Part shown: positions 1 to 64,000 of the stretch, one piece after another | Position numbering within the stretch: the first letter of the stretch is position 1 | How the letters are laid out: every line of letters begins with the position of its first letter | From: Phycisphaeraceae bacterium | Lineage (GTDB): Bacteria > Planctomycetota > Phycisphaerae > Phycisphaerales > SM1A02 | Direction: 5' to 3' | Assembly (NCBI GenBank): GCA_019636755.1 | Contig: JAHBWZ010000003.1 | Coordinates: forward strand, 62,001 to 126,000 | Length of the DNA stretch: 64,000 bases | Program-made: the position numbers and the translations under genes | The notes under the pieces: model-generated | Seen by the model: only the letters and a program-made list of their open reading frames with translations | The model's database searches: none | What the model was told of the DNA's origin: nothing

Positions 1-1374
1 GCGATCTTCGGGCTCGGGGTGGGCATGGTCACGGTGTCCCTCGCCTCCACGGCGGCCGCGGGCGTCTCGTTCCTGATCGCGCGCTACGTGGCGCGCGAAC
101 GGGTGGCGCGCATCGCGCAGACCCATCGGACCTTCGGGGCCATCGACCGGGCCATCGGTGAGGGGGGGTGGCGCATCATCGCGCTGCTGCGCCTCTCGCC
201 GGCGGTTCCCTTCTCGATCGGCAACTACCTCTATGGTCTGACGCCGGTCCGTTTCTGGCCCTATCTCATCGCGTCATGGATCGCGATGCTGCCCGGTACC
301 CTGCTCTATGTGTACCTCGGCGTGGCGGGTCGAGCCGCCGTCGGGAGCGGGGGCGGTCCCGCGGCGGGAGATCCGTGGCAGACCGTCCTGCTCGTCGCGG
401 GCCTGGCCGCGACGGTCGTCGTCACCGTGTACATCACCCGGCTCGCCCGTCGGGCGCTGAAGGAGTCCGCCTTGAACACGATCGTTGCCGACGCGCCGGC
501 ACCCGGTTCGACCGGTTCGCATCGCGCCGTGACCGCGCGCCTGCTCGTCATCGCCGTGGCCGTGGCCGTTCTGGCCGCCTGCGCGCATGTGAACCGGGCG
601 CGGCTCGGAAATCTCTTCGGCCCGCCCCGGGTGGTGATGCAGGAGGCGCATGCGGATGCGGGCGGGACGGCCGCCTTCGATCACAGTGCCCTGGATGCGC
701 TGCTGCGCGCCCGCGTGGATCCGGAGGGCTTCGTCGACTACGACGGCCTGCGCTCTGACACGATGGCACTGGACGCCTACATCGAGTCGCTTGCGAAGGC
801 CGAGCCGGAGTCACTGGGGCGCGACGAGCGGCTGGCGCTGCTGATCAACGCGTACAACGCGTTCACGCTCCGGCTGATCCTGGATCACATGCCTGTCGAT
901 TCCATCCGGGACATTCCCGGCGGCCAGCGCTGGGACGCGCGCCGCTGGCGACTTTCCGGTGCGACGGTCAGTCTGAACGAGATCGAACATGAACTGATCC
1001 GGCCGCGCTTCGCCGAGCCCAGGATCCACTTCGCGCTGGTCTGCGCGGCCGTCGGCTGTCCGCCCCTGCGGCGGGAGGCGTACACCGGGGCGCGCCTGGA
1101 GGCGCAGCTTGCCGACCAGACGCGCATCGTCCATACGAGTCCGCGGTGGTTCACACTGGACGCGGCGCGCGGCGAGGTGGGACTGACGGCGCTGTATGAC
1201 TGGTACAGGGGGGATTTCGAGCAGCAGGGCGCGCCGGTCCTGGCGTACGTCGCCCGGCATGTGCCGGACCTGGCGGCACTGATCGCCGAGGATCGCGCGC
1301 CGCGCGTCCGGTTCCTTGACTATGACTGGCGGCTCAACAGCACCGCCAACCGTGCGACTGCTGCCGGGCCGTGA
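1..1374 (+). CDS. VTT-domain (TVP38/TMEM64) membrane protein fused to DUF547, 5'-partial
   Basis: The reading frame is open from base 1, so the true start lies before the window. The first ~110 residues match the C-terminal part of a VTT/SNARE-associated (TVP38/TMEM64) membrane domain, with LLRLSPAVPFSIGNYLYGLT followed by a hydrophobic helix. Another helix follows near residues 125-140 and one near 180. From about residue 225 a DUF547 domain begins, with VDYDGLR, LLINAYNAFTLRLI and FALVCAAVGCPPLRREAY. The VTT part suggests inner-membrane lipid or ion handling; DUF547 has no established function. The MerA-like flavoprotein downstream begins 71 nt later on the same strand, and VTT, DUF547 and such flavoproteins are often neighbours in other genomes. 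The fusion is seen directly; a joint role is inferred. Confidence 0.8.
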   Translation, partial: AIFGLGVGMVTVSLASTAAAGVSFLIARYVARERVARIAQTHRTFGAIDRAIGEGGWRIIALLRLSPAVPFSIGNYLYGLTPVRFWPYLIASWIAMLPGTLLYVYLGVAGRAAVGSGGGPAAGDPWQTVLLVAGLAATVVVTVYITRLARRALKESALNTIVADAPAPGSTGSHRAVTARLLVIAVAVAVLAACAHVNRARLGNLFGPPRVVMQEAHADAGGTAAFDHSALDALLRARVDPEGFVDYDGLRSDTMALDAYIESLAKAEPESLGRDERLALLINAYNAFTLRLILDHMPVDSIRDIPGGQRWDARRWRLSGATVSLNEIEHELIRPRFAEPRIHFALVCAAVGCPPLRREAYTGARLEAQLADQTRIVHTSPRWFTLDAARGEVGLTALYDWYRGDFEQQGAPVLAYVARHVPDLAALIAEDRAPRVRFLDYDWRLNSTANRATAAGP

Positions 1375-1445
1375 ACGCGATGACGGCGCGGTGCGCGTGA
1401 TGCCCGGGCCTGACCCGGTTGCGCCTGCCCCCGAATGGAGACATC

Positions 1446-2981
1446 ATGTCACGCGAGGACGACCCCGGGATTCTGCGCGATCTGCAGCCGTTCGACGAGC
1501 ACAACCGGCGGCTGCTCGACGCCGTGCATCCGTCGTCGTGGACGAACCCGGCGCCGGACGGGCGCTACAACATGGTCGTCGTCGGCGCGGGGACGGCCGG
1601 CCTGGTCACGGCCGCCGGCGCGGCCGGGCTTGGCGCGAAGGTCGCGCTCATCGAGCGCAGGCTCATGGGCGGCGACTGCCTCAACTTCGGATGCGTGCCC
1701 AGCAAGGCGCTGATCCGCGCCGCGCGGGCCGCGGCGGAGGTGCGCGATGCAGGGCGCCTGGGCGTCGTCGGTACCGGCGACGCCGCCACGGACTTCCCCG
1801 CGGTGATGGAGCGCATGCGGGCGATCCGGGCCCGCATCGCGCCGCACGACTCCGCGGCGCGGTTCCGCTCGCTCGGGATCGACGTCTACATCGGGGAGGC
1901 GGCGTTCACCGGGCCGGACACCGTGCAGGTGGGAGGCCGCACGCTGCGCTTCGCGCGGGCGTGCATCGCCACCGGCGGCCGGCCGGTCGTTCCGCCGGTG
2001 CCGGGGCTGCACGAAGCGCCGGTCTTCACGAATGAGCGCATCTTCACGCTGACGGCACTCCCGCGCCGGCTCGCCGTGCTGGGCGCCGGTCCCATCGGGT
2101 GTGAGATGGCCCAGTGCTTCGCGCGCTTCGGCGCGGCGGTCACGGTGATCGAGATGACGCCGCAGGTGCTGCCGCGGGAGAACCCGCAGGCGGCGGCGTT
2201 CGTGGTCAGCGCCATGGAACGCGACGGCGTGCGGTTCATGGTCGGGGCGACGGTGGCGGAGGTGACGCGTCGAGGCGAGGCCGCGGAGCTTCTCGTCCGG
2301 TCGGATGCGGGCGACGCGCGGCTCGAGGTGGACGCGATCCTGGTCGCGGCCGGTCGCGTGCCGAACGTGGAAGGGCTGGGGCTCGAGACCGCGGGCGTTC
2401 GATCCGACGCGCGCACGGGCGTCCACGTGGACGATCGACTCCGCACGGGCAATCCGCGGATCTACGCCGCCGGGGATGTGTGCAGTGCATACAGGTTCAC
2501 GCATGCCGCCGACGCGATGGCGCGGATCGTGATCCGCAATGCCCTCTTCTTCGGCCGGGCGCGGGTGAGCCGGCTGGTCATGCCGTGGTGCACCTGCACG
2601 GATCCGGAGATCGCGACGGTCGGGCTGTCGGACCAGGACGCGCTGGCCGCGGGCATCCGGACGGAGACGATCACCATCCCGCTCGACACGGTGGATCGCG
2701 CCATCCTGGATGGCGACTCCGGGATGCTCCGGATCGTGCTGCGCAGGGGCACGGACCGGATCCTCGGTGCCACGCTGGTCTCCCGGCACGCCGGCGAGAC
2801 GATCTCTCAACTCACCACCGCGATCACGAACGGCATCGGCCTTCGGAAGCTGTCGGATGTCATCCACCCGTATCCGACGCAGGCGGAGTGCATCAGGCGC
2901 GCGGCCGATGCATACAACCGGACGCGGCTGACGCCGCGCGTGCAGGCGATGTTCCGGCGCCTGCTGGCATGGAGACGGTGA
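1446..2981 (+). CDS. FAD-dependent pyridine nucleotide-disulfide oxidoreductase (mercuric-reductase-like)
   Basis: Class I flavoprotein disulfide reductase of 511 residues. An N-terminal FAD Rossmann motif (VVVGAGTAGLVTAAGAA) is followed by the redox-active pair GGDCLNFGCVPSK, a second dinucleotide fold (LAVLGAGPIGCEMAQ), the FAD motif IYAAGDVC and a C-terminal HPYPTQAE, which corresponds to the His-Glu relay of dihydrolipoamide dehydrogenases. It has neither an N-terminal heavy-metal-associated domain nor the C-terminal vicinal Cys pair of true MerA, so Hg(II) reduction is unlikely and the substrate is unknown. ATG 1446 is preferred because GGAG lies at 1437-1440 with 5 nt spacing; an in-frame TTG at 1419 has no such support. 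It follows the VTT-DUF547 gene on the same strand. Confidence 0.85.
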   Translation: MSREDDPGILRDLQPFDEHNRRLLDAVHPSSWTNPAPDGRYNMVVVGAGTAGLVTAAGAAGLGAKVALIERRLMGGDCLNFGCVPSKALIRAARAAAEVRDAGRLGVVGTGDAATDFPAVMERMRAIRARIAPHDSAARFRSLGIDVYIGEAAFTGPDTVQVGGRTLRFARACIATGGRPVVPPVPGLHEAPVFTNERIFTLTALPRRLAVLGAGPIGCEMAQCFARFGAAVTVIEMTPQVLPRENPQAAAFVVSAMERDGVRFMVGATVAEVTRRGEAAELLVRSDAGDARLEVDAILVAAGRVPNVEGLGLETAGVRSDARTGVHVDDRLRTGNPRIYAAGDVCSAYRFTHAADAMARIVIRNALFFGRARVSRLVMPWCTCTDPEIATVGLSDQDALAAGIRTETITIPLDTVDRAILDGDSGMLRIVLRRGTDRILGATLVSRHAGETISQLTTAITNGIGLRKLSDVIHPYPTQAECIRRAADAYNRTRLTPRVQAMFRRLLAWRR

Positions 2982-3164
2982 ATCCGCCGCGGGGACTCGC
3001 GCCGCGCACACAGGCCTGAGGGCCGGCCGGCGCGGCGGGGGACGTCCGGGCACGGCGCCCATCGGTCCGTGTCCACCGTGCGCGGCCGTCGCGATCCGCG
3101 CTCGAACCGCCGGTGCCGCCCTCGCAACCCGCTCCGGACGTCTCGCCCGGCTGCGCATGGGGGG

Positions 3165-3170
3165 TATGAT
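3165..3170 (+). promoter_or_regulatory. -10 box of a probable leaderless promoter (HD hydrolase gene)
   Basis: TATGAT lies 8 nt before ATG 3179 and no Shine-Dalgarno is present. A start site about 7 nt after the box would fall at or next to the ATG. No good -35 is visible. One of eight similar sites in the window. Confidence 0.5.
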
Positions 3171-3178
3171 CCCGCCGC

Positions 3179-3715
3179 ATGACGACCTCGGCACTCTGGC
3201 AGCGCGCCGCGTGCTTCGCCGCGCGAGCCCATCAGAATCACTTCCGAAAGGACGGCGAGACACCGTACTTCGCGCACCCCGCCAGCGTGGCGATGACGGT
3301 CGCGGTGGTGTTCGGCGTGGATGACGAGGAGATCCTCGCCGCCGCCATGCTGCACGACACGATCGAGGACTGCACGGTGGACTTCGACGAGATCGCGCAG
3401 GTCTTCAACGAACGCGTCGCGTCGTTCGTCGCGACGATGTCCAAGGACATGCGCCTGCCGGACGCGGTCCGCGAGGCGGCGTACGACCGCCAGCTTGCGG
3501 AGGGCCCATGGCAGGCCCGTCTCATCAAGCTGGCGGACGTGTATGACAACTTCCTCAGCGCCCATGACGAGCGGGCCCGGATGAAGCACCGGTCGAAGAT
3601 CGATCGCGCCCTCGCGATCGCCGGGGACGAACCGCGCCTGGCGCGGGCGGCCGCGATCGTCCGCGGACTGATCGAGCCGGCGATCGCGGCGGACGCCGCC
3701 GGAAGGAGGGCGTGA
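3179..3715 (+). CDS. HD-domain (p)ppGpp hydrolase-like protein (MESH1 / small alarmone hydrolase type)
   Basis: A 178-residue single-domain HD phosphohydrolase. The motifs are those of the hydrolase half of RelA/SpoT proteins: an early H in AARAHQNHFRKDGETPYFAHP, then the HD pair in AAMLHDTIEDC (His59-Asp60) and a downstream IKLADVYDN that supplies the last metal ligand. Members remove the 3'-pyrophosphate of (p)ppGpp or act on related nucleotides; a synthetase domain is absent. The length fits stand-alone MESH1-like enzymes. Its stop is followed immediately by the ATG of the next gene (TGA then ATG at 3716), so the two are probably cotranscribed. The substrate is inferred from family only. 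Confidence 0.82.
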   Translation: MTTSALWQRAACFAARAHQNHFRKDGETPYFAHPASVAMTVAVVFGVDDEEILAAAMLHDTIEDCTVDFDEIAQVFNERVASFVATMSKDMRLPDAVREAAYDRQLAEGPWQARLIKLADVYDNFLSAHDERARMKHRSKIDRALAIAGDEPRLARAAAIVRGLIEPAIAADAAGRRA

Positions 3716-5050
3716 ATGCAGATCCGCCGGACCCCGCCCGGCGCGCCGGCATGCCGCGCACCGGGCTCGACGGTGCGCGTGGCGGCATGGTTGTGGCTGG
3801 TCGTGCTTCCGCTGGCCGGGTGCGATGGCCGCGCCGAGCCCCCGGCGCGCGAACCCCGGAACGCGCTGACCAGGCCGGCGCCGTCCGCGTCCGCGGCGCC
3901 CGAGGCCGCGCTGACTCCACCGGCGCCGGAGCCAGCGCCATCACCGCGCATTCGCGAGGGTGAGGGCACCACCGCCATGCCCGAGGACCCGCTGCACGCG
4001 GCGCCGCCTGGACTCGCCGCAGGTCCCGTGCCGACAGACCCGGCCGACGCGGTCGCGCGGAGCGGTGGCCGGGATGCGACGGACGAGCGTGATCCCGGCA
4101 GCGGCGCGCCGCAGCACCATGATCCGGATGATCCGGATGATCAGAGTGATCCGGGTGATCCGAAGGATCCGGGCGCAACCGTTGTGCCGGCATCGCCTCC
4201 GCGCCCGCCGGTGGACGTGGTGTCCACCGAGGCTCCGATCGATGAACCGCCCGCGCCAGCCGATGAGCGAGCGGCCGACGCGGACACATCCCGCGCGCCC
4301 TCCACGCTCCCCGGGTCGGCGGCCGCGGCCGTGGATCCATGGGTCCACGCCGCGCTGGGTCGCATCGAACGGGCGGCCGACGGGATCCAGGCCCTGGTGG
4401 CGCGGCTCCGGCTGCGGGAGATCAATGACTTCACGGGACAGACGACACTGCGCCTCGGCCGGCTGATCTACCGGCTGGGTGCCGAGGGCGAGCCGCGCTC
4501 GCTCTCAGTGGTGTTCGATCAGCGCATCGAAGGCAGCCGGATGCGCCCGCAGGCGACGCGGTACACGTTCAGCGGCCGCTGGTTCGTCGAGATCGACGGC
4601 GAGCAGCGCCTGTTCTCCCGCGCGGAGATCGTCGCGGCGGGAGAGACGTTCGATCCGCTGGCCATCGGGCGCGGACCGGTGCCCATCCCGGTCGGACAGC
4701 CGCGATCGGAGGTCCTTCGTCGCTTCACCGTGACGCGCGCGGAGGCACCGGATGATCCGCTGCTTCAGCAGTTCCGCGGTCGGGACGATGCCTATGTCCT
4801 GGACCTCCGCCCGAGGCCCGGTGCGGCCGAGGCGCGCGACGTGCAGTCCCTGATCCTGGTCTATGACGCGGCGACGGACCTGCCGCTCGGCGTGCACCTG
4901 ACAACGCCGTCGGGCGATGTGCGCACCGCGCTGCTGGAGGACCTGGAGCAGCGCGTGGCGCTCACCGCGGAGGAACTCGCGATGCTCTCCGTGGAGCCAC
5001 CCACCGAGCCCGGCTGGATCGTGACCGATCGACCCTTCGGGGACCAGTGA
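3716..5050 (+). CDS. Lipoprotein with acidic/proline-rich linker and LolA-like C-terminal domain
   Basis: A 444-residue predicted lipoprotein. A signal sequence (VAAWLWLVVLPLAGC) ends in the lipobox LAGC at about residue 37. Residues ~40-205 are low-complexity, rich in Pro, Ala and Asp, and include the DPD/DPG repeat encoded at 4121-4174. From about residue 215 a globular region begins (RIERAADGIQALVARLRLRE, then VVFDQRIEGSRMRP) that resembles the LolA/outer-membrane-lipoprotein-sorting fold: short strands and a final phrase about fitted or reported values (LILVYDAATDLPLGVHL). The function is unknown and the LolA resemblance is tentative. GGAAGGAGG lies 6 nt before the ATG. The gene abuts the HD hydrolase gene and precedes a secreted metalloprotease on the same strand. 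Confidence 0.72.
   Translation: MQIRRTPPGAPACRAPGSTVRVAAWLWLVVLPLAGCDGRAEPPAREPRNALTRPAPSASAAPEAALTPPAPEPAPSPRIREGEGTTAMPEDPLHAAPPGLAAGPVPTDPADAVARSGGRDATDERDPGSGAPQHHDPDDPDDQSDPGDPKDPGATVVPASPPRPPVDVVSTEAPIDEPPAPADERAADADTSRAPSTLPGSAAAAVDPWVHAALGRIERAADGIQALVARLRLREINDFTGQTTLRLGRLIYRLGAEGEPRSLSVVFDQRIEGSRMRPQATRYTFSGRWFVEIDGEQRLFSRAEIVAAGETFDPLAIGRGPVPIPVGQPRSEVLRRFTVTRAEAPDDPLLQQFRGRDDAYVLDLRPRPGAAEARDVQSLILVYDAATDLPLGVHLTTPSGDVRTALLEDLEQRVALTAEELAMLSVEPPTEPGWIVTDRPFGDQ
4121..4174 (+). repeat. Six 9-bp tandem units inside the lipoprotein linker
   Basis: Six consecutive 9-bp units with consensus gatccggat encode DPD/DPG/DPK tripeptides. The repeat keeps the frame, so copy-number change would only lengthen or shorten the linker. 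Confidence 0.8.
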
Positions 5051-5081
5051 CGGCGGACGGAGTCCGGGCGAGGAGTTTCGA

Positions 5082-7823
5082 ATGCGTCGAAGCGCACACC
5101 TGATCGGATGGCTTCCGTTCCTCGCGGTCGTCGTCGCCCTGCTGCACACGGCGGACCGGGCGGCGGCGCAGTCGGGCGCGCTGGTGCCGGAGCGGTTCCA
5201 GCCGGCCGAGCCGGTGCGCGACCTTCTCTCCGCGCCGTGGCTCACCGATGAGGAGCGGCGCCGGCTGCGCGTCTTCCACGGACTCTGGAGCGCGGATGAC
5301 CTGACGGACCCGGTGCTGTACGCGCAGGCGATGATCGAGGTCGGCCGGTGGGACGACCCCGTCTTCGGCGACGACCGCATCCCGGCGCTGCTGCGCGCCG
5401 AGGCATTCCGGCAGCGCGGCGAACCGGAGCACGCGCTCGGACTTGCCGGAAGCGCCGCGACGCCGACGGCGGCGCGCATCCGTGTCGAGGCGCTGATCGA
5501 CCTGGGCCGTCGCGACGACGCGCTGGCCGAGGTGCGGCGGTCGCTGGCGCAGGTCCGCACGGGCCGCCGTCCCGCGGCCGGTCGCGATGAGCCGGACCCG
5601 GAAGAGACCGTGGAGGCGGTCCGCCTGCTCGCCATCGGGGCGCGGCTCGGACCGCAGGGTCCGGAGGAGTACCGGCGCATGATGGAACTCCTGGCGATGG
5701 TGCACCAGGAGATCGATCGGCTGCACTGGCCGGCGCTGCTGACCGAGGGCCTCATCCTGGCGGAGAAGCACAACCGGGTCCTCGCCGCGCAGGCGCTGCA
5801 CCAGGCGATGGCCCTGCATCCGCGCTGCAGTGCCGGCTGGCGGGCGCTCGGACGACTGGCGATCGAGTCGTTCGACTTCGACGGGGCGCAGCGCGCCATC
5901 GCTGCCCTGCGACGACTGGACCCGGATCATCCGTATGCGCTGCTCCTGCAGGCGGAGCAGCGCCTCGTGCAGGGCGATCCGGACGAAGCGGCCGAGGCCG
6001 TCCGGGATCTCCTTGGGCGGTACCCGGGCCATCGTGAAGCGCTCGCCTTCGCCGCGGCCGCGCGGGCGGTGGCCTTCGACGAGCCGGGCACCCTCCAGGC
6101 GCTGGCGCGGGCGGACGGCGTCCAGCCGGGCGCGCCGGACGCATGGCTCCTCGCCGGGCGGATGCTCTCGCTGTTCCGGCAGTACGACTGGGCCTCCGAT
6201 CTGCTGCGCGAGGCGATCCGGCGCGCGCCGACCTGGTCTGCGCCGCGCATCGAACTGGGGCTCCTCGGCATGCAGGCGGCTCGGGACGATGAAGCACTCG
6301 CGCAGCTTCGCATCGCGATCGAGTCGGATCCGTTCAACAAGCGCGCGGCGAACAGCCTGGCGCTGCTGGAGGAGATCGCCGCCTGGGAGGAGCGGCGGAC
6401 GGATCACTTCATCATCCGCTACCGCCCGGGCGTCGATCGCGTGCTCGTCGATCTCATGGAGGAACCGCTGGAGGAGATCCACCGCATCGTCGGCGGGCGC
6501 TTCCGCATCACGCCGGAGCGGCGGACGATCATCGAGGTGATGCCGGACCATGAACGGTTCTCGGTCCGGATCGCCGGCATGCCGGATATCCACACCATCG
6601 CGGCGTGCACCGGGCCGATCATCGCGATGGAGGTTCCGCGCGAGGGTCGTCCCGCGATGCACCGCGGGGTCTTCGACTGGGAGCGTGTCCTTCGCCACGA
6701 GTACACACACACGATCACGCTGGAGGCGACGCTCAACCGGATTCCGCACTGGCTGACCGAGGCGGCGGCGGTGGCGATGGAGCTGGCACCACGGACGATG
6801 CAGACCTGCCTCATGCTGGCGGGCGCGCTGGAGGAGGGCTCGCTCTTCACGCTGGAGAACATCAAGTGGGGGTTCGTGCGGCCGCGGCGGCCGGGTGACC
6901 GGTCGAAGGCCTACGCGCAGTCACACTGGATGTTCGAGTTCATGGAGGAGCGGTTCGGCCCCGATGCGATCATCGACCTGCTGACCGAGTACGCGCACGG
7001 GCGACGGGACGTGGAGGCGTTCGGCAGCGCGCTCGGCATCGCACCGGATGCGTTCTACCGGGAGTTCATCGCCTGGGCGGGCGAGCAGGTCATGGCATGG
7101 GGCCTGGCGCCGGAGCCGTCGTTCACGGCCCTGACCGACGAGGTGCGCATCGCCGATCCGGACCTCCACACGGCGCTGGTGGCGTCGCGCCAGGCGCGGC
7201 TCGATGCGATCGCGGAGGCGATCGTGCGATCGATCGGACGGCCGCTGAATCCCGGCGAACGACCGCTGGAGGCAATCGACTGGCCGGACCTGGTGCGACC
7301 GCCTGTCGACATCACGCCCGCGCTCATCGCATCCTGGCGGGCGCGGTTCCCCGATCACCCGGAGATCCTGCTGCTCGATGTGCGGCGCCGCCTGGACTCC
7401 GGTGAGCGCGGCGATGACGTCCTGGAGGACCTGCGCCGCCTGACCACGCTCCGCCCCGTGGACGACTGGCCGCACCGGCGACTCGCCGAGATCCTGCTTG
7501 CCGGCAATGACCCGTCAGCAGCGATCCCGCACCTGGAGGCGCTGGACGTCCGCGAAGAGCGATCGGCGATCTTCGCGCGGGAACTGTCACGCCTGTATCG
7601 GCGCCAGGGTGACCTGGATCGAGCGTATGTGAAGGCGCTGCGGGCGGTGTTCATCGATCCGTACCGCGCCGAGTTCCGCGAGACCGCGGCCGCGATCGCG
7701 GTGCAGGCGCGGCGATGGTCCGAGGCGCGGCGCCACCTGGAGGCGCTCATCCTCCTGGAGCCCGGTCGGGAGCAGCATCGGCTCCGCCTGGAGCGCGTCA
7801 ATGAGCTTTCCGCGGCCCCGTGA
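5082..7823 (+). CDS. Secreted TPR protein with gluzincin (peptidase MA-like) metalloprotease domain
   Basis: A 913-residue protein with an N-terminal signal peptide (hydrophobic WLPFLAVVVALLHTADRAAAQ). Residues ~90-450 form tetratricopeptide-type helical repeats. A zinc metallopeptidase domain follows, with HEYTH at residues 539-543 and a second-helix Glu in HWLTEAAAVAMEL, the usual arrangement of the peptidase MA/gluzincin family. More TPR-like helices fill residues ~745-913. It probably acts outside the cytoplasm on protein substrates; the target is unknown. An SD-like GGAG precedes the ATG (gaggagtttcga). Its 3' end overlaps the convergent SDR gene by 26 bp. It follows the lipoprotein gene after 31 nt and may share its transcript. 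Confidence 0.82.
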   Translation: MRRSAHLIGWLPFLAVVVALLHTADRAAAQSGALVPERFQPAEPVRDLLSAPWLTDEERRRLRVFHGLWSADDLTDPVLYAQAMIEVGRWDDPVFGDDRIPALLRAEAFRQRGEPEHALGLAGSAATPTAARIRVEALIDLGRRDDALAEVRRSLAQVRTGRRPAAGRDEPDPEETVEAVRLLAIGARLGPQGPEEYRRMMELLAMVHQEIDRLHWPALLTEGLILAEKHNRVLAAQALHQAMALHPRCSAGWRALGRLAIESFDFDGAQRAIAALRRLDPDHPYALLLQAEQRLVQGDPDEAAEAVRDLLGRYPGHREALAFAAAARAVAFDEPGTLQALARADGVQPGAPDAWLLAGRMLSLFRQYDWASDLLREAIRRAPTWSAPRIELGLLGMQAARDDEALAQLRIAIESDPFNKRAANSLALLEEIAAWEERRTDHFIIRYRPGVDRVLVDLMEEPLEEIHRIVGGRFRITPERRTIIEVMPDHERFSVRIAGMPDIHTIAACTGPIIAMEVPREGRPAMHRGVFDWERVLRHEYTHTITLEATLNRIPHWLTEAAAVAMELAPRTMQTCLMLAGALEEGSLFTLENIKWGFVRPRRPGDRSKAYAQSHWMFEFMEERFGPDAIIDLLTEYAHGRRDVEAFGSALGIAPDAFYREFIAWAGEQVMAWGLAPEPSFTALTDEVRIADPDLHTALVASRQARLDAIAEAIVRSIGRPLNPGERPLEAIDWPDLVRPPVDITPALIASWRARFPDHPEILLLDVRRRLDSGERGDDVLEDLRRLTTLRPVDDWPHRRLAEILLAGNDPSAAIPHLEALDVREERSAIFARELSRLYRRQGDLDRAYVKALRAVFIDPYRAEFRETAAAIAVQARRWSEARRHLEALILLEPGREQHRLRLERVNELSAAP

Positions 7824-8649
7824 CGGCGCCGGCGCGGCGCGCGAACATGGCGATCGCACGATCGCCGAGTCCCGGGGCGATGGTCATGCCGGCAGCGGCC
7901 GCCCGCGCGACCACGCTGGTCCAGACTTCGGGTCGGGGTCGGCGCAGGCAGCGGACGACCGCGCGGGCGACGCGATCAGACGACTGCACGAACGGGCGCG
8001 GGACACGGTCCGAGAGCGACGGTGCCCCGGCGCCGCCGGACTGCCGATCCACCACGTCGCCGAACTCGGTCACCGTGGTGATCGGGTGGACGCTGGCGAC
8101 CTCGATGCCGGTGCCGAGCAGTTCGAGCCGCATCGCCCCGCACCACGCATCCTGCGCTGCCTTCGTCGCGGCATACGCGCCGTAGCAGGGGAGGGAGAAC
8201 TTGGAGAGGCACGAGGAGCACATGAGCAGGTGGCCGGCGTCTCCTCGCTCCAGCAGACGCCGGCCCGCTTCGCGGAGCAGCGACGCCGCGGCAAAGAAGT
8301 TGACGTCGAAGATGCGACGGATGTCCGCGTCCGTCTCGTCGACGGCGCGCCGCGCGTAGCCGTAGCCTGCGTTCGCGAACACCGCGTCCAGCCTGCCGTC
8401 ATGCGCCCGCTCCGCGGCATCCAGGATCGCGGTCGATGCCTCCGGTGCCGCGACGTCGATGACCAGCACGTCCGCGCGCCCGCGCGATGTCCGGTTGATC
8501 CCGTCCGCAAGCGCCTGCAGCCGGTCCAGCCGCCGCGCCACGAGAAGCACGGACATGCCCGTGCCGGCGCACGCCCGCGCCGTCGCGGCGCCGATCCCGC
8601 TGCTGGCGCCGGTCACGATGATGGTCCGGCCGTCGAGCGGGCGTGCCAT
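7798..8649 (-). CDS. Short-chain dehydrogenase/reductase (SDR)
   Basis: A 283-residue classical SDR. The NAD(P)-binding motif TGASSGIG is at residues 13-20, NAG is in FANAGYGYA, the catalytic Ser is in LMCSSCLSKF and the YxxxK pair is in YAATKAA. The family oxidises or reduces alcohol/carbonyl substrates; the sequence does not show which. The start chosen is ATG 8649, which lies 6 nt downstream of a TACATT box and has no Shine-Dalgarno, a pattern repeated elsewhere in the window. The C-terminal codons overlap the end of the convergent TPR protease gene. The gene stands alone on its strand, with about 400 bp between it and the pil operon. Confidence 0.88.
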   Translation of the reverse strand: MARPLDGRTIIVTGASSGIGAATARACAGTGMSVLLVARRLDRLQALADGINRTSRGRADVLVIDVAAPEASTAILDAAERAHDGRLDAVFANAGYGYARRAVDETDADIRRIFDVNFFAAASLLREAGRRLLERGDAGHLLMCSSCLSKFSLPCYGAYAATKAAQDAWCGAMRLELLGTGIEVASVHPITTVTEFGDVVDRQSGGAGAPSLSDRVPRPFVQSSDRVARAVVRCLRRPRPEVWTSVVARAAAAGMTIAPGLGDRAIAMFARRAGAVTGPRKAH

Positions 8650-9048
8650 GGGGTGAATGTACCGCGGGGGGTCGCCGCCGGGCGCCGCGTACGCGGCACC
8701 GTCGGAGACGTCTGCCTCGGGCGGACCGGCGGGCGTCCCCGTCGCAGCAGCGGGCGGGCGACAGGAGCCTCGACCGGGTATCGCCGGGGACCAGCGTGTG
8801 CGCGCGCGGGTGCCGTCCGGACCGCGGTGATCGCGGGTGCGGCCGCGCGACCCGGCGACCCGGGCGATGACGGGGGCCCCGCCGCGATGCCGTCGCACCG
8901 TACCGGTCCGGGCTCGAGCACGCTGAAGGTGTCCGGTCCGCACGGGACCGGATCACGCAGGGTGGGCATGCGCGGCGGCCGTGGGCGCCGCTCGACATCC
9001 GCACGTGCCGCGGCATCCGGTCGGTCGACGATCGCCGCCCCGCCCCCG
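8650..9048. other. Gene-free stretch between SDR and pilB
   Basis: About 400 bp that separates two left-reading genes. Apart from the SDR -10 box I see no conserved frame, hairpin with a T-run or repeat. Confidence 0.5.
8656..8661 (-). promoter_or_regulatory. -10 box of a probable leaderless promoter (SDR gene)
   Basis: On the minus strand TACATT stands 6 nt before ATG 8649, with no Shine-Dalgarno between. No convincing -35 was found. Confidence 0.45.
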
Positions 9049-11028
9049 TCAGATCGTCGACTCCGTCACCCGCAGGACTTCCTCCACCGTCGTCTGGCCG
9101 GTGATCACCTTCCGGAATCCGTCCTCGCGCAGCGTGACCATGCCGCGCTCGGAGCACTGCCGCCGGAACTCGGTGACGTTCGGATTCCGGGCGATGGCAT
9201 CGCGCAGGAAGTCATCCAGCGCCAGGAGTTCGTAGAGACCAAGTCGCCCCGAGTACCCGGTCTCCCGGCACTTCGAGCAGCCCTTGCCCTTGCGGAGCGT
9301 CTCCGAGTTGAGCCCGTGCACGGAGAGGATTTCGACCATGTCCGGACTCACCGGCACATCGGCGCCGCATCCGGAGCAGATGCGGCGCACGAGGCGCTGG
9401 GCAAGGACGGCGTTGCATGCCGCACCGACCAGGAACGGCTCGATGCCGATGTTGATGAGTCGGGTGATCGACGCCGGCGCATCGTTCGTGTGCAGCGTGG
9501 AGAGGACCAGGTGACCGGTCATGGACGCCTGGATGGCGATGGTGGCGGTCTCCATGTCGCGGATTTCGCCGACCATGATGACATCGGGGTCCTGCCGGAG
9601 CAGGGCGCGCAGCGCCGCGGCGAATGTCATGCCGATCCGCTCGTGCGTCTGGATCTGCGTGATGCCCTGGAGGTTGTACTCCACGGGATCCTCGACGGTC
9701 GAGACGTTCATCTTGCGCAGGTCCAGTTCCTGCAGCGAGGCGTACAGCGTCGTCGTCTTGCCGGACCCGGTCGGACCCGTGACCAGGATGACACCGTGCG
9801 GCTGCGCGATCTGGTGGCGCCAGACCGTGGCGGTGTCCTCGTTGAACCCGAGTTCGTCCAGCCGGACGCGGATCGCCCGGTTGTCCAGGATACGCATGAC
9901 GGTCTTCTCGCCCTTCGGCGTCGGGACCGTGGAGACGCGGAGATCCAGCGTCCGGCCGCCGACCGTCGCGCGGATCCGGCCGTCCTGGGGAAGCCGTCGC
10001 TCGGCGATGTCCAGGTTCGCCATGATCTTGATACGGCTCGTCAGCGCCGCGTGCATCTTCTTCGGCGGGTTCATCATCTCGAAGAGGATGCCGTCGATGC
10101 GGAACCGGACCTTGATCGACTTCTCCTCCGGCTCGATGTGGATGTCGGAGGCGCCTTCGCGCACGGCCGTCTGGATGATCCGGTTGACGTAGCGGACGAC
10201 GGGCGACGAGTCGGCCTCGTCGAGCGTCGCCTCCTCGATCGACTCCTTGACGACCTCGACGTCCTCGTCCTCGTCGATCTCCGCGAGCATGCTCTCGATG
10301 TCGCCCTCGACCGGCGCATCCTCCTTCTGCAGCTCGAAGTACCCGCGGATGTCATACCGCGTGACCAGGACGTGGCGGATGGACGCGATGCCCAGGCGGC
10401 GCTTGATCTCGTCAAGCACGAAGACGTCCGAGGGCTCCGGTGTGCCGACGACCAGGCGGATGCCCTCGCGCCGCAGCGGCAGCGCGTTGCACGCCTGGAA
10501 GAAGTCCGGACCGAGCCGGCTCATGCTGCGGGCATCGACGGCGGCCTCGCCTTCGAAATCGATGCGCTCGAAGGTCATCCCCGCCAGTCCGGCGACGACC
10601 TGCTGGACGGCGACCTCGTCGATGCCGAGATCCAGCAGGGACGGGACCAGCGGGGCGCCGGGCGACTGCTTGAGCAGGCGCTCGATGGTCGCGGCATGCT
10701 CGGCGGTGGCGATGCCGCGGTCGACGAGTACCGACATCAGGGTGTGCGTGCTGAACGAGCGCCGGTCGGACGGGATGTGGATCTCCGTCAGCGCATCGCC
10801 CGGCCGGACCCGGAGCGGGTCCGCCTTGCGGGCGGCGCTGCCGGCCGCGACCTCCCGGCCCAGGCCGGAACCGGAGAGATCCGGAGGGCGCGGCGTCTCG
10901 CTCGGATCATTGCGACGGAACAGCGCGTCGGCGGGAGCCGCCGCGGGCGACGTTCCGGGCTCGCGCGGCGCCTGCGGATCCGGCCGCGAGAGATCCTCAA
11001 GCAGATCATCAATGTCAAACCTGCCCAC
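9049..11028 (-). CDS. pilB: Type IV pilus / type II secretion assembly ATPase (PilB/GspE)
   Basis: A 659-residue cytoplasmic motor ATPase that would power pilin or pseudopilin polymerisation. An N-terminal extension of ~75 residues precedes a GspE N-domain-like region (~90-250). The catalytic core carries Walker A GPTGSGKTTT (around residue 417-426), the Asp box, Walker B DPDVIMVGEIRD and the His box. The C-terminal part has the tetracysteine zinc motif CSGC...CSKC expected for extension ATPases, not PilT. The start is a GTG (11028) with GGAGG about 5 nt upstream. It is the last gene of a five-gene operon after the PilP-like protein; no retraction ATPase (PilT), PilC or PilQ is in the window. 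Confidence 0.92.
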   Translation of the reverse strand: MGRFDIDDLLEDLSRPDPQAPREPGTSPAAAPADALFRRNDPSETPRPPDLSGSGLGREVAAGSAARKADPLRVRPGDALTEIHIPSDRRSFSTHTLMSVLVDRGIATAEHAATIERLLKQSPGAPLVPSLLDLGIDEVAVQQVVAGLAGMTFERIDFEGEAAVDARSMSRLGPDFFQACNALPLRREGIRLVVGTPEPSDVFVLDEIKRRLGIASIRHVLVTRYDIRGYFELQKEDAPVEGDIESMLAEIDEDEDVEVVKESIEEATLDEADSSPVVRYVNRIIQTAVREGASDIHIEPEEKSIKVRFRIDGILFEMMNPPKKMHAALTSRIKIMANLDIAERRLPQDGRIRATVGGRTLDLRVSTVPTPKGEKTVMRILDNRAIRVRLDELGFNEDTATVWRHQIAQPHGVILVTGPTGSGKTTTLYASLQELDLRKMNVSTVEDPVEYNLQGITQIQTHERIGMTFAAALRALLRQDPDVIMVGEIRDMETATIAIQASMTGHLVLSTLHTNDAPASITRLINIGIEPFLVGAACNAVLAQRLVRRICSGCGADVPVSPDMVEILSVHGLNSETLRKGKGCSKCRETGYSGRLGLYELLALDDFLRDAIARNPNVTEFRRQCSERGMVTLREDGFRKVITGQTTVEEVLRVTESTI

Positions 11029-11055
11029 GATGCCTCCTGCTGCGCGGCTCGTACA

Positions 11056-11793
11056 TCACTTCGGCGAGTGCACGTAGAGCGTGACGGTGACCGTGACGCC
11101 GAGCGCCTTGTCGGTCGCCTCCAGCTCGACCGACCCGGTGGCGATCGATTTCACGACGAACTCCGCATCGCTGCGCGGCGCGCGGATGGCGTCGCCGACG
11201 TTGCGGATCTCGTTCTCGATGACGGCAAGCGGTGTCGCGCCGCCGAGGATCGACCGGACCCGGAGTGCCTCACCGGCGGCCCTGAGTTCGCCACGGCGCT
11301 TCTCCTGGAGCTGTTCGAGGCTCGGGCCGCGCGGGCCCGTGGCCGTCGGCCGTTCGGCCGGGGCGGGTCGATCCAGGTCGATGGCGGCGATGATGAACGG
11401 GTTGCGATGGACGTCCTCGGGCCGGACCTGGCGATCGGTCCGGTCATCCTTCAGGGCGCTGAGGATCTCGTCGTCCGTGCGCAGGATCGCGGCGCGTCCG
11501 GTCCCCGGCTCACCGCCGAGCGTCTGCCGGAGGAAGTTCTCCACCGTACTCTCCACCTCCCGGTCGAAGCCGGTGGCGGCGGTGAGCTGCGCCAGTTTCC
11601 GCATCGAGAAGAGTCCGCCGGCGGCAACCACGACGACGATGGCGATCAGGATGGCGCCGGCATTGACCTTCCGCCGGCGCCCGGCGGTCGCAAGCGGATC
11701 GATGGCGGCATCGTCGGAGAACTCGCCGGTGCCGAGCGGCATCGTACGGGTGTCGTCGCCGGTGTCCGTGTCATTGACGTTCCTGAGTTTCAT
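11056..11793 (-). CDS. PilP/GspC-like inner-membrane protein
   Basis: A 245-residue bitopic membrane protein. A polar N-terminus of ~45 residues is followed by one membrane segment (AGAILIAIVVVVAAGGLF) and a soluble part. The last ~70 residues contain ALRVRSILGGATPLAVIENE, then VKSIATGSVELE, which have the spacing of the homology-region fold of PilP/GspC (an 'l.G....p.AiIe' strand pair followed by 'v..I....V.L'). It also sits in the pilP position, between pilO and the ATPase gene. In the family this protein links the inner-membrane PilNO ring to the secretin. Similarity is weak, so position is the main support. Confidence 0.6.
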   Translation of the reverse strand: MKLRNVNDTDTGDDTRTMPLGTGEFSDDAAIDPLATAGRRRKVNAGAILIAIVVVVAAGGLFSMRKLAQLTAATGFDREVESTVENFLRQTLGGEPGTGRAAILRTDDEILSALKDDRTDRQVRPEDVHRNPFIIAAIDLDRPAPAERPTATGPRGPSLEQLQEKRRGELRAAGEALRVRSILGGATPLAVIENEIRNVGDAIRAPRSDAEFVVKSIATGSVELEATDKALGVTVTVTLYVHSPK

Positions 11794-11815
11794 GGCGCAG
11801 GTCCTCCTCGTCCGC

Positions 11816-12400
11816 TCAACCCGCGCTGCGGGAAGTCGACTGGCTCTCGGGCTCGTAGTAGATGCTCAGAATGAAGTCGGCGCGCATGGTGCCGGGCCGG
11901 AACTCGGCGTTGTGGCCGGTCCGCTGCGGGACCATCCGGCGGATCTTCAGTTCATGAATCCGCGTGATACGGGAGAGCGCCTCCAGCTCCAGGAGGAACC
12001 GGTAGAAGCCGTCGAACTCGCCCTCCAGGCTCATCCGGAGCGGGAGTTCCATGTACTCCGCGGCCGGGACGGTCTTCTCGCTCTTGATGCTCTTGACCGC
12101 GAGCATGTTGCCGTCGGCGATCTGCCAGACCTGCTTCAGGATGTCGTCGACCGCCTTCTCGGACGGCAGTTTCTCCACGACCAGCTTGATCGATTCACGG
12201 CCCTCCATGATCATCAGCTCGAGATCATCGATCTTCGAGGTGATCTCGGCGAGGTTCGCCAGGCGACCGCGCTTGACGTCGATCTCGCGAAGCGCGGACT
12301 CGATCTCCCCGTTCCGCGGCTTGAAGACATAGAAGAGCGACATCACCGGCACCGCAAGCAGCACGGCGAAGAAGATCAGTTCGCGGAATCCGAATCGCAT
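11816..12400 (-). CDS. pilO: Type IV pilus alignment protein PilO
   Basis: A 194-residue protein with a short cytoplasmic tip, one membrane helix (ELIFFAVLLAVPVMSLFYVF), a coiled coil (residues ~30-75) and a C-terminal ferredoxin-like domain containing PLRMSLEGEFDGFYRFLLEL, the hallmark phrase of PilO/GspM proteins. It would pair with PilN in the periplasm to couple the cytoplasmic motor to the outer complex. Its ATG lies only 3 nt after the pilN stop, so translation is probably coupled. Confidence 0.87.
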   Translation of the reverse strand: MRFGFRELIFFAVLLAVPVMSLFYVFKPRNGEIESALREIDVKRGRLANLAEITSKIDDLELMIMEGRESIKLVVEKLPSEKAVDDILKQVWQIADGNMLAVKSIKSEKTVPAAEYMELPLRMSLEGEFDGFYRFLLELEALSRITRIHELKIRRMVPQRTGHNAEFRPGTMRADFILSIYYEPESQSTSRSAG

Positions 12401-12403
12401 GGT

Positions 12404-13213
12404 TCACTTCCTCCCCGCGGCGGTGTCCGTGGGCGCGTTGACGACGGAGGATCCGGCCGGTCCCTGCGCGTGCAGGGCATCGCGGAGGCGGCGCGGAACC
12501 TGGAGCGGTTCGACGGACCGGATATCGCCGTCCGTGTCGAGCAGCATGTCGATCTTGAACTTGCGGAGCAGCTTTCCCTCGATCTCCTGCTCCTCGGAGT
12601 AGTCGAGCGCGACGTCCTGGAGCAGCGGGTAGCCGTTGAGTTCATTGAGGAACCGGGAGACCTCGAGGTCGGTCGGCGCGACGCCCACCATCTGGATCGA
12701 TGTCCGGAACCTGGGGGCCTCGATCCGGCGCGGCGCCTGCGCGACGGCTTCCGCGCGGGTCGGAGCGCGGCGTGACGCGGCACCGCCGCGGCTTCGCGGC
12801 GCCGGTGCAGGCTCGGGCTCGGTGCGCCGGACCGGCGCGCGGACGCGCTCGCTGGCGAGATTGAACTCGAGCAGGCTCAGTCCGTCCGGCATCCGGTTGA
12901 TGATCTCGGCGAGGAGGATGGACCGCGGGATGCGCTCGACGATCGTCGCCGCCAGTTCGGCCTTGTGCAGCATCTCGGTCTTCTGTTCCTCCAGTTCCTG
13001 CAGCATCCGGATGTCCTCCGCGGCCGCCTGGTACTCCGCGTTGATCCTGGCCTGCTCGGATTTCACCTGCGTCCAGCGCTGGTTGGTCCACATGAAGGCG
13101 AGGAACACGCCGAACATCACGACCACGAAGAGAAGCATGCAGATCACGTTCGTCCGCAGCTCCGCCTTCTGCGCGAGGTAGTCCTCCGGGAGGAAGCTGG
13201 CGTTGTTGCTCAT
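12404..13213 (-). CDS. pilN: Type IV pilus assembly protein PilN (with proline/arginine-rich insert)
   Basis: A 269-residue bitopic protein. A short cytoplasmic N-terminus contains FLPEDYLAQKAELRTN (the PilM-binding stretch of PilN), followed by a membrane helix (VICMLLFVVVMFGVFLAFMW), a long coiled coil and a periplasmic domain ending in LDYSEEQEIEGKLLRKFKID. Between coiled coil and domain there is an unusual ~35-residue Pro/Arg/Ala-rich insert (RTEPEPAPAPRSRGG region) not typical of PilN. The chosen ATG 13213 begins just before that conserved N-terminus, with GGAG 9 nt upstream; longer frames upstream have no support. It follows pilM after 16 nt. Confidence 0.85.
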   Translation of the reverse strand: MSNNASFLPEDYLAQKAELRTNVICMLLFVVVMFGVFLAFMWTNQRWTQVKSEQARINAEYQAAAEDIRMLQELEEQKTEMLHKAELAATIVERIPRSILLAEIINRMPDGLSLLEFNLASERVRAPVRRTEPEPAPAPRSRGGAASRRAPTRAEAVAQAPRRIEAPRFRTSIQMVGVAPTDLEVSRFLNELNGYPLLQDVALDYSEEQEIEGKLLRKFKIDMLLDTDGDIRSVEPLQVPRRLRDALHAQGPAGSSVVNAPTDTAAGRK

Positions 13214-13229
13214 GTTGGGTTCTCCTGCT

Positions 13230-14420
13230 TCACAGATCCGTCGGAGCACTGCAGAGGCCGCATGCGACGGTCCAGCCGGGCTGCGGTTCGCGCAGATCGA
13301 CACCGGGTGTTTCGAGTGCCGCGTCGCCGAGAAGGCGAAGCAGCGGGTCGCCGAGGAATGTCGGGATGCCGAGACGCTCCGCCATCGCCCGACCGAGCCA
13401 GAGCTGCCGTGCCTCTCCACCGGCAAGGACCAGCCGATCGACCTCGCGATCGGGGAAGAGCGACGCGTGATACCGGAGGCACATCGCCAGTTCATCCGCG
13501 ATCGTGTCGACGAGTTCGGTCAGATCCACTTTCGCGGAGACGAGGCTCGGGGTGCCCCTGGGCGGCGCCTTCGTCGCGGTCCCCGCGCCCACGGCCTGGG
13601 ACCATGCATCGCTGGCCGCGGAGAGGATGGCCGAGTCGCGCGACGACCGCTCACCGCGGGCGGCGCGCCGGGCCTGGTCGCCCATGCCGAGGCGCTGTGT
13701 CCGTGCGGCGATGACGTCGCAGTGCAGTTCCGCGGCCATGCGCTGATCCATCTGTCGTCCGCCGATGGCGATGTACCGCGCCAGGACCAGCCGGTCGCCG
13801 TGCGCGATGGCGACCTGCGCGCCGCCCCAGCCCAGGTCGACGAACATCGTGGTCAGTCCCCGGTCCGCATCGGTCTGGAAGAGATGCGAGAACGCGTGGA
13901 TCATCGCCTGCGTCTCCGGGTGGACGCCGACGACGTTGAGCTTGAAACGGCGGAGCATCTCGACGAAGTGCATGACCGTGTCACGGGCGATCGCGAAACA
14001 GATCGCCTCATGCCGCAATTGGCCGCCGCGCTGGATGTCCGTGACGTCGCGGTATCGGATGACCAGGCCCTCGGGCGAGACACCGAGTCGCATCTGGAGC
14101 TGCCCCTTGACCTGGTCCAGTCGTGTCGTGCCCTCGACGTTCGGCAATTGCATGTGCTGGATGAACGTCCGTGAACTGGGCAGCGCGATGACCGCGCGCT
14201 TCGCGCGGAACTTCCCGCTGGACAGCAGGCCCGGGACGTAGTCGTTGCAGTAGGCCAGGAGCTTCTCCGTGTCGCCCCGGATGGCGTCCGGAATCGGAAG
14301 CTCCCCGGCGGCGACGACCTGCGGCTTCTCGCCGACGGAGACCTGGAGCATCTTGATGGATGCCGTCCCGAAGTCGATCGCGATGGGCGAGAGCTGATTC
14401 TGGAAGACCGAGAACGCCAT
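13230..14420 (-). CDS. pilM: Type IV pilus assembly protein PilM (actin-like ATPase)
   Basis: A 396-residue cytoplasmic actin-fold protein. PHOSPHATE-1-like IAIDFGTASIKMLQVS is at residues 12-27, the LPNVEG/QVKGQLQMRLG region and MFVDLGWGGAQVAI (phosphate-2) follow, and LVLAGGEARQLWL lies near the C-terminus. PilM binds the N-terminal peptide of PilN and recruits the motor. A linker of ~45 residues rich in Arg/Ala/Ser (around 250-295) enlarges the usual ~350-residue length. ATG 14420 has GGAG 6 nt upstream. It is the first gene of the pilMNOP-B operon; the 235 bp before it should hold the operon promoter, though none is obvious. Confidence 0.88.
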   Translation of the reverse strand: MAFSVFQNQLSPIAIDFGTASIKMLQVSVGEKPQVVAAGELPIPDAIRGDTEKLLAYCNDYVPGLLSSGKFRAKRAVIALPSSRTFIQHMQLPNVEGTTRLDQVKGQLQMRLGVSPEGLVIRYRDVTDIQRGGQLRHEAICFAIARDTVMHFVEMLRRFKLNVVGVHPETQAMIHAFSHLFQTDADRGLTTMFVDLGWGGAQVAIAHGDRLVLARYIAIGGRQMDQRMAAELHCDVIAARTQRLGMGDQARRAARGERSSRDSAILSAASDAWSQAVGAGTATKAPPRGTPSLVSAKVDLTELVDTIADELAMCLRYHASLFPDREVDRLVLAGGEARQLWLGRAMAERLGIPTFLGDPLLRLLGDAALETPGVDLREPQPGWTVACGLCSAPTDL

Positions 14421-14655
14421 GCAGGGCTCCGCGCTGGGACGGTTCCGGAGCGGAACACGCCCCACGACCATCGGCGCCCGGCGCGGGCGGATTCAGTGGC
14501 GGCACCGTCGCGTCCGGCGGGTGAGGCGGAGTCACGCGATCATGCGGGGGATTCGACCTGCGCCGTTCCACGCGGGTCCGGAAACGACGCCATGCGCGCG
14601 GTGGCGCTGGACGCGTGTCACGGGCGTGGTCGGCGGGCGCCCGCCCAGCGCGCCG

Positions 14656-15300
14656 TCAACGCCCGCCCAGGGCCCGGACGGCATCGCGGACGACGGTGCC
14701 CAGGCGATCGAGGGCGCCGGGAAGGTTCCATTGCTGGTGCGCCCGATCGCCCGTCAGGTTGCTCATGACGCGCAGCTCGATGGCTGGAACGCCGAGACGC
14801 CGCGCCGCGTGCACGACGGCCGCGCCCTCCATCGCTTCGGCGAGCGCACCGGTCCGCGCCTGGACGGCGGCGGCGGCTTCGTCCGTGCCGGAGCAGGTCG
14901 CCACGGTGGCGATCGGGCCGATCGGGAAGAGGCGACCGAGCGCGTCGAGGAGCGCCTCGTCCACCGGCACCGCGTTGCCCGGGAAGTCACCGAGCGACAA
15001 TCCGATCGCTTCCAGCGTGACGAAGCCGTCGCGCGTGACCAGTCCCTCCTCCGCGTAGATGCACGCGGACGCGACGAGCGGGTCGGTGACGGCGAGGCCG
15101 CTGCCCGGCAGCGCGCCCGCCACGCCGGCACTGAGGACCGCGCGGAAGCGATCGGGGCCCAGAAGCGCTTCGCAGGTGGCGCAGGCCGCGTTGGTCCGGC
15201 CGATGCCGCCCGCGATCACCCGGGCGCCGGACAGCAGCCCGATCGCACGGGCCTCGGCCTCGACGGCGGTCACGATCAGGACTGGCCGCGGGTCGGGCAT
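14656..15300 (-). CDS. mqnB: Futalosine hydrolase (menaquinone biosynthesis)
   Basis: A 214-residue nucleoside phosphorylase/hydrolase-fold protein. Features are VTAVEAEARAI at the N-terminus, GVAGALPGSGL, TCSGTDEAA and the substrate-binding AMEGAAVVHAAR followed by ELRVMSNLTGDR and W.L near the C-terminus. The combination of MEGAA with RVMSN.TGDR and a following Trp is typical of MqnB, which hydrolyses futalosine to dehypoxanthine futalosine, and differs from MTA/SAH nucleosidases. It starts 2 nt after the hisS stop on the same strand, so the two are probably cotranscribed. Other mqn genes are not in the window. Confidence 0.8.
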   Translation of the reverse strand: MPDPRPVLIVTAVEAEARAIGLLSGARVIAGGIGRTNAACATCEALLGPDRFRAVLSAGVAGALPGSGLAVTDPLVASACIYAEEGLVTRDGFVTLEAIGLSLGDFPGNAVPVDEALLDALGRLFPIGPIATVATCSGTDEAAAAVQARTGALAEAMEGAAVVHAARRLGVPAIELRVMSNLTGDRAHQQWNLPGALDRLGTVVRDAVRALGGR

Positions 15301-15302
15301 CG

Positions 15303-16667
15303 TCAGTGCGGTGCGGCGCCGCCGTGCAGGATCGACCGGAGCGCTCCGTCGAGCGCCGCCAGCGGGATCACCTGCTGCGCGCCGCGGTCGAGGTCCTTGA
15401 CGGCGACCTCCCCTCGCTCGAACTCGCTGCCGATGATGACCGCGGTCCGGGCGCGCGCCTTCGCGGCGTCTCCGAGCAGTTTCCCGAGATTCGTCGAGGA
15501 CCGGCCGGAGGCGCGGGCGTGGAGGCCGGCGCGACGGAGCTGCATGAGAACGGCATCCTGGCGGGGCGCGCCGGCGGCGAGGTCGATGACGAACGCATCA
15601 GGGCGCGGAAGGTACGACTCGCGCGGTCCCAGGCGGCCCCGGTCCTCCAGGACGAGGCGGATGACGACATCGCCCATCGCGAAGCCGAACGCGGGCGTCG
15701 GCGGTCCGCCGAAGAGTTCCACGAGGCGGTCGTATCGTCCGCCGCCGGCGATGGCGCGCTCGGCGCCGCTCGCCTCGTGGATCTCGAAGACCGTGCCGGT
15801 GTAGTACGCAAGCCCGCGCACCACGCCGAGGTCCAGGTCGCACCAGTCGAGCACGCCGGCCGCCTCCAGGCGGGTCGCGATCTCCCGGAGGTGCCGGAGC
15901 GCCGGATGTCCGTCCGCGATCGCGCCGAAGCGGGTGCCGAGCGCGTCGATCGCAGGCCCCAGCAGGGCGCGCGCCGGGCGCGGGGCGCCGGCAAGCTCGT
16001 CGAGACATGCCAGGGCCTCCGTCGCGATGCCCAGTTCGCCGGCCCGCGCGCGGAAGGCGGCCGGCTCCACCTTGAGGCGGCGGTCGAGCCACGCGAGCGC
16101 GGGGGTGAGCGCCGCCTCGGCCACGCCGCCCAGGCGTGTGAGCAGCAGGGTGACGAGGTCACGATGACTGATCCGGATCCGGACCTCGGCGGGGTCCAGG
16201 CCGAGCAGCGCCAGCGTGTGCGCGGCCGCCGCCAGGACGTCCACCTCGGCGCGAGGCGACGGATCGCCGAGGACGTCGCAGTTCCACTGGATGTGCTCCC
16301 GCAGCCGCCCGCGCTGGGGGCGTTCGGCCCGGAACATCGGCGCGATCGAGTACCAGCGGATCGGCTTCGGGTAGTCGCTGCCGTGCGCGGCGACCATGCG
16401 CGCGAGCGTCGGTGTGAACTCGGGGCGGAGTGCGTAGTCCTTCTCGCCGCCTGCCCGGCGGAACGAGAAGAGTTCGCTCACGATCTCATCGCCGCTCTTG
16501 ACGGTGTAGAGCTCCAGGTGCTCGAACGTCGGGCCGTCGATCTCGTCGAAGCCGTGCCGCAGGGCGACCTGTCGCCAGATCTGCTCGACGTGGCGTCGGA
16601 CGGCCATGTCCGCGGGAAAGAAGTCCCGCGTTCCGGTCGGCGGCTGGAAGCGCTTCGGCGCGCTCAT
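15303..16667 (-). CDS. hisS: Histidyl-tRNA synthetase
   Basis: A class II aminoacyl-tRNA synthetase of 454 residues that charges tRNA-His. N-terminal PPTGTRDFFPADM leads into motif 1; motif 2 is LRPEFTPTLARMV and the following FRAERPQRGRLREHIQW loop; the histidine-specific motif appears as RGLAYYTGTVFEI; motif 3 is GGRYDRLVELFGG and FGFAMGDVVI. A C-terminal anticodon-binding domain (residues ~355-440) includes AVIIGSEFERGEVAVKDL. The length is normal. It is followed by mqnB after 2 nt. Confidence 0.96.
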   Translation of the reverse strand: MSAPKRFQPPTGTRDFFPADMAVRRHVEQIWRQVALRHGFDEIDGPTFEHLELYTVKSGDEIVSELFSFRRAGGEKDYALRPEFTPTLARMVAAHGSDYPKPIRWYSIAPMFRAERPQRGRLREHIQWNCDVLGDPSPRAEVDVLAAAAHTLALLGLDPAEVRIRISHRDLVTLLLTRLGGVAEAALTPALAWLDRRLKVEPAAFRARAGELGIATEALACLDELAGAPRPARALLGPAIDALGTRFGAIADGHPALRHLREIATRLEAAGVLDWCDLDLGVVRGLAYYTGTVFEIHEASGAERAIAGGGRYDRLVELFGGPPTPAFGFAMGDVVIRLVLEDRGRLGPRESYLPRPDAFVIDLAAGAPRQDAVLMQLRRAGLHARASGRSSTNLGKLLGDAAKARARTAVIIGSEFERGEVAVKDLDRGAQQVIPLAALDGALRSILHGGAAPH

Positions 16668-16728
16668 CGTGGCGGGACTCCCTCGTCCGGTCCGTGGTAC
16701 GGCCGTGTATCCGATCGGACCACCGGTG

Positions 16729-16983
16729 TCATCCGACCGGGACCATCGGGATCAGCCATTCGACGAGAATCGCGAAGACGATGCCCAGTCCGACGACACC
16801 GCCGACGATCCAGATCGTCGCGACAAGGACTTCCCGCCAGAAGCGGTCGAAGCGCCCGGCGCGGAGTGACTTGTGCACGATCGCGATGCCGAAGGCGAGC
16901 GGCAGCAGTGAGAGCCACCAGATCGGCTGGAGGGCATGAAGCGGGGTGATGAACGGGACCCAGCCGGGCGCGGCGGTGATCAT
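16729..16983 (-). CDS. Small two-helix membrane protein
   Basis: 84 residues with two strong hydrophobic helices (IWWLSLLPLAFGIAIV and LVATIWIVGGVVGLGIVFAILV) joined by a basic loop (HKSLRAGRFDRFW), so both ends are probably outside the cytoplasm. Not assigned to a family. Its ATG overlaps the stop of the upstream membrane protein gene as ATGA (16980-16983), which implies translational coupling and a linked role. It ends about 60 bp before hisS. Confidence 0.7.
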   Translation of the reverse strand: MITAAPGWVPFITPLHALQPIWWLSLLPLAFGIAIVHKSLRAGRFDRFWREVLVATIWIVGGVVGLGIVFAILVEWLIPMVPVG

Positions 16984-17519
16984 GCACGCTCTCCCCGGCG
17001 CGCCGTGTCGCCGTCATCCGGTCGCGCCGCGTCCGCCGCGTTCCGTCGATCGGCCGGCTCCCTTCGGGGCGGATGCAGGGCATCCAGCATCACGGCGAGA
17101 TTCATGAGTCCCGCGAGGGCGATGAACAGGGTCCCGATCTCGTTCACGTGGCTGATGCCGGTCCGGCGGATCCAGTTCATCGGCGCGTCCGCGCCGGCCA
17201 GGTAGGCGCTCTTCCAGGCCGGATCGCCGAACCAGCCGGGCGGGCCGTCGACGAGCAGGCCGCTGCGAAGCCAGTCGATGACGAAGGCGAGAGGGCCGAT
17301 GATGACCTGCGCCAGGAACCAGAGCCGGTCGCTGCGGCTGTCGACCGCGTCGACCCCGCCGATCAGAAGCCCGACGAAGACCAGGAACAGGAGCCCCAGC
17401 ATGATGTACGCGCCCCGGCGACGGTCGCCAAGGACGATGTGGCCGAGTCCGGGCCAGAGCCATGCGGCCAGCGCCGCATCCGGTCGATAGGGTCTGGGGG
17501 GCTCGGGATGGGCGGACAT
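16980..17519 (-). CDS. DUF6677-like polytopic membrane protein
   Basis: A 179-residue protein with four predicted membrane segments. The N-terminal part AAWLWPGLGHIVLGDRRRGAYIMLG resembles the TM2-like 'PG.GH...G...RG' motif found in small membrane proteins. Later helices are LIGGV, AQVIIGPLAFVIDWL and ALAGLMNLAVMLDAL. I recognise it as similar to planctomycete DUF6677 proteins, which have no known function; this assignment is from memory. ATG 17519 has AGGAA about 6 nt upstream. Cotranscribed with the following small membrane protein (ATGA overlap). Confidence 0.65.
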   Translation of the reverse strand: MSAHPEPPRPYRPDAALAAWLWPGLGHIVLGDRRRGAYIMLGLLFLVFVGLLIGGVDAVDSRSDRLWFLAQVIIGPLAFVIDWLRSGLLVDGPPGWFGDPAWKSAYLAGADAPMNWIRRTGISHVNEIGTLFIALAGLMNLAVMLDALHPPRREPADRRNAADAARPDDGDTARRGERA

Positions 17520-17654
17520 ATCGGTTCCTGGCGGGATCGTGTCGAGCGCCTCGGCGCGAATGTGCCGAAGTAGTGTTCCGGGCGGGAGCGAGACCGGACA
17601 GTCTACCGGAGCAGGACGCGGGACCCGCGGGAGCGGCGGGGGCTGGAGATGACG

Positions 17655-18077
17655 ATGCACAGCGAGAAGATGGACGCGGCCGGAACCGGCGGTACCCGGC
17701 CGCGCGAGGACGACCGGCGTGAGAGCGTCGTGGATCGGCGGACCGGCATCGATCGTCGTCGGCTCGGTGACGCGTCGGACGCGACCAACCTGGAGCGGAG
17801 ACGAGGTCCCGGGCGGCGGCGCACCGACTTCATGCGCGCGGCCGAAGAGGGCGAGATGACCGAGGAACAGTTCATGTTCATCATGGCCATCGAGGCCTTC
17901 CGGAAGGTGAACGGCAAGACGTTCCCCTCGTGGACGGACGTCCTCGAGGTGATCCGGAAACTCGGGTATCGAAAGACGATGCCATCCGAACTGAACCTGG
18001 GCAGCCGCGTGCAGGACTGGACGGAGAAGCCCACCGCGCCCAGCGGCGTCTGGAAGGAAGAGCCCGCGGCCGAGTGA
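17655..18077 (+). CDS. Uncharacterised small charged protein
   Basis: 140 residues, hydrophilic, with no signal peptide or membrane segment. The first half is rich in Arg and Asp (VVDRRTGIDRRR, LERRRGPGRRR). The second half looks folded and helical (MTEEQFMFIMAIEAFRKVNG, then FPSWTDVLEVIRKLGYRK). The function is unknown. ATG 17655 is preferred over ATG 17649 because GGAG (17645-17648) touches the first ATG but is 6 nt from the second. The gene diverges from the DUF6677-like gene. Confidence 0.6.
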   Translation: MHSEKMDAAGTGGTRPREDDRRESVVDRRTGIDRRRLGDASDATNLERRRGPGRRRTDFMRAAEEGEMTEEQFMFIMAIEAFRKVNGKTFPSWTDVLEVIRKLGYRKTMPSELNLGSRVQDWTEKPTAPSGVWKEEPAAE

Positions 18078-18164
18078 GGCCGACGCGCGACGCGGCCCGG
18101 CCGACGGTCCGGGTCCGGTCCGCGTCGGCGCGATGGCGCGCCGACCGCCGGTACCCGCCATCGG

Positions 18165-18437
18165 TCAGCGCTGGCTCTCGGCCTTGTACCACTCGGCATT
18201 CTTCGCGACGTATTCGCGCCACTCCGCCGGGAGGTCCTCCTCGGGGAAGATCGCCTGCACCGGGCACTCATCCACGCAGAGGCCGCAGTCGATGCACGTC
18301 TCCGGGTCGATGTACAGCTGATCGGCCGGGCCGAAACTGCTTTCGTCCGAGGTCGGATGGATGCAGTCGACCGGGCACACCTGCACGCAGGAGGTGTCCT
18401 TGGTTCCGATGCAGGGCTCAGCGATGACGTGCGTCAT
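18165..18437 (-). CDS. fdxA: 7Fe ferredoxin (3Fe-4S / 4Fe-4S)
   Basis: 90 residues. The first cluster site is C-x7-C-x3-CP (CIGTKDTSCVQVCPVDCI) and the second is CIDCGLCVDECPVQAI, the pattern of FdxA-type seven-iron ferredoxins. It carries electrons in the cytoplasm; the partner is not shown by the context. The C-terminus (LPAEWREYVAKNAEWY) is the usual tail of this family. ATG 18437 gives the standard family start (MTHVI). A TACAAT box at 18491-18496 probably supplies the promoter, with a ~48-nt leader. Confidence 0.9.
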   Translation of the reverse strand: MTHVIAEPCIGTKDTSCVQVCPVDCIHPTSDESSFGPADQLYIDPETCIDCGLCVDECPVQAIFPEEDLPAEWREYVAKNAEWYKAESQR

Positions 18438-18490
18438 GGGACGGCGGTTCCTCGGGATCTCAGCAGGGCCCGTCGGGGCGCGGGGCGGCC

Positions 18491-18496
18491 ATTGTA
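18491..18496 (-). promoter_or_regulatory. Putative -10 box for the ferredoxin gene
   Basis: On the minus strand TACAAT lies 53 nt before ATG 18437. The -35 region is weak. The leader of ~48 nt contains GAGGAA near the start codon. Confidence 0.4.
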
Positions 18497-18570
18497 GCCA
18501 GGCCTGGAAAGCCATTCCGACGCTGGTTCGACCGGGGGAACACGATGTCCGGGACTCGGCCGGCCCGATC

Positions 18571-18608
18571 CAAAAACAGAGCAGGGCCGGCCTGGAGGCC
18601 GACCCCGC
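18571..18608 (-). terminator. Rho-independent terminator of the histone-like gene
   Basis: Read on the minus strand, 18608-18597 pairs with 18592-18581 in a 12-bp stem (two G-U pairs) closed by a 4-nt loop, followed by a run of five T at 18576-18572. It lies 30 bp after the histone-like stop and before the ferredoxin promoter, so it insulates the two genes. Confidence 0.8.
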
Positions 18609-18638
18609 TGTGTGCTGTCTGCCAGCGATCGGGTCCGA

Positions 18639-18890
18639 TCACATGGCGGCCATGGTCGCCGTCTTGCGGCGGGTGGCCTTCTTGCGGCGGGTGGCCTTCT
18701 TGCGAGTGGCCTTCTTGCGGGTGGCCTTCTTGCGGGTGGCCTTCTTGCGGGTGGCCTTCTTGCGAGTGGCCTTCTTGCGGGTGGCCTTCTTGCGAGTAGC
18801 CTTCTTGCGGGCGACCTTCTTCCGGGCGACCTTCTTGCGGCCGGCCTTCTTGCGGGCGACCTTCTTCGTGGCGCGCTTCTTCTTGGCCAT
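18639..18890 (-). CDS. Lysine/arginine-rich histone H1-like DNA-binding protein
   Basis: 83 residues, almost entirely Lys, Arg, Ala and Thr. It begins MAKKKRATKKVARKKAGRKK and continues as tandem KATRK pentapeptides encoded by near-identical 15-bp DNA units, ending with RRKTATMAAM. Such proteins resemble the C-terminal tail of histone H1 and chlamydial Hc1, and would bind DNA non-specifically and compact the nucleoid. GGAGG stands 8 nt before ATG 18890. Upstream lie a hairpin (18950-18967) and a palindrome (19000-19014); downstream is a strong intrinsic terminator. This suggests a well-expressed, regulated single gene. The repeat probably changes length by slippage. Confidence 0.82.
   Translation of the reverse strand: MAKKKRATKKVARKKAGRKKVARKKVARKKATRKKATRKKATRKKATRKKATRKKATRKKATRKKATRRKKATRRKTATMAAM
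18663..18850 (-). repeat. 15-bp tandem coding repeat of the histone-like gene
   Basis: The 15-bp unit (plus-strand ttgcgggtggccttc, with gtg/gtc-type variants) is repeated through most of the gene and encodes KATRK. The units are more alike at third positions than protein selection alone would require. Confidence 0.8.
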
Positions 18891-18949
18891 TGAGATGACC
18901 TCCTGTGATTGATTGCCGTGTCGGAGCGGCATGTGCGCAGATCGCGCTT

Positions 18950-18967
18950 GTGGCAGCCACCTGCCAC
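18950..18967 (-). promoter_or_regulatory. Hairpin in the 5' leader of the histone-like gene
   Basis: A perfect 7-bp inverted repeat (GTGGCAG / CTGCCAC) with a 4-nt loop lies 60 nt before the start codon. It could fold in the leader mRNA. Confidence 0.4.
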
Positions 18968-18999
18968 CGTGGTAGTTGTACCCTCTATCGGATGCCCAT

Positions 19000-19014
19000 G
19001 TGAAGTCACTTCAC
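19000..19014. promoter_or_regulatory. 15-bp palindrome, candidate operator
   Basis: GTGAAGT-C-ACTTCAC is a perfect palindrome with 7-bp arms around one central base. It lies in an A/T-richer patch between the divergent histone-like gene and dapB, where either promoter could overlap it. The regulator is unknown. Confidence 0.5.
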
Positions 19015-19180
19015 AGAAAATGTGAGCGCGGTATCGTCCGCGCCATGTCGTCAGGGATCCGCTGTCACGCGCCGACGATGTCTGCCGGAGTCCGCGCGCG
19101 GCGCCGGACGCCGGGCGCGACGCGTCGGTGACGGGTCGTGTCCGCGACGCGGCACAGTCGGAGGCCAGGTGCGCAAACAG

Positions 19181-19885
19181 ATGAAAGAAACGAAGTTCCG
19201 GATTCACCTGGTCGGTGCCCGAGGTCGCATGGGGACGCGCATCGCGGCGATCGCCGGCCAGGATGCGCGCGTCGCCGGCGTTGTTCCCTGGCCTCGGGAC
19301 CAGCCGATCGGCGCTGCCGTCCGCGACCCGGCGCAGCCGGATGTCGTCATCGATTTTTCTTCGCCGGGCGGCGTCGAGACGAGTGCTTCTCTCTCGGAGC
19401 ACCTGGGCGCAGCGCTGCTCGTCGGCACGACCGGGCTCGGTGAGGCGGCGCTGCGGCGCGTCGAGCGGGCCGCGGAGCGCGTGCCGGTGATGGTCGCGCC
19501 GAACACGTCGCGGGGGGTCGCACTGCTGGCGCACCTGGCGGGCGAACTCGCCCGATTGCTTCCGGAAACCTTCGGAATCGAGATCGTGGAGTCGCATCAC
19601 CGCGGGAAGCGAGACGCACCCTCCGGGACCGCGCTGCGCCTGGCGGAGAAGATCCGCGGGGCCGGGCGGACCGACCTGGATGCATCACACGTGCACTCGA
19701 TCCGGATCGGTGACATCGTCGGAGAGCACGAGATCATCGCCGCGGGCGACGGGCAGGTCCTCCGACTCTCCCATCGCGCCGAGTCCCGCGACGTGTTCGC
19801 GCAGGGGGCGGTGGACGCCGCCGCGTGGCTCTGCCGGCAGCGTCCCGGGCGGTACACGATCGATGAAGCGATGGCCGCCGGCTGA
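19181..19885 (+). CDS. dapB: 4-hydroxy-tetrahydrodipicolinate reductase
   Basis: 234 residues. DapB reduces the product of DapA with NAD(P)H in the lysine/diaminopimelate pathway. The Rossmann motif is LVGARGRMGT at the N-terminus, followed by VIDFSSPGG, LVGTTGLGE and APNTSRGVALL. The signature VESHHRGKRDAPSGTALRLA carries the catalytic His-His-Lys and the PSGTA substrate loop. It is slightly shorter than typical (~250-270). ATG 19181 gives a normal N-terminus, but GTG 19169 has GGAGG 4 nt upstream and is a real alternative that adds four residues. A presence of DAP synthesis bears on whether this organism makes peptidoglycan. Confidence 0.93.
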   Translation: MKETKFRIHLVGARGRMGTRIAAIAGQDARVAGVVPWPRDQPIGAAVRDPAQPDVVIDFSSPGGVETSASLSEHLGAALLVGTTGLGEAALRRVERAAERVPVMVAPNTSRGVALLAHLAGELARLLPETFGIEIVESHHRGKRDAPSGTALRLAEKIRGAGRTDLDASHVHSIRIGDIVGEHEIIAAGDGQVLRLSHRAESRDVFAQGAVDAAAWLCRQRPGRYTIDEAMAAG

Positions 19886-19944
19886 CCGCGCCGGCGGGGC
19901 GGCGGTCGCTGCGCCCGGGCGCGGCGGTGGGCGGCGTCGCCGGG

Positions 19945-20481
19945 TCAGGGTCGGTCGGTCGTTCGCGCCACGGCCTGCGGCGCTGACAGGTGGAAGAGCG
20001 AGTGAACCGTCGTCCCGTTGATCGTGTTGTAGGCGTCGAGCGCCTCCGGTTCCGAGAGCGCCGCGGGCACGCGGGCGCGGACGATGCCCCGGTAGGGGTT
20101 GTACCAGAACGCCGCATCGGACTCGCTGGTGGCGATCGGCCTCGGCGGATGTTCGAGCGAGCGATTCGTGTCCGCCGCGATCTCGATCCACGGACGGCGA
20201 CCGTCCAGGAGCGCGTTGCGGGGAGGGGCGTCGCCGAGCTGCAGCCTCCGGAACCACTCGGGGTCGATCGTTGTCGCGACCGGGCGGTCGACGGCACGGT
20301 CGGCGTGCCCCTGCTGTTCCAGGACTTCATGGAGTGCGAGAAGCCGCTGGAGCTGGACGACCGCGTCGCGCGTTTCCCGGACGTCTGCATCGAACAGGGC
20401 GTCCCGGCGCCGGCTGTCGTGCATGAGCACCACGATGCCGCCGACCATCACCACGATGAGCAGTGCCTGCAGGAAGCGCAT
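19945..20481 (-). CDS. Uncharacterised membrane-anchored protein
   Basis: 178 residues. A single N-terminal membrane helix (LQALLIVVMVGGIVVLMH) is followed by a short coiled coil (DVRETRDAVVQLQRLLALHEV) and a globular domain with FWYNPYRGIVRARVPAAL and ALDAYNTINGT near the C-terminus. The domain would face the periplasm. No family recognised. It is convergent with dapB (60 bp, GC-rich, with a GCGCCCGGGCGC palindrome at about 19912) and divergent from the M16 gene. Confidence 0.65.
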   Translation of the reverse strand: MRFLQALLIVVMVGGIVVLMHDSRRRDALFDADVRETRDAVVQLQRLLALHEVLEQQGHADRAVDRPVATTIDPEWFRRLQLGDAPPRNALLDGRRPWIEIAADTNRSLEHPPRPIATSESDAAFWYNPYRGIVRARVPAALSEPEALDAYNTINGTTVHSLFHLSAPQAVARTTDRP

Positions 20482-20588
20482 GATCCGGGGAGTTCATCGA
20501 CCGGCTCTCGCGCGCCCCTGCGCCGGGTGAACGCGGTGCATCCACGGCATGGTGCAGCCGCGCGGACTGGGTGAAGGTCGCGGACCGA

Positions 20589-20594
20589 TATCAT
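20589..20594 (+). promoter_or_regulatory. -10 box of a probable leaderless promoter (M16 gene)
   Basis: TATCAT stands 6 nt before ATG 20601; no Shine-Dalgarno is present. Confidence 0.5.
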
Positions 20595-20600
20595 CCGCGC

Positions 20601-21875
20601 ATGACCGAGATCCGCGTCGAACAGTTCCCCAACGGGCTCGTGGTCCTCCTGGAGCCGGTGCCCGGCGTTCGATCCGCCGCGGTCACGATCCGGGTTCCGG
20701 CCGGGTACGCCGTGGACGCGTCCGCCGAGGACGGGGCCGCGGCCATGCTCAGCGAACTGGTCCTGCGCGGTGCCGGTGACCGGGACAGCCGCGCGTTCAG
20801 CGATGCGCTGGATCGGCTCGGCGTGCAGCGCGGCTCCGATGTCCACGCCCATCACATCGAACTCTCCGCGACGTGCGTGGGCCCCGCCCTGCCGTCCGCC
20901 CTGGAACTCCTCGCCGATGCGGTGCGCCGGCCGCACATCGGGGACGACGCGGTGGACGCCGTGCGATCGCTGTGTCTCCAGGAACTCGAGGGCCTGGACG
21001 ACGATCCGCAGGGACGCGTGATGCTGCACCTGCGGGCGCGGCATCGGCCGCCGCCGTTCGATCGACACGGCCTGGGCAGGGCGGAGGCGCTGGAGCACCT
21101 CGACGGCCCCGCGCTGCGGGCACTCTGGCCGCGGCGCGCCGCGGCGCACGGCTCGATCATCGCCATCGCCGGCGCATTCGAGATGGAGCGGACGCGTGAC
21201 ACGCTCCAGGAGCGGTTCCGGGAGTGGGGCGGCGTGGGCGCGGATCCCGCGCCGACGGGCCCTCCCGCGCGCGGCGCGATCGCCGTACCGCACGAATCGG
21301 CCCAGGTGCATCTCGCCCTGGCGTGGGACGCTCCGCGCGAGCGCGATCCTGACGCCATGCTCGAACGGGTGGCCGTCTCGATCCTCGGCGGTGCCTCCAG
21401 CGGCCGGCTCTTCACCAGGGCGCGCGTCGAACGCGGCCTCTGCTACAGCATCGGCGCGTCGTACAGCGGCGGCCGGGACGAGGGCATCGTCACGGCGTAC
21501 GCCGGGACGACGCCGGAGCGGGCACAGGAGACGCTCGACGTGATCCTCGCCGAGGCCCGTCGGCTGCGGGAGGGCGTCACGCAGGAGGAGTTCGAGAGCG
21601 CGATCATCCGGCTGAAGAGTCGCGTGGTCATGGCGGGAGAGTCGGTCCCCGCCCGCGCGGGCCGGCTCGCGTCCGACTGGTTCCGACTCGGACGTCCGCG
21701 GACACTGGCCGAGGTGGCGTCGGCGATCGACGCAGTGACCTTCGAGGCCGTCAACGACTTCTGTGCACGGCGCCGCTTCGGACGACTCTCGCTGGCGACG
21801 ATGGGCCCGGTGACGCTCGACGCCGCGGCGATCGATCGGATCGACGAGGACCATCCCGCCGGCCTGGCCGTGTGA
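20601..21875 (+). CDS. M16 (insulinase-like) family protein lacking the zinc motif
   Basis: 424 residues with the two-domain M16 fold: FPNGLVVLLEPVPGVRSAAV at the N-terminus, SDVHAHHIELSATCV, then a second half with ILGGASSGRLFTRARVERGLCYSIGASYSG and GIVTAYAGTTPERAQETLDVI. In active M16 peptidases the first domain has HxxEH after the third strand. Here that position reads EDGAAAMLSELVLRG with no His, so it should not bind zinc. Many bacteria pair such inactive subunits with an active one, but no active partner is adjacent. The role may be as a partner subunit or a binding protein. ATG 20601 follows a -10 box by 6 nt, suggesting a leaderless message. Confidence 0.82.
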   Translation: MTEIRVEQFPNGLVVLLEPVPGVRSAAVTIRVPAGYAVDASAEDGAAAMLSELVLRGAGDRDSRAFSDALDRLGVQRGSDVHAHHIELSATCVGPALPSALELLADAVRRPHIGDDAVDAVRSLCLQELEGLDDDPQGRVMLHLRARHRPPPFDRHGLGRAEALEHLDGPALRALWPRRAAAHGSIIAIAGAFEMERTRDTLQERFREWGGVGADPAPTGPPARGAIAVPHESAQVHLALAWDAPRERDPDAMLERVAVSILGGASSGRLFTRARVERGLCYSIGASYSGGRDEGIVTAYAGTTPERAQETLDVILAEARRLREGVTQEEFESAIIRLKSRVVMAGESVPARAGRLASDWFRLGRPRTLAEVASAIDAVTFEAVNDFCARRRFGRLSLATMGPVTLDAAAIDRIDEDHPAGLAV

Positions 21876-21906
21876 CGGGCCGGGACCCGTCGGCGAGGGA
21901 CGCGCT

Positions 21907-21935
21907 TTGACACGCCGGGGGCCGACGTGTTTCAT
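21907..21935 (+). promoter_or_regulatory. Sigma-70-type promoter giving a leaderless start
   Basis: TTGACA (21907-21912), a 17-nt spacer and TTTCAT (21930-21935) form a clear promoter. The -10 ends 6 nt before ATG 21942, so the predicted start site coincides with the start codon. This is the best-formed example of the pattern in the window. Confidence 0.65.
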
Positions 21936-21941
21936 GGTGCC

Positions 21942-22217
21942 ATGCCGCTGCTGACGACACTGCCCGCCCCCGGGACTCGAGTCCGGGTGACCCAGCAGAT
22001 CCCGCACACGGATCGCGTCTGGACCAGGACCGTGGAGGGGACCATCGTGCGCTGCCAGCAGGCGATGACGGGATCCTGGTTCGCACACGCGAAGGACGAT
22101 CGGCTCTGGCTCGACCGGATGGAACTGCGCCTGGACGACGGTGAGATCGTCGTGCTGAATCTCGACCAGTACACAGTCGTCGAGCCCGTGAACGGCGGGT
22201 CATCGGCCACGGGCTGA
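21942..22217 (+). CDS. Small conserved-looking protein of unknown function
   Basis: 91 residues, no signal peptide or membrane segment. It looks like a small beta-rich domain: GTRVRVTQQI, RTVEGTIVRCQQAMTGSWFAH, LWLDRMELRLDDGEIVVLNLDQYTVVE. The alternating hydrophobic strands and the 'GTIV' turn suggest an SH3-like or OB-like barrel, but no family is recognised. ATG 21942 sits at the predicted transcription start of a good promoter, which supports both the start and real expression. It lies after the M16 gene in the same direction but with its own promoter. Confidence 0.68.
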   Translation: MPLLTTLPAPGTRVRVTQQIPHTDRVWTRTVEGTIVRCQQAMTGSWFAHAKDDRLWLDRMELRLDDGEIVVLNLDQYTVVEPVNGGSSATG

Positions 22218-22311
22218 TCCGGCGGAAGTGTGGCCGCGGCACTCCGGGATCACGGGGTGAAGATGCATCGATCCACGCCGGCAGCACGCACCGGCCGCGC
22301 TGTCGCACACG

Positions 22312-22896
22312 TCATTCGCCGCCCGCCCGCAGGACCAGGTGGTGCTCGAAGAATGCGCCGTCGGCGGACTCGAACGCGGCATGGATCAGCGGTCGCGCCG
22401 GGAAGCGGAGCGCGCCGGGCTCGAGCCGGACGAGGTAGGTCCGCAGGACCTCGTCGAACCGAAGGGCATTCTCGTCCCCGTCACGGAGATCAACGCGCCA
22501 CTGCGCGAGACTCCCGGCCTGCGGGCCCGCATCATCGTCGAAGAGACTCAGCGTCATGACCCCCATCGCCCGGCTGGTGTGACCGTCGCCATCGCGGAAT
22601 TCGACCCGGATCTCCAGTTGCCGGGTCTCGCCATGGACGATGAGCATCCGGGAGAGCGGATGAATCCGCATGACCCTTGGCCAGTAGAGCCAGGCGGCGT
22701 CGGTGATCAGCGCCGGCGTCCCGGTCGCTTCGTCGCGCCACGGGCCGGGCTTCATGCAGGCGGACACGATCGGCTGAAGCGCAAGGGCAAGGCACAGCGC
22801 CGCTCGGCGCCGGCGCGGGGACGTGCCGATGGTCGCCGGAGGAGCACCGACACAGGCCGTGATCGGAGGTCCGGCTCGGCGCCGCCGCCTTCTCAT
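22312..22896 (-). CDS. Predicted lipoprotein of unknown function
   Basis: 194 residues from ATG 22896. A basic N-terminus with several Arg runs leads to a hydrophobic stretch (AALCLALALQPIVSAC) ending in the lipobox VSAC. The mature part contains ALITDAAWLYWPRVMRIHPL, ETRQLEIRVEFRDGDGH and GVMTLSLFDDD, suggesting a beta-sandwich that may report on a measured or combined value; function unknown. A longer frame begins at 22977 but ATG 22896 lies 7 nt after a TATCCT box. The gene is divergent from the ABC-F ATPase, with only 58 bp between starts. The 5' extension before the signal peptide (~30 residues) is long. Confidence 0.62.
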   Translation of the reverse strand: MRRRRRRAGPPITACVGAPPATIGTSPRRRRAALCLALALQPIVSACMKPGPWRDEATGTPALITDAAWLYWPRVMRIHPLSRMLIVHGETRQLEIRVEFRDGDGHTSRAMGVMTLSLFDDDAGPQAGSLAQWRVDLRDGDENALRFDEVLRTYLVRLEPGALRFPARPLIHAAFESADGAFFEHHLVLRAGGE

Positions 22897-22903
22897 GCGG
22901 GGA

Positions 22904-22909
22904 AGGATA
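22904..22909 (-). promoter_or_regulatory. -10 box of a probable leaderless promoter (lipoprotein gene)
   Basis: On the minus strand TATCCT ends 7 nt before ATG 22896; no Shine-Dalgarno is present. Confidence 0.45.
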
Positions 22910-22954
22910 CAGTTGCCGCCTGTCCGCCGTACCGGCGCATCACCGCCCTCGATC

Positions 22955-24913
22955 ATGCCTCTCCTGACGCTCGCCAATATCCAGCACAGTTACGGAAGTC
23001 GACTCATCCTCGACGGCGCAACACTGTCGATCGAGCCGGGCGAGAAGATCGGGTTCGTCGGTCGCAACGGCACCGGCAAGACGACGCTGATGCGGGTGAT
23101 GCTGGGGCGGCTGACGCCGGACCGTGGAACCCTGCAGGTCCAGCGGGGGGCGCGGATCGGGTACCTGAGCCAGGACCCGGAGTTCAACCTCGACGACACC
23201 GTCAGGGACGCAGCCGAAGGCGCGTTCGCCGAACTCCACGCGCTGCACGTCGAACTCAATGAACTCTTCGAGCAGATGTCCAGCGCCGAGGGAGAGGCGC
23301 TGGACCGGCTGCTCCGGAAGCAGGCCCGGCTGGAGGGCCGGATGGAGGCGGCGGGGGGGTACGCGATCGATCACCGGATCGACGCCACCCTGCATGGGCT
23401 CGGATTCACGGATGACCAGTTCGGGCAGCGCGTGGGCAGTCTCTCGGGCGGGCAGAAGGGGCGGCTCGGGCTTGCCCGGCTGCTCCTCGAGTCGCCGGAC
23501 CTGCTTCTGCTCGACGAGCCGACCAATCACCTCGACATCGACGGCCGGATCTGGCTCGAGGAGTTCCTCGCCGCGGAGTACCCCGGCGCCGTGCTCGTGG
23601 TCAGCCACGACCGTCGCCTGCTGGATCGCGTGGTCCACCGGATCGTCGAGGTCGATCGGGGTGTGATCCTCGAGTACCCGGGAAACTACCAGGCGTTCGT
23701 CGAACTGCGGCGCGAACGGCAGCTCACCCAGGCCCGGGTCTGGGACAAGCAGCAGGACCGGATCCGCCAGGAACGCCAGTTCATCGACCGGTACCGCGCC
23801 GGTCAGCGGGCGAGGCAGGCGAAGGGACGGGAGAGTCGACTCGATCGATTCATCCGCGATGAGGTGATCGAGCGCCCGCTCGAACTCGATGTCATGCGCC
23901 TGCAGCTCCCCAAGGCGCCGCGCAGCGGAGACCAGGTCGTCTCCGTCCAGGGCCTGACGAAGGGATTCGGTGACCTTGTTCTCTTCAGGGATCTCGACCT
24001 GACGATCAGCCGCGGTGACCGGATCGGCATCATCGGGCCGAACGGCGCGGGCAAGACGACGCTGGTGAGGTGTCTGCTCGGGGAGATCGAACCGGACGCC
24101 GGCGAGGTGCGACTCGGATCGCGCCTGAGCATCGGGTACTTCAGCCAGACCCATGAGCGCATCGACCTGTCACTGACCGTCTGGCAGTACCTGCAGTCGG
24201 TCATCGTCTCGCTGGACGGCGGCGCGCGAGCCTCGGAGCAGCAGGCGCGCGATCTCGCGGGCGCCTTTCTCTTCTCCGGGATCGAGCAGGACAAGACGCT
24301 CGCCGACGTATCCGGCGGCGAACGGTCGCGCGCGGTGCTTGCCGGACTGGTGGCCGGCGCCCACAACCTTCTCGTGCTCGACGAACCGAGCAACCATCTC
24401 GACATCCCGTCGGCGGAGCGGCTGGAGCAGGCACTTTCGGCGGATGGGGGGTACGACGGAACCGTCCTGCTGATCACCCACGACCGGGCGCTCCTGGACA
24501 GTGTGTGCACGTCGCTGCTGATTCTCGACGGACACGGTACGGTCCGGTCGTTCACCGGCAACTGGTCCGAGTGGGAAGCGCGACGGCAGGCGGAGGCGAA
24601 GGCCGAGGAAGACGCGCGGTCGCGCGCCCCGCGCCCCGCTCGCAGGCCCGCCGCGGCGCCGACGGCCGGCGCTGCGCCCAGGAGTCCGCGCGATCCGCTC
24701 GATCGACTGACGCTCGAGGAGATCGAGTCGCGCATCGCGGGCGTGGTCGATGAACGTGCCCGGATCGACCGGGACCTTGCGGATCCGGCCGTGTGCCGCG
24801 ACCACGAGCGCAGCCGGAGTCTCGCGCGACGACGGGACGAACTGGAGCGGACGCGCGAGGCGCTCGAGGGCGCATGGCTTCGACGCGCTGAGCAGCAGTC
24901 TGACGCTCCCTGA
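22955..24913 (+). CDS. ABC-F family ATPase
   Basis: 652 residues with two soluble ABC cassettes and no membrane domain. Cassette 1: Walker A GRNGTGKTT, signature LSGGQKGRLGLA, Walker B LLLLDEPTNHLDI. Cassette 2: GPNGAGKTT, VSGGERSRAVLAGL, LLVLDEPSNHLDI. A linker with YRAGQRARQAKGRESRLDR joins them, and a charged C-terminal coiled coil follows (ERARIDRDLADPAVCRDHER). ABC-F proteins bind the ribosomal E site and help stalled or damaged ribosomes; the C-terminal coiled coil resembles Uup, though assignment to a subfamily is uncertain. ATG 22955 begins the family N-terminus (MPLLTLANIQHSYG). It converges with the anti-sigma gene across a hairpin terminator. Confidence 0.92.
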   Translation: MPLLTLANIQHSYGSRLILDGATLSIEPGEKIGFVGRNGTGKTTLMRVMLGRLTPDRGTLQVQRGARIGYLSQDPEFNLDDTVRDAAEGAFAELHALHVELNELFEQMSSAEGEALDRLLRKQARLEGRMEAAGGYAIDHRIDATLHGLGFTDDQFGQRVGSLSGGQKGRLGLARLLLESPDLLLLDEPTNHLDIDGRIWLEEFLAAEYPGAVLVVSHDRRLLDRVVHRIVEVDRGVILEYPGNYQAFVELRRERQLTQARVWDKQQDRIRQERQFIDRYRAGQRARQAKGRESRLDRFIRDEVIERPLELDVMRLQLPKAPRSGDQVVSVQGLTKGFGDLVLFRDLDLTISRGDRIGIIGPNGAGKTTLVRCLLGEIEPDAGEVRLGSRLSIGYFSQTHERIDLSLTVWQYLQSVIVSLDGGARASEQQARDLAGAFLFSGIEQDKTLADVSGGERSRAVLAGLVAGAHNLLVLDEPSNHLDIPSAERLEQALSADGGYDGTVLLITHDRALLDSVCTSLLILDGHGTVRSFTGNWSEWEARRQAEAKAEEDARSRAPRPARRPAAAPTAGAAPRSPRDPLDRLTLEEIESRIAGVVDERARIDRDLADPAVCRDHERSRSLARRRDELERTREALEGAWLRRAEQQSDAP

Positions 24914-24934
24914 TGTCGTGTGGACCCTCGGGAT

Positions 24935-24955
24935 CGGACCTGCGGTGCAGGTCCG
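24935..24955. terminator. Bidirectional hairpin between ABC-F and anti-sigma genes
   Basis: A perfect 9-bp inverted repeat (CGGACCTGC / GCAGGTCCG) with a 3-nt loop occupies the 43-bp gap between the two convergent stops. No T-run follows, so its termination strength is uncertain, but the position is typical. Confidence 0.55.
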
Positions 24956-24956
24956 G

Positions 24957-25775
24957 TCAGGCACGCGCGAGCAGCAGGGTGCCATCGAGCCGGCGGACCT
25001 CGATGACCGCCGAGGCCAGGCGGGCTGCTTCATCGGTCCGGAGCTGAAGCGGCAGCCCGGTCACGAACGAGCGGCACTCCACCGTGCGTGAGAGGATCTC
25101 GCCCTCGGAATCACGAGCGGTGATGGTCAGTGACGTCCCCGGGGGAACGCCCAGGACGAGCAGGCTGGTCGCATCGTGGCGCTCGCCGATGAGAACGTAC
25201 CCGACGGCGTGGACGCCGGGCGCCTGCGGCTGCAGCAGGATGCGGCGGCTGTGCGGGTCGTTCGCGAGCGTCACGGCGTCGCGTCCGACGATCTCCTCGA
25301 ACCGGAGATCGGCACGGTGGTTGAGCGCGGCGTCGCTGATGACGCCGATGCGCTCCAGCAGGCGGAGGTTGAAGAACAGTGACACCAGGAGGGCGCCGAT
25401 GAGCAGGAAGGACGCCGCACGCCACATCTGGCCGCCGAGCAGGCGCTGAACGCGGGTCGGAGGGCGCATGCGGACGCCGCCTGCCGCCGGGCCGATGGTG
25501 GCCAGCGGCGCCGGCGCCGCGTCGGTCACGGCCCGCTGCATCACGGCGGCGATGGTCCGTTCCCGCAGCGCGGGGCCCGGCTCGACCGGCGGGAGCAGGG
25601 TCGTGTCACCGGCGACGGCCGCCTGGATCTCCCGGATCTCATGACGGAGTGCGGGGGTCGCCTGGTGGAACGATCGCGTGAAAAGGGCGGCTCCGTAGTC
25701 GTCCAGCATCGCGAGGGCGTCGAGGGGTGCTTCCTCGAGCAACTGCTCGCTTGTCAGTGGGGGCGGCGTGGTCAT
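24957..25775 (-). CDS. Membrane anti-sigma factor (RskA-like)
   Basis: 272 residues. A cytoplasmic N-terminal part of ~125 residues with helical repeats (EAPLDALAMLDDYGAALF, ATPALRHEIREIQAAVAG) precedes one membrane helix (ASFLLIGALLVSLFFNL) and a periplasmic domain with QPQAPGVHAVGYVLIGE and VPPGTSLTITARDSEG, as in the RskA/anti-sigma-K C-terminal domain. It would hold the sigma factor encoded just upstream until released by proteolysis of the membrane protein. No zinc HxxxCxxC motif is present. It follows the sigma gene by 111 bp on the same strand. Confidence 0.75.
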   Translation of the reverse strand: MTTPPPLTSEQLLEEAPLDALAMLDDYGAALFTRSFHQATPALRHEIREIQAAVAGDTTLLPPVEPGPALRERTIAAVMQRAVTDAAPAPLATIGPAAGGVRMRPPTRVQRLLGGQMWRAASFLLIGALLVSLFFNLRLLERIGVISDAALNHRADLRFEEIVGRDAVTLANDPHSRRILLQPQAPGVHAVGYVLIGERHDATSLLVLGVPPGTSLTITARDSEGEILSRTVECRSFVTGLPLQLRTDEAARLASAVIEVRRLDGTLLLARA

Positions 25776-25886
25776 GCGTTCGTGTCCGTCATCCGTCGAC
25801 TGCTCTATTCGTGATCCGCTGCGGTGCTGTTGCGTACCTTTCCGACGGAATTCAGCGTGCGCGACCGGGTTATGGGAGCACGCCGG

Positions 25887-26570
25887 TCACCCCGCCCAGT
25901 CCGTTGCCGGGCGATCCCGGAGTCGTGCCAGTCCGCGACTGAGCGCGGACTTGATGGTTCCCAGCGGCGCGTCCAGCTGGATGCTGACCTCCCGGAGCGT
26001 GAAGCCCTGGAGATAGGTCCGCTCGATGACCGTGCGCTGCAGTTCCGGGAGTTCGGCGAGGCGGCGGCGCAGGCCATCGCTCCAGTCGCCCGCCTCCATG
26101 GGCGGACCGTGGAGCGACCCGCCGCCGCCCGGGGCGACCGGTTCCTCCTCCATGCCGCCTTCCGCGGGCCGGACCGAGCCGCGGCGAAGCCGATCGATGA
26201 GGTGCCGGCGGGTGATGAGCATGACCCAGGTGACCAGCTTGGCGCGGCGGGGATCGAACCGGTCCGCGGTCTGCCAGAGCCGGATGAAGATCTCCTGGAC
26301 CGCGTCCTCTGCCTCCTGCTGCGTGGGATGGAACTGCCACGCGACCTTGAACACCAGCGACCCGAAGCGGTCGTACAGCTCCCGGACCGCGGCTTCGTCG
26401 CCGGCCGCGATCCGGTGCATGAGCATCAAGTCCTGCTGGCCCTGTGGATCGGTCGTGGCGCAACTCCCTGGCGCTGTGAAACCGGGCCGTCCCGGCGGAC
26501 CGGGCACCATCGGTGACGTATCCGCCGATGACCTGCCGGCCGACGGCAGGTCCGCGACGGCCCTCCCCAT
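25887..26570 (-). CDS. ECF-type sigma-70 family RNA polymerase sigma factor (SigK-like)
   Basis: 227 residues. Region 2 is HRIAAGDEAAVRELYDRFGSLVFKVAW...DAVQEIFIRLW, with RFDPRRAKLVTWVMLITRRHLIDRLRR in the -10-recognition part. Region 4 is LPELQRTVIERTYLQGFTLREVSIQLDAPLGTIKSALSRGLARLR. These resemble SigK-type ECF factors, which are usually paired with RskA-like anti-sigma proteins, and such a gene follows. The start is uncertain: conserved sequence begins about residue 48, and ATG 26570 gives an unusual Pro/Gly-rich extension. A shorter start upstream of DLMLMHRI is possible but no better codon is visible. Confidence 0.88.
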   Translation of the reverse strand: MGRAVADLPSAGRSSADTSPMVPGPPGRPGFTAPGSCATTDPQGQQDLMLMHRIAAGDEAAVRELYDRFGSLVFKVAWQFHPTQQEAEDAVQEIFIRLWQTADRFDPRRAKLVTWVMLITRRHLIDRLRRGSVRPAEGGMEEEPVAPGGGGSLHGPPMEAGDWSDGLRRRLAELPELQRTVIERTYLQGFTLREVSIQLDAPLGTIKSALSRGLARLRDRPATDWAG

Positions 26571-26925
26571 GCATCGGTGAATCCGTCGGTCCGATGCGAT
26601 GCGGACCGGGCGCGACGACGCGGACTCCGGTCCACGCAGTGTAGCGGGAGGCCGTCACAAACCCGGAAGTTTCCCTCCTCGGCCCCGTCCGTTCCGATGT
26701 ACACTCGGGTGTCGGTTCGAGGACCATGGGGGGGTTCCGGGGCATGCGCCGGGGGCTGCGGCTCGAGGAAACTGGTTCATCGGGAGAGGACACAATCAGG
26801 CCGGCCTTTTCCCCGCCGTGGCGCGGGGGGCCAGCGAGAGGCGTCCTCGCAGCGCGTGGGGCTGCTGCGTGCCAAGGGAGTTCAGACACGAACGAGATCC
26901 AGGCGGTGCGTCGCGGCGCGCCCGG
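26571..26925. other. Divergent regulatory region between sigma factor and prepilin-like genes
   Basis: About 355 bp. It contains a candidate rightward -10 (TACACT, 26700-26705). The frame of the prepilin-like gene stays open through here without a recognisable protein, so I treat it as non-coding. Confidence 0.4.
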
Positions 26926-27615
26926 GTGTCGACGCGCGCCGGCTTCAGCCTGATCGAACTGATCACCGTCCTCGCGGTGGTCGTCCTCCTCACGGGCCTC
27001 CTGCTTCCCGCGCTGACGCATGTCCGTGAGAGTGTGAATCGCGTGCTTTCTGCCTCGAATCTCCGGCAGATCGGACTCGGTGTCACGATGTACGACCGGG
27101 ACTACAACGTCCTGCCGTACTCCAGGGAACTGCGGTTCCATCGCCCGCACGAGCTGATGGCGGCGTGGGCGGGCACCCAGACCGGCTGGGACGGACTGGG
27201 CCGGCTCTGGAGCGGGCACTATGTCAGCAGCCCGGAGGTGTTCTATTCACCGAGCCACCGGGGCCTTCATCCATTCGCCCGCTACACGTCCGAGTGGATG
27301 TCGCCGACCGGCGCAAGGATCTACATGAACTACCACTACGGTGGTGATGTGGACTGGCTGCAGGTCTCCCGGCGCCGATCGCTTGCCTCCGGAATCGAGA
27401 TTCTGCTCGCGACCGACGGTCTGCGCACCCGAAGCGACTTCAACCACCGCGTCGGTATGAACCAGCTTCGAGGAGACGGCTCCGTCCGCTGGCGCGAAGA
27501 CAACTCGATCTACGACTCCCTGCCGATCGACATCTCGGTCCACGCGCCTCCGCCCGCGGATCTTGAGTCGATCGTCCGGGCGTTCCGGACCATCGAATCC
27601 GGGCCGGAGGATTGA
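26926..27615 (+). CDS. Prepilin-like protein with N-terminal methylation motif
   Basis: 229 residues from GTG 26926. The type IV prepilin motif AGFSLIELITVLAVVVLLTG (G before F, Glu at +5) is right at the N-terminus, followed by a long hydrophobic helix (LLPALTHVRESVNRVLSASNLRQIGLG). The rest resembles the planctomycete pseudopilins with H-X9-DG-type ends: EILLATDGLR, FNHRVGMNQLRGDGSVRW. It would be cleaved by a prepilin peptidase and may enter a pseudopilus. GTG 26926 was chosen because it gives a short leader peptide (VSTRAG); no Shine-Dalgarno supports it. The pilMNOP-B cluster is 12 kb away. It overlaps the next gene by 4 bp. Confidence 0.75.
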   Translation: MSTRAGFSLIELITVLAVVVLLTGLLLPALTHVRESVNRVLSASNLRQIGLGVTMYDRDYNVLPYSRELRFHRPHELMAAWAGTQTGWDGLGRLWSGHYVSSPEVFYSPSHRGLHPFARYTSEWMSPTGARIYMNYHYGGDVDWLQVSRRRSLASGIEILLATDGLRTRSDFNHRVGMNQLRGDGSVRWREDNSIYDSLPIDISVHAPPPADLESIVRAFRTIESGPED

Positions 27616-29591
27616 CGAAGATCCGCACGTTCGTGACCGGAGCGGCCGGCTTCATCGGGTCGCATCTCTGTGGTGCGCTGCTCGATCGCGGTGATGTCGT
27701 CGTCGGTCTGGACAACTTCGACCCGTTCTACCCGCGCCGGTTGAAGGAGCGCAACCTTGCTCCGCTGACGGCACGAGGACTGGCGTTCAACGAGGTCGAC
27801 CTCCGCGACGCGGAGTCGCTCCGCGGCGTCATCGTCGAGGCGAAACCGGACCGGATCTTCCACCTCGCGGCCCTGGCCGGCGTCCGGCCGAGCATGCAGC
27901 GGCCGGCGGCGTACGCGGAGGTCAATGTCACCGGCACCGTCCATCTGCTGGAGGCGGCACGGTCCGCGGGGGTGCGCGACGTGGTCTTCGCGTCCAGTTC
28001 CAGTGTCTACGGGAATTGCAGCGCGGTGCCGTTCCGGGAGACCGACGCCTGCACCGAGCCGATCAGCCCGTATGCCGCCACCAAGCGCTCGGGCGAACTC
28101 CTCTGCGGGACCTGGGCACAACTCTTCGGGATGTCCATCGGATCCCTCCGGTTCTTCACGGTGTACGGCCCGGCACAGCGGCCGGACCTGGCGATCGCGC
28201 AGTTCCTGGCGCGGGTCTCGGCCGGGGACCCGATCACGCTGTTCGGCGACGGGACCACCAGCCGGGACTACACCTATGTCGATGATGTGATCCGCGGTGT
28301 GCTCGCCGCCGGCGAGGTCGTCGCGGGCGCCGCGGCCGGGTCGCATCGGATCTGGAACCTGGGCGGTTCGAGGCCGGTGTCGCTCCTCGATCTCGTCCGG
28401 AAGATCGAGGTGGTCGTCGGCCGGAGCGCGGAGATCACGTGGGCGCCGCCGCAGATGGGTGACGTGGACCGGACCTGCGCCGATACCACGCGAAGCCACG
28501 CCGAACTGGGGTTCACGCCTCGGGTGGTGCTCGAGGAGGGGCTGGCGCGCCAGTGGACGTGGTATCGGCAGCAGCGCTGACTGGCGGCGCTCCCCGCCGC
28601 GCGCGGGGTCCGCGCGGCGCGAGAGATGCGTGATCGTGGGACGATGCCGCCCGATCCCCGCGCGAAGCACGGCGCTCCGGGTGCAGGCCATGTCACCGAG
28701 CAGCAGAACATGGTCAATGTGCACGAGCGGGCGCGTGCGCGGGTAGGTTCCCGCCCACCCTGTGCCGGCCTCGTCGAACGCGTGCCGCGCGCCGGGAAAG
28801 GCGCGTCGGATCGACGCGGCGCCGCGCGGAATGTTGAAGTCTCCGACCACCAGGTCGGGCGTCGGCGCGTCCGCCGATTCCAGCAGGGCGGTGAGTCGCG
28901 CGACCACGGCGCTCCGGGGGAGTTTCGGATCCGACGGAAGATCCACGACCAGGATGTCGAGCGTGCCCACCGGCGCCGCCGCCTGGACGCTGAGCCAGGC
29001 GGCGGTGATTCCCTCCGACTCCACGAGCGTGCGGAACGCGTGGACAGGCAGCCGCGTCAGGATCACGAATCCGCCGGCGCGCCGTGGACGATGGTCAGGT
29101 CCCAGCCACGCCAGGATCGCGGGGTCGCGATGGGCGGCGGCGCTGTCGGTCAGGATGGCGATGTCCGGATCCGCGCCGAGGATCACGTCCGCGACCAGGC
29201 TGGTCCGCCCGCGGACCGGCGTGGCGATCGTCCAGTGAAGCAGGGAGAGTCCGGTCGAGGGGCGTGCCGAGAGCGTGATCACGCGGTTGTCGACCGCCAG
29301 CCAGAAGAGAAGCGCTCCGAGCAGCGCCGCGCTCCAGGCGCGGGCGGCCCGCGGCTGCTTCCGGCGCGGCGACTCAGCGGCGACCAGGACGAGCCCGGCC
29401 GCGGCGACGAGCGGCGGCACGAAGGAGGGAATCCACGAGATCCACTGCGTGACGATGAAACGGTCCGAGAGCACGCGACCGGCGCACCATCCCAGCAGCG
29501 CAAGAAGACACGCGCCACGCAGCATCCGCACGATCGTGTCGAGCCGCGACCGGCGATGGCGCGGCGCGGGTCTGGCGACGTCAGTGGGCAT
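27510..29591 (-). CDS. Endonuclease/exonuclease/phosphatase-family membrane protein; frame runs on antisense to the epimerase
   Basis: The recognisable protein is encoded by about 29591-28600 (~330 residues). Three hydrophobic helices at the N-terminus are followed by a domain of the EEP (DNase I-like) superfamily: NRVITLSARP at its start, ILGADPDIAILTDSA, LDILVVDLPSDP, DLVVGDFNIPRGAAS and HIDHVLLLGD with RHRPTITHLS. The family hydrolyses phosphodiesters or phosphomonoesters; the substrate is unknown. The expected stop after THLSRR is missing: the frame stays open to 27510 and crosses the whole epimerase gene on the other strand. I regard the extension as probably not functional protein. ATG 29591 overlaps the CysQ-like stop by 11 nt. 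Confidence 0.6.
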   Translation of the reverse strand: MPTDVARPAPRHRRSRLDTIVRMLRGACLLALLGWCAGRVLSDRFIVTQWISWIPSFVPPLVAAAGLVLVAAESPRRKQPRAARAWSAALLGALLFWLAVDNRVITLSARPSTGLSLLHWTIATPVRGRTSLVADVILGADPDIAILTDSAAAHRDPAILAWLGPDHRPRRAGGFVILTRLPVHAFRTLVESEGITAAWLSVQAAAPVGTLDILVVDLPSDPKLPRSAVVARLTALLESADAPTPDLVVGDFNIPRGAASIRRAFPGARHAFDEAGTGWAGTYPRTRPLVHIDHVLLLGDMACTRSAVLRAGIGRHRPTITHLSRRADPARGGERRQSALLPIPRPLARQPLLEHHPRREPQFGVASRGIGAGPVHVTHLRRRPRDLRAPADDHLDLPDEIEERHRPRTAQVPDPMRPGRGARDDLAGGEHTADHIIDIGVVPAGGPVAEQRDRVPGRDPRQELRDRQVRPLCRAVHREEPEGSDGHPEELCPGPAEEFARALGGGIRADRLGAGVGLPERHRAAIPVDTGTGREDHVAHPRGPCRLQQMDGAGDIDLRVRRRPLHARPDAGQGREVEDPVRFRLDDDAAERLRVAEVDLVERQSSCRQRSKVALLQPARVERVEVVQTDDDITAIEQRTTEMRPDEAGRSGHERADLRQSSGPDSMVRNARTIDSRSAGGGAWTEMSIGRES
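27612..28580 (+). CDS. NAD-dependent sugar-nucleotide epimerase/dehydratase (UDP-glucuronate epimerase-like)
   Basis: 322-residue extended SDR. The N-terminus has TFVTGAAGFIGSHLCGALLD and the DNFDPFYPRRLKERNL stretch typical of UDP-glucuronate 4-epimerases. FHLAALAGVRPSMQRPAAYA, SSSSVYGN, the catalytic SPYAATKRSGE and LRFFTVYGPAQRPDLAI follow, and VDDVIRGV lies later. It would change the sugar stereochemistry of a nucleotide sugar for exopolysaccharide or LPS. The start is probably TTG 27612, overlapping the stop of the prepilin-like gene (TTGA); GGAGG is only 1 nt before it, so the start is unsure, but no other codon fits the family N-terminus. Confidence 0.88.
   Translation: MTKIRTFVTGAAGFIGSHLCGALLDRGDVVVGLDNFDPFYPRRLKERNLAPLTARGLAFNEVDLRDAESLRGVIVEAKPDRIFHLAALAGVRPSMQRPAAYAEVNVTGTVHLLEAARSAGVRDVVFASSSSVYGNCSAVPFRETDACTEPISPYAATKRSGELLCGTWAQLFGMSIGSLRFFTVYGPAQRPDLAIAQFLARVSAGDPITLFGDGTTSRDYTYVDDVIRGVLAAGEVVAGAAAGSHRIWNLGGSRPVSLLDLVRKIEVVVGRSAEITWAPPQMGDVDRTCADTTRSHAELGFTPRVVLEEGLARQWTWYRQQR
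28596..28618. terminator. GC-rich hairpin after the epimerase gene
   Basis: GCCGCGCG and CGCGCGGC form a perfect 8-bp stem with a 7-nt loop just after the epimerase stop, where the convergent EEP-family gene would be expected to end. No T-run, so termination is uncertain. Confidence 0.35.
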
Positions 29592-30597
29592 GGGCGGGAT
29601 CGCGGTCGATCCGCAGCGCCGCCAGCAGAGGCGATGCGAGATCGCTCCGGCAGCACAGGATGCCGCGGTTCGCCGCGAGCGTGATGCCGCGGGAGAAGTC
29701 GAGCGGGCGACCCACCGTATCGAGAACCACGGCGCCCGCTTCCGTTGCGACAAGCCATCCGGCAGCGTGATCCCAGATGCGCTCCTCATAGCCGGCCCGG
29801 GTCGGCAGCCGGAGGTAGACATCGGCGCGGTCCGCTGCGACCAGCGCGTACTTGCACTGGCTGTCGACCCGGACGAACGCGGTCCCCCGGCCGAGCGCAT
29901 CGGCCACGCGGTGGGCGGCGTGCTGGTCGCTGTGTGCGGCTTCGACCGATTCGCAGATCCGCACCGGGCCGGGATGGTCGGGCGGCGCGGTGCGGATGCG
30001 CCGGCGCGTGGCGCCGTCGGAGAACGGTGACTGTTCCGCGATCTGCCACGCCCCCGCGCCGCGCCCGGCGCTGAAGAGTGATCCCGCGTCGGCGGAGACC
30101 GACACGCCGCCGTCCGGCGCGGGATCCAGGACGGGGCATCCCAGGACACCCGCGATGACCTCGCCGCGGGTGATCAGCGCGAGCGCGACGGCGAACTGGC
30201 CCCCGCGCAGGAACCCCTTGGTGCCGTCGATGGGATCGAGCGCGTAGAAGGTGCCGGCGGTCGCGTCGTGGCATCCGCGATCGATCGCGTCGAGGACCTG
30301 TTCTGCGGAGAGGTCAGGTTCGACATGGTGTATCGCCTCGACGACCGCGTCGAGCATGGGGCGGTTGGCGGCTTCGCGCAACGCGTCGGCGCGCTCTTCG
30401 CCGACGATCGGAATGTCGGGTGAGACGGCCAGGAGCGCGTGCGCCACGAAGCCCTGGACGGCGAAATCCGCGACGGTGACCGGAGAACGATCGTCCTTCG
30501 AAAGCCGCCGCAGTCGCTCCAGATCCCCGCGGACCGCGCGCGCGACCCGGCCCGCATCGGCGACGATCCGGGCGAGTTCGGCAGCGTCGACAGGCAT
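29581..30597 (-). CDS. 3'(2'),5'-bisphosphate nucleotidase (CysQ/HAL2-like)
   Basis: 338 residues of the inositol-monophosphatase superfamily. The metal-binding motifs are VTVADFAVQ, IVGEERAD, the DPIDGTKGFLRGGQFAVA signature and WDHAAGWLVATEAGA at the C-terminus. The 'KGFLRGGQ' form after DPIDGT is characteristic of HAL2-type nucleotidases, which convert 3'-phosphoadenosine 5'-phosphate to AMP and so relieve sulfate-assimilation by-products. ATG 30597 follows a TATCAT box by 6 nt. It is the first gene of a pair with the EEP-family gene (11-nt overlap), and is divergent from the S41 peptidase. Confidence 0.88.
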   Translation of the reverse strand: MPVDAAELARIVADAGRVARAVRGDLERLRRLSKDDRSPVTVADFAVQGFVAHALLAVSPDIPIVGEERADALREAANRPMLDAVVEAIHHVEPDLSAEQVLDAIDRGCHDATAGTFYALDPIDGTKGFLRGGQFAVALALITRGEVIAGVLGCPVLDPAPDGGVSVSADAGSLFSAGRGAGAWQIAEQSPFSDGATRRRIRTAPPDHPGPVRICESVEAAHSDQHAAHRVADALGRGTAFVRVDSQCKYALVAADRADVYLRLPTRAGYEERIWDHAAGWLVATEAGAVVLDTVGRPLDFSRGITLAANRGILCCRSDLASPLLAALRIDRDPAHAH

Positions 30598-30603
30598 CGC
30601 GGC

Positions 30604-30609
30604 ATGATA
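30604..30609 (-). promoter_or_regulatory. -10 box of a probable leaderless promoter (CysQ-like gene)
   Basis: On the minus strand TATCAT lies 6 nt before ATG 30597, with no Shine-Dalgarno between. Confidence 0.5.
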
Positions 30610-30732
30610 CGGGGGCGGTTCGGACGGGTGCGCGCGTCGGCCGGCGCGGAACCGGGCATCGTGCGGAATCTGGCCATCGCGCCGCGCGGATCGTACGGTG
30701 CGGACTTCCCGGCACGTGAGGAGACCTCCGGC

Positions 30733-32562
30733 ATGAGCGTCCTGACCGTACTCGCGATCGCACTGTCCGGCCCCGTCTGTGCGGCATCTGTATCGGCGCA
30801 GGGCGGGCCCGCGCAGGACGGGCCTGCGCAGGAGCTGTCCCGATCTCTTCCCGACCGCGCGCTCGCCAACCTGGAGGCGTTCGCCAGGCTCTTCGGCTGG
30901 ATCCGCTGGTTCCATCCCAGCGACGAGGCCGTCGCGGCGGACTGGGAGCGACTGCTCATCGATCACATGGCGCTCGTGGAGCGCGCGGAGGATTCCGAGG
31001 TGCTCGTGGCGCGGCTGGCCGACGCGTTCCGCGACGTGGCGCCGAGCCTCGTGCTCGGAACCGGCGAACCGCCCGCCGATGCGGCGTCGCGCATCGACCT
31101 GCCGGCCTCGGCGCGGTCCATCCGCTGGGTTCACCTGGGCGTGGGAGTCGGTCTCCGGCCCTCCGGCGCGCCGGAGGCATCGTCTGTCTATCGGAGCACA
31201 CGCATCCCGCGCTCAGAACCGGTCCAGGATCCCGAGCGGATCGTCCGAAGACTGCCGGGTGGCGGGTGGTGCGCGTTCGCCGCGGCGCTGCCGCTGGTGG
31301 ACGGCGCCACCCTGCCGCGCGCCGCGGCCGGGCGAGACGCGGCGTCGCGCCTCGCGCATGACCGCCCGCCTGCGAGCGGTGATCGCGAGGTGCGCCTTGC
31401 CGCGGTCATGACGGCCTGGAACATCATGCAGCACTTCTATCCCTACTTCGGGCCCGGCACCGACGCGGCGCCCGCCGAAGTGGATGCCGACTGGGACGCC
31501 GCGCTGCGCGAGGCGCTTGCATCCGCGGCGACCGATCCGGACGACACCGCGTTCCTTCGGACGCTTCGACGACTCGTCCATCACCTGCACGACGGCCACG
31601 GAGGCGTGCATGCGCCGCATCTCGTCCAGCGGACCAGGCTGCCGTTCGACTGCCGGTGGATCGAGGAGGCGCTGGTGGTGACCGGCGTGGTCGCCGATGC
31701 CGCCCCACTCGCCGTCGGCGATGTCATCGAGGCGATCGACGGGCGACCCGTCCTCGAACTGCGTGACGAAGTGGAACGGACCGTCTCCGCGGCGACGGCG
31801 GGCTGGCGGCGCCACATGTCCGCGCAGGCCATCGTCACCACGTTCGAGACCCGCCCGACGGTCCTGCTCGGCGTGCGGGGCGATGGCGCGTCGACGCGCC
31901 TGGTCGAGGTCTCCCGTGTCCCGATCGGCCTTCGACCGGCCCCATGGACGACGCGCCCGGCGAACGGCGATCGGCCTGCGGACGGCATCATCTACTTCGA
32001 TCTCTGCGGCGCGCCACTGGCCGCGTTGACGCCGCACCTGCCCGCGATGGCCGAGGCGAAGGGCGTCATCTTCGATCTCCGCGGGTATCCCGACAGCGCG
32101 GCGACCGCGGCGCTCCAGCATCTCGCGGACGACGTCCTGGCGAGCGCCCGATGGATCATTCCGCGGACGAGCCTGCCGGACCGGCTTCAGCGGGAGTTCG
32201 TGGAGTTTCCGGGCTGGCGGCTGCCGCCGCTCGAGCCGCGCATCCGTGGCCGCGTCGCCTTCCTGACGGACGCCCGTGCGATCAGTTACGCGGAGTCGAT
32301 CCTCGGCATCGTGGAGCAGTACCGGCTGGGCGAGATCGTCGGCGAGCGCACCGCGGGGACCAACGGCAACGTGAATCCGCTGGTCCTTCCCGGCGGCTTC
32401 CACGTGTCGTGGACCGGAATGCGCGTGCGGAAACACGACCACTCGGCGCACCACGGCATCGGCATCGCGCCGACCGTCCCGGTGGCGCCGACCATCGGCG
32501 GCATCCGCGCCGGGCGGGACAAGGTGCTCGAGCGCGCGGTCGCGTTGCTGACGGCTTCGTGA
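30733..32562 (+). CDS. Secreted S41-family peptidase (C-terminal-processing type)
   Basis: 609 residues. A signal peptide (VLTVLAIALSGPVCAASVSAQ) precedes a helical N-terminal domain beginning LANLEAFARLFGWIRWFHP, which is typical of large S41 peptidases. A PDZ-like segment (VVADAAPLAVGDVIEAIDG) follows around residue 320. The catalytic core has VIFDLRGYPDS, then the Ser-containing AISYAESILG and GEIVGERTAGTNGNVN. These enzymes cleave peptides near their C-termini outside the cytoplasm. ATG 30733 has GAGGAG upstream with a 10-nt gap and starts right before the signal peptide. It is convergent with atpA (45 bp apart). Confidence 0.85.
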   Translation: MSVLTVLAIALSGPVCAASVSAQGGPAQDGPAQELSRSLPDRALANLEAFARLFGWIRWFHPSDEAVAADWERLLIDHMALVERAEDSEVLVARLADAFRDVAPSLVLGTGEPPADAASRIDLPASARSIRWVHLGVGVGLRPSGAPEASSVYRSTRIPRSEPVQDPERIVRRLPGGGWCAFAAALPLVDGATLPRAAAGRDAASRLAHDRPPASGDREVRLAAVMTAWNIMQHFYPYFGPGTDAAPAEVDADWDAALREALASAATDPDDTAFLRTLRRLVHHLHDGHGGVHAPHLVQRTRLPFDCRWIEEALVVTGVVADAAPLAVGDVIEAIDGRPVLELRDEVERTVSAATAGWRRHMSAQAIVTTFETRPTVLLGVRGDGASTRLVEVSRVPIGLRPAPWTTRPANGDRPADGIIYFDLCGAPLAALTPHLPAMAEAKGVIFDLRGYPDSAATAALQHLADDVLASARWIIPRTSLPDRLQREFVEFPGWRLPPLEPRIRGRVAFLTDARAISYAESILGIVEQYRLGEIVGERTAGTNGNVNPLVLPGGFHVSWTGMRVRKHDHSAHHGIGIAPTVPVAPTIGGIRAGRDKVLERAVALLTAS

Positions 32563-32607
32563 ACGTGCGGCGCGGACCGGACCGGGCCTTCGGCGCGGCC
32601 GGCGGGG

Positions 32608-34155
32608 TCAGCCCTTCCACGTCTGCTTGCAGCGACCGACCTCGCTGCGGAAGTCCGCCTCCAGGCCCTTGAAGGAGCGGGCACTGCTCAGTCTGTCGCG
32701 GAGCGCACGCGCGGGGCCGTTGAAGTGGTCCAGCAGCGCCCGTTCGAAGTCGTGCACCTTGTTCAGCGGCACGTCGTCCAGGAAGCCGCTGGATCCGGCG
32801 AAGATCGAGATGCACTGGTCGATGACGTCGAAGGGCATGAACTGGCCCTGCTTCAGCAGTTCGACCATGCGCGCTCCGCGGTCGAGCTGCCGCTGGGACG
32901 CGGGATCGAGTTCCGTGCCGAGCTGGGCGAACGCCTCGAGTTCGCGGAAGGCCGCCAGGTCCAGCCGAAGCGATCCGGCCACTTCCTTCATCGCCTTGAT
33001 CTGCGCGTTGCCGCCGACGCGGGACACCGAGATGCCGACGTTGATCGCGGGGCGGACGCCCGCGGCGAAGAGTTCCGGCTGCAGGTAGATCTGTCCGTCC
33101 GTGATGGAGATCACGTTCGTCGGGATGTACGCGGAGACGTCGCCTTCCTGCGTCTCGATGATCGGCAGGGCGGTCAGAGATCCACCGCCGTTCTCGTCGG
33201 AGAGCTTGGTCGCGCGCTCCAGCAGTCGGCTGTGCAGGTAGAAGACGTCGCCGGGGTACGCCTCGCGGCCCGGCGGGCGGCGAAGCAGCAGGGAGAGCTG
33301 CCGGTATGCCACGGCCTGCTTCGACAGGTCGTCATAGATGCACAGCGCGTGCTTCGGCGTCCGGCCCTCCTTGCCCTGCCACATGAAGTACTCGCCCATC
33401 GCGCAGCCGGCGTACGGGGCGATGTACTGGAGCGGTGCAGGATCGGATGCGCCGGCGACGACGACGATCGTGTAATCCATCGCACCGTTGGCACGCAGCA
33501 TCTCGACCACCGACGCGACGGTCGACTCCTTCTGGCCGACGGCAACGTAGATGCAGACGATCGCGTCCGGTGTTCCCCAGTACTGCTTCTGGTTGATGAT
33601 CGTGTCGACGGCGACGGCAGTCTTGCCGGTCTTCCGGTCGCCGATGATGAGTTCGCGCTGTCCGCGGCCGATCGGGATCATGGAGTCGATCGCCTTCACG
33701 CCGGTCTGCAGCGGTTCCTTCACCGGCTGCCGGAATGCGATGCCCGGGGCGACGATGTCCAGCTTCATCGTGGTCTTCGCGCTGATCGCCGGACCGCCGT
33801 CGAGCGGGCGCCCGAGCGGATCCACGACGCGCCCGAGCATCTCCTCGCCGGCCGGGATCTCCAGCAGGCGTCCGGTGGAGCGGACCGTGTTGCCTTCCTC
33901 GACCGCCAGCGTGTTGCCGTAGATCGTCGCGCCGACGGTGTCGAGTTCCAGGTTCATCACCTGGCCCATCACCGGCCCGGTCTTCGTCTCGAACTCCAGC
34001 AGTTCGCCGGCCATCGCGTTGGAGAGTCCGTAGATTCGGGCGATGCCGTCGCCCACTTCCACGACACGGCCGACTTCGGAGATCTCCAGGGCACTGGAGA
34101 AGTGCTCGATCTCCTGGCGGATGACGGAGGTGATCTCTTCGGTCCGGATCTTCAC
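32608..34155 (-). CDS. atpA: F1F0 ATP synthase subunit alpha
   Basis: 515 residues. P-loop [11 protein letters not shown], then [28 protein letters not shown] and the ATP synthase alpha/beta signature region around [14 protein letters not shown]. The N-terminus [18 protein letters not shown] is typical. Alpha forms the non-catalytic nucleotide sites of F1. The start is GTG 34155 with GAGGAAAC upstream. It is last in its cluster: the next gene is a convergent S41 peptidase, so atpG, atpD and atpC are missing from the expected place. The gap to the upstream SIMPL gene is 108 bp. Confidence 0.96.
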
Positions 34156-34263
34156 GGTCGTTTCCTCTGCGATGGTCGGGGCCTGCCTGGCCCGGACAGG
34201 GGGCGTTGGTGATGGCGTCTGACCGGGCCCGCGGGGCGGCGCCGGGGGCATCGGGCGTGCGGT

Positions 34264-35169
34264 CTACTCGGCGCGGCCGCCCGGGGGTGATGGCGTTGGT
34301 GATGGCGGGGGTGATGGCGTTGGTGATGGCGTTGGTGATGCCGGCGGCGTGGACGCCGCCGTGGATGCGGGCGCGAGCCCGCGGATCTCGTAACTGATGT
34401 GGACGTTCGCGCTGAGCGTGACGTCACCGGCGACGATCGGCGGTCCACCGGCCGACTCCGCCGATCGTGCCGCCATCGTGAACGCCATCTCCGCCGGTTT
34501 CGGATCCGAGGCATCCAGCGCGATGCGGAGGATCCGGACCAGCGAGACGTCCGCCGCCGCGGCGAGTGCGGCCGCCTCGGATCGCGCCTGGCGCGTTGCT
34601 TCGCGGATCGCCTCCAGCCGGTACTTCTGCGGATCGGCAAGGTCGAACCCGACGACGTTCACGCTGTTGGCGCCGGCGCGATTCGCCGCTTCAACGATCG
34701 CGCCGACGCGGTCCAGCCGGGTCGTGCGGACCGTGAGCGAGTTCGTGACCTCATACCCGGTGATCTGCGGCTTCCAGTCCTCGGCCGGCTGGCGAGGCCG
34801 CCGGGAGTAGGTCGGGCGGAGCGAGAACCGCCCCGTCTCGTACTCGCGCTCCTCCAGCCCGACGGCGACCAGTGCCGAAACCACGCGGCGCATCGCCTCG
34901 TTGTTGCGCTCGAGCGCGGTTCCGGCCTCCGCGTGTTCGGTGACGACCGCGATGGCCAGGTTCGCGCGGTCCGCGGGCCGGCGGAGTTCCGCGCTTCCCT
35001 TGACGACCAGGACCGCCGGGTCCGGCTGCGGCGCCGCCGTCTGCGCCGTCGCCGCGCGAAGGGGGAGCGACAGGAGGCAGAGCAGTGCTGTCGCGCCGAG
35101 CGCCGCCAGGTGGCGGCACGCCTGCGTGTCAGCGGGTCGAGCGTGGGACCGCGGTGAACGTGTCCGCAT
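34264..35169 (-). CDS. Exported SIMPL-domain (DUF541) protein inside the atp cluster
   Basis: 301 residues. A signal sequence (LAALGATALLCLLSLPLRAATAQ) precedes a SIMPL/DUF541 domain: LVVKGSAELRRPADRANLAIAV, IVEAANRAGANSVNVVGF and REATRQARSEAAALA. Members are periplasmic proteins of unclear function; some are linked to signalling or stress. The last ~35 residues are a Ser/Thr/Pro repeat (SPTPSP) encoded by a 12-bp tandem repeat. Its ATG lies 3 nt after the atpH stop, so it is translated with the ATP synthase genes. This gene is not part of the canonical atp order. Confidence 0.82.
   Translation of the reverse strand: MRTRSPRSHARPADTQACRHLAALGATALLCLLSLPLRAATAQTAAPQPDPAVLVVKGSAELRRPADRANLAIAVVTEHAEAGTALERNNEAMRRVVSALVAVGLEEREYETGRFSLRPTYSRRPRQPAEDWKPQITGYEVTNSLTVRTTRLDRVGAIVEAANRAGANSVNVVGFDLADPQKYRLEAIREATRQARSEAAALAAAADVSLVRILRIALDASDPKPAEMAFTMAARSAESAGGPPIVAGDVTLSANVHISYEIRGLAPASTAASTPPASPTPSPTPSPPPSPTPSPPGGRAE
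34286..34345 (-). repeat. 12-bp tandem repeat in the SIMPL gene
   Basis: Five 12-bp units (plus strand ggtgatggcgtt and variants) encode SPTP. A further copy, ggtgatggcgtc at 34208-34219, lies outside the gene in the gap before atpA. Confidence 0.75.
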
Positions 35170-35172
35170 CGG

Positions 35173-35781
35173 TCAGTGCTCCCGGTCCTCGATGATCCGC
35201 GCTGCGCGGGCGCGCACGGCGGCATCGCCGCCAGTGAGCAGCCCCGTGCGAAGGCGACCGAGGCGCGTGGCGATGGAGCCGTCGATCAGGCGATCGCCGA
35301 CGCGGAGCCGGATGCCGCCGATCATCGTCGGATCGGTGGACGCGTGCAGCACCGGCTCCTGCCCGAGGGCCGCCCGGATCCGCTCGGCGATGAACTGGCG
35401 CTGCTGGTCGCCCAGCGGCGCGGCGGTGATGACATCCACTTCGATCCGACCGAGCGACGACTGCACCAGCTGATCGAGCGCCGCGTTGATCGACTCCAGG
35501 TTTCCCAGGCGATGCTTGCGATTGAGCAGCAGCAGGAACCGGAGCGTGAGATCGGTGACGCGGTTCGCGAAGATCTGCCTCAGTGAGCGGCCGCGGTCCT
35601 CCGTGCCGATGATCGGCGACGCGAGGAACTCCCGGAAGCGGCGGTCGCCGCGCCCGATCTCGCAGATCGTCTCGAGTTCGCCCGCGACCTCGGCGAGTTT
35701 CTCGGCGCCGCCGGCGTTCCGTGCCTCCTCGAAGAGGCTTCGGGCGTAGACGCGGGCGACGGCATCGATGTGCATGGCCAT
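35173..35781 (-). CDS. atpH: F1F0 ATP synthase subunit delta
   Basis: 202 residues. The N-terminal helical domain has DAVARVYARSLFEEARNAG and the C-terminal part has IEVDVITAAPLGDQQRQFIAERI and PTMIGGIRLRVGDRLIDGSI, all typical of the delta (OSCP) subunit, which ties F1 to the stator b dimer. It is slightly longer than the usual ~180 residues at the C-terminus (RTGLLTGGDAAVRARAARI). ATG 35781 is used; ATG 35775 is two codons in. It follows atpF by 21 nt and precedes the SIMPL gene by 3 nt. Confidence 0.92.
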   Translation of the reverse strand: MAMHIDAVARVYARSLFEEARNAGGAEKLAEVAGELETICEIGRGDRRFREFLASPIIGTEDRGRSLRQIFANRVTDLTLRFLLLLNRKHRLGNLESINAALDQLVQSSLGRIEVDVITAAPLGDQQRQFIAERIRAALGQEPVLHASTDPTMIGGIRLRVGDRLIDGSIATRLGRLRTGLLTGGDAAVRARAARIIEDREH

Positions 35782-35802
35782 GGGACAGGTCCTGCGGACA
35801 GG

Positions 35803-36336
35803 TCAGCGCGTGCCGACGGTGCGCAACTCCTTGAGGGACTCCTCGACGAGTCGACGCTGATCGTCCGCGTTGATCTCCCGCTCCAGGATCCGCGACGCGA
35901 TCGCGGCACCGAGGACCGCCGCCTCCGCGTGGATCTCGCTGAGCGCGGCGTACTTCGCGGAATCGATGTCGCGCGTGGCCCGCTGCCGCATCTCGGCGAG
36001 GTCCGTCTCGTTCCGGGCGCGGAGTTCGTCCGCGACGGCACGGGCGTCACTGCGGGCCTTCGCGATCATGTCCGCGGCCTCCTGGCGCGCGGTGGCCAGC
36101 GACTGCTCGTACTCGCGCATGGCGGACTCCGCCTTCCGTCGTGCGTCCTCGGCGGCGGCGATCTCGTCGCGGATCTTCCGATCACGGTCCTCGAGTCCTC
36201 CGAGGATCTTCGGCCAGACCTTCGTCGCGAGGACGAAGAAGGCGATCGCGAAGACGACGAGGGTCGTCACGAATGGGAGGATCTGGAATGAGACCGGAGA
36301 TCCGTCCGAGGCGGCGAGCAGCAGTGTTGGCGTCAT
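35803..36336 (-). CDS. atpF: F1F0 ATP synthase subunit b
   Basis: 177 residues. One membrane helix near the N-terminus (LPFVTTLVVFAIAFFVLATKVWPKIL) is followed by a long charged helix (LEDRDRKIRDEIAAAEDARRKAE and on) that forms the peripheral stalk. ATG 36336 gives an N-terminus of the usual length; the frame is open further upstream without support. It lies 95 bp after atpE. Confidence 0.93.
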   Translation of the reverse strand: MTPTLLLAASDGSPVSFQILPFVTTLVVFAIAFFVLATKVWPKILGGLEDRDRKIRDEIAAAEDARRKAESAMREYEQSLATARQEAADMIAKARSDARAVADELRARNETDLAEMRQRATRDIDSAKYAALSEIHAEAAVLGAAIASRILEREINADDQRRLVEESLKELRTVGTR

Positions 36337-36430
36337 CGGGAAAGCGCTCCCATGCAGGTCGCAGGCGATTCGCGCGGGACGTCCCCCGCCCGCGCTCGGC
36401 GGGCGAGGGCCGCTCGCACGACCGGCGCGA

Positions 36431-36745
36431 TCAGCCGAGGATTCCGAGCAGACCGACGACGACGGCGAAGAGCGTGGCACCTTCGACGAGCGCGGCGGCG
36501 ATGATCATGTTGGTGCCGATCGGACCCGACATCTCGGGCTGACGGGCGATCGACTCGACGGCCGAGCCGCCGATGCGGCCGATGCCGAGCCCGGCACCGA
36601 TGACGGCGAGCCCGGCGGCGAGCCCGCCACCGATGCCCTTGCCGAGTCCGGTCATGCTCGACGCGGCATCCTGCGCCAGCGCCTGGTCGGACATGCCAAG
36701 GGCCGCGATGGCGGCGACGGTCGCGATGGAAAGCAGACGCTTCAT
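36431..36745 (-). CDS. atpE: F1F0 ATP synthase subunit c
   Basis: 104 residues. The hairpin of two membrane helices has the Gly-rich first helix (GLAAGLAVIGAGLGIGRIGG), the polar loop ARQPE and the ion-binding Glu in AALVEGATLFAVVVGLL. Gly follows the Glu, not Ser/Thr, and there is no Gln in helix 1, which argues for H+ and not Na+. An N-terminal extension (MKRLLSIATVAAIAALGMSDQALAQ) looks like a cleavable signal peptide, seen in some c subunits. GGAG lies upstream of ATG 36745. The gap to atpB is 161 bp. Confidence 0.95.
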   Translation of the reverse strand: MKRLLSIATVAAIAALGMSDQALAQDAASSMTGLGKGIGGGLAAGLAVIGAGLGIGRIGGSAVESIARQPEMSGPIGTNMIIAAALVEGATLFAVVVGLLGILG

Positions 36746-36906
36746 GATCGATTCACTCTCCTGCTGGATGCGGGGGGGGTTCGGTGTCGTGGTGCCGGGC
36801 GCACGGCCCGTACGGGGCGCGGCGTCGGGCGAGGATGGCGGGGGTGATGACGGGGGCCGCGACGCGGGATGGCACGGGGCACGCGCGGCGCGGCGCGGAT
36901 CCTGGC

Positions 36907-37797
36907 TCAGTGCGCCTCGGCCTCCGCGTGGTGGGCGTGGTCGCCGTGGTGATTCATCTGGCCGAGGAAGACCGCGGTCAGGAACATGAAGATGAACGCC
37001 TGGAGGAAGGCGACGAAGAGTTCGAGGAACGTGATCGCGACGGCCGCGAGGGCCGCGATGGCCGAGATCCCGAGGGCCGCGATCCAGGAGCCGATGCCCT
37101 GCAGCGCCATGAGCCCGAACAGCGCGAGCGTCGCCATCAGCGTGTGCCCGGCGAGCATGTTCGCGAAGAGTCGGATGGCCAGCGCGGCGGGCTTGATGAT
37201 GAGGCCCATGAGTTCGATCGGCACCATCAGCGGCGCGAGGTACCAGGGGGCGCCGCCCAGCAGGTGATGGGCCCAGCCGCCGAGTCCAAGTTCCCGGAAG
37301 GCATGGACCTGGATGGCGACGAACGCGCAGAGTGCCAGCGCCGCGGTGACCGACAGGTTCGCGGTCGGTGTCCCGCCCAGGATCGCGAAGTGGCTGTTGC
37401 CGAACGGCGTCCCGAGCAGGTGCTGCAGGTCGAGCAGCGGCACGAGTCCCAGCACGTTGACGAACAGGATGAAGAAGAAGACCGAGAGCAGGAACGGCAG
37501 CCAGCGCTCCGTCGCATGCCCGAGGACGGGCCGGATCGCCTTGTCCCGGAGGTAGAGGATGATCACTTCCAGGAGCTGGAAGAACCGTCCCCGGGTGAGA
37601 TATCGATCGTTGCCTTCGGACGCGGGTCCGGTCCCGATCGCGGCCGCGGCCTTCGTCATCACCAGGAGCAGCAGCAGGACCACGAGCCCGAGCTGAAAGA
37701 AGTGGATCGTGATGCCGCCGAGAGCGCCGTCCAGCGCCGGCATGTCGAGTGCATGCCCGAGGGGATTGACCTTGTCCGATGCAGCGAGAAGGACCAT
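36907..37797 (-). CDS. atpB: F1F0 ATP synthase subunit a
   Basis: 296 residues, five or six membrane helices. The key stretch is LIIKPAALAIRLFANMLAGHTLMA, which holds the essential Arg facing the c ring, followed by FLELFVAFLQAFIFMFLTAVFLG. The C-terminus is His-rich (MNHHGDHAHHAEAEAH), which is unusual. Subunit a forms the two half-channels of F0. ATG 37797 is used; no strong Shine-Dalgarno is near. It follows the small membrane protein by 32 bp. Confidence 0.93.
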   Translation of the reverse strand: MVLLAASDKVNPLGHALDMPALDGALGGITIHFFQLGLVVLLLLLVMTKAAAAIGTGPASEGNDRYLTRGRFFQLLEVIILYLRDKAIRPVLGHATERWLPFLLSVFFFILFVNVLGLVPLLDLQHLLGTPFGNSHFAILGGTPTANLSVTAALALCAFVAIQVHAFRELGLGGWAHHLLGGAPWYLAPLMVPIELMGLIIKPAALAIRLFANMLAGHTLMATLALFGLMALQGIGSWIAALGISAIAALAAVAITFLELFVAFLQAFIFMFLTAVFLGQMNHHGDHAHHAEAEAH

Positions 37798-37829
37798 CGT
37801 GGGGACGCTACTCCGAGAAGCGGCTCCGT

Positions 37830-38387
37830 TCAGCGAGCGCGGTCGGCGGGGTGGGGATCGGCGGTCCTGCCTGGGATGTACGGCCGCATCGCGGCGGCAT
37901 ACGCCCGGGTCTCTCCGACCAGCGTGGCGGCGTACGCAATCGCCACGGAGAACCAGAGATGGACCGTCCCGCTCGGGGTCGCGGAGTATAACAGGAGGCC
38001 GATTCCGAGTGTGACGAGCAGGCGCACGCCGGACGCGCCCATCCAGACCGCCGGCCACCGATCCAGCGGCCGCGGTCGCCACGGCCGGATGGCCAGCAGC
38101 CCGGTGGTTGCGCCGAGCCCGACGACGAGCGCCCCGAGCGCGCCGGTGGCGAGATCCCAGCCGGTCGCCCCGCGCATCAGCATGACGAGCGTCCACGCCG
38201 CGCCGGCGAACGCGGTGCTGGTCCACACGACCGCGACCAGCCGGGCGGTGGGCAGCGCGAACTCGGGCGGGCGCCATCCCGGGCGGCCGTCGCGGCCCGT
38301 GGAACCCGATGGAGGAGGCACGCCGACCGGTGGCGTTCCATCACCCTCGATCGATTCGTGTGCCGGTGCGCCGTCGCGTGCGATCAT
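37830..38387 (-). CDS. Four-helix membrane protein in the atp cluster (position of atpI/atpR)
   Basis: 185 residues. After a ~45-residue hydrophilic, Pro/Gly-rich N-terminus come four hydrophobic segments (ARLVAVVWTSTAFAGAAWTL, LATGALGALVVGLGATTGLLA, GVRLLVTLGIGLLLYS, HLWFSVAIAYAATLVGET). The spacing resembles the second small subunit often encoded before atpB (AtpI-like). Role in c-ring assembly or in Mg2+ supply is only inferred. Its ATG overlaps the upstream stop as ATGA (38384-38387). Confidence 0.65.
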   Translation of the reverse strand: MIARDGAPAHESIEGDGTPPVGVPPPSGSTGRDGRPGWRPPEFALPTARLVAVVWTSTAFAGAAWTLVMLMRGATGWDLATGALGALVVGLGATTGLLAIRPWRPRPLDRWPAVWMGASGVRLLVTLGIGLLLYSATPSGTVHLWFSVAIAYAATLVGETRAYAAAMRPYIPGRTADPHPADRAR

Positions 38388-38728
38388 CCTGTTCGGTCCT
38401 TCTTCCCGGCTGCCGGCGATGGCCGCGTCTCGCCCGGGGCCGGTGTCGCCCGGCGCGGCGAAGAACCCCCGGGGCCCGGGCCGCTGCCCCGCGATGCGCC
38501 GATGGCCGATCCGCCGGACTCGCGCAGCGCTTCGCGGATGAACTGGATCAGGGCGGACGTGGTCCCGAGCAGGAGCAGGATGACCAGCAGCCAGGGACCG
38601 GTCGAGAGCCATCGATCCAGCAGCCAGCCGATGACCCCCGCGGCCAGAATCTTCGCGGCAAGCGATCCGCCCATCGCGGCGAGCCGGATGAGGCGCTGGA
38701 GTTCGGGGTTGACCGGTTGACCTGCCAT
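38384..38728 (-). CDS. AtpZ/AtpI-like small membrane protein, first gene of the atp cluster
   Basis: 114 residues with two membrane helices (AAMGGSLAAKILAAGVIGWLLD and GPWLLVILLLLGTTSALIQFI). The D after the first helix and the short turn between helices match AtpZ/'F0F1-ATPase subunit' proteins. The C-terminal ~40 residues are Gly/Ser/Pro-rich. It heads the left-reading atp cluster and is divergent from nuoI, with only 73 bp between starts. Confidence 0.72.
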   Translation of the reverse strand: MAGQPVNPELQRLIRLAAMGGSLAAKILAAGVIGWLLDRWLSTGPWLLVILLLLGTTSALIQFIREALRESGGSAIGASRGSGPGPGGSSPRRATPAPGETRPSPAAGKKDRTG

Positions 38729-38801
38729 GCCGTTCCCGGCGCGGAAGGTACCATTGCGGCCCCGCGGCGGCGCCGACGCCCGCCCGCCGCGGCGTGCCGC
38801 C

Positions 38802-39359
38802 ATGACGATCCGAGACGAAGACATCATCCAGATCCGTGCCCCCCGTCTCGGCGTGGGCGAGCAGCTGTTCATCCCCGCCATCTTCAAGGGCCTGGGGACG
38901 ACGTTCCGGCACCTGTTCGAGAACGTCGGCCGGGACGGGAAGCAGAAGAAGAACATCTACGTCGTGCAGTACCCCGAGGAGAAGCGGGACGACCGGCCGG
39001 TCCTCGAGGGCGGGCAGGAGCGTTCGACCTTCCGAGGCGTGCACCGGCTCAACAAGGACGAGGACGGCCGCGTCCGGTGCGTCGCGTGCTTCATGTGCTC
39101 GACGGCCTGCCCGGCGAACTGCATCCACATCGTCGCCGAGGCATCTCCCTGGCCGGATCGCGAGAAGTACCCCAAGCAGTTCGACATCGATGAACTCAGG
39201 TGCATCTTCTGCGGCATGTGCGAAGAAGCGTGCCCGTGCGACGCGATCGAACTCACGCCTCATTACGAGATCACCGGGCTTTCGCGCCAGGAACTGATCT
39301 TCGACAAGTCGAAACTGCTTGAGGTCTACGACCGCACGGTCGGCGAGAAGCCGATGTGA
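38802..39359 (+). CDS. nuoI: NuoI-like ferredoxin subunit (complex I 23-kDa)
   Basis: 185 residues. The N-terminus has FKGLGTTFRHLFENVG (the NuoI amphipathic helix) and the middle has FRGVHRLNKDEDGRVRC. Two 4Fe-4S motifs follow: CVACFMCSTACPANC and CIFCGMCEEACPCDA. NuoI passes electrons between peripheral-arm clusters of NADH:quinone oxidoreductase. No other nuo gene is near, so either the nuo genes are scattered or this is an independent NuoI-type carrier. It diverges from the atp cluster. No terminator seen. Confidence 0.9.
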   Translation: MTIRDEDIIQIRAPRLGVGEQLFIPAIFKGLGTTFRHLFENVGRDGKQKKNIYVVQYPEEKRDDRPVLEGGQERSTFRGVHRLNKDEDGRVRCVACFMCSTACPANCIHIVAEASPWPDREKYPKQFDIDELRCIFCGMCEEACPCDAIELTPHYEITGLSRQELIFDKSKLLEVYDRTVGEKPM

Positions 39360-39683
39360 CGCCGTTCGCCTGCGACTGCCGGGCCGGGCGCATCCGACCG
39401 GACGGTGCGGTTCGCCGGTGCGGCCGTCGTGGGCCGGACGAAGCGCCGCGCGACACTACGCCAGACCGCCCGGAGGGGTTCCCGGCCCGACCCGCGACGG
39501 AGCGACGGGCGCGGACGTGCGGGTCTGCCGACGGACGGGGATGGTGAACCGCCCGACTCGGCGGTACGCTGCCGGCTGTGGAGACGGTCTGCCCGCGACG
39601 GTGCCCCTGAACGCGCCGTCCGGACCCGGTGCCGAGCCGGGTTCCGGGGCACACGTCCGGGACAACGGAGGAGGATCGACATC
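39360..39683. other. Gene-free stretch between nuoI and a dockerin protein gene
   Basis: About 324 bp with no convincing frame or hairpin. It ends with a GGAGGA Shine-Dalgarno for the next gene. Confidence 0.4.
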
Positions 39684-40382
39684 ATGATCGGCATCGTGAC
39701 GGCGCTGCTGCTCTCCGGCGTCGCGGACATGGGCGTGTACAACTGGTGCGTCCGGGTCCTGACCCGCGAGTCATCGTTCTTCGACGTGCGCCGCGGGCTC
39801 TGGCGACCGACGCACGGGATCAACCTCTTCGATCGCATCATCGGCGTCCAGATCACCGGCCCCGGGTCGGCCGTCAGTGCCGCGTGGCTTCCCGTGCCCG
39901 CGGATGGCGCGGTGCGCGAAACTCCCGGCTACGAGTACTCCGACAATGCGAGCAATCTCACGCGGTTCGCATTCGACCTGGTCTGGTCCAGCGGTGCGTG
40001 GCCGATCGTGCTGCCGATCCTGGTCGACGACGCCGGTGCATCGCTGACCGACGTGGAGATCCTGGGTGACTACACCGCCGATCAGGCGGATCCGGAAGTG
40101 CACGTGCTGGTCAACGGCCTCCTCGTCGCGGGCCCGGCTCCGCTGTCGACGATCGTCCCCGGCACACTCGGACTGCGCGACGTCGGCTGGTTCGAGTTCG
40201 CGCCATGCTGCCGCGAGGACTTCGATGAGAGCGGCACTGTCGACAGCGGCGACCTCATGATCCTGCTGGGCGCGTGGGGGCCATGTCCGTCATGCCGCGC
40301 GGATCTGAACAACGACGGCACGGTGGACTTCGACGATCTGCTGCTGTTCCTGACGTCGTGGGGTCCGTGCACACCGGTCTGA
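39684..40382 (+). CDS. Secreted protein with C-terminal dockerin-like domain
   Basis: 232 residues. A short N-terminal hydrophobic segment (MIGIVTALLLSGVAD) may be a signal peptide. The middle (~165 residues) is not recognised; it contains WLPVPADGAV and EILGDYTADQADPEVHV, perhaps a beta-sandwich. The C-terminus has two repeats of the planctomycete dockerin-like form: DFDESGTVDSGDLMILLGAW and DLNNDGTVDFDDLLLFLTSW, each with an Asp-rich Ca2+ loop and ending WGPC. GGAGGA precedes ATG 39684 by 8 nt. Function of the middle part is unknown. Confidence 0.7.
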   Translation: MIGIVTALLLSGVADMGVYNWCVRVLTRESSFFDVRRGLWRPTHGINLFDRIIGVQITGPGSAVSAAWLPVPADGAVRETPGYEYSDNASNLTRFAFDLVWSSGAWPIVLPILVDDAGASLTDVEILGDYTADQADPEVHVLVNGLLVAGPAPLSTIVPGTLGLRDVGWFEFAPCCREDFDESGTVDSGDLMILLGAWGPCPSCRADLNNDGTVDFDDLLLFLTSWGPCTPV

Positions 40383-40604
40383 TGCGCTGCGGGTCTCCCA
40401 CCGGTCCATGCCGCGGAAGGGTGTCCGACCGCGGCCGACCTCTCACCCGTGTGGCCTGTACGGACGCGTCACCAGTCAGCGCCGGGCAAGCGGTCTTCTC
40501 TCCGACTGTGGCGGTCCCGCGATACCGCACTGGGCGCGCCCGGAGGCACCGCACTCGTCCCTCCCCGGACGGCCGCAGGGAAACCTGTGTGGAGAGCGAG
40601 TCCG

Positions 40605-41319
40605 ATGGACGGCGAACCGGCGCAGAAGTCACTGGCGGCCGTGGTGCTCGATGCGATCAGGCGCGGCGATGCTGCGCTTCTTCGCCGGTGCCTCGGTCAG
40701 GGTGCATCGCCCGATGGATGGTGGGATCCGGTCGAAGGCGCCGCGAGGTATCGGCAGACGATCGAGATGCTCGGGCGGCACGCGACCCGGCCGGATGAGT
40801 CGAGTCCGCGCACGGACATGCCGCCGGACATCGAAGCGATGATGCTCGCGGCCTTCGGCGGCGAATGCACGGCTTCCTGGGCGCACGGAATCCCCCTGCA
40901 TCCTGCGGCCGGACGAGGCGCTCATCACCGCCGGCATCGACGTGCACGCCGTGAGCCGCTTCGGCAACGATGCGTTTCAGGAGCGACTCTCTGAAGCGAC
41001 AGGGCCGGATGACGATCCGAACCACCGGGGTGACGGCGGCGCGACGCCGCTGCATCTCTCGTACGAGACGCTCTCCGAGTATGAGCAGGTCGTGCCGTTC
41101 ATGCTTGAACGCGGCGCGGATCCGCGGTTGCGCGACCGGTGGGGGCAGACCGTCATCGACCTCGCGCGGCGGATGATCGCGGGAGAGCATCCACGCTGGC
41201 GCCTCGAGCGAAGCGCGGCCGACGGCGTGCCACCATGCGGATGGAAGACTCCCGCGGAGACGGGCGACGCAGAGTACCGGATGCTCCAACGCCGGGAAGC
41301 CGCGGCGCTGCGCTCCTGA
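40605..41319 (+). pseudogene. Ankyrin-repeat-like gene broken by a frameshift
   Basis: From ATG 40605 the frame reads an ankyrin-type N-terminus (VVLDAIRRGDAALLRRCLGQ). Near 40870-40905 the sense moves to another frame, where it continues as ILRPDEALITAGIDVHAVSRF and GGATPLHLSYETL...FMLERGADPRLRDRWG, clear ankyrin repeats, to a stop at 41319. A single frame shift joins them. It is either a real pseudogene or a sequencing error. GGAG lies ~10 nt before the ATG. Confidence 0.65.
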
Positions 41320-41381
41320 TGGCGGCTTCAACGGGTGCGCATGTCCGCACGGCGACGGCACATCGGAGCAGGCGGTGCATC

Positions 41382-42863
41382 ATGGCGCGACGGAACACCC
41401 GTACCCGGCGGGTCCTCCGGATACACTGTGGCCGTTGCCGCTGCCGCCGGTCGAGCGCTCCAGTGACACCACGCATCGGTACATCCGCGGTCGGATCGAT
41501 CAGGGCGCCGTCACGATCGGTGGTCTCCTGGTGCGTCGCGCTCCTGGTGCTGGGCGGCTGCGTCAGCGTCGGCCCGCCGGGCGCCTCCGAGCAGTCGGCG
41601 ATCGAGCGCGGGGAGATGGCGGTGCTGCTGATGCGCTGGACAGGCACCGTCGAGGGTGAGCCCTTCGCGGCTGCGGCCGGTGCCGGACCGCTGATCAACC
41701 GGTTCTACACCAGCCTCGGCAATCTTGACACGCTGGCGCCGATCCGGGGCTTCGACATCCAGCGGCACCTGACGCGGGAGTCGCGCGAGACGGGCTGGGT
41801 GTATTTCCTGCTGCCCCCGGGCCAGCACATCCTCGTCCTGCGCGGAACCGATCGCGCCGCATTCGACGCGTCCTGTCCGGCCGTGCGGCTGGAGGTACCC
41901 GCAGGCGTTCCCGTCATCTACGCCGGCCATCTGCATGTCGATCTGGATCGTGGGCAGAGACAGCTCCTCCACGTGCCGACGGTTGCGACGTCCCGTGGCC
42001 TGCGCGTCTCCGACGAACGGGAGCACGCCTTCGCGGTCGCCGCGGCGAGCCTGCCGCAGTACCCCGCCCCGCGGGTGGTGCTCATGCGCGTCTACGGCCG
42101 CGCGCCGGATGAAGGCGCGGCGGATCCGAGGCCGCTCGACGGCCTGCTCATCACCGGCGGCCTGACGGTCGATGTCGACGAGTTGCGGCGCCGCGCTGCC
42201 GAGCGCGGCGCGGCGCCCGGCCTGGCGATCAGCGGCGCTGCACTGCAGGCCGGCGGCGCCGCGCCGAACGACCCCCTCGGGGCGATCATCGTGGGTGCGA
42301 CGTTCGTCGCGGGGCTCGCCATCGCGTCCTTCGGCGCCGTCGCCGGGTCCATCGCCGGCGCCGCCGAAGAGGCCCGCTGGCGCGAACACCTGGAGGAGGC
42401 CGCGGCGGCCGTCCGGGCCGCCGACCTGCCGCACCGGATCGCGGAGGAACTGCAGTCGATCATGCCGGCTGCATCGCCGGGTGCGATCGACGTGCACATC
42501 GAGCCCGACACGCAGGTCGAGGACGGGCTCCATCCCGATCGACGGACGCTCGTGGTCCGGATGCTGCCGCTGCTCCTGCGCGAGTGCGCTGAGCGACGGA
42601 CGTTCTGCTTCGAACTGACGGCGCGCGTCCGGCTCTGGGACCCGGACGAACAGCGCTGGGCGTTCGACGAGTACATGGTGTGGACGAACGCGGCGGCGAA
42701 GCGCGAGCCATCGATCTACCTGCGGCCCATACCGCACGAATCGCCGGTGCTTCACCTGGATGAACTCGCAGACCCGTCGGCCGAGGCGATCGTGCGGCAA
42801 CGCCTCGTCGATGGAGCGCGCCATCTGGCGCAGGAGATCGTGCATCGGCTTGGCCGTCCGTGA
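41382..42863 (+). CDS. Predicted large lipoprotein of unknown function
   Basis: 493 residues from ATG 41382. A hydrophobic stretch (VVSWCVALLVLGGC) ends in a lipobox; the ~50-residue region before it is long and Arg-rich, and GTG 41463 would give a normal signal peptide. The mature protein has LPPGQHILVLRGTDRAAFDA and VPVIYAGHLHVDLDRGQRQL. A Gly/Ala-rich hydrophobic segment (GAIIVGATFVAGLAIASFGAVAG) at the middle could cross the outer membrane. The C-terminal part ends in AEAIVRQRLVDGARHLAQEI. No family is recognised. It follows the broken ankyrin gene. Confidence 0.6.
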   Translation: MARRNTRTRRVLRIHCGRCRCRRSSAPVTPRIGTSAVGSIRAPSRSVVSWCVALLVLGGCVSVGPPGASEQSAIERGEMAVLLMRWTGTVEGEPFAAAAGAGPLINRFYTSLGNLDTLAPIRGFDIQRHLTRESRETGWVYFLLPPGQHILVLRGTDRAAFDASCPAVRLEVPAGVPVIYAGHLHVDLDRGQRQLLHVPTVATSRGLRVSDEREHAFAVAAASLPQYPAPRVVLMRVYGRAPDEGAADPRPLDGLLITGGLTVDVDELRRRAAERGAAPGLAISGAALQAGGAAPNDPLGAIIVGATFVAGLAIASFGAVAGSIAGAAEEARWREHLEEAAAAVRAADLPHRIAEELQSIMPAASPGAIDVHIEPDTQVEDGLHPDRRTLVVRMLPLLLRECAERRTFCFELTARVRLWDPDEQRWAFDEYMVWTNAAAKREPSIYLRPIPHESPVLHLDELADPSAEAIVRQRLVDGARHLAQEIVHRLGRP

Positions 42864-43131
42864 CCCGCCTGTGCACCTGCCTCACGCGGCGTCCGTTCAC
42901 GCGGCGGGTCATCCGCAGCCGGGCCCCGTGATCATCGGGCTCCGGCAGACGCGGCATCGCTGCGGACCGATCGGTCGCGCGGCTGCCTTGGGGGGCATCG
43001 CGCCAGCCGGAGTGACGTGGACGCCGTGGGTCGGCGACCGCACCTCCGGGCTCGGTCTGACCGCCGCGTGTGAACGTGGCAAGGGTGGTCCTCGTCCGTA
43101 TCCTGTCCGACAACCGGGGTGAGGGACTTCC

Positions 43132-43848
43132 ATGGCCGAGACGATCGGACAGCGGGCGCGACGGATCTGTGTGGCGGTGGCTGACCTGCCATCGGATATG
43201 CAGGCGAAGGCGATCGACGGTGCGTGCGGCGGTGACGCGGTGCTTCGCGCGGAGGTCGAGAGGCTGCTGCGCGCGGAGGGGGAGGCCGGAGGGGTGCCGA
43301 CTTCACCGACGGGGGATGCGACGGCGGACCTGGCGTCAGGCGCCAGCGTGGACGCCGCGGCATTCCGCGAACATCCGGGCTCGCGCATCGGCGCACACAC
43401 GCTGCTCCAGCTCATCGGTGAGGGCGGATTCGGATCGGTCTATCTGGCCGAGCCGGCGCAGCCGGTGCAGCGCAGGGTCGCGCTCAAGATCATCAAGATG
43501 GGCATGGACACGCGCCAGGTGATCGCGCGGCTCGAGGTCGAGCCCGACAGGGGCGGCGGGCGCCGTGCCTCTATGATCGGGCGCGCCTGGTCCGGCCCCG
43601 CCGGGAGTCGACGTCGACACCTCCAGACTCCTCCGGGATCCTCCGACCTCCTCGGGAACGCGGTCAGTCGGGCTGGGTACCATTCGCGGACCCGGATCGC
43701 GGTTCCTTGTGCAGGCGAACCGCGATTTCATGCACTCATGCAGTGGCTCCGCCCGGAATTCGCCGAGGATTCCGTGGAGTGGGTTTCCATGACGGACACG
43801 CTGGCGGTCGAGATCGCGACGCCACGCAGGATCGAGCTGCAACGATGA
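43132..43848 (+). pseudogene. Truncated Ser/Thr protein kinase (N-terminal remnant)
   Basis: The first ~138 residues match the start of planctomycete kinases: ADLASGASVDAAAFREHPGS, then IGEGGFGSVYLAEP (Gly loop) and VALKIIKMGMDTRQVIARLE, with the ATP-binding Lys. In intact homologues this continues into the C-helix Glu and the catalytic loop. Here it breaks off at about 43545 and ~100 unrelated residues follow; HRD and DFG motifs are absent, so it cannot be an active kinase. GGTGAGGG precedes ATG 43132. Its last codons overlap the start of the next gene (ATGA at 43845-43848), which suggests a deletion or recombination joined the remnant to that gene. Confidence 0.7.
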
Positions 43849-46178
43849 GAACAGTCTTTCTGATGCTGGTCGGCCTGGTGCTGCTTGCGGCGGTCGTGGT
43901 GGGATCGATTGCCGTCTTCAGCGGACGCGGGGACGACCCGCATCCAGTGTCCACTCCGGAGGCGGGCGGGCCGGCTCGCATCACCGGGCAGGTCAGCTCC
44001 GTTCCCGACACGTCTGTCCAATCGCCCCGGGAAGAGTTCTCCGCCCTCGCGGAGCGGATCAGGAACAGCGACAACCCCTTCTGGGGATACGGTGAACTGC
44101 CCGAACTGGAGCGCCAGGCCGCACAGACCGGCGTGCGCCTGGATGTTCTCATCAACCTGCATGCGAAGATCGCGGTGGAGCAGCTTCGGCTGGGCAACAT
44201 CGAGGCGGCCATCGAGTCCGTGAACCGAGCCATCGATACAGTCCAGATCACCTCGATGATCTCGATCGGTACCGCGGAATTGCTCCGTATCCGCGCACGC
44301 GCCCACCTGCGCCAGGCAGAAGTCCAGAATTGCGTGCAGCGGCACAACCGCGACTGCTGCATCTTCCCGCTCCGGGGCGGCGCGATCCATACGGTGCGCG
44401 AGCCGGCGATAAGCGCGAAGCAGGATCTCGTGCGCTATCTCGACCTGCTCTACCCGGGCATCCAGCAGGATCCGCAGCGACAGGAGCGCGTCGCATCAGG
44501 CGTCTGGCTTCTCAACATCGTCTGCATGGCGCTGGATGAATATCCGCAGGGCGTGCCGGAGAAGTACCGCATTCCTCCCGCAGCGTTCGAGTCAGAGTAT
44601 GACATCGGCCGGTTCGTCGACGTTGCGCCGCAGCTCGGCGTCGATACGTTCGACCTTGCGGGCGGGACGATCGTCGACGACTTTGACGGCGACGGGCTGC
44701 TCGACATCGTCTCCTCCACCTGCGACCCGGGCGGCCCGCTCAAGGCGTTCCGCAACCGCGGCGACGGCACGTTCGAGGATGTTGCAGCCAGGTGGAAGCT
44801 GGACGAGCAGCTCGGCGGACTCAACCTTGTCGGCGTCGATTTCAACAACGACGGGCGGCTCGATATCTTCGTGCTGCGCGGAGGATGGCTCTTCCAGGAT
44901 GGCGAAGTGCGCAATTCGCTGCTGCGCCAGAACGCCGACGGCACGTTCACCGATGTCACCCGCGAAGCCGGCCTGCTCAAGCCCGTCGCGCCGACGCAGA
45001 CCTCGGCCTGGGCCGACTTCGACAATGACGGGTGGCTAGACGTGTACATCGGCCATGAAGCCAGGACCCTGATGGACGGGAGCAGCCAGCCGTACTCGTC
45101 TGTCATGTATCGCAACAATCAGGACGGTACATTCACCGATGTGACCGCATCCGCCGGGGTCGCCAACGATCGCTACTGCAAGGGTGTTGCCGCCGGCGAT
45201 TTCGATAACGACGGTCACATGGACATCTATGTCTCGAACATCGGCGTCAATCGCCTCTATCGAAACAACGGAGACATGACGTTCACCGACGTCGCTCCGC
45301 AGGCGGAAGTCACCCATCCGGAGGGTCGCAGTTTCGCCACGTGGTTCTTCGATTACGACAACGATGGCCGGCTGGACATCTTCGTTGCAGGGTACAGCGC
45401 CAGCATCGCACACCTCACGGTGCAGGCGCTCGGCGCATCCGACGGCGCTGTTCGGCCGCGGCTCTATCGAAACCTGGGCGAGGGCCGGTTCATGGATGTC
45501 ACGGACGCCACGGGTCTCGGCCGGGCCATGCTGCCGATGGGCGCGAACTTCGGGGACTTTGACAACGACGGCTGGCTCGACATGTACCTCGGCACGGGCG
45601 ATCCGGGCTATGAATCACTCATGCCGAACATCGCGCTGCGCAGCAATCGCGGTCTGAACTTCCAGGACATCACGCAGTCTTCCGGCCTCGGCCACCTGCA
45701 GAAGGGCCACGGCATTGCCTTCGCGGACATCGACAACGATGGCGATCAGGACATCTATCACCAGCTCGGCGCGTTCTACCCAGGCGATCAGTTCAAGAAC
45801 GGGCTGTACGTCAACCCCGGCCACGGCAACCGCTTCGTCGCCATCGATCTCGTCGGCACGCGATCCAACCGCATGGCGGTCGGCGCGCGCGTCAAGGTGA
45901 CCATCGTCACCCCCGACGGGCGCCGTGAACTGCACCGCGCCGCCGGCAGCGTCAGCAGCTTCGGCGGCTCACCGCGACGGATCGAGGTCGGCCTCGAACG
46001 GGCCACGGTCATCGAATCGATCGAAGTCTGGTGGCCGACTTCGCGCACCAGGCAGACGTTCACGAGTGTCCCGGTGGACAGCTTCATTCGCATCACCGAA
46101 GGCGAGGATGCGTACGAGACACTGGCCCCGGTGGTGTTCAGGCTCGGGGCGACGTCCGGGGAACGGCCGGGAGAGTGA
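43845..46178 (+). CDS. Secreted/anchored VCBS (FG-GAP) repeat protein with UnbV/ASPIC C-terminal domain (CRTAC1-like)
   Basis: 777 residues. A single N-terminal helix (VFLMLVGLVLLAAVVVGSIAVF) acts as anchor or signal. A helical region (~residues 60-260) is followed by about seven beta-propeller repeats with the Ca2+ loops DFDGDGLLDI, DFNNDGRLDI, DFDNDGWLDV, DFDNDGHMDI, DYDNDGRLDI, DFDNDGWLDM and DIDNDGDQDI. The C-terminal UnbV/ASPIC domain has VGARVKVTIVTPDGRRE and SSFGGSPRRIEVGL...IEVWWP. Such proteins are large surface or secreted adhesion-like proteins; the ligand is unknown. ATG 43845 overlaps the stop of the kinase remnant, so it may have been captured behind a new promoter. Confidence 0.85.
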   Translation: MRTVFLMLVGLVLLAAVVVGSIAVFSGRGDDPHPVSTPEAGGPARITGQVSSVPDTSVQSPREEFSALAERIRNSDNPFWGYGELPELERQAAQTGVRLDVLINLHAKIAVEQLRLGNIEAAIESVNRAIDTVQITSMISIGTAELLRIRARAHLRQAEVQNCVQRHNRDCCIFPLRGGAIHTVREPAISAKQDLVRYLDLLYPGIQQDPQRQERVASGVWLLNIVCMALDEYPQGVPEKYRIPPAAFESEYDIGRFVDVAPQLGVDTFDLAGGTIVDDFDGDGLLDIVSSTCDPGGPLKAFRNRGDGTFEDVAARWKLDEQLGGLNLVGVDFNNDGRLDIFVLRGGWLFQDGEVRNSLLRQNADGTFTDVTREAGLLKPVAPTQTSAWADFDNDGWLDVYIGHEARTLMDGSSQPYSSVMYRNNQDGTFTDVTASAGVANDRYCKGVAAGDFDNDGHMDIYVSNIGVNRLYRNNGDMTFTDVAPQAEVTHPEGRSFATWFFDYDNDGRLDIFVAGYSASIAHLTVQALGASDGAVRPRLYRNLGEGRFMDVTDATGLGRAMLPMGANFGDFDNDGWLDMYLGTGDPGYESLMPNIALRSNRGLNFQDITQSSGLGHLQKGHGIAFADIDNDGDQDIYHQLGAFYPGDQFKNGLYVNPGHGNRFVAIDLVGTRSNRMAVGARVKVTIVTPDGRRELHRAAGSVSSFGGSPRRIEVGLERATVIESIEVWWPTSRTRQTFTSVPVDSFIRITEGEDAYETLAPVVFRLGATSGERPGE

Positions 46179-46194
46179 TGCCGGGCGCGATGCT

Positions 46195-46230
46195 CTTCCG
46201 GCACCGCCGGCATGCCTCGGGATCGCACAG
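46195..46230 (+). repeat. 36-bp intergenic direct repeat, copy 1
   Basis: Copy 1 of a 36-bp unit that contains the palindrome GGCATGCC; it differs at 2 positions from copy 2 (46269-46304), 38 bp downstream. Confidence 0.75.
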
Positions 46231-46268
46231 TCGACAGGTACGACCCGGCGGCGTACCAGGCCATCCTC

Positions 46269-46304
46269 CTTCCGGCACCACCGGCATGCCTCGGGATCAC
46301 ACAG
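46269..46304 (+). repeat. 36-bp intergenic direct repeat, copy 2
   Basis: Copy 2 of the unit at 46195-46230, with 34 of 36 positions the same. Confidence 0.75.
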
Positions 46305-46835
46305 AGGAGAGGCACGCGCCCCCGGCCGCGCGAAGGCCGGCGGTGGCGCCGCGCCCCTCATCGCGACCGAGCCGTTGAACGGGACGGTCAAGGGCCCGAC
46401 GCCCCCATTCGGCCTGCCAACGCGTCGCGCGTCCCGATGACGCGGGCTCGGGTCCGGGGCTCCCGCCCTGGAAGGGGGGAAAGGCGCTCGCACCCGGGCA
46501 GTCACGCATCCGCGCGATCCTCGCCGAGGGTGAGGCGCCGTGAGCATGATCACGCATGCGCCGGGCCTGCCCCTGCATGCCTCGGCACGGCGGACAGGGG
46601 AGCCTCGGATCGCTTCCGCACGGCACGATGTGCGAGGAGCGGTTCATGAATACTCCAGGAATACCTGCGGTCTCCCGGCGCCGCGCAGTCGTCGGAACTG
46701 GATCTGGTCGCCACCCCCTGCCAGGCAGCACAGGAGACTCGCATCGCTCCCGTGCGGGCGGGAACGCGGAAAGTGGTCCATGAATATGCTCAGAATACTC
46801 CGAGAATACCCGTGGAATAACCACAGCGGGACCCA

Positions 46836-46863
46836 TTGGCGCGAATCTCGCTCAAAGTATGAT
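46836..46863 (+). promoter_or_regulatory. Promoter of the haloperoxidase gene
   Basis: TTGGCG (46836-46841), a 16-nt spacer and TATGAT (46858-46863). The predicted leader is ~40 nt and contains GAGGGG before ATG 46910. Confidence 0.55.
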
Positions 46864-46909
46864 GGGCCCTTGGTTTGAGTGCTTCGATCAACGAGTTGAG
46901 GGGACTGAA

Positions 46910-48388
46910 ATGATCCGGCGAGGCGTGGTTGTACTGGCGGGGGTGGCGGGCCTGGCTGCAGGCGCGGTCGTGGACAGGTCGGCGTGGGCGGGCCTGGATG
47001 TCCTGGAGCAGTGGAATGAAGCGTGGCTGGACACGATCCGCGTGATCGGAGGTCCGCCCTGCCCGATCGCCCGCAACGGGGCCATCCTGTACGTGGCGAT
47101 GTACGAGGCGGTGAACTCGATCGAGCCGACGTACGAGCCCTATATCGGGTTCCTTCCGGTCCAGGAACCCGCGTTGACGGATGCGGCGGCCGCGGCTGCG
47201 GCGCACCGGGCGCTCGTCACGCTGTACCCGGCGCGCACGCCGGTCTACGACGCCCTGTACCAGCTCCAGCTGTCGAGCATGCCGGACGGTCCGGCGAAGT
47301 CGAACGGCATCCAGGTGGGCGTGGCCGCGGCGGACCAGGTCATGGACGCCCGCGCGCAGGACGGCACGGCGTCCGAGCCGCCGTACATCTACCTGGACAT
47401 TCCGGGCTCCTACCGGCCGACGCCCCCGGATTTCACGTCGCCGCCGTTCAATCCCGGATGGGGTTCGACGCAGCCCTGGTCGATGATCACGGGCTCGCAG
47501 TTCCGTCCGCCGGGGCCGAACGGATACAGCCAGCTCTCGAAGCTGCTGCCGACGGTGGGGTACGCGCGGCAGCTGAACGAGGTGAAGGACTACGGTGCGC
47601 GCGTGAGCGCGTCGCGGACGCCGGACATGACGGAGATCGCGTGGTTCTGGGCGAACGACCGGGACGGGACGTACAAGCCGCCGGGGCACCTGATGCATAT
47701 CACGCAGGTGGTCGCGCGGGACTTCGCGCCGGTGTCGTTCAATGAGCGTGCGAGGCTGTTCGCGCTTGCGGCGATTGCCATGGCGGATGCGGGCCTGGCG
47801 GCGTGGGACATGAAGTACGCGACGGACACGGACCTCTGGCGGCCGGTGTCGGCGATCCGCGAGGCGCACACGGACAATAATCCGCTGACGGTGGCGGATC
47901 CGGACTGGCTTCCGCTTCTGGAGTTCTCGCCGCCCTTCCCGGCATACACATCCGGACATGCGACCTTCGGAGCGGTGCACGCGGCGATCATGCGGAACTT
48001 CTACGGCACCGACGACATCGTGTTCACCGTGGGCACCGACGAGCCGATCGTGAGTTCAGTGACCCGGACGTTCCAGAACTTCACGCAGGCGGGTCGCGAG
48101 AACGGCCTGAGTCGCATCTACCTCGGGGTCCATTTCCGCTTCGACGCGGATACCGCGTACTACGCGGGAACCGCGCTCGGCGACTACGTCTACGCGCACC
48201 ATCTTCGTCCGCTGGCATGTGTCGCCGTGGATCTGAATGGTGACAGTCAGATCGGCTTCCCGGACCTGCTGGTGCTGCTGGGAAGCTGGGGTTCATGCGA
48301 GGGCTGCCCGGCGGACCTGAACAGCGACGGGCACGTGGATTTCGAGGACGTGCTCCACCTCCTCTCCATGTGGGAGGGCTGCTTCTGA
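46910..48388 (+). CDS. Secreted vanadium-dependent haloperoxidase (PAP2 superfamily) with dockerin-like C-terminus
   Basis: 492 residues. A signal sequence (VVVLAGVAGLAAGAVVDRSAWA) precedes an all-helical PAP2/vanadium haloperoxidase domain. The active-site pattern is seen as LWRPVSAIREA (Lys/Arg region), FPAYTSGHATFGAVHA (SGHAT at ~348) and RIYLGVHFRFDAD (Arg and His at ~408), which bind vanadate and the catalytic His. Such enzymes oxidise halides with hydrogen peroxide; some members are phosphatases. The C-terminus has two dockerin-like repeats with DLNGDSQIGFPDLLVLLGSW and DLNSDGHVDFEDVLHLLSMW. Its stop lies inside the next gene (19-nt overlap). Confidence 0.87.
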   Translation: MIRRGVVVLAGVAGLAAGAVVDRSAWAGLDVLEQWNEAWLDTIRVIGGPPCPIARNGAILYVAMYEAVNSIEPTYEPYIGFLPVQEPALTDAAAAAAAHRALVTLYPARTPVYDALYQLQLSSMPDGPAKSNGIQVGVAAADQVMDARAQDGTASEPPYIYLDIPGSYRPTPPDFTSPPFNPGWGSTQPWSMITGSQFRPPGPNGYSQLSKLLPTVGYARQLNEVKDYGARVSASRTPDMTEIAWFWANDRDGTYKPPGHLMHITQVVARDFAPVSFNERARLFALAAIAMADAGLAAWDMKYATDTDLWRPVSAIREAHTDNNPLTVADPDWLPLLEFSPPFPAYTSGHATFGAVHAAIMRNFYGTDDIVFTVGTDEPIVSSVTRTFQNFTQAGRENGLSRIYLGVHFRFDADTAYYAGTALGDYVYAHHLRPLACVAVDLNGDSQIGFPDLLVLLGSWGSCEGCPADLNSDGHVDFEDVLHLLSMWEGCF

Positions 48389-49497
48389 TCCTTCGCACAC
48401 GTGTTGTGCTCCTCGCGGCCGCCTGTCTGCTGCTCTCTGCAGGCGCGGCGCTCAGCCTGCCCTCGAGCACCGCGCCACCGCCGGGTGGATCCGGCGGCGG
48501 CGCGTCGACTGACCCGGTCAGGCCGATGGTGCTGTCCAGGTCGGTGGACGAGATGCTGGCGGTCCGCATCGCGAGGCAACTCGTGGAAGCGAGCCCGCCG
48601 GCCGACCCGTCGGATGCCGCCGAGCGTGACCGCGCCGCGGCGCGCCTGGGAGCATGCCGCGACCTGATCGATGCGGCGCAGGGGCGGATCCTCTGGGGCG
48701 GCTTCAACCCGGACCAGGGCTACGACCCCCGCGCCTATCGCCTGGACCCGGACAGCCCGATCGAATACTTCCAGTTGACCGAGTTCGAGCCCTCGGTGTG
48801 GGCGCGACTCTACCTGTCGACCTTCATGTTTCCCGGCACGTACGAGGTCAGGCAGGAGGGCAATGTCGTCGTCCTGGCGCTCGACGCGCAGTTCCGAAGC
48901 GATCTGCTTCCCGGCGACTACCCCTACCCGTTCTGGCACTCGCCCAACAAGTGGACGGCGTACGTCAACGCCAGGAAGGTCCTGCTGATCTTCCGGTCAG
49001 GGCGCCTGGTGGCGAGCATGCGGCAGTCGCCGCCGCCGGAGGCGCTCAACCTGATCAGGCGACGCTGGGATGCCCAGTGGTCATGGACGGACGAGGCCGG
49101 CCTGCCGCAGCCCCGCGTCGCGCTCTTCAGCTACCTGTTCTCCGAGGACAATCCCCACGTGGCCGCGCTCGATGCGAGCTACCGGGCCCTCGAAGAGCAG
49201 TTCCGCGCCCAGAACTGCGTGCTCTGCCATGAGCCGGACAATCGAAGCCGCATCAATGACCTCCTGCTGCTCGGGTATCCGAACCAGGCGCTCGTGATGC
49301 GGCGCACGCTCGTCACGGTGCTCGAGGCGAACGAGATGCCCCCGGGGAGTTCCCTGGCGCATGCGAAGCCGGGACTGCGGGATTCCGCGGTCCAGCAGGA
49401 ACTCGTCCGTCTCGCGCGGATCTTCGAGCGCGATGCCGACGCCGCGATGGCGTATGAGCAGCTCAAGCGAGCCTCGCGACCGCTCCAGGACGACTGA
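48370..49497 (+). CDS. Exported mono-haem c-type protein (family A member, right-reading copy)
   Basis: 375 residues from GTG 48370, overlapping the haloperoxidase stop. A signal peptide (VVLLAAACLLLSAGAALSLP) is followed by an uncharacterised domain with FMFPGTYEVRQEG, DYPYPFWHSPNKWTAYVNA and WDAQWSWTDEAG. One haem-binding CVLCH is at residues ~283-287, followed by LLLLGYPNQALVMRRTLVTV and EANEMPPGSSLAH; a Met in MPPG may be the sixth ligand. A paralogue lies on the other strand just downstream (49565-50812). It probably acts in electron transfer or oxidation outside the cytoplasm. The start is uncertain; GTG 48403 is inside the signal peptide. Confidence 0.72.
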   Translation: MGGLLLILRTRVVLLAAACLLLSAGAALSLPSSTAPPPGGSGGGASTDPVRPMVLSRSVDEMLAVRIARQLVEASPPADPSDAAERDRAAARLGACRDLIDAAQGRILWGGFNPDQGYDPRAYRLDPDSPIEYFQLTEFEPSVWARLYLSTFMFPGTYEVRQEGNVVVLALDAQFRSDLLPGDYPYPFWHSPNKWTAYVNARKVLLIFRSGRLVASMRQSPPPEALNLIRRRWDAQWSWTDEAGLPQPRVALFSYLFSEDNPHVAALDASYRALEEQFRAQNCVLCHEPDNRSRINDLLLLGYPNQALVMRRTLVTVLEANEMPPGSSLAHAKPGLRDSAVQQELVRLARIFERDADAAMAYEQLKRASRPLQDD

Positions 49498-49564
49498 CGG
49501 CCGTCGCACTCACCCGCGGTTCGCACGGTCCGCGGTCATCGGGTTCCGGAGCGGCCTGCGCGGA

Positions 49565-50812
49565 TCACTTCCGCGGAGGCTGGTCCGGACGAATGGTGAG
49601 CATGTGCTCGTAGGCGAGTGCCGCGTCCCCTTCGGACACGAAGCGCCTGGCCGCGCGGAGCATGGCATCCCGCGCAGCATCGTCGGCGATGCCGGCTTCG
49701 TGGACGCCGGGCCTCGCGGGCGGCATCGAGCTGGCGAGCAGCACCTCGACGATGCGCTCACGGGATCCCAGCGCCTGGCCGGGATAGCCGAGCAGTTCGA
49801 GCACGCGGGCCGCGGCCGGATTCGATGGCCGGTGGCACGAAAGGCAATCGTGCTGCTCGAGGTGCGCGGAGAGTTCGCGGTATGCATGACCGAGCGTTCG
49901 TGCATGCGGGTTGGTCGGATCGAGCAGGTAGTCGAACTGCGCGACGCGCGGCTGCGAGGCGCCGCGTGCATCGGTCCAGGTCCACTGCCCGTGCCACGTC
50001 CGGTCGGCCGGGGGCGGTGACGGCGGATACCGGCCCTCCATCGGGCCGTCGGCCGGCACCGTGAACGACCCTGCGACGAGCCGCCCGTCGCGGAAGACCA
50101 GTCGTACCGCGGTGGCGTCGACATACGCCTTCCACTCCGCGGGATCATGCCAGAAGGGATGTGGATAGTCGCCGTCCGGAAGCCCGGCGCGGAATCTCGC
50201 CGGGATCAGCAGGACCGTGAACGCTCCCTCCTGGCGCACCTCGTGGGGGTCGGAGAACATGAAGCAGGTGAGGTACAGCCCGGCCCATACCTCCGCGGCG
50301 AGGCCGATGGTCGGGATGGCCGCGGACGGGTCGTGCGCCGCATCATCCTTCGATCGAGCGACGTCCGAATGGCCCCAGGTGATCCGATCGCCGATCGCGT
50401 CCAGGAGGTCACCGAACCGGGACAGGCGATGCACAGCGGCGTCCCTGGCCCGGGCGTCACGCGCGCTTGCGGGCGGCGCGGCGTCGATGATGTACCGGGC
50501 AATCCGATCGAGACGTGGATCCGCCGGTGGTTGCCGGTCCGGAAGCGGGGGCGTCGCCGCCGCGGGCGCGCCGGGCGACGTGGCGCTGCCCGAGGCCGCG
50601 CCGACGGGGTCGGTGTCGGGCGGCGGCGCGGGCGCGTCGGGCGCCTCGTTCGCTGCTGCGCTCGCCACTCGACCATCATCGCGGCCGCGTCCGTCCCCAT
50701 CCGCGCGGGCGGGGTGCCGGTCACAGGAGGCCAGCGCACCGGCCAGCACGAGAAGAAGAAGAGTGGCAGAAGAACGCGCGGTCCAGCGGCTCGCGGATCG
50801 TCCGGTCGACAT
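49565..50812 (-). CDS. Mono-haem c-type lipoprotein (family A member, left-reading copy)
   Basis: 415 residues. A signal peptide (ATLLLLVLAGALASC) ends in a lipobox, so it is membrane-attached. After a ~75-residue low-complexity Ala/Pro/Asp linker, the domain matches the upstream gene's product: FMFSDPHEVRQEG, DYPHPFWHDPAEWKAYVDA, WHGQWTWTDARGASQPRVAQF, CLSCH at ~322-326, VLELLGYPGQALG and LLASSMPPARPGV. The two genes converge with stops 67 bp apart. ATG 50812 follows TATCTT by 7 nt with no Shine-Dalgarno. Confidence 0.75.
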   Translation of the reverse strand: MSTGRSASRWTARSSATLLLLVLAGALASCDRHPARADGDGRGRDDGRVASAAANEAPDAPAPPPDTDPVGAASGSATSPGAPAAATPPLPDRQPPADPRLDRIARYIIDAAPPASARDARARDAAVHRLSRFGDLLDAIGDRITWGHSDVARSKDDAAHDPSAAIPTIGLAAEVWAGLYLTCFMFSDPHEVRQEGAFTVLLIPARFRAGLPDGDYPHPFWHDPAEWKAYVDATAVRLVFRDGRLVAGSFTVPADGPMEGRYPPSPPPADRTWHGQWTWTDARGASQPRVAQFDYLLDPTNPHARTLGHAYRELSAHLEQHDCLSCHRPSNPAAARVLELLGYPGQALGSRERIVEVLLASSMPPARPGVHEAGIADDAARDAMLRAARRFVSEGDAALAYEHMLTIRPDQPPRK

Positions 50813-50819
50813 GGCCGGG

Positions 50820-50825
50820 AAGATA
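50820..50825 (-). promoter_or_regulatory. -10 box of a probable leaderless promoter (haem lipoprotein gene)
   Basis: On the minus strand TATCTT ends 7 nt before ATG 50812; no Shine-Dalgarno is present. Confidence 0.45.
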
Positions 50826-50965
50826 CTCTGCCGTGGTCGATCCCATGGCCTCTCCCGGCGCGCAGGGAACGGGCTCGCCGGGCACAGTCGGGCCACAGGT
50901 GCGTCAGCGATCGCATGCCGTTCACAGCGTCCCGGGTGCGCGCGATACGGCCGCCTCCGAACAGG

Positions 50966-51170
50966 TCAGGAGGGCGTGCCGGGGCGGGTGCGGATGAGGA
51001 GCGAGCCATCACCCGAGGCCGCCCGAGTGCGGCCGTGGACGAAGTGGCTCTCCGCGATGTCATCGGGTCCGACGACGCCGGCATCGGCGGGGCATGTTCC
51101 CTCACACGGTCCCCATGGTCCCGTCAGGATGAGCAGGTCCAGCAGGTCGACGTTGCCGCGGCGGCGCGAT
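50966..51170 (-). pseudogene. Decayed dockerin-like C-terminus
   Basis: The minus strand reads NVDLLDLLILTGPWGPCEG then CPADAGVVGPDDIAES, the two halves of the dockerin-like double repeat, and ends at a stop at 50966. The upstream sequence to 51490 is out of frame and has only scattered coding signs: in another frame, GHVFLFEGATGAVVDSIALP near 51370-51430 resembles the end of an FG-GAP repeat. No intact gene links them. It looks like the remains of a secreted dockerin protein. Confidence 0.5.
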
Positions 51171-51496
51171 GGAGCGGGCCTGCACGGCGCACGCGGAACC
51201 AGCCGTTCGCGCGCGTGTCCTGTGTTCGGCGCGGGCGGTTTCGCGCCGATGCGACGATGTTCCGGTGCTCCGGCGATCGGACGCTCGGGCTCTCCGCGGC
51301 GCGGTCTCACGGCGCAGCGACATGGACAGGGGATGCCGCTGGGGACGCGTGTCATGGCTCACTCCACGCGCGGCGTTCCTCAAGGCAGCGCGATGCTGTC
51401 TACGACCGCGCCGGTCGCTCCCTCGAACAGGAACACGTGCCCCGAAGCCCGCTCGCGTCCAGCCTGGACCACCGGAACGACGCCACCGCATCGCGA

Positions 51497-54454
51497 TTAC
51501 CGTCCCAGGATCGAACCGCCGCGCGCCGTTGACTGGTCGAGAATCAGTTCGGCCGGGTCCGGTTCCAGGGCGCGTTCGCCTCGGCGCACCCGGTCGTGCA
51601 TGGCGCCCGCGAGCAGCGTCCGCGGGTGGCGGGGACCGAGCATCGCGGCCAGTTCACCGTGCGCGGTGCGCAGATCGTCGGCACCGGCGGGGTCTCCGGC
51701 GGCCGCGCGCGCGGCGCCCACGCCCGCGCGGAAGGCGGCACCCAGCCAGCCCGTCGACACGGCGGGATCCTCGAGCGCCTGGCTCGCGAGCGTGAGCGAT
51801 GCCGTTGCGTCGACCTGGCGAAGCACGATCGCGTGTGCGTGCCGGGCGACCGCGCGGTCACGCGGTGACGCGTCTCCGTCAGGGTCGCCCACCTGCGCAA
51901 GCAGCGGCACGGCCTCCCCGGCGCGGTCCATCGCCAGCAGCACGGACGCTTCGCACAACTCTGCGCAGCGGAGCGCAGCCGGCGCAGCATCCTGGCAGTG
52001 CCGCAGTTCCGCGCGAAGCGAACGGAGCACCGCGAGCGCCTCATCGGCGCGGTCGGCGTCGACGAGGGCGATGCTCAGCAGGCCGGTGCCGCGGACCACG
52101 TCCTCGTGGCAGGCGCCGCCGTGGATGCGACGGCGCACGGCCACGGCGGCGCGCGCGAACTCGACGCCCTGCGCGGCATCGCCGGCGACGCGGGCGGCAA
52201 TAGCGCGGGACTCCATCGCCCGGGCGACGAGCGCGTGATCGCCGGTGAACCGCGCCCTGAAGATCGCGCCTGCCTCCTTGAAGAGCCGATCCGCCTCCGC
52301 TGCCGCCGCTGCGCCATCGCGCATGAGCAGGAGCATGCCGCGGGTGAGCAGGATCTCGTGCGTTCTCGGGTGATCGTCGCCGCGCAACCGCCTGCCGAGC
52401 GCCTCCGCCTCCTCGTTCAGCAGGAGCGCGTCGTCGACCCGCCAGTCCTCCCGGAGAAACACGCAGACGACGTCGAGCATCTGCTCCAGCGTGATCGTCA
52501 TCGGGCGCTGGCGGAGGTGGTGCACGAGTGCCTCCATCTCCCGAAGGCCCGCGCGGCGCTCGCCGATCTCCATCTGGAAGTGCGCCAGGTTGAATCGGGC
52601 GATGAGTGCGTCGTCGCTCTCCGGCCCGCCGATCCGGCCGTAGCCGTCGACCAGTTCGCGCAGGACCGCTTCCGCATCGTCCATGCGGCCGGAGGCGTAC
52701 AGGACCAGCGCAAGGTCGGAGATGCAGTCGAGCGCGCTGCGCGAAAGCGGCGATTCGCGACGACGCCATCCCCGGGCGCTGCGCTCGAGCAGCGAGAGCG
52801 CCTGCGCGAGATCCTGTCGCTCGTACTGCGCGATGCCCAGGGCGGCGAGCGACTCCAGCGTGAGCGGATGCAGCGGTCCCAGGGAACGCTCGGCCAGCGC
52901 GACGGCATGGCCCAGGACGTCCGTCGCCTCGTCGAACCGCGTGTGCGTGTCGGTCAGGAACGCGCCGTACTGCCTCCGGGCCCGGACGATCGCGGCCGGA
53001 TCCCCGGTCTCCTCCGCCAGCGCGATCGCGGCGCGCAGTTCGGACTCGGCCGCGGCGTGATCACCCAGCGTCTCGAACGCGGCGCCCAGCGCCGAACGCA
53101 CGCGGGCGATGACGCGAGGCGAGTGACTGAGCGAGGTGCGGAGGTCCTCGGATGCCGCGTGCAGCGCGTCACGCAGCAGCACATCGCGGCCCAGTTCCTC
53201 CGGGTTCACCTTGCGGATGGCTCCGACGAGCAGTTCGGTGACGCCCTCCGCCTCCGCCAGCGCGCGCTCGGCGGCGCGCGAGGCGCGCGTCCGCTCGATG
53301 GCGAACCACGTGGACGCGACGGACGATGCCAGCACCACGATGACCGTCAGCGCCAGCGCGGCCGTCGCCGTCCGATGGCGGCGCGCCAGGCGCCGGATGA
53401 TGTACCACGGATCCGGCGCGACGGCCGAGACCGGCTCGTGGCGCAGGTGCCGCTCGATGTCCAGCGCGAGCTCGCCGGCGCCCTGGTAGCGCCGCGCCGG
53501 CTCCTTCGCCAGCGCCCTGGCGAGGATGTTCTCCACGTCGCCGCGCAGGCGCCGGTCGATCGAGCCCAGCCTGGCCGGTTCGCGGTCACGGATGGCCGCG
53601 AGCGCGTCGGGCAGCGGCAGGCCATCGAGCGGCGTCGGATGCCGGCCGGCAAGAAGTTCATACGTGATGACGCCCAGCGCATAGACGTCCGACCGTGCGT
53701 CGACCAGTTCCGGTGTGCCCGCTGCCTGCTCCGGACTCATGTACGGCACGGTCCCCAGCAGCGAGCCGGCGATCGTCTGCGCAGGGTCGCGGTCGCGGCC
53801 CTCGTCCGCCGCGCGGGCGAGTCCGAAGTCGACGATCGTCGGCGCGCCGTCGGCGGAGATGAGTATGTTCGCCGGTTTGAGGTCGCGGTGCAGAATCCCG
53901 CGCTGATGCGCGTGCTGCACGGCGTGCGCCAGGCGCGCGAGGAGGCGCAGTACGGAGTCGGTGGATGGACGCGCCTCCGCTGCCCACCGATCGAGGGTGG
54001 TGCCCTCGACGAACGCCATGACCAGGTACGCGCGGCCGTCGGCGTCGATGCCTCCGTCGTGGACTGTCACGATGTCGGGATGCCGCAGCGCCGCGAGCAT
54101 CTCGATCTCGCGCTCGAACCGGGCGCGCTGGCGCGCCGTGGCCAGGGCGCCGGAGAGCAGCACCTTGACCGCGACGGTGCGACGCGTTGCCCGCTGCCGC
54201 GCGCGGTAGACGACGCCCTGCCCGCCGCGGTGGATCTCCTCCAGCAGTTCGCAGCCGGCGACGTCCGCGGGTAGAGGAGAGGCCTCCCGGATCGAGTCGC
54301 CGAACTCCGCCAGCAGGGCAAGGTCCCGGCGGATCGCGGCGACGCGACGGCGGCAGTCCTCGCACGCATCGAGGTGCAGCGCGGTGTCCGGGTCCGCGTG
54401 TCCCGCGGCCGCGTCCTCCATCGCCTCGTCACCCGGATGCACCACGTGCGTCAT
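51497..54454 (-). CDS. Membrane Ser/Thr protein kinase with TPR-like sensor region and N-terminal zinc-binding segment
   Basis: 985 residues. Residues ~20-40 contain HLDACEDCRRRV, like the HxxxCxxC segment of ZAS anti-sigma factors. The kinase domain spans ~67-345: GGQGVVYRA (Gly loop), VAVKVLL (Lys97), HRDLKPAN (189-196), DFGLARA (209 on) and a GTVPYMSPEQA activation loop end. One membrane helix is at ~360-385 (ALALTVIVVLASSVASTWFAI), and the rest (~400-985) is a large helical region with repeated TPR-like pairs facing outside. It would sense a signal and phosphorylate cytoplasmic targets. It is 4 nt after the ECF sigma gene, and such sigma/kinase pairs occur widely in planctomycetes; the kinase may regulate the sigma factor. 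Confidence 0.88.
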   Translation of the reverse strand: MTHVVHPGDEAMEDAAAGHADPDTALHLDACEDCRRRVAAIRRDLALLAEFGDSIREASPLPADVAGCELLEEIHRGGQGVVYRARQRATRRTVAVKVLLSGALATARQRARFEREIEMLAALRHPDIVTVHDGGIDADGRAYLVMAFVEGTTLDRWAAEARPSTDSVLRLLARLAHAVQHAHQRGILHRDLKPANILISADGAPTIVDFGLARAADEGRDRDPAQTIAGSLLGTVPYMSPEQAAGTPELVDARSDVYALGVITYELLAGRHPTPLDGLPLPDALAAIRDREPARLGSIDRRLRGDVENILARALAKEPARRYQGAGELALDIERHLRHEPVSAVAPDPWYIIRRLARRHRTATAALALTVIVVLASSVASTWFAIERTRASRAAERALAEAEGVTELLVGAIRKVNPEELGRDVLLRDALHAASEDLRTSLSHSPRVIARVRSALGAAFETLGDHAAAESELRAAIALAEETGDPAAIVRARRQYGAFLTDTHTRFDEATDVLGHAVALAERSLGPLHPLTLESLAALGIAQYERQDLAQALSLLERSARGWRRRESPLSRSALDCISDLALVLYASGRMDDAEAVLRELVDGYGRIGGPESDDALIARFNLAHFQMEIGERRAGLREMEALVHHLRQRPMTITLEQMLDVVCVFLREDWRVDDALLLNEEAEALGRRLRGDDHPRTHEILLTRGMLLLMRDGAAAAAEADRLFKEAGAIFRARFTGDHALVARAMESRAIAARVAGDAAQGVEFARAAVAVRRRIHGGACHEDVVRGTGLLSIALVDADRADEALAVLRSLRAELRHCQDAAPAALRCAELCEASVLLAMDRAGEAVPLLAQVGDPDGDASPRDRAVARHAHAIVLRQVDATASLTLASQALEDPAVSTGWLGAAFRAGVGAARAAAGDPAGADDLRTAHGELAAMLGPRHPRTLLAGAMHDRVRRGERALEPDPAELILDQSTARGGSILGR

Positions 54455-54458
54455 GCGT

Positions 54459-55052
54459 CTACTCCTCGGCGTCGTAGAGCGCTTCCAGCCGGTCGATCAC
54501 CGGGCGCACGCGTTCCGTCACACGATGGCGCGCCATGTAGACGTCCTGGCGCGTCATGCCGAGTTCGGCGGCGATCTCCGCCGCGGACTTCGTCCCGAGC
54601 GCCAGCCGTTCGAACGCGTCGATGGTGCGCGGGTGGAGCCCGCTCTCGCTCCGGAGTTCCGCCAGTGCGCTGCGAAGGATCGCTGCGCGGCGCTGCGTCG
54701 ACCAGAGGGCGGACAGTTCGTCGTCGTCAGGAAGGTCGTCCATCCGGCCTCCGCCGTCGCCGACCCTCGTCCGCGCGCGCTGATCGGCGATCTTGCGCCG
54801 CGCGATGCCCATGAGCCACGACCGCAGACGCCCTCGTTCCCGCGTGTACCGCCCGGCGCGGTATGCCTCGAAGAACGCCGTCATCGACTCCTGCGCAGCA
54901 TCCGCGGCGCCGGCGGCATCGAGTCCCAGCCGGCGCCCGATGCCCTCCAGGATCGGGCGGTAGCGCTCGTCGAACGGTCCCCACGCCGCCTGGTTGGCAG
55001 GATCGCGGAGTCCTTCGAGCAGTTGTGTCGTCGTCCGGGTGTTGAGGTGCAT
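54459..55052 (-). CDS. ECF-type sigma factor paired with a kinase
   Basis: 197 residues. Region 2 is WGPFDERYRPILEGIGRRLGLDAAGAADAAQESMTAFFEAYRAGRY, with RGRLRSWLMGIARRKIADQRAR. Region 4 is ALGTKSAAEIAAELGMTRQDVYMARHRVTERVRPVI. The Trp-Gly start and GRYTRERGRLRSWL stretch are usual for planctomycete kinase-linked ECF factors. The start lies ~48 nt after a TATCCT box with GAGGAG before it. No separate anti-sigma gene follows; the kinase with its Cys/His segment takes that position. Confidence 0.87.
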   Translation of the reverse strand: MHLNTRTTTQLLEGLRDPANQAAWGPFDERYRPILEGIGRRLGLDAAGAADAAQESMTAFFEAYRAGRYTRERGRLRSWLMGIARRKIADQRARTRVGDGGGRMDDLPDDDELSALWSTQRRAAILRSALAELRSESGLHPRTIDAFERLALGTKSAAEIAAELGMTRQDVYMARHRVTERVRPVIDRLEALYDAEE

Positions 55053-55207
55053 CCGGCGGCGGACTCCTCGCCCGGAAGAGGAATCTTCAGGATACCGCAG
55101 GATCGGGGTGTGAGATCCGACGCCCGGGCGGGAAGGACCAGGGAAGGCGGTGCCTGTCCCGGATGGTCCGGACGGCGCCCGCCCAGGTCCCGAATCGGAG
55201 TCTCAAC

Positions 55208-57160
55208 ATGCGTCTTCGTGCATCCATGGTCGTGGCCGGAGGGCTGGGTCTTCTGAACGTGGCATCGGTACTCGCGATCGATCAGTCGTACGGCCAGTTC
55301 GGCATCGGCCGGTGGCACGGTGCCGTGGGCGGCCCGTGGAACGGCGCGGGCATCGTCGTCGGCATCATCGACACGGGGCTCGACACCACGCATCCGGCGA
55401 TGCCCGGCGCCGCCCTGGTGTTCCAGTCCACGGCGGACGTGCCGTACGCGCAGACGAGCGGGCATGGCACGCACGTCACGGGGACTGTGCTCGGTCGGAT
55501 GCTCGCGGAGGCGCCGGGTGGACCGTACATCGGCATGGCCCCCGGCGCGTCGGTGCGGCAGAGCACGTTCGCCGCAGCGGCGGCGAACACGCGGGCGATT
55601 GCGACCGCGGCGGCGAACCCGGCGCGGATCATCAATCACTCGTACGGGATCCCCACCGGCGACTGGAACCGGGTGCTCGGCGTGTGGGTGCCGAGGATGC
55701 CCATCGTGGCGCTTCCGCGTGACGGTTCCAACGTGGTCAGTCGGACCCTCGATGAACTTGCCAGCACAACGAACGTGCTCAACTGCGTGGCCGCGGGCAA
55801 CATGGGCATGCGTGCGCCGCTCGGCGCCGGCCATCACACGCCGACGTCACCCGCCGACCAGTTCAACGGTCTCACGGTCGGCTCGGTGGCGCTGAACCTG
55901 GGCACGGTGGCCTACCAGTCGTTCGGCCGCGCGCTCGCCGCCGGCGCCGCCACGCAGCGCCAGCTCATCCACGTGCAGTCATACGGCGGGGACGGGACCG
56001 CCGCCGGCGGCATCCACGCGGCCCATGGCGTGCAGTGGCCGGGCGCGGCACCGGCTGCCGGCGCGGATCGCACGTGGGACGACGGGACGGCGCCCGCGGC
56101 GCAATGGGACATCGTCCGCATGTCCGGAACCAGCATGGCGACGCCGCACATCACCGGTCTTGCGGCCTGCATGCGGCAGTACGGACTCGCGAATCCCGCG
56201 CTGATCACGGAGCCGGGGCGGCCCGCGATGGACGCGGTGGATCATCGTGTGCTCAAGGCGGCCATCATGACGGGCACGATCAAGACGTTCGACTGGACGG
56301 TCGGCGTGAGTTTCCCCGGCCCGCCGTTTGTCGCGCTGGAGCCGTTCGACGCCACGCGGGGGACGGGCATCGTCGATGCCGGCCAGGTCTACGACATCTA
56401 CACGGCGGGGGAGAAGAACCCGGGCGTCGTGCCGGCGTCGTCGGCGTGGGACATCCAGTCGATCATGCCCGGCACGTCACGCTACTACCGCTCCGCGATG
56501 CCGCTTCCACTGTTCCGTGGCATCCAGGCGACGCTCTGCTGGGATCGCGTCTGGAACGCCGCGACCGGCACATTCCGCGCGCTGGAAGACCTTGATCTCG
56601 AACTCTATCTCTTCGCGGCGGCGCCGCCCGCGCCGCCGTGGCCCGCGGCGAACCTGGTCTATGCATCCAGGAGTACCGTCGATAACGCGGAACACGTGGT
56701 GGACTTCGCGGCGGGCGGACAGTTCTTCGGGCTGCGCGTGATCCACAATGGCGCGCCCGGTGCACAGCCGGTGACGTACGGACTGGCATGGAACACGAAC
56801 GTCGACCGGCGCTCGTCGCAGTTCGCGCCGGAGCTTCCTGCCGACTGGGATTCGCCCATGCCCGATCCAGAGGACTGGGACCGTGACGGCATTCTCAACG
56901 CGGACGATAACTGCCCGCTGCGGTTCAACCCGGACCAGGCCGATGCGGACGGTGACGGTATCGGCGACGTGTGCGAGTCGTGGTGCCGCTCCGATCTCGA
57001 TCTGGACGGCGAGGTGGGTTTCGGAGACCTGCTGATGCTCCTGGGATCGTGGGGCGCGGGTGCAGGCCAGCGTGCGGACATCGACGGCTCCGGCGTGGCG
57101 GATCTCGCGGACCTGCTCATCCTGCTTTCGGACTGGGGGCCGTGCCCGCAGACCGACTGA
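55208..57160 (+). CDS. Secreted subtilase (S8) with TSP3-like and dockerin-like C-terminal repeats
   Basis: 650 residues. A signal peptide (SMVVAGGLGLLNVASVLA) precedes the S8 domain directly, with no propeptide of normal length. The triad is seen as GIIDTGLD (Asp55), GHGTHVTG (His86) and SGTSMATPH (Ser309), with NHSYG as the oxyanion Asn region. About 160 residues of beta-rich sequence follow. A Ca2+-binding thrombospondin type 3-like run (DWDRDGILNADDNCPLRFN, then DADGDGIGDVC) leads into dockerin-like repeats DLDLDGEVGFGDLLMLLGSW and DIDGSGVADLADLLILLSDW. Cleavage target unknown. ATG 55208 has CGGAG 7 nt upstream. A second TSP3/dockerin boundary with other genes suggests domain shuffling. 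Confidence 0.88.
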   Translation: MRLRASMVVAGGLGLLNVASVLAIDQSYGQFGIGRWHGAVGGPWNGAGIVVGIIDTGLDTTHPAMPGAALVFQSTADVPYAQTSGHGTHVTGTVLGRMLAEAPGGPYIGMAPGASVRQSTFAAAAANTRAIATAAANPARIINHSYGIPTGDWNRVLGVWVPRMPIVALPRDGSNVVSRTLDELASTTNVLNCVAAGNMGMRAPLGAGHHTPTSPADQFNGLTVGSVALNLGTVAYQSFGRALAAGAATQRQLIHVQSYGGDGTAAGGIHAAHGVQWPGAAPAAGADRTWDDGTAPAAQWDIVRMSGTSMATPHITGLAACMRQYGLANPALITEPGRPAMDAVDHRVLKAAIMTGTIKTFDWTVGVSFPGPPFVALEPFDATRGTGIVDAGQVYDIYTAGEKNPGVVPASSAWDIQSIMPGTSRYYRSAMPLPLFRGIQATLCWDRVWNAATGTFRALEDLDLELYLFAAAPPAPPWPAANLVYASRSTVDNAEHVVDFAAGGQFFGLRVIHNGAPGAQPVTYGLAWNTNVDRRSSQFAPELPADWDSPMPDPEDWDRDGILNADDNCPLRFNPDQADADGDGIGDVCESWCRSDLDLDGEVGFGDLLMLLGSWGAGAGQRADIDGSGVADLADLLILLSDWGPCPQTD

Positions 57161-57255
57161 GTCCGTCGTGCGCGGGCGCACTACCCGGAGCGAGCGCCTG
57201 AACCAGACACCGCCGCGTGTGCCCTGTCCCGGGGTGCACGCGGCGGCTGTGCTGC

Positions 57256-58086
57256 TCAGCGCTGTCGCGACGGCACCCACGCGGTCGTCCGGCCGCCGAT
57301 GATCACGTGCTCGATGGCGGCGCCGTCCGACGTGCGCGCGTCCGACCGGCGGCCCCAGCGATGGTGGAAGAGCCAGGATCGCGGGAAGCGCGTGCTGTCC
57401 GCGTCGACCGCCACCGCCCGGTGCACGATCCGGCGCAGGACGCGGTGGAGCGTGGCGAGTTCAGGTGCCGTGAGCGTGTCCGCGGCGCGGCGCGGATCCA
57501 TGCCCGCGTGGTACAGCGCTTCGTCCGCGATCCAGTTGCCGACGCCCGCGGCGACGGACTGGTCCAGCAGCACGGACTTGACGGGGGCCGACCGGGCGGA
57601 GAGGGCGCGCCTGAACGCCGGGAGTGCCGGAGGATCCGACAGCGGATCCCAGCCGAGCGTGCTGATCGGCGGCTCCTCCATCGGCGCCTCGCGCAGGCGG
57701 ATCCGGCCGAAGCGACGCGGGTCCGTGAACCGCAGCACCGTTCCGTTGTCGAACCGGGCGGTGAACCGGACGGACCGGGCGGTGCGCGAGTCGCGCGCTC
57801 CGCTCGATCGCAGGTGCACCGCGTCGGCGCCGCCCACGTGGAAGCCGCCGCTCATGCCGAGGTGGAACACCGGGTGCGGCGCGCGATCCAGGCACCACCA
57901 GAGGTACTTCCCGCGCCGTCGGACGTCGAGGACGCGCCGCCCGACGAGGGCGCGGGCGAGCGCGGACGGGGCCGATTCATCGAAGACCAGTCGATCGGGC
58001 GCTGCCCGCGCCGCCGTGATCACGCAGCCGTTCACCGCGCGTTCGATGGCGCGGCGCGCCGCCTCGACCTCCGGGAGTTCAGGCAT
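57256..58086 (-). CDS. mutM: DNA-formamidopyrimidine glycosylase (MutM/Fpg) without the zinc finger cysteines
   Basis: 276 residues. N-terminal catalytic MPELPEVEAARR (Pro2-Glu3), the Lys in RRGKYLWW, FHLGMSGGFHV, FTDPRRFGRI and the helix-two-turn-helix GVGNWIADEALYHA are all present. In most MutM the C-terminus has a CxxC...CxxC zinc finger; here the region reads FHHRWGRRSD...GGRTTAWVPSRQ, with no Cys at all. The beta-hairpin Arg (GGRTT) is kept. This is the 'zincless finger' form known from NEIL1-type and plant FPG proteins. It would still remove oxidised purines (8-oxoG) and cut the backbone. It is convergent with the subtilase gene. Confidence 0.9.
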   Translation of the reverse strand: MPELPEVEAARRAIERAVNGCVITAARAAPDRLVFDESAPSALARALVGRRVLDVRRRGKYLWWCLDRAPHPVFHLGMSGGFHVGGADAVHLRSSGARDSRTARSVRFTARFDNGTVLRFTDPRRFGRIRLREAPMEEPPISTLGWDPLSDPPALPAFRRALSARSAPVKSVLLDQSVAAGVGNWIADEALYHAGMDPRRAADTLTAPELATLHRVLRRIVHRAVAVDADSTRFPRSWLFHHRWGRRSDARTSDGAAIEHVIIGGRTTAWVPSRQR

Positions 58087-58122
58087 GGTCGCGGTCCGCT
58101 CGGACGTGATCGCGCGACGTGG

Positions 58123-58815
58123 TCACGGTTCGGTCGGCTGCTGTACGAGCAGCGCGGGCCCGAGCTGGAGCCGCAGCCCGTCCTCGTCCTCCGCGACATC
58201 CACGACCAGGCGCTCGATGCCCAGCCCGTCGGGCTCGAGCAGCAGGCGCGTGCCGTCCAGTCGCCAGGCGCCCTCGTGCCGCGCGATCGCGGTCAGCGCC
58301 GACGCCTCGACCACGCGGCGCGCGATCCGGAAGCGGCCGTCCGGTCGGATGTCGATCTCGACGGCGTCGCCCAGCCAGCGCCCGACGAGCGCATCCTCCG
58401 CCACGACCGGCGGTCGCGAAATGGCGAAGAACGGCGCGAGCGGCGGCCGCCGCAGCGCAATCCGTCCGTCGAGGCGCTCCGCGCCGACCCGGACGTACTC
58501 CACGCGCCGCGCCTGGTACGGCTCGAGCTGGAGTCGCGCGTAGGACTCCTTGGACCAGCGGCCGACCTCGATCGGTGCGTGGTATCGGTTCATGGATCCG
58601 AAGAGCGCGTACGCGCCGTTCTCGTCGAAGCGGATCATCTCCGAGCCGTTGCTCCACCAGCGGACCACCTCCCATGCGTCGGTGGGATCCAGCGAGAGCG
58701 GCGTCTGCGCGACGACCGGCGGGAGGATCTTCTCCGTGCTCTCGCACGCCGCCAGCAGGCTGGCCAGCGCGATCAGGGCAGAGGCGGTGCGACGGTGGTG
58801 GGTGGACTGGAGCAT
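58123..58815 (-). CDS. Predicted lipoprotein of unknown function
   Basis: 230 residues. Signal peptide TASALIALASLLAAC ends in a lipobox LAAC. The mature part has WWSNGSEMIRFDENGAYALFG and GRWSKESYARLQLE, then LVGRWLGDAVEIDIRPDGRFRI, two similar modules that look like lipocalin-type 'G.W....' strands. Function unknown. ATG 58815 lies 6 nt after GATAAT with no Shine-Dalgarno. It is 36 bp upstream of mutM in the same direction and may be cotranscribed with it. Confidence 0.7.
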   Translation of the reverse strand: MLQSTHHRRTASALIALASLLAACESTEKILPPVVAQTPLSLDPTDAWEVVRWWSNGSEMIRFDENGAYALFGSMNRYHAPIEVGRWSKESYARLQLEPYQARRVEYVRVGAERLDGRIALRRPPLAPFFAISRPPVVAEDALVGRWLGDAVEIDIRPDGRFRIARRVVEASALTAIARHEGAWRLDGTRLLLEPDGLGIERLVVDVAEDEDGLRLQLGPALLVQQPTEP

Positions 58816-58821
58816 GCCGGG

Positions 58822-58827
58822 ATTATC
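58822..58827 (-). promoter_or_regulatory. -10 box of a probable leaderless promoter (lipoprotein/mutM)
   Basis: On the minus strand GATAAT ends 6 nt before ATG 58815; no Shine-Dalgarno is present. Confidence 0.5.
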
Positions 58828-58947
58828 GCCGGGCGACCGGGCCGGAGCGATCCGGCGCGCTCCAGGCGACCCAGCGCGGTCCCGGCGGGCCCGCGCGGAC
58901 ATCGGCGGCGCGGGGCCGCGGGAGGATCGGGACGCATGCATGAGACA

Positions 58948-58976
58948 GCGGGAGAAGCCCCTCCGACTTCTCCCGC
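58948..58976. repeat. 10-bp perfect inverted repeat
   Basis: GCGGGAGAAG and CTTCTCCCGC with a 9-nt loop, no T-run. It lies upstream of the lipoprotein promoter, in the left part of the gene-free stretch. Confidence 0.55.
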
Positions 58977-59159
58977 CGCCGTTGACCTGCTCCACCGGGC
59001 GAGCGATGACATCGCCCGACCCAGCGATCGGCCGCGGCGGCGGGGACCCTGAGCGCCAGGGCAGACCACCGCCCTGGTACGGCGCGGTCTGTGCGGTCTG
59101 TGTGCATCATGCGACGGCGGGCGCATCCAACCTGCCGGCCGCATCGGACACCGGCGGCC

Positions 59160-59232
59160 GGGGGCGGGGTGTGGGGCCTCAGCCCCCTGCGCTCGCGCCC
59201 CCGCACGGAGAATCCCGTGGTCAGGGAGACCC
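59160..59232 (+). repeat. Diverged intergenic module, copy 1
   Basis: Shares cccctgcgctcgcgcccccg then acgg and a final gagaccc with the module at 59370-59440. Only a 5-bp stem (GGGGC/GCCCC) remains of the hairpin. Confidence 0.6.
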
Positions 59233-59362
59233 GAGGTCAACCCCGGTCCTGGAATGACATCGAGCGAGCGATCGAGCGCGCGCACGCACGCGCGCATGGA
59301 CGAGTCAGCGACATTGGCGATGCACCCGGGCGTGGCGCCGTCCATGCCATCGCGTTCAGGAC

Positions 59363-59404
59363 GCGCGAGCGCAGGGGGGCTGAAGCGCCCCCCTGCGCTC
59401 GCGC
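59363..59404. repeat. 18-bp perfect inverted repeat (copy 2 module)
   Basis: Left arm 59363-59380, loop 59381-59386 (tgaagc), right arm 59387-59404. All 18 positions pair. No T-run. It lies inside the second copy of an intergenic module. Confidence 0.85.
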
Positions 59405-59539
59405 CCCCGAACGGCGATCATGAGGATCCAGGAGACCCAGCGCCAACCGTGTTCATGGACAAGGGTGGCCGTGGGGCTTCGGCCCGGTCCCCGGCGATTG
59501 ACGATCATCCCGTCGGGAGAACGCGGACGTGCAGTCGCT

Positions 59540-60232
59540 TCAGTGACTCATCGAGCAATCCGAGCGCACCGACCGCACCGACATCGCGGATCTCCAGCCA
59601 TCACGTGGACGCCCGGATCGGCGCCGTCGCCGACCGGTGACCGCGCTCCACCCGGCCAGGAGCGCCATCGCGGCGCCGCCGGGTCCGGGCACCAGCGCGT
59701 GGTGCGTGAACATGATGTCGTCGATCGCAAGCACCGCGTCCGACGGGTCCCACAGGACGATCCGGTCGAACGGGATGGTCGAGAGGATCCCGCCGAAGTT
59801 GGGGATGAGGCCCCAGAACGGGTACTCGCCGATCATGTCCGTCCCGCTGAAGAGTCGTACATAGACCGTCCCGAAGTAGTTGTCGAACGCGAACGCCGTG
59901 ATCGGCGTGTCGAAGCGCAGGTCCGCGACGCCCGTGAAGGTCTTCATGCCCTGAAGATCGTGGAACGCCGTGTCGTGCGTGATGAACTCCGTCGGTCCCG
60001 CGAAGATGAGCCCGTGCGACTCGTGGTAGTGGTCGTCCAGCCACGTGCCGACGGGGTGCTCCGTGAAGGTGATCACCTCCACGTCTGTCGTCTGGCTCAG
60101 CCAGAGATCCTTCTGGTCCGTGTACGTGATCGCGCCGGCCGCGCTCTGCGAGAGTACGGCGAGAAGCACCGGCAGCGCGAGGAGCCGGTGCATGGCGGTG
60201 ATGGTGAAGATGGTCATGGTGATCTGGTGCAT
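59540..60232 (-). CDS. Secreted protein with PEP-CTERM-like C-terminus
   Basis: 230 residues from ATG 60232 (ATG 60193 is also possible and gives a normal signal peptide). The signal peptide is LLALPVLLAVLSQSAAGAIT. The domain has VEVITFTEHPVGTWLDDHYHESHGLIFAGP and FAFDNYFGTVYVRLF and is like the one in the dockerin protein at 60704-61459 (FTEVPMWTWLSDHYNA). The C-terminal VPGPGGAAMALLAGW plus an Arg run resembles a PEP-CTERM sorting signal, but ~25 residues follow the Arg cluster, which is odd. Function unknown; it may bind surface polymers. Downstream is a gene-free stretch. Confidence 0.7.
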   Translation of the reverse strand: MHQITMTIFTITAMHRLLALPVLLAVLSQSAAGAITYTDQKDLWLSQTTDVEVITFTEHPVGTWLDDHYHESHGLIFAGPTEFITHDTAFHDLQGMKTFTGVADLRFDTPITAFAFDNYFGTVYVRLFSGTDMIGEYPFWGLIPNFGGILSTIPFDRIVLWDPSDAVLAIDDIMFTHHALVPGPGGAAMALLAGWSAVTGRRRRRSGRPRDGWRSAMSVRSVRSDCSMSH

Positions 60233-60703
60233 GGGTGTGTCCCGTCCTGGTCTCCGTCCTGGTCTCGATGGCTTGCCGCGGTCCCGCCGACCCCGGATCG
60301 CCCGCCCACAGATACGCCGTCCCCGGCACGGCCCGGCGCGGATTCGCCGGAGTCCTCGTCGAGTGACCCCGGGGATCGAGAAGTGGCCCGCACCCCGGCC
60401 GCTGCGGCGCCCGAAATCTTCCCCGCCCCGCGCGGGGCGGCGGAGGCGTTGGACGTCGTGCGCTTCCGCTCCCCCTTTCGGAGGAGGATTGTTTCTGTCG
60501 CTCGCTTTCCACGAGTTCCACTGCGCTCCCTTCGACTGCGCTCAGGGCTACCGACCCTGGCTCCTTCGGAGCCGGAGGCGGGCGCATCGCGGCGCAGGCG
60601 CCGGATGCACGCCCATGGTCCCGACGGCGCCACGGTCAGTACCCGCCAGTGGCGGATGTGGGACACGCGCTCGCACACGCAGCCGCGCACCGCCACCCTG
60701 CAC
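60233..60703. other. Gene-free stretch carrying copy 1 of the dispersed repeat
   Basis: About 470 bp between two left-reading secreted-protein genes, with the dispersed element at 60374-60640. Confidence 0.55.
60374..60640 (+). repeat. Dispersed intergenic element, copy 1 (267 bp)
   Basis: Matches 63691-63919 along its length, starting gatcgag and ending ccatggtcccgacggcg...cacggtcagt. It contains an Arg-like GCCCCGCGCGGGGC palindrome, the word CTTCGACTGCGCTCAGG (60530-60546) and a triloop hairpin (60559-60573, GGCTCC-TTC-GGAGCC). It has ~38 more bp than copy 2. Confidence 0.85.
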
Positions 60704-61459
60704 TCACCCTGTCCACGTGTAGATCACCGCCACGATGTCCGCCAGGTCCACCACGCCGTTGCCGTCCAGGTCCGCTGCCGCGCAGCCGGGCAGAAGATCC
60801 TGGCTCGGGCACGGCCCGAACCACGCCAGCACGAGCAGCAGGTCCATGAAGTCCACCACGCCGTCGCCGTTGACATCCGCCGGCACCGGATCGATGACAC
60901 GCTGGAGATGGATGTCGTCGACGCTGATGCCCCAGCCGTCTCGCCGGAGCCGCACACGATTGAACGGAACGTCCGTGATGAAGCCGACGAAGCGCTCGTC
61001 CGGACCTGGCCCGGTCACCTGCGGACTGTGCAGGTACGTCTGGAACAGCAGCCGATTCCCGTCGTAGAACCACGCCTGCATCTCCTGCCTGGTGTGCATC
61101 GCGACGCCATGGACGGATGCGTCGAGTTCCATGATGATCTCCACGTGGCCTGACACGCCCACCGTGTCATTCAGGTAGTTCCCCTGCACAACCACCTGGT
61201 CGTACCCGTCCGTGAACCAGACGCCGATGGCGTTGTAGTGATCACTGAGCCAGGTCCACATCGGCACCTCCGTGAACGTCATCGTGACGATGTCGTTGTC
61301 CATCGCATCGGACCAGGCGGCAAATGCCTTCTGATGGTGACCCCGGAAGACGCAGTATCCGAGGTCGAAACACGTATGCACGACCGCACCGTCACCATGG
61401 GCGCGTGAGGTCGCGAGGACCGCCGTCATGAGCGCGAGCAGTCGGAGGGATGCGTTCAT
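60704..61459 (-). CDS. Secreted protein with dockerin-like C-terminus
   Basis: 251 residues. Signal peptide LLALMTAVLATSRAHG. The domain has VTMTFTEVPMWTWLSDHYNAIGVWFTDG and PFNRVRLRRDGWGISVDDIHL, the same beta-sandwich type as the product of 59540-60232. Dockerin-like repeats at the C-terminus: DVNGDGVVDFMDLLLVLAWF and DLDGNGVVDLADIVAVIYTW. Its ATG overlaps the stop of the HAF-repeat gene as ATGA (61456-61459), and GGAGG lies upstream. Substrate unknown. Confidence 0.8.
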   Translation of the reverse strand: MNASLRLLALMTAVLATSRAHGDGAVVHTCFDLGYCVFRGHHQKAFAAWSDAMDNDIVTMTFTEVPMWTWLSDHYNAIGVWFTDGYDQVVVQGNYLNDTVGVSGHVEIIMELDASVHGVAMHTRQEMQAWFYDGNRLLFQTYLHSPQVTGPGPDERFVGFITDVPFNRVRLRRDGWGISVDDIHLQRVIDPVPADVNGDGVVDFMDLLLVLAWFGPCPSQDLLPGCAAADLDGNGVVDLADIVAVIYTWTG

Positions 61460-63219
61460 TCCACCACCTCCTCCGCCTGTGCCGCGGCAAGTGCCGCATA
61501 GAGGCTGAACACCGCATCCAGGCCTGCGGCATCCGCAAGGCATTCGTCCAGTTCGGCCTCTCCCAGCAGTCCGGACGAGATCGCCGCCGCGCCGCCGGAT
61601 TCCAGCCAGATGTGCAGCAGTTCCATCTCTCCAGGTCCCATCATGAGACCCTGGCTGCAGGTCCCGTAGTTGGCGATGACCAGCGCCAGATCCTCGAAGG
61701 TGACGACGCAGTCGCCGTTGTTGACGTCGAACGCCTCGCGGAGCGCGGACCATCCGCACGCGGAGAGGTCGGCGAACCAGAGCGCCGGGTCGTTGAGGTC
61801 TTCATACGCCCACGGCGCGCCGCCGGTCGAGGACCAGCGCACCGCGGCCTCCATCTCGATGTTCCGCCCGACGATCAGCCGGCCCTCCGGCGACGCGAGG
61901 AAGTCGTTGATGGCGTTCGCGTATCCCTGGTCAGGCAGTCCGAGGGTGAACGGCACCGGCAGGACCTGCGGCGTCGTCTGCACCGGATCGAGCCAGAAGA
62001 CCGGGACTTCACGGCAGGAGTAGTGGGTGAATCCCGGGATCGTCGTCTCCGCCGCGGCGCCCCCGACCGCGTAGGTGTCGGCGCCGGCCATGCCGCGGAT
62101 GAACTGGAGCGTGTCGCGGATGTCCGGCGGGGCGTTGAAGAAGAACGGCAGCTGCGTCATCCATGGCTGCCATCCGCCCTGACCACCAAGCCAGGCGACC
62201 CCGCGACTGCCGGGCAGCGGCTCGGTGTACGGGACACTCATCTGCCCGATGCCGATGGTGCTGGACGGGAAGCGGCGCCACTGACACAGGAGGAAGTTGA
62301 TCTCGCACGCATCCAGCGCCCCGCCGCCGACGCGACCACCGTTGCCGGCCGCGATGTACGGGGCCGGCACAGCCATCGCGATCGTGTCCGGGATCTGCTG
62401 ATGCGGGCTGTCCAGCCGCGTTTCACCGCGGGTGTGGCTCTCCCATACGAACGCCCTGGGCGGGACGTCGATCCCCGACCCGCATCGCGGGTTGGCCAGG
62501 ATGCCCACCACCCGCAGGTCATCGCCCGACGTCTCGCTGATCGCCCATGCATCCGACCATGCTGGTGACCCTCCCTGGAACGAGAGGACCTGCATGCGCT
62601 GGATGGTCCAGGCGGGAGGATCCGGTGAGAAGAGGCCCGCAACCGGTGCCCAGACAAATGCCTCGCCGTAGTGTGGCGTCGACAGTCGATCGTCGGCCGA
62701 GACCGCGCCCGTGATGAACGACTGGTCATTGATGTCCCGCGCCACGCTTGCCCACGGCATCAGCGAACCCTCCTCGCCCTCATGGCGGAGCACATGGAGC
62801 GGCCCGGCGGCGTAGAGCACGCCGGCGAACGTGACATCCCACGGCGTCCAGAAGAACGCCCGCGGAACGGGCACGATGCCTCGCCCCGGGATCTCGAAGT
62901 CCACGTGCACAAATCCCACCACGTGTCCGCTGCCGTTGATGGCCAGTCCTCTGGACTGTGCACCAGGCGCGGTGCTGATCCGCCCCAGATCGATGAGGTG
63001 ATGCGACGGCGGCGGCGTCTGTGAGACGGCGCGCGAGGTGGCAGAGAGACAGGCCGTCATTCCCACGATCGCCGTCAGCGCGCTGAGCGTGCACCGTGAA
63101 GTTCGGCATCGGTAGAATTCAGATCGCGGATCGCGGATCGCGGATCGCGGATCGCGGATCGCGGTGCTGCGCGCCCGTCGGCGCGCCCGGTGGTCAGTCA
63201 GGTCCGTCTGTACTGTCAT
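61456..63219 (-). CDS. Secreted HAF-repeat protein with a single dockerin-like repeat
   Basis: 587 residues from ATG 63219. A signal-like stretch (LTAIVGMTACLSATSRAVSQ) lies ~45 residues in; between it and the ATG is a segment encoded by six 7-bp repeats (IRDPRSA), so the start is not secure. The body has HAF-type repeats (DLGRISTAPGAQSRGLAING, GHVVGFVHVD; later INDQSFITGAVS), which form a beta-propeller-like secreted domain. A late repeat DVNNGDCVVTFEDLALVIANYG is one half of a dockerin unit, and a helical C-terminus follows. Coupled to the next gene through ATGA. Confidence 0.75.
   Translation of the reverse strand: MTVQTDLTDHRARRRARSTAIRDPRSAIRDPRSEFYRCRTSRCTLSALTAIVGMTACLSATSRAVSQTPPPSHHLIDLGRISTAPGAQSRGLAINGSGHVVGFVHVDFEIPGRGIVPVPRAFFWTPWDVTFAGVLYAAGPLHVLRHEGEEGSLMPWASVARDINDQSFITGAVSADDRLSTPHYGEAFVWAPVAGLFSPDPPAWTIQRMQVLSFQGGSPAWSDAWAISETSGDDLRVVGILANPRCGSGIDVPPRAFVWESHTRGETRLDSPHQQIPDTIAMAVPAPYIAAGNGGRVGGGALDACEINFLLCQWRRFPSSTIGIGQMSVPYTEPLPGSRGVAWLGGQGGWQPWMTQLPFFFNAPPDIRDTLQFIRGMAGADTYAVGGAAAETTIPGFTHYSCREVPVFWLDPVQTTPQVLPVPFTLGLPDQGYANAINDFLASPEGRLIVGRNIEMEAAVRWSSTGGAPWAYEDLNDPALWFADLSACGWSALREAFDVNNGDCVVTFEDLALVIANYGTCSQGLMMGPGEMELLHIWLESGGAAAISSGLLGEAELDECLADAAGLDAVFSLYAALAAAQAEEVVE
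63122..63163 (+). repeat. 7-bp tandem repeat, six units
   Basis: Exactly six copies of gatcgcg. Because 7 is not a multiple of 3, each change in copy number shifts the reading frame of the HAF gene's 5' part. Confidence 0.9.
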
Positions 63220-63362
63220 GGATGAAGACTCCGTGAAACGGTGCCTCGCTGTACTTCTGCCCGTTCCCGACCGCCGGGATCGGGCGTTCCGCGCGTCGGC
63301 CCGATGCCGGGCGCGGTCGATGATGCCGCCACCTGCCGTCCCGGGCACGACGGCCATGCCCG

Positions 63363-63419
63363 ACCCCCGGACCCCCGGACCCCCGGACCCCGGGGACCCC
63401 CGGACCCCCGGACCCCGGC
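63363..63419 (+). repeat. 8-bp GC-only minisatellite
   Basis: About seven units of acccccgg with one variant (accccgggg), in the gene-free region upstream of the HAF gene. Confidence 0.85.
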
Positions 63420-63690
63420 CCCCGACCTCCGACCCCGGAACCCTGCATCCGCGATCCGACCGCCGGCGCCGTCGCACGTGACCGACCCGGATCCCGCGGC
63501 CGATGGACCCCGCCAGAGACAGATATGCCCATCCGGCGCCGACTCTGCGCAGAATCTCAGAATTTTTTCCGGGGCCGCCGGGCGCGTCATCGGGCGCCCG
63601 GGATCGGGCGGGCGCTCGGACAGGCACTCGCACGCAGCGGCCGCAGCCTCGAGCAGCGAGCGCGTGTCCGGTACAGGGCGGCGGGGGGGA

Positions 63691-63919
63691 GATCGAGATG
63701 AGGCCCGCACCCCGGCCGCTGCGGCGCCGAAATCTTCCCCGCCCCGCGAGTGGCGGCGGAGGCGTTCGACGTCGTGCGTTTCCGCTCCCCCCTGCGGGCG
63801 AGGATTGTTCCTGTCGCTCGCTGTCCACGAGTTCCGCTGCGCTGCACTCGTGGCTACCGACCGTGGCCCCTTCGGGGCCCAAGGCGCGCGCCCATGGTCC
63901 CGACGGCGCCACGGTCAGT
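63691..63919 (+). repeat. Dispersed intergenic element, copy 2 (229 bp)
   Basis: Copy of 60374-60640. The triloop hairpin is GGCCCC-TTC-GGGGCC (63865-63879). An additional stem CCACGAG...CTCGTGG (63825-63853) with a 15-nt loop is present. It lacks the CTTCGACTGCGCTCAGG word of copy 1. Confidence 0.85.
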
Positions 63920-64000
63920 CGCGCCATTCACTTCGGGGCCTCTCTCCGAACGCAGATGAATTCACCACGAAGTGCACGAAGGACACGAAGGCGTGCATGA

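Follow-up and report, generated by a model that had tools for sequence, protein, structure and literature searches.

The two intergenic elements studied here are very probably partial units of a GTAG-tagged family of REP/BIME repeats. They lie in a window of 64,000 nucleotides, the whole stretch of a Phycisphaeraceae contig that was analysed. The signature that identifies REP/BIME sequences is a GTAG at the foot of palindromes arranged in inverse pairs, and it is found here. The family has a tagged palindrome, inverse pairing of units around a spacer (on contig C10 and at 497 kb of C12) and an extragenic dispersal, all features of REP/BIME repeats. The REPtron feature, in which the family flanks a Y1 transposase, was found in relatives but not in this genome. 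The first-pass annotation had suggested a non-autonomous mobile element, and the inverted pairs of GTAG palindromes, their intergenic dispersal and the flanked Y1 genes of relatives all agree with that suggestion. REP/BIME is a known kind of repeat, of which these sequences are a fresh member, with an IS200/IS605-like enzyme as a mild twist. What had been a vague "structured intergenic element" thus falls into a defined class whose enzyme partner can be tested, and many genomes are now available for comparing the tag sequence with the transposase. Moreover, an IS200-like partner bears on an open question, the relation of IS200 to the REP transposases.

Anatomy of the repeat and of the window copies

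Copy 1 (60374–60640) and copy 2 (63691–63919) align end to end, as first reported, with 207 of 229 positions identical (90%); internally, their lengths differ by 1, 10, and 27 nt. The local alignment score was 270, whereas 200 dinucleotide shuffles did not exceed 34. The similarity that had been described for two elements of about 230–270 bp is therefore real, but these are not stand-alone elements: they belong to a larger mosaic repeat, whose full units are found elsewhere. The compensatory T-A to C-G change noted in the triloop hairpin was also found exactly as described, with GGCTCC-TTC-GGAGCC in copy 1 and GGCCCC-TTC-GGGGCC in copy 2 (Table 1, where the minus strand is given).

On the minus strand, every main copy shows the triloop hairpin H0 followed by GGTCGGTAGCC and by a stem-loop of one of three kinds, namely type A (CCACGAGT...ACTCGTGG), type B (CCCTGAGCGCAGTCGAAGGG) or type C (CCGCCAGTACGCCG...CGGCGTACTGGCGG). 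GGTCGGTAGCC is invariant ahead of these three different stem-loops, and GTAG lies directly at the 5′ foot of the stem. Additional GC-rich hairpins surround the palindromes. A full unit is an imperfect palindrome of about 260 bp, in which the triloop hairpin, GGTCGGTAG, a stem-loop and the spacer hairpins are followed by the inverse order. Full units occur on C10 (three in tandem) and at 497 kb of C12; these are inverted dimers with GTAG outside, one end being of type A or B and the other an inverted type C, with H2 and H3 between. The copy C7a is built alike, although its second tag is degenerate. One of the full units of C10 folds at z = −10.2 (plus strand) and −11.6 (minus strand) relative to shuffles; type B folds poorly (z = +1.2).

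The copies are truncated at differing points, and those in the window are half-units without type C, each with one palindrome and a degenerate inverted head. Since copy 1 keeps a type A 3′ arm without its partner, its type B looks like another palindrome put in for the type A 5′ arm. Dockerin-like matches were also found, with scores below the curated cut-offs, and would suggest a planctomycete host.

Table 1. Coordinates of the repeat copies and their parts within the window.
Feature	Position	Strand	Remarks
Copy 1, truncated half-unit of type B, mosaic GTAG repeat	60371..60650	−	Between two secreted-type genes
Copy 2, type A, mosaic GTAG repeat	63688..63926	−	About 0.5 kb upstream of gene 61456–63219
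Triloop hairpin H0, copy 1, GGCTCC-GAA-GGAGCC	60559..60573	−	Equivalent position in 24/28 other genomes
Triloop hairpin H0, copy 2, GGCCCC-GAA-GGGGCC, carrying C-G in place of T-A	63865..63879	−	
Tag GTAG, copy 1	60548..60551	−	Inside GGTCGGTAGCC, 60546–60556
Tag GTAG, copy 2	63854..63857	−	Inside GGTCGGTAGCC, 63852–63862
Type A palindrome CCACGAGT...ACTCGTGG, copy 2	63825..63853	−	Immediately follows GTAG
Type B palindrome CCCTGAGCGCAGTCGAAGGG, copy 1 (word of the first-pass annotation)	60528..60547	−	Immediately follows GTAG; occupies the place of the type A 5′ arm
Orphan type A 3′ arm AACTCGTGG remaining in copy 1	60509..60517	−	
Spacer hairpin H2, copy 1	60469..60487	−	Loop GAAA, GNRA-type
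Spacer hairpin H2, copy 2	63785..63802	−	
Spacer hairpin H3, copy 1	60423..60440	−	
Spacer hairpin H3, copy 2	63739..63756	−	
Degenerate inverted head unit GGTCCCGACGGCGCCACGGTCAGT, copy 1, adjoining H0	60617..60640	+	Inverted repeats I1, I2
Degenerate inverted head unit GGTCCCGACGGCGCCACGGTCAGT, copy 2	63896..63919	+	
Extra hairpin GCATCCGGCGCCTGCGCCGCGATGC, copy 1	60584..60608	−	Present in a C7 copy too; missing from copy 2

Dispersal within the genome and across the class

A search for further copies, as had been proposed, covered the genome of 4.11 Mb in 20 contigs. Copy 1 used as a BLAST query gave 24 matches and a further search added a partial unit at 86 kb of C12, for a total of about 17 placements. 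Many copies lie near contig ends, as would be expected of repeats that break assemblies, and the figure of about 17 may be an undercount. This is far fewer than for REPs in general, which usually exceed 100 copies per genome, a usual rather than a defining property (PMC2817692). None of the examined placements overlapped an ORF with a coding-like codon composition, and a search of viral contigs and plasmids for the repeat gave no match. The junction of genes A and B on C20 was considered as an empty site and discarded, as it is not clean: the spacer of this paralogous junction differs, being about 90 bp long and forming another hairpin.

The family was hidden until the palindrome alone was searched, since the whole element gave only short partial matches in 40 relatives. 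With the type A search pattern GTAGCCRYGRGYNNAGCGNAGCGNNRCYCRYGG and one mismatch allowed, 41 of the 397 genomes searched in the class, this one counted, gave the palindrome GTAGCCRYGRGY...RCYCRYGG, and the reversed pattern, used as control, gave 0 matches. Forty further genomes thus carry dispersed copies of the family. When one copy was taken from each genome, stem pairs varied as A-T/G-C/G-T and as C-G/T-A, although the search pattern permits R and Y at these positions and such variation alone is not decisive. The triloop hairpin, which is outside the search pattern, precedes the tag by 5–10 nt in 24 of the 28 other genomes examined, compared with 8.7% of shuffles. Its stems are diverse across genomes and still paired (CGCCCC/GGGGCG, ACCCC/GGGGT, TTATCCC/GGGATAA), with loops that are mostly GNA. 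Pressure to keep the stem, which had been proposed from the two window copies, thus appears supported across species, whereas the two copies alone are insufficient to argue for it. Folding in single-stranded DNA would explain the pairing kept in varying stems equally well as an RNA fold.

Taken alone, this genome gives only a thin case that structure is under selection. Among 13 copies, 8 have T-A at the pair carrying the compensatory change, 4 have C-G and in one, C7a, the pair is broken (T/C). No other of the 28 stem pairs shows both-sided changes. As 422 of 500 shuffles reach at least one both-sided pair, within-genome covariation is weak; the covariation score nonetheless exceeded nearly all shuffles, and 93.3% of cells (13 copies × 28 pairs) are paired. 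Many copies with no covariation, named at the outset as an observation that would speak against the structured element, is largely what this genome contains. Short palindromes can gain matching changes in both arms via one template-switching event during replication. Such quasi-palindrome correction, a known mutational behaviour of these sequences, is a possible though not the favoured source of the lone both-sided pair; it would be uninformative on selection and compatible with the REP/BIME explanation. Alone, however, it leaves unexplained a hairpin that keeps its place 5–10 nt from the tag with so many different stems.

Y1 transposases of relatives and alternative explanations

We searched for Y1_Tnp in 151 genomes of the order and, from the many matches, took 30 loci, mostly the best-scoring match per genome and hence a non-random sample. 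Family palindromes were found at 19 of these 30 Y1-transposase loci, mostly on both sides, inverted and with their tags outward. In the control, the locus search expression gave one non-family chance match in 870 kb of other genomes, mainly from other phyla. In the relative G233, both palindromes flanking the transposase and all listed dispersed copies carry GTTG, not GTAG. Five of the relatives' transposases scored 71–84 bits against the IS200 model NF033573 (cut-off 55) and 16.8–30.2 bits, or had no match, against the RAYT model NF047646 (cut-off 80), so that these candidate partner enzymes resemble the IS200/IS605 type more than a classical RAYT (TnpA-REP). The solved structures related by sequence include the IS608 transposase and several entries labelled just "transposase".

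A single Y1 gene was detected in this genome, at 82 kb of C17, between perfect 23-bp inverted repeats, an arrangement named TIRtron (PMC3733652). We rejected it as the partner because its flanks are its own inverted repeats, unrelated to the GTAG units. Using the REP-flanked transposase of a relative as query, we found no convincing homologue in this genome, and REPtrons can be absent from a species (PMC3733652). The cognate enzyme may have been lost or may lie in an assembly gap; we infer that it was lost. As no cognate transposase was found, the copies of this genome are probably orphaned.

On balance, we favour the Y1 transposases of the relatives as the enzymes that mobilised the repeats. 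By analogy with IS200/IS605, the palindrome would fold in single-stranded DNA, on the lagging-strand template, and the Y1 (HUH tyrosine) transposase would recognise the hairpin and the tag, cut the units and rejoin them elsewhere between genes. Left without the enzyme, present copies would today be moved mainly by recombination and as passengers of duplicated gene cassettes. More tentatively, the class may hold an IS200/IS605-type Y1 transposase arranged as a REPtron with GTAG palindromes and a co-conserved triloop hairpin, in which the tag may sit between two hairpins that are recognised as one unit, and in which the variants GTTG (G233) and GTCG (G353) match between locus and dispersed copies. 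If so, matching tag variants at the locus and in the dispersed copies would show guide-tag co-evolution directly.

An RNA role was also considered, as the first-pass annotation had named a folded RNA among its readings, and both copies in the window stand ahead of secreted-type genes that share their strand. Related genes follow copy 2 as well as its paralogues, and the H2 loops of several aligned copies (GCGA, GCAA, GAAA, or GTGA) are all of the GNRA type. A structured regulatory RNA or leader kept for its RNA fold upstream of secreted-protein genes is nevertheless very unlikely, and the folded RNA lacks support as the main function: there was no Rfam match in the window, one covarying pair is all that the genome offers, the truncation points differ, three units form a tandem array, some neighbouring genes are unrelated, and in relatives the palindrome is tied to transposase genes. 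The adjacency to secreted-protein genes does hold for both window copies, but it results in part from cassette duplication, and other copies adjoin a gene read by eye as ispF or genes without an evident secretion link.

This duplication could itself suggest a passive hitch-hiker, an intergenic hairpin region spread solely through segmental duplication of secreted-gene cassettes and never transposed. The flank of copy 2 is common to C13, C7, and C15 over 0.7–1.2 kb, C7 and C13 share 3.4 kb at 95% with secreted-type genes included, and the many copies near contig ends would fit as well. Indeed, copy 2 has also travelled within such cassettes, and shared flanks, put forward early on as grounds for doubt, are real between other contigs and copy 2, though not copy 1. 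They do not extend to the window pair, as copies 1 and 2 have nothing in common beyond the element. The copies on C10, at 14.8 and 398 kb of C12 and at 153 kb of C20 likewise lack cassette flanks, and together with the dispersal of the family in other genomes they make purely passive spread highly improbable. The inverted termini of about 27 bp, which the suggested check for terminal repeats revealed on full units only, recall instead the terminal inverted repeats of a MITE from a classical DDE insertion sequence. In an unsystematic look, no target duplications were evident, and this result, the anatomy of tag plus hairpin and the linkage to Y1 transposases leave a DDE origin with hardly any probability. 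REP/BIME units, probably once moved by a Y1 transposase, remain our preferred explanation.

Comparison with known systems

The word CTTCGACTGCGCTCAGG, which the first-pass annotation had linked to repeats of other genomes, occurs once in the window and does occur in many phyla. The widespread repeat CCTGAGCGCAGTCGAAGG resembles the family in that copy 1 contains this word in its type B stem-loop. Among 123 instances taken from other genomes, in contrast, the bases at the tag position are GTCA (46), CCTG (23), TTCG (9), and others, and GTAG is not among the 20 commonest tetramers listed there. We therefore rejected the cross-phylum word as a sign of relatedness. A literature search for the word and its variants found no report.

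GTAG tags, inverted dimers and Planctomycetes hosts, including Rhodopirellula baltica, have been published for REPs (PMC3733652). The GTAG REP/BIME families of that study (Di Nocera 2013) share with ours the GTAG foot, a stem of about 8 bp and inverted dimers whose spacers are structured and whose tags lie on the outside, as well as the intergenic location, heterodimers with different stems and several stem types per genome. Our family differs in its low number of placements and in the extra triloop hairpin 5–10 nt ahead of the tag. The TnpA-REP of E. coli cuts GTAG-tagged REPs in vitro (PMC8266576), and its REPtron is similar in combining a tag with an imperfect palindrome and, as in the relatives, a flanked Y1 gene, whereas the relatives' transposases examined here score as IS200/IS605 type and not as REP_Tyr. 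Finally, class 3 TnpA-Y1 loci, found mainly in Planctomycetes, Acidobacteria, and Proteobacteria (PMC6006769), differ at the hairpin foot, which is reported as CnGA there and is GTAG, GTTG, or GTCG here; they are alike, by description, in their IS200-related Y1 transposase, in the several repeated hairpins that flank it and in their position between insertion sequences and REPtrons.

Secreted-gene cassettes and tandem repeats

The secreted-type genes at 59540-61459 are present in several duplicated cassettes on contigs C7, C13 and C20 of the genome, and C7 and C13 have 3.4 kb in common at 95% identity. Runs resembling the GACCCCCG octamer repeat also lie upstream of the paralogues, on other contigs, of the secreted-type gene that this repeat precedes. 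Because a tandem repeat of the seven-base unit GATCGCG lies close to the start of gene 61456-63219, the N-terminal region of this gene may vary in length.

Repeat features (plain coordinates, window; L-numbers, fetched stretches with internal coordinates)
Feature	Position	Setting
Octamer GACCCCCG tandem repeat	63354-63423	upstream of secreted-type gene
GATCGCG tandem repeat	63122-63165	near gene start
Hairpin close to GCGCACGCCAATGGGGGCTGTCGCCCCCCTTGGCGTGCGC	L039 about 6850-6892, 7230-7265 and 7553-7585	intergenic
Hairpin close to GCGCACGCCAATGGGGGCTGTCGCCCCCCTTGGCGTGCGC	L037 about 7945-7990	intergenic
Version of GCGCACGCCAATGGGGGCTGTCGCCCCCCTTGGCGTGCGC-like hairpin	L039 about 11590-11640	C20 paralogous junction
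Inverted repeats GCCGTCATGGCCACACCCGTCGG	L055 (C17:79000-86000) 2970-2992 and 4574-4596	enclose Y1 transposase gene

Dispersed hairpin and flagged word

A strong hairpin, distinct from the GTAG repeat, is dispersed at intergenic sites of the genome, and at the C20 junction a version of it takes the place that copy 1 holds in the window. The word CCTGAGCGCAGTCGAAGG, flagged in copy 1 by the first-pass annotation, was found across many phyla (L056-L173), where a few fixed tetramers precede it in the majority of instances (GTCA in 46, CCTG in 23 and TTCG in 9 of 123). The word with these tetramers looks like a separate tagged palindrome family.

Y1 transposase element

The GCCGTCATGGCCACACCCGTCGG inverted repeats on C17 are perfect over 23 bp, and additional copies of the motif occur on C16. 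Together with the transposase gene, they form a TIRtron-like element (PMC3733652).
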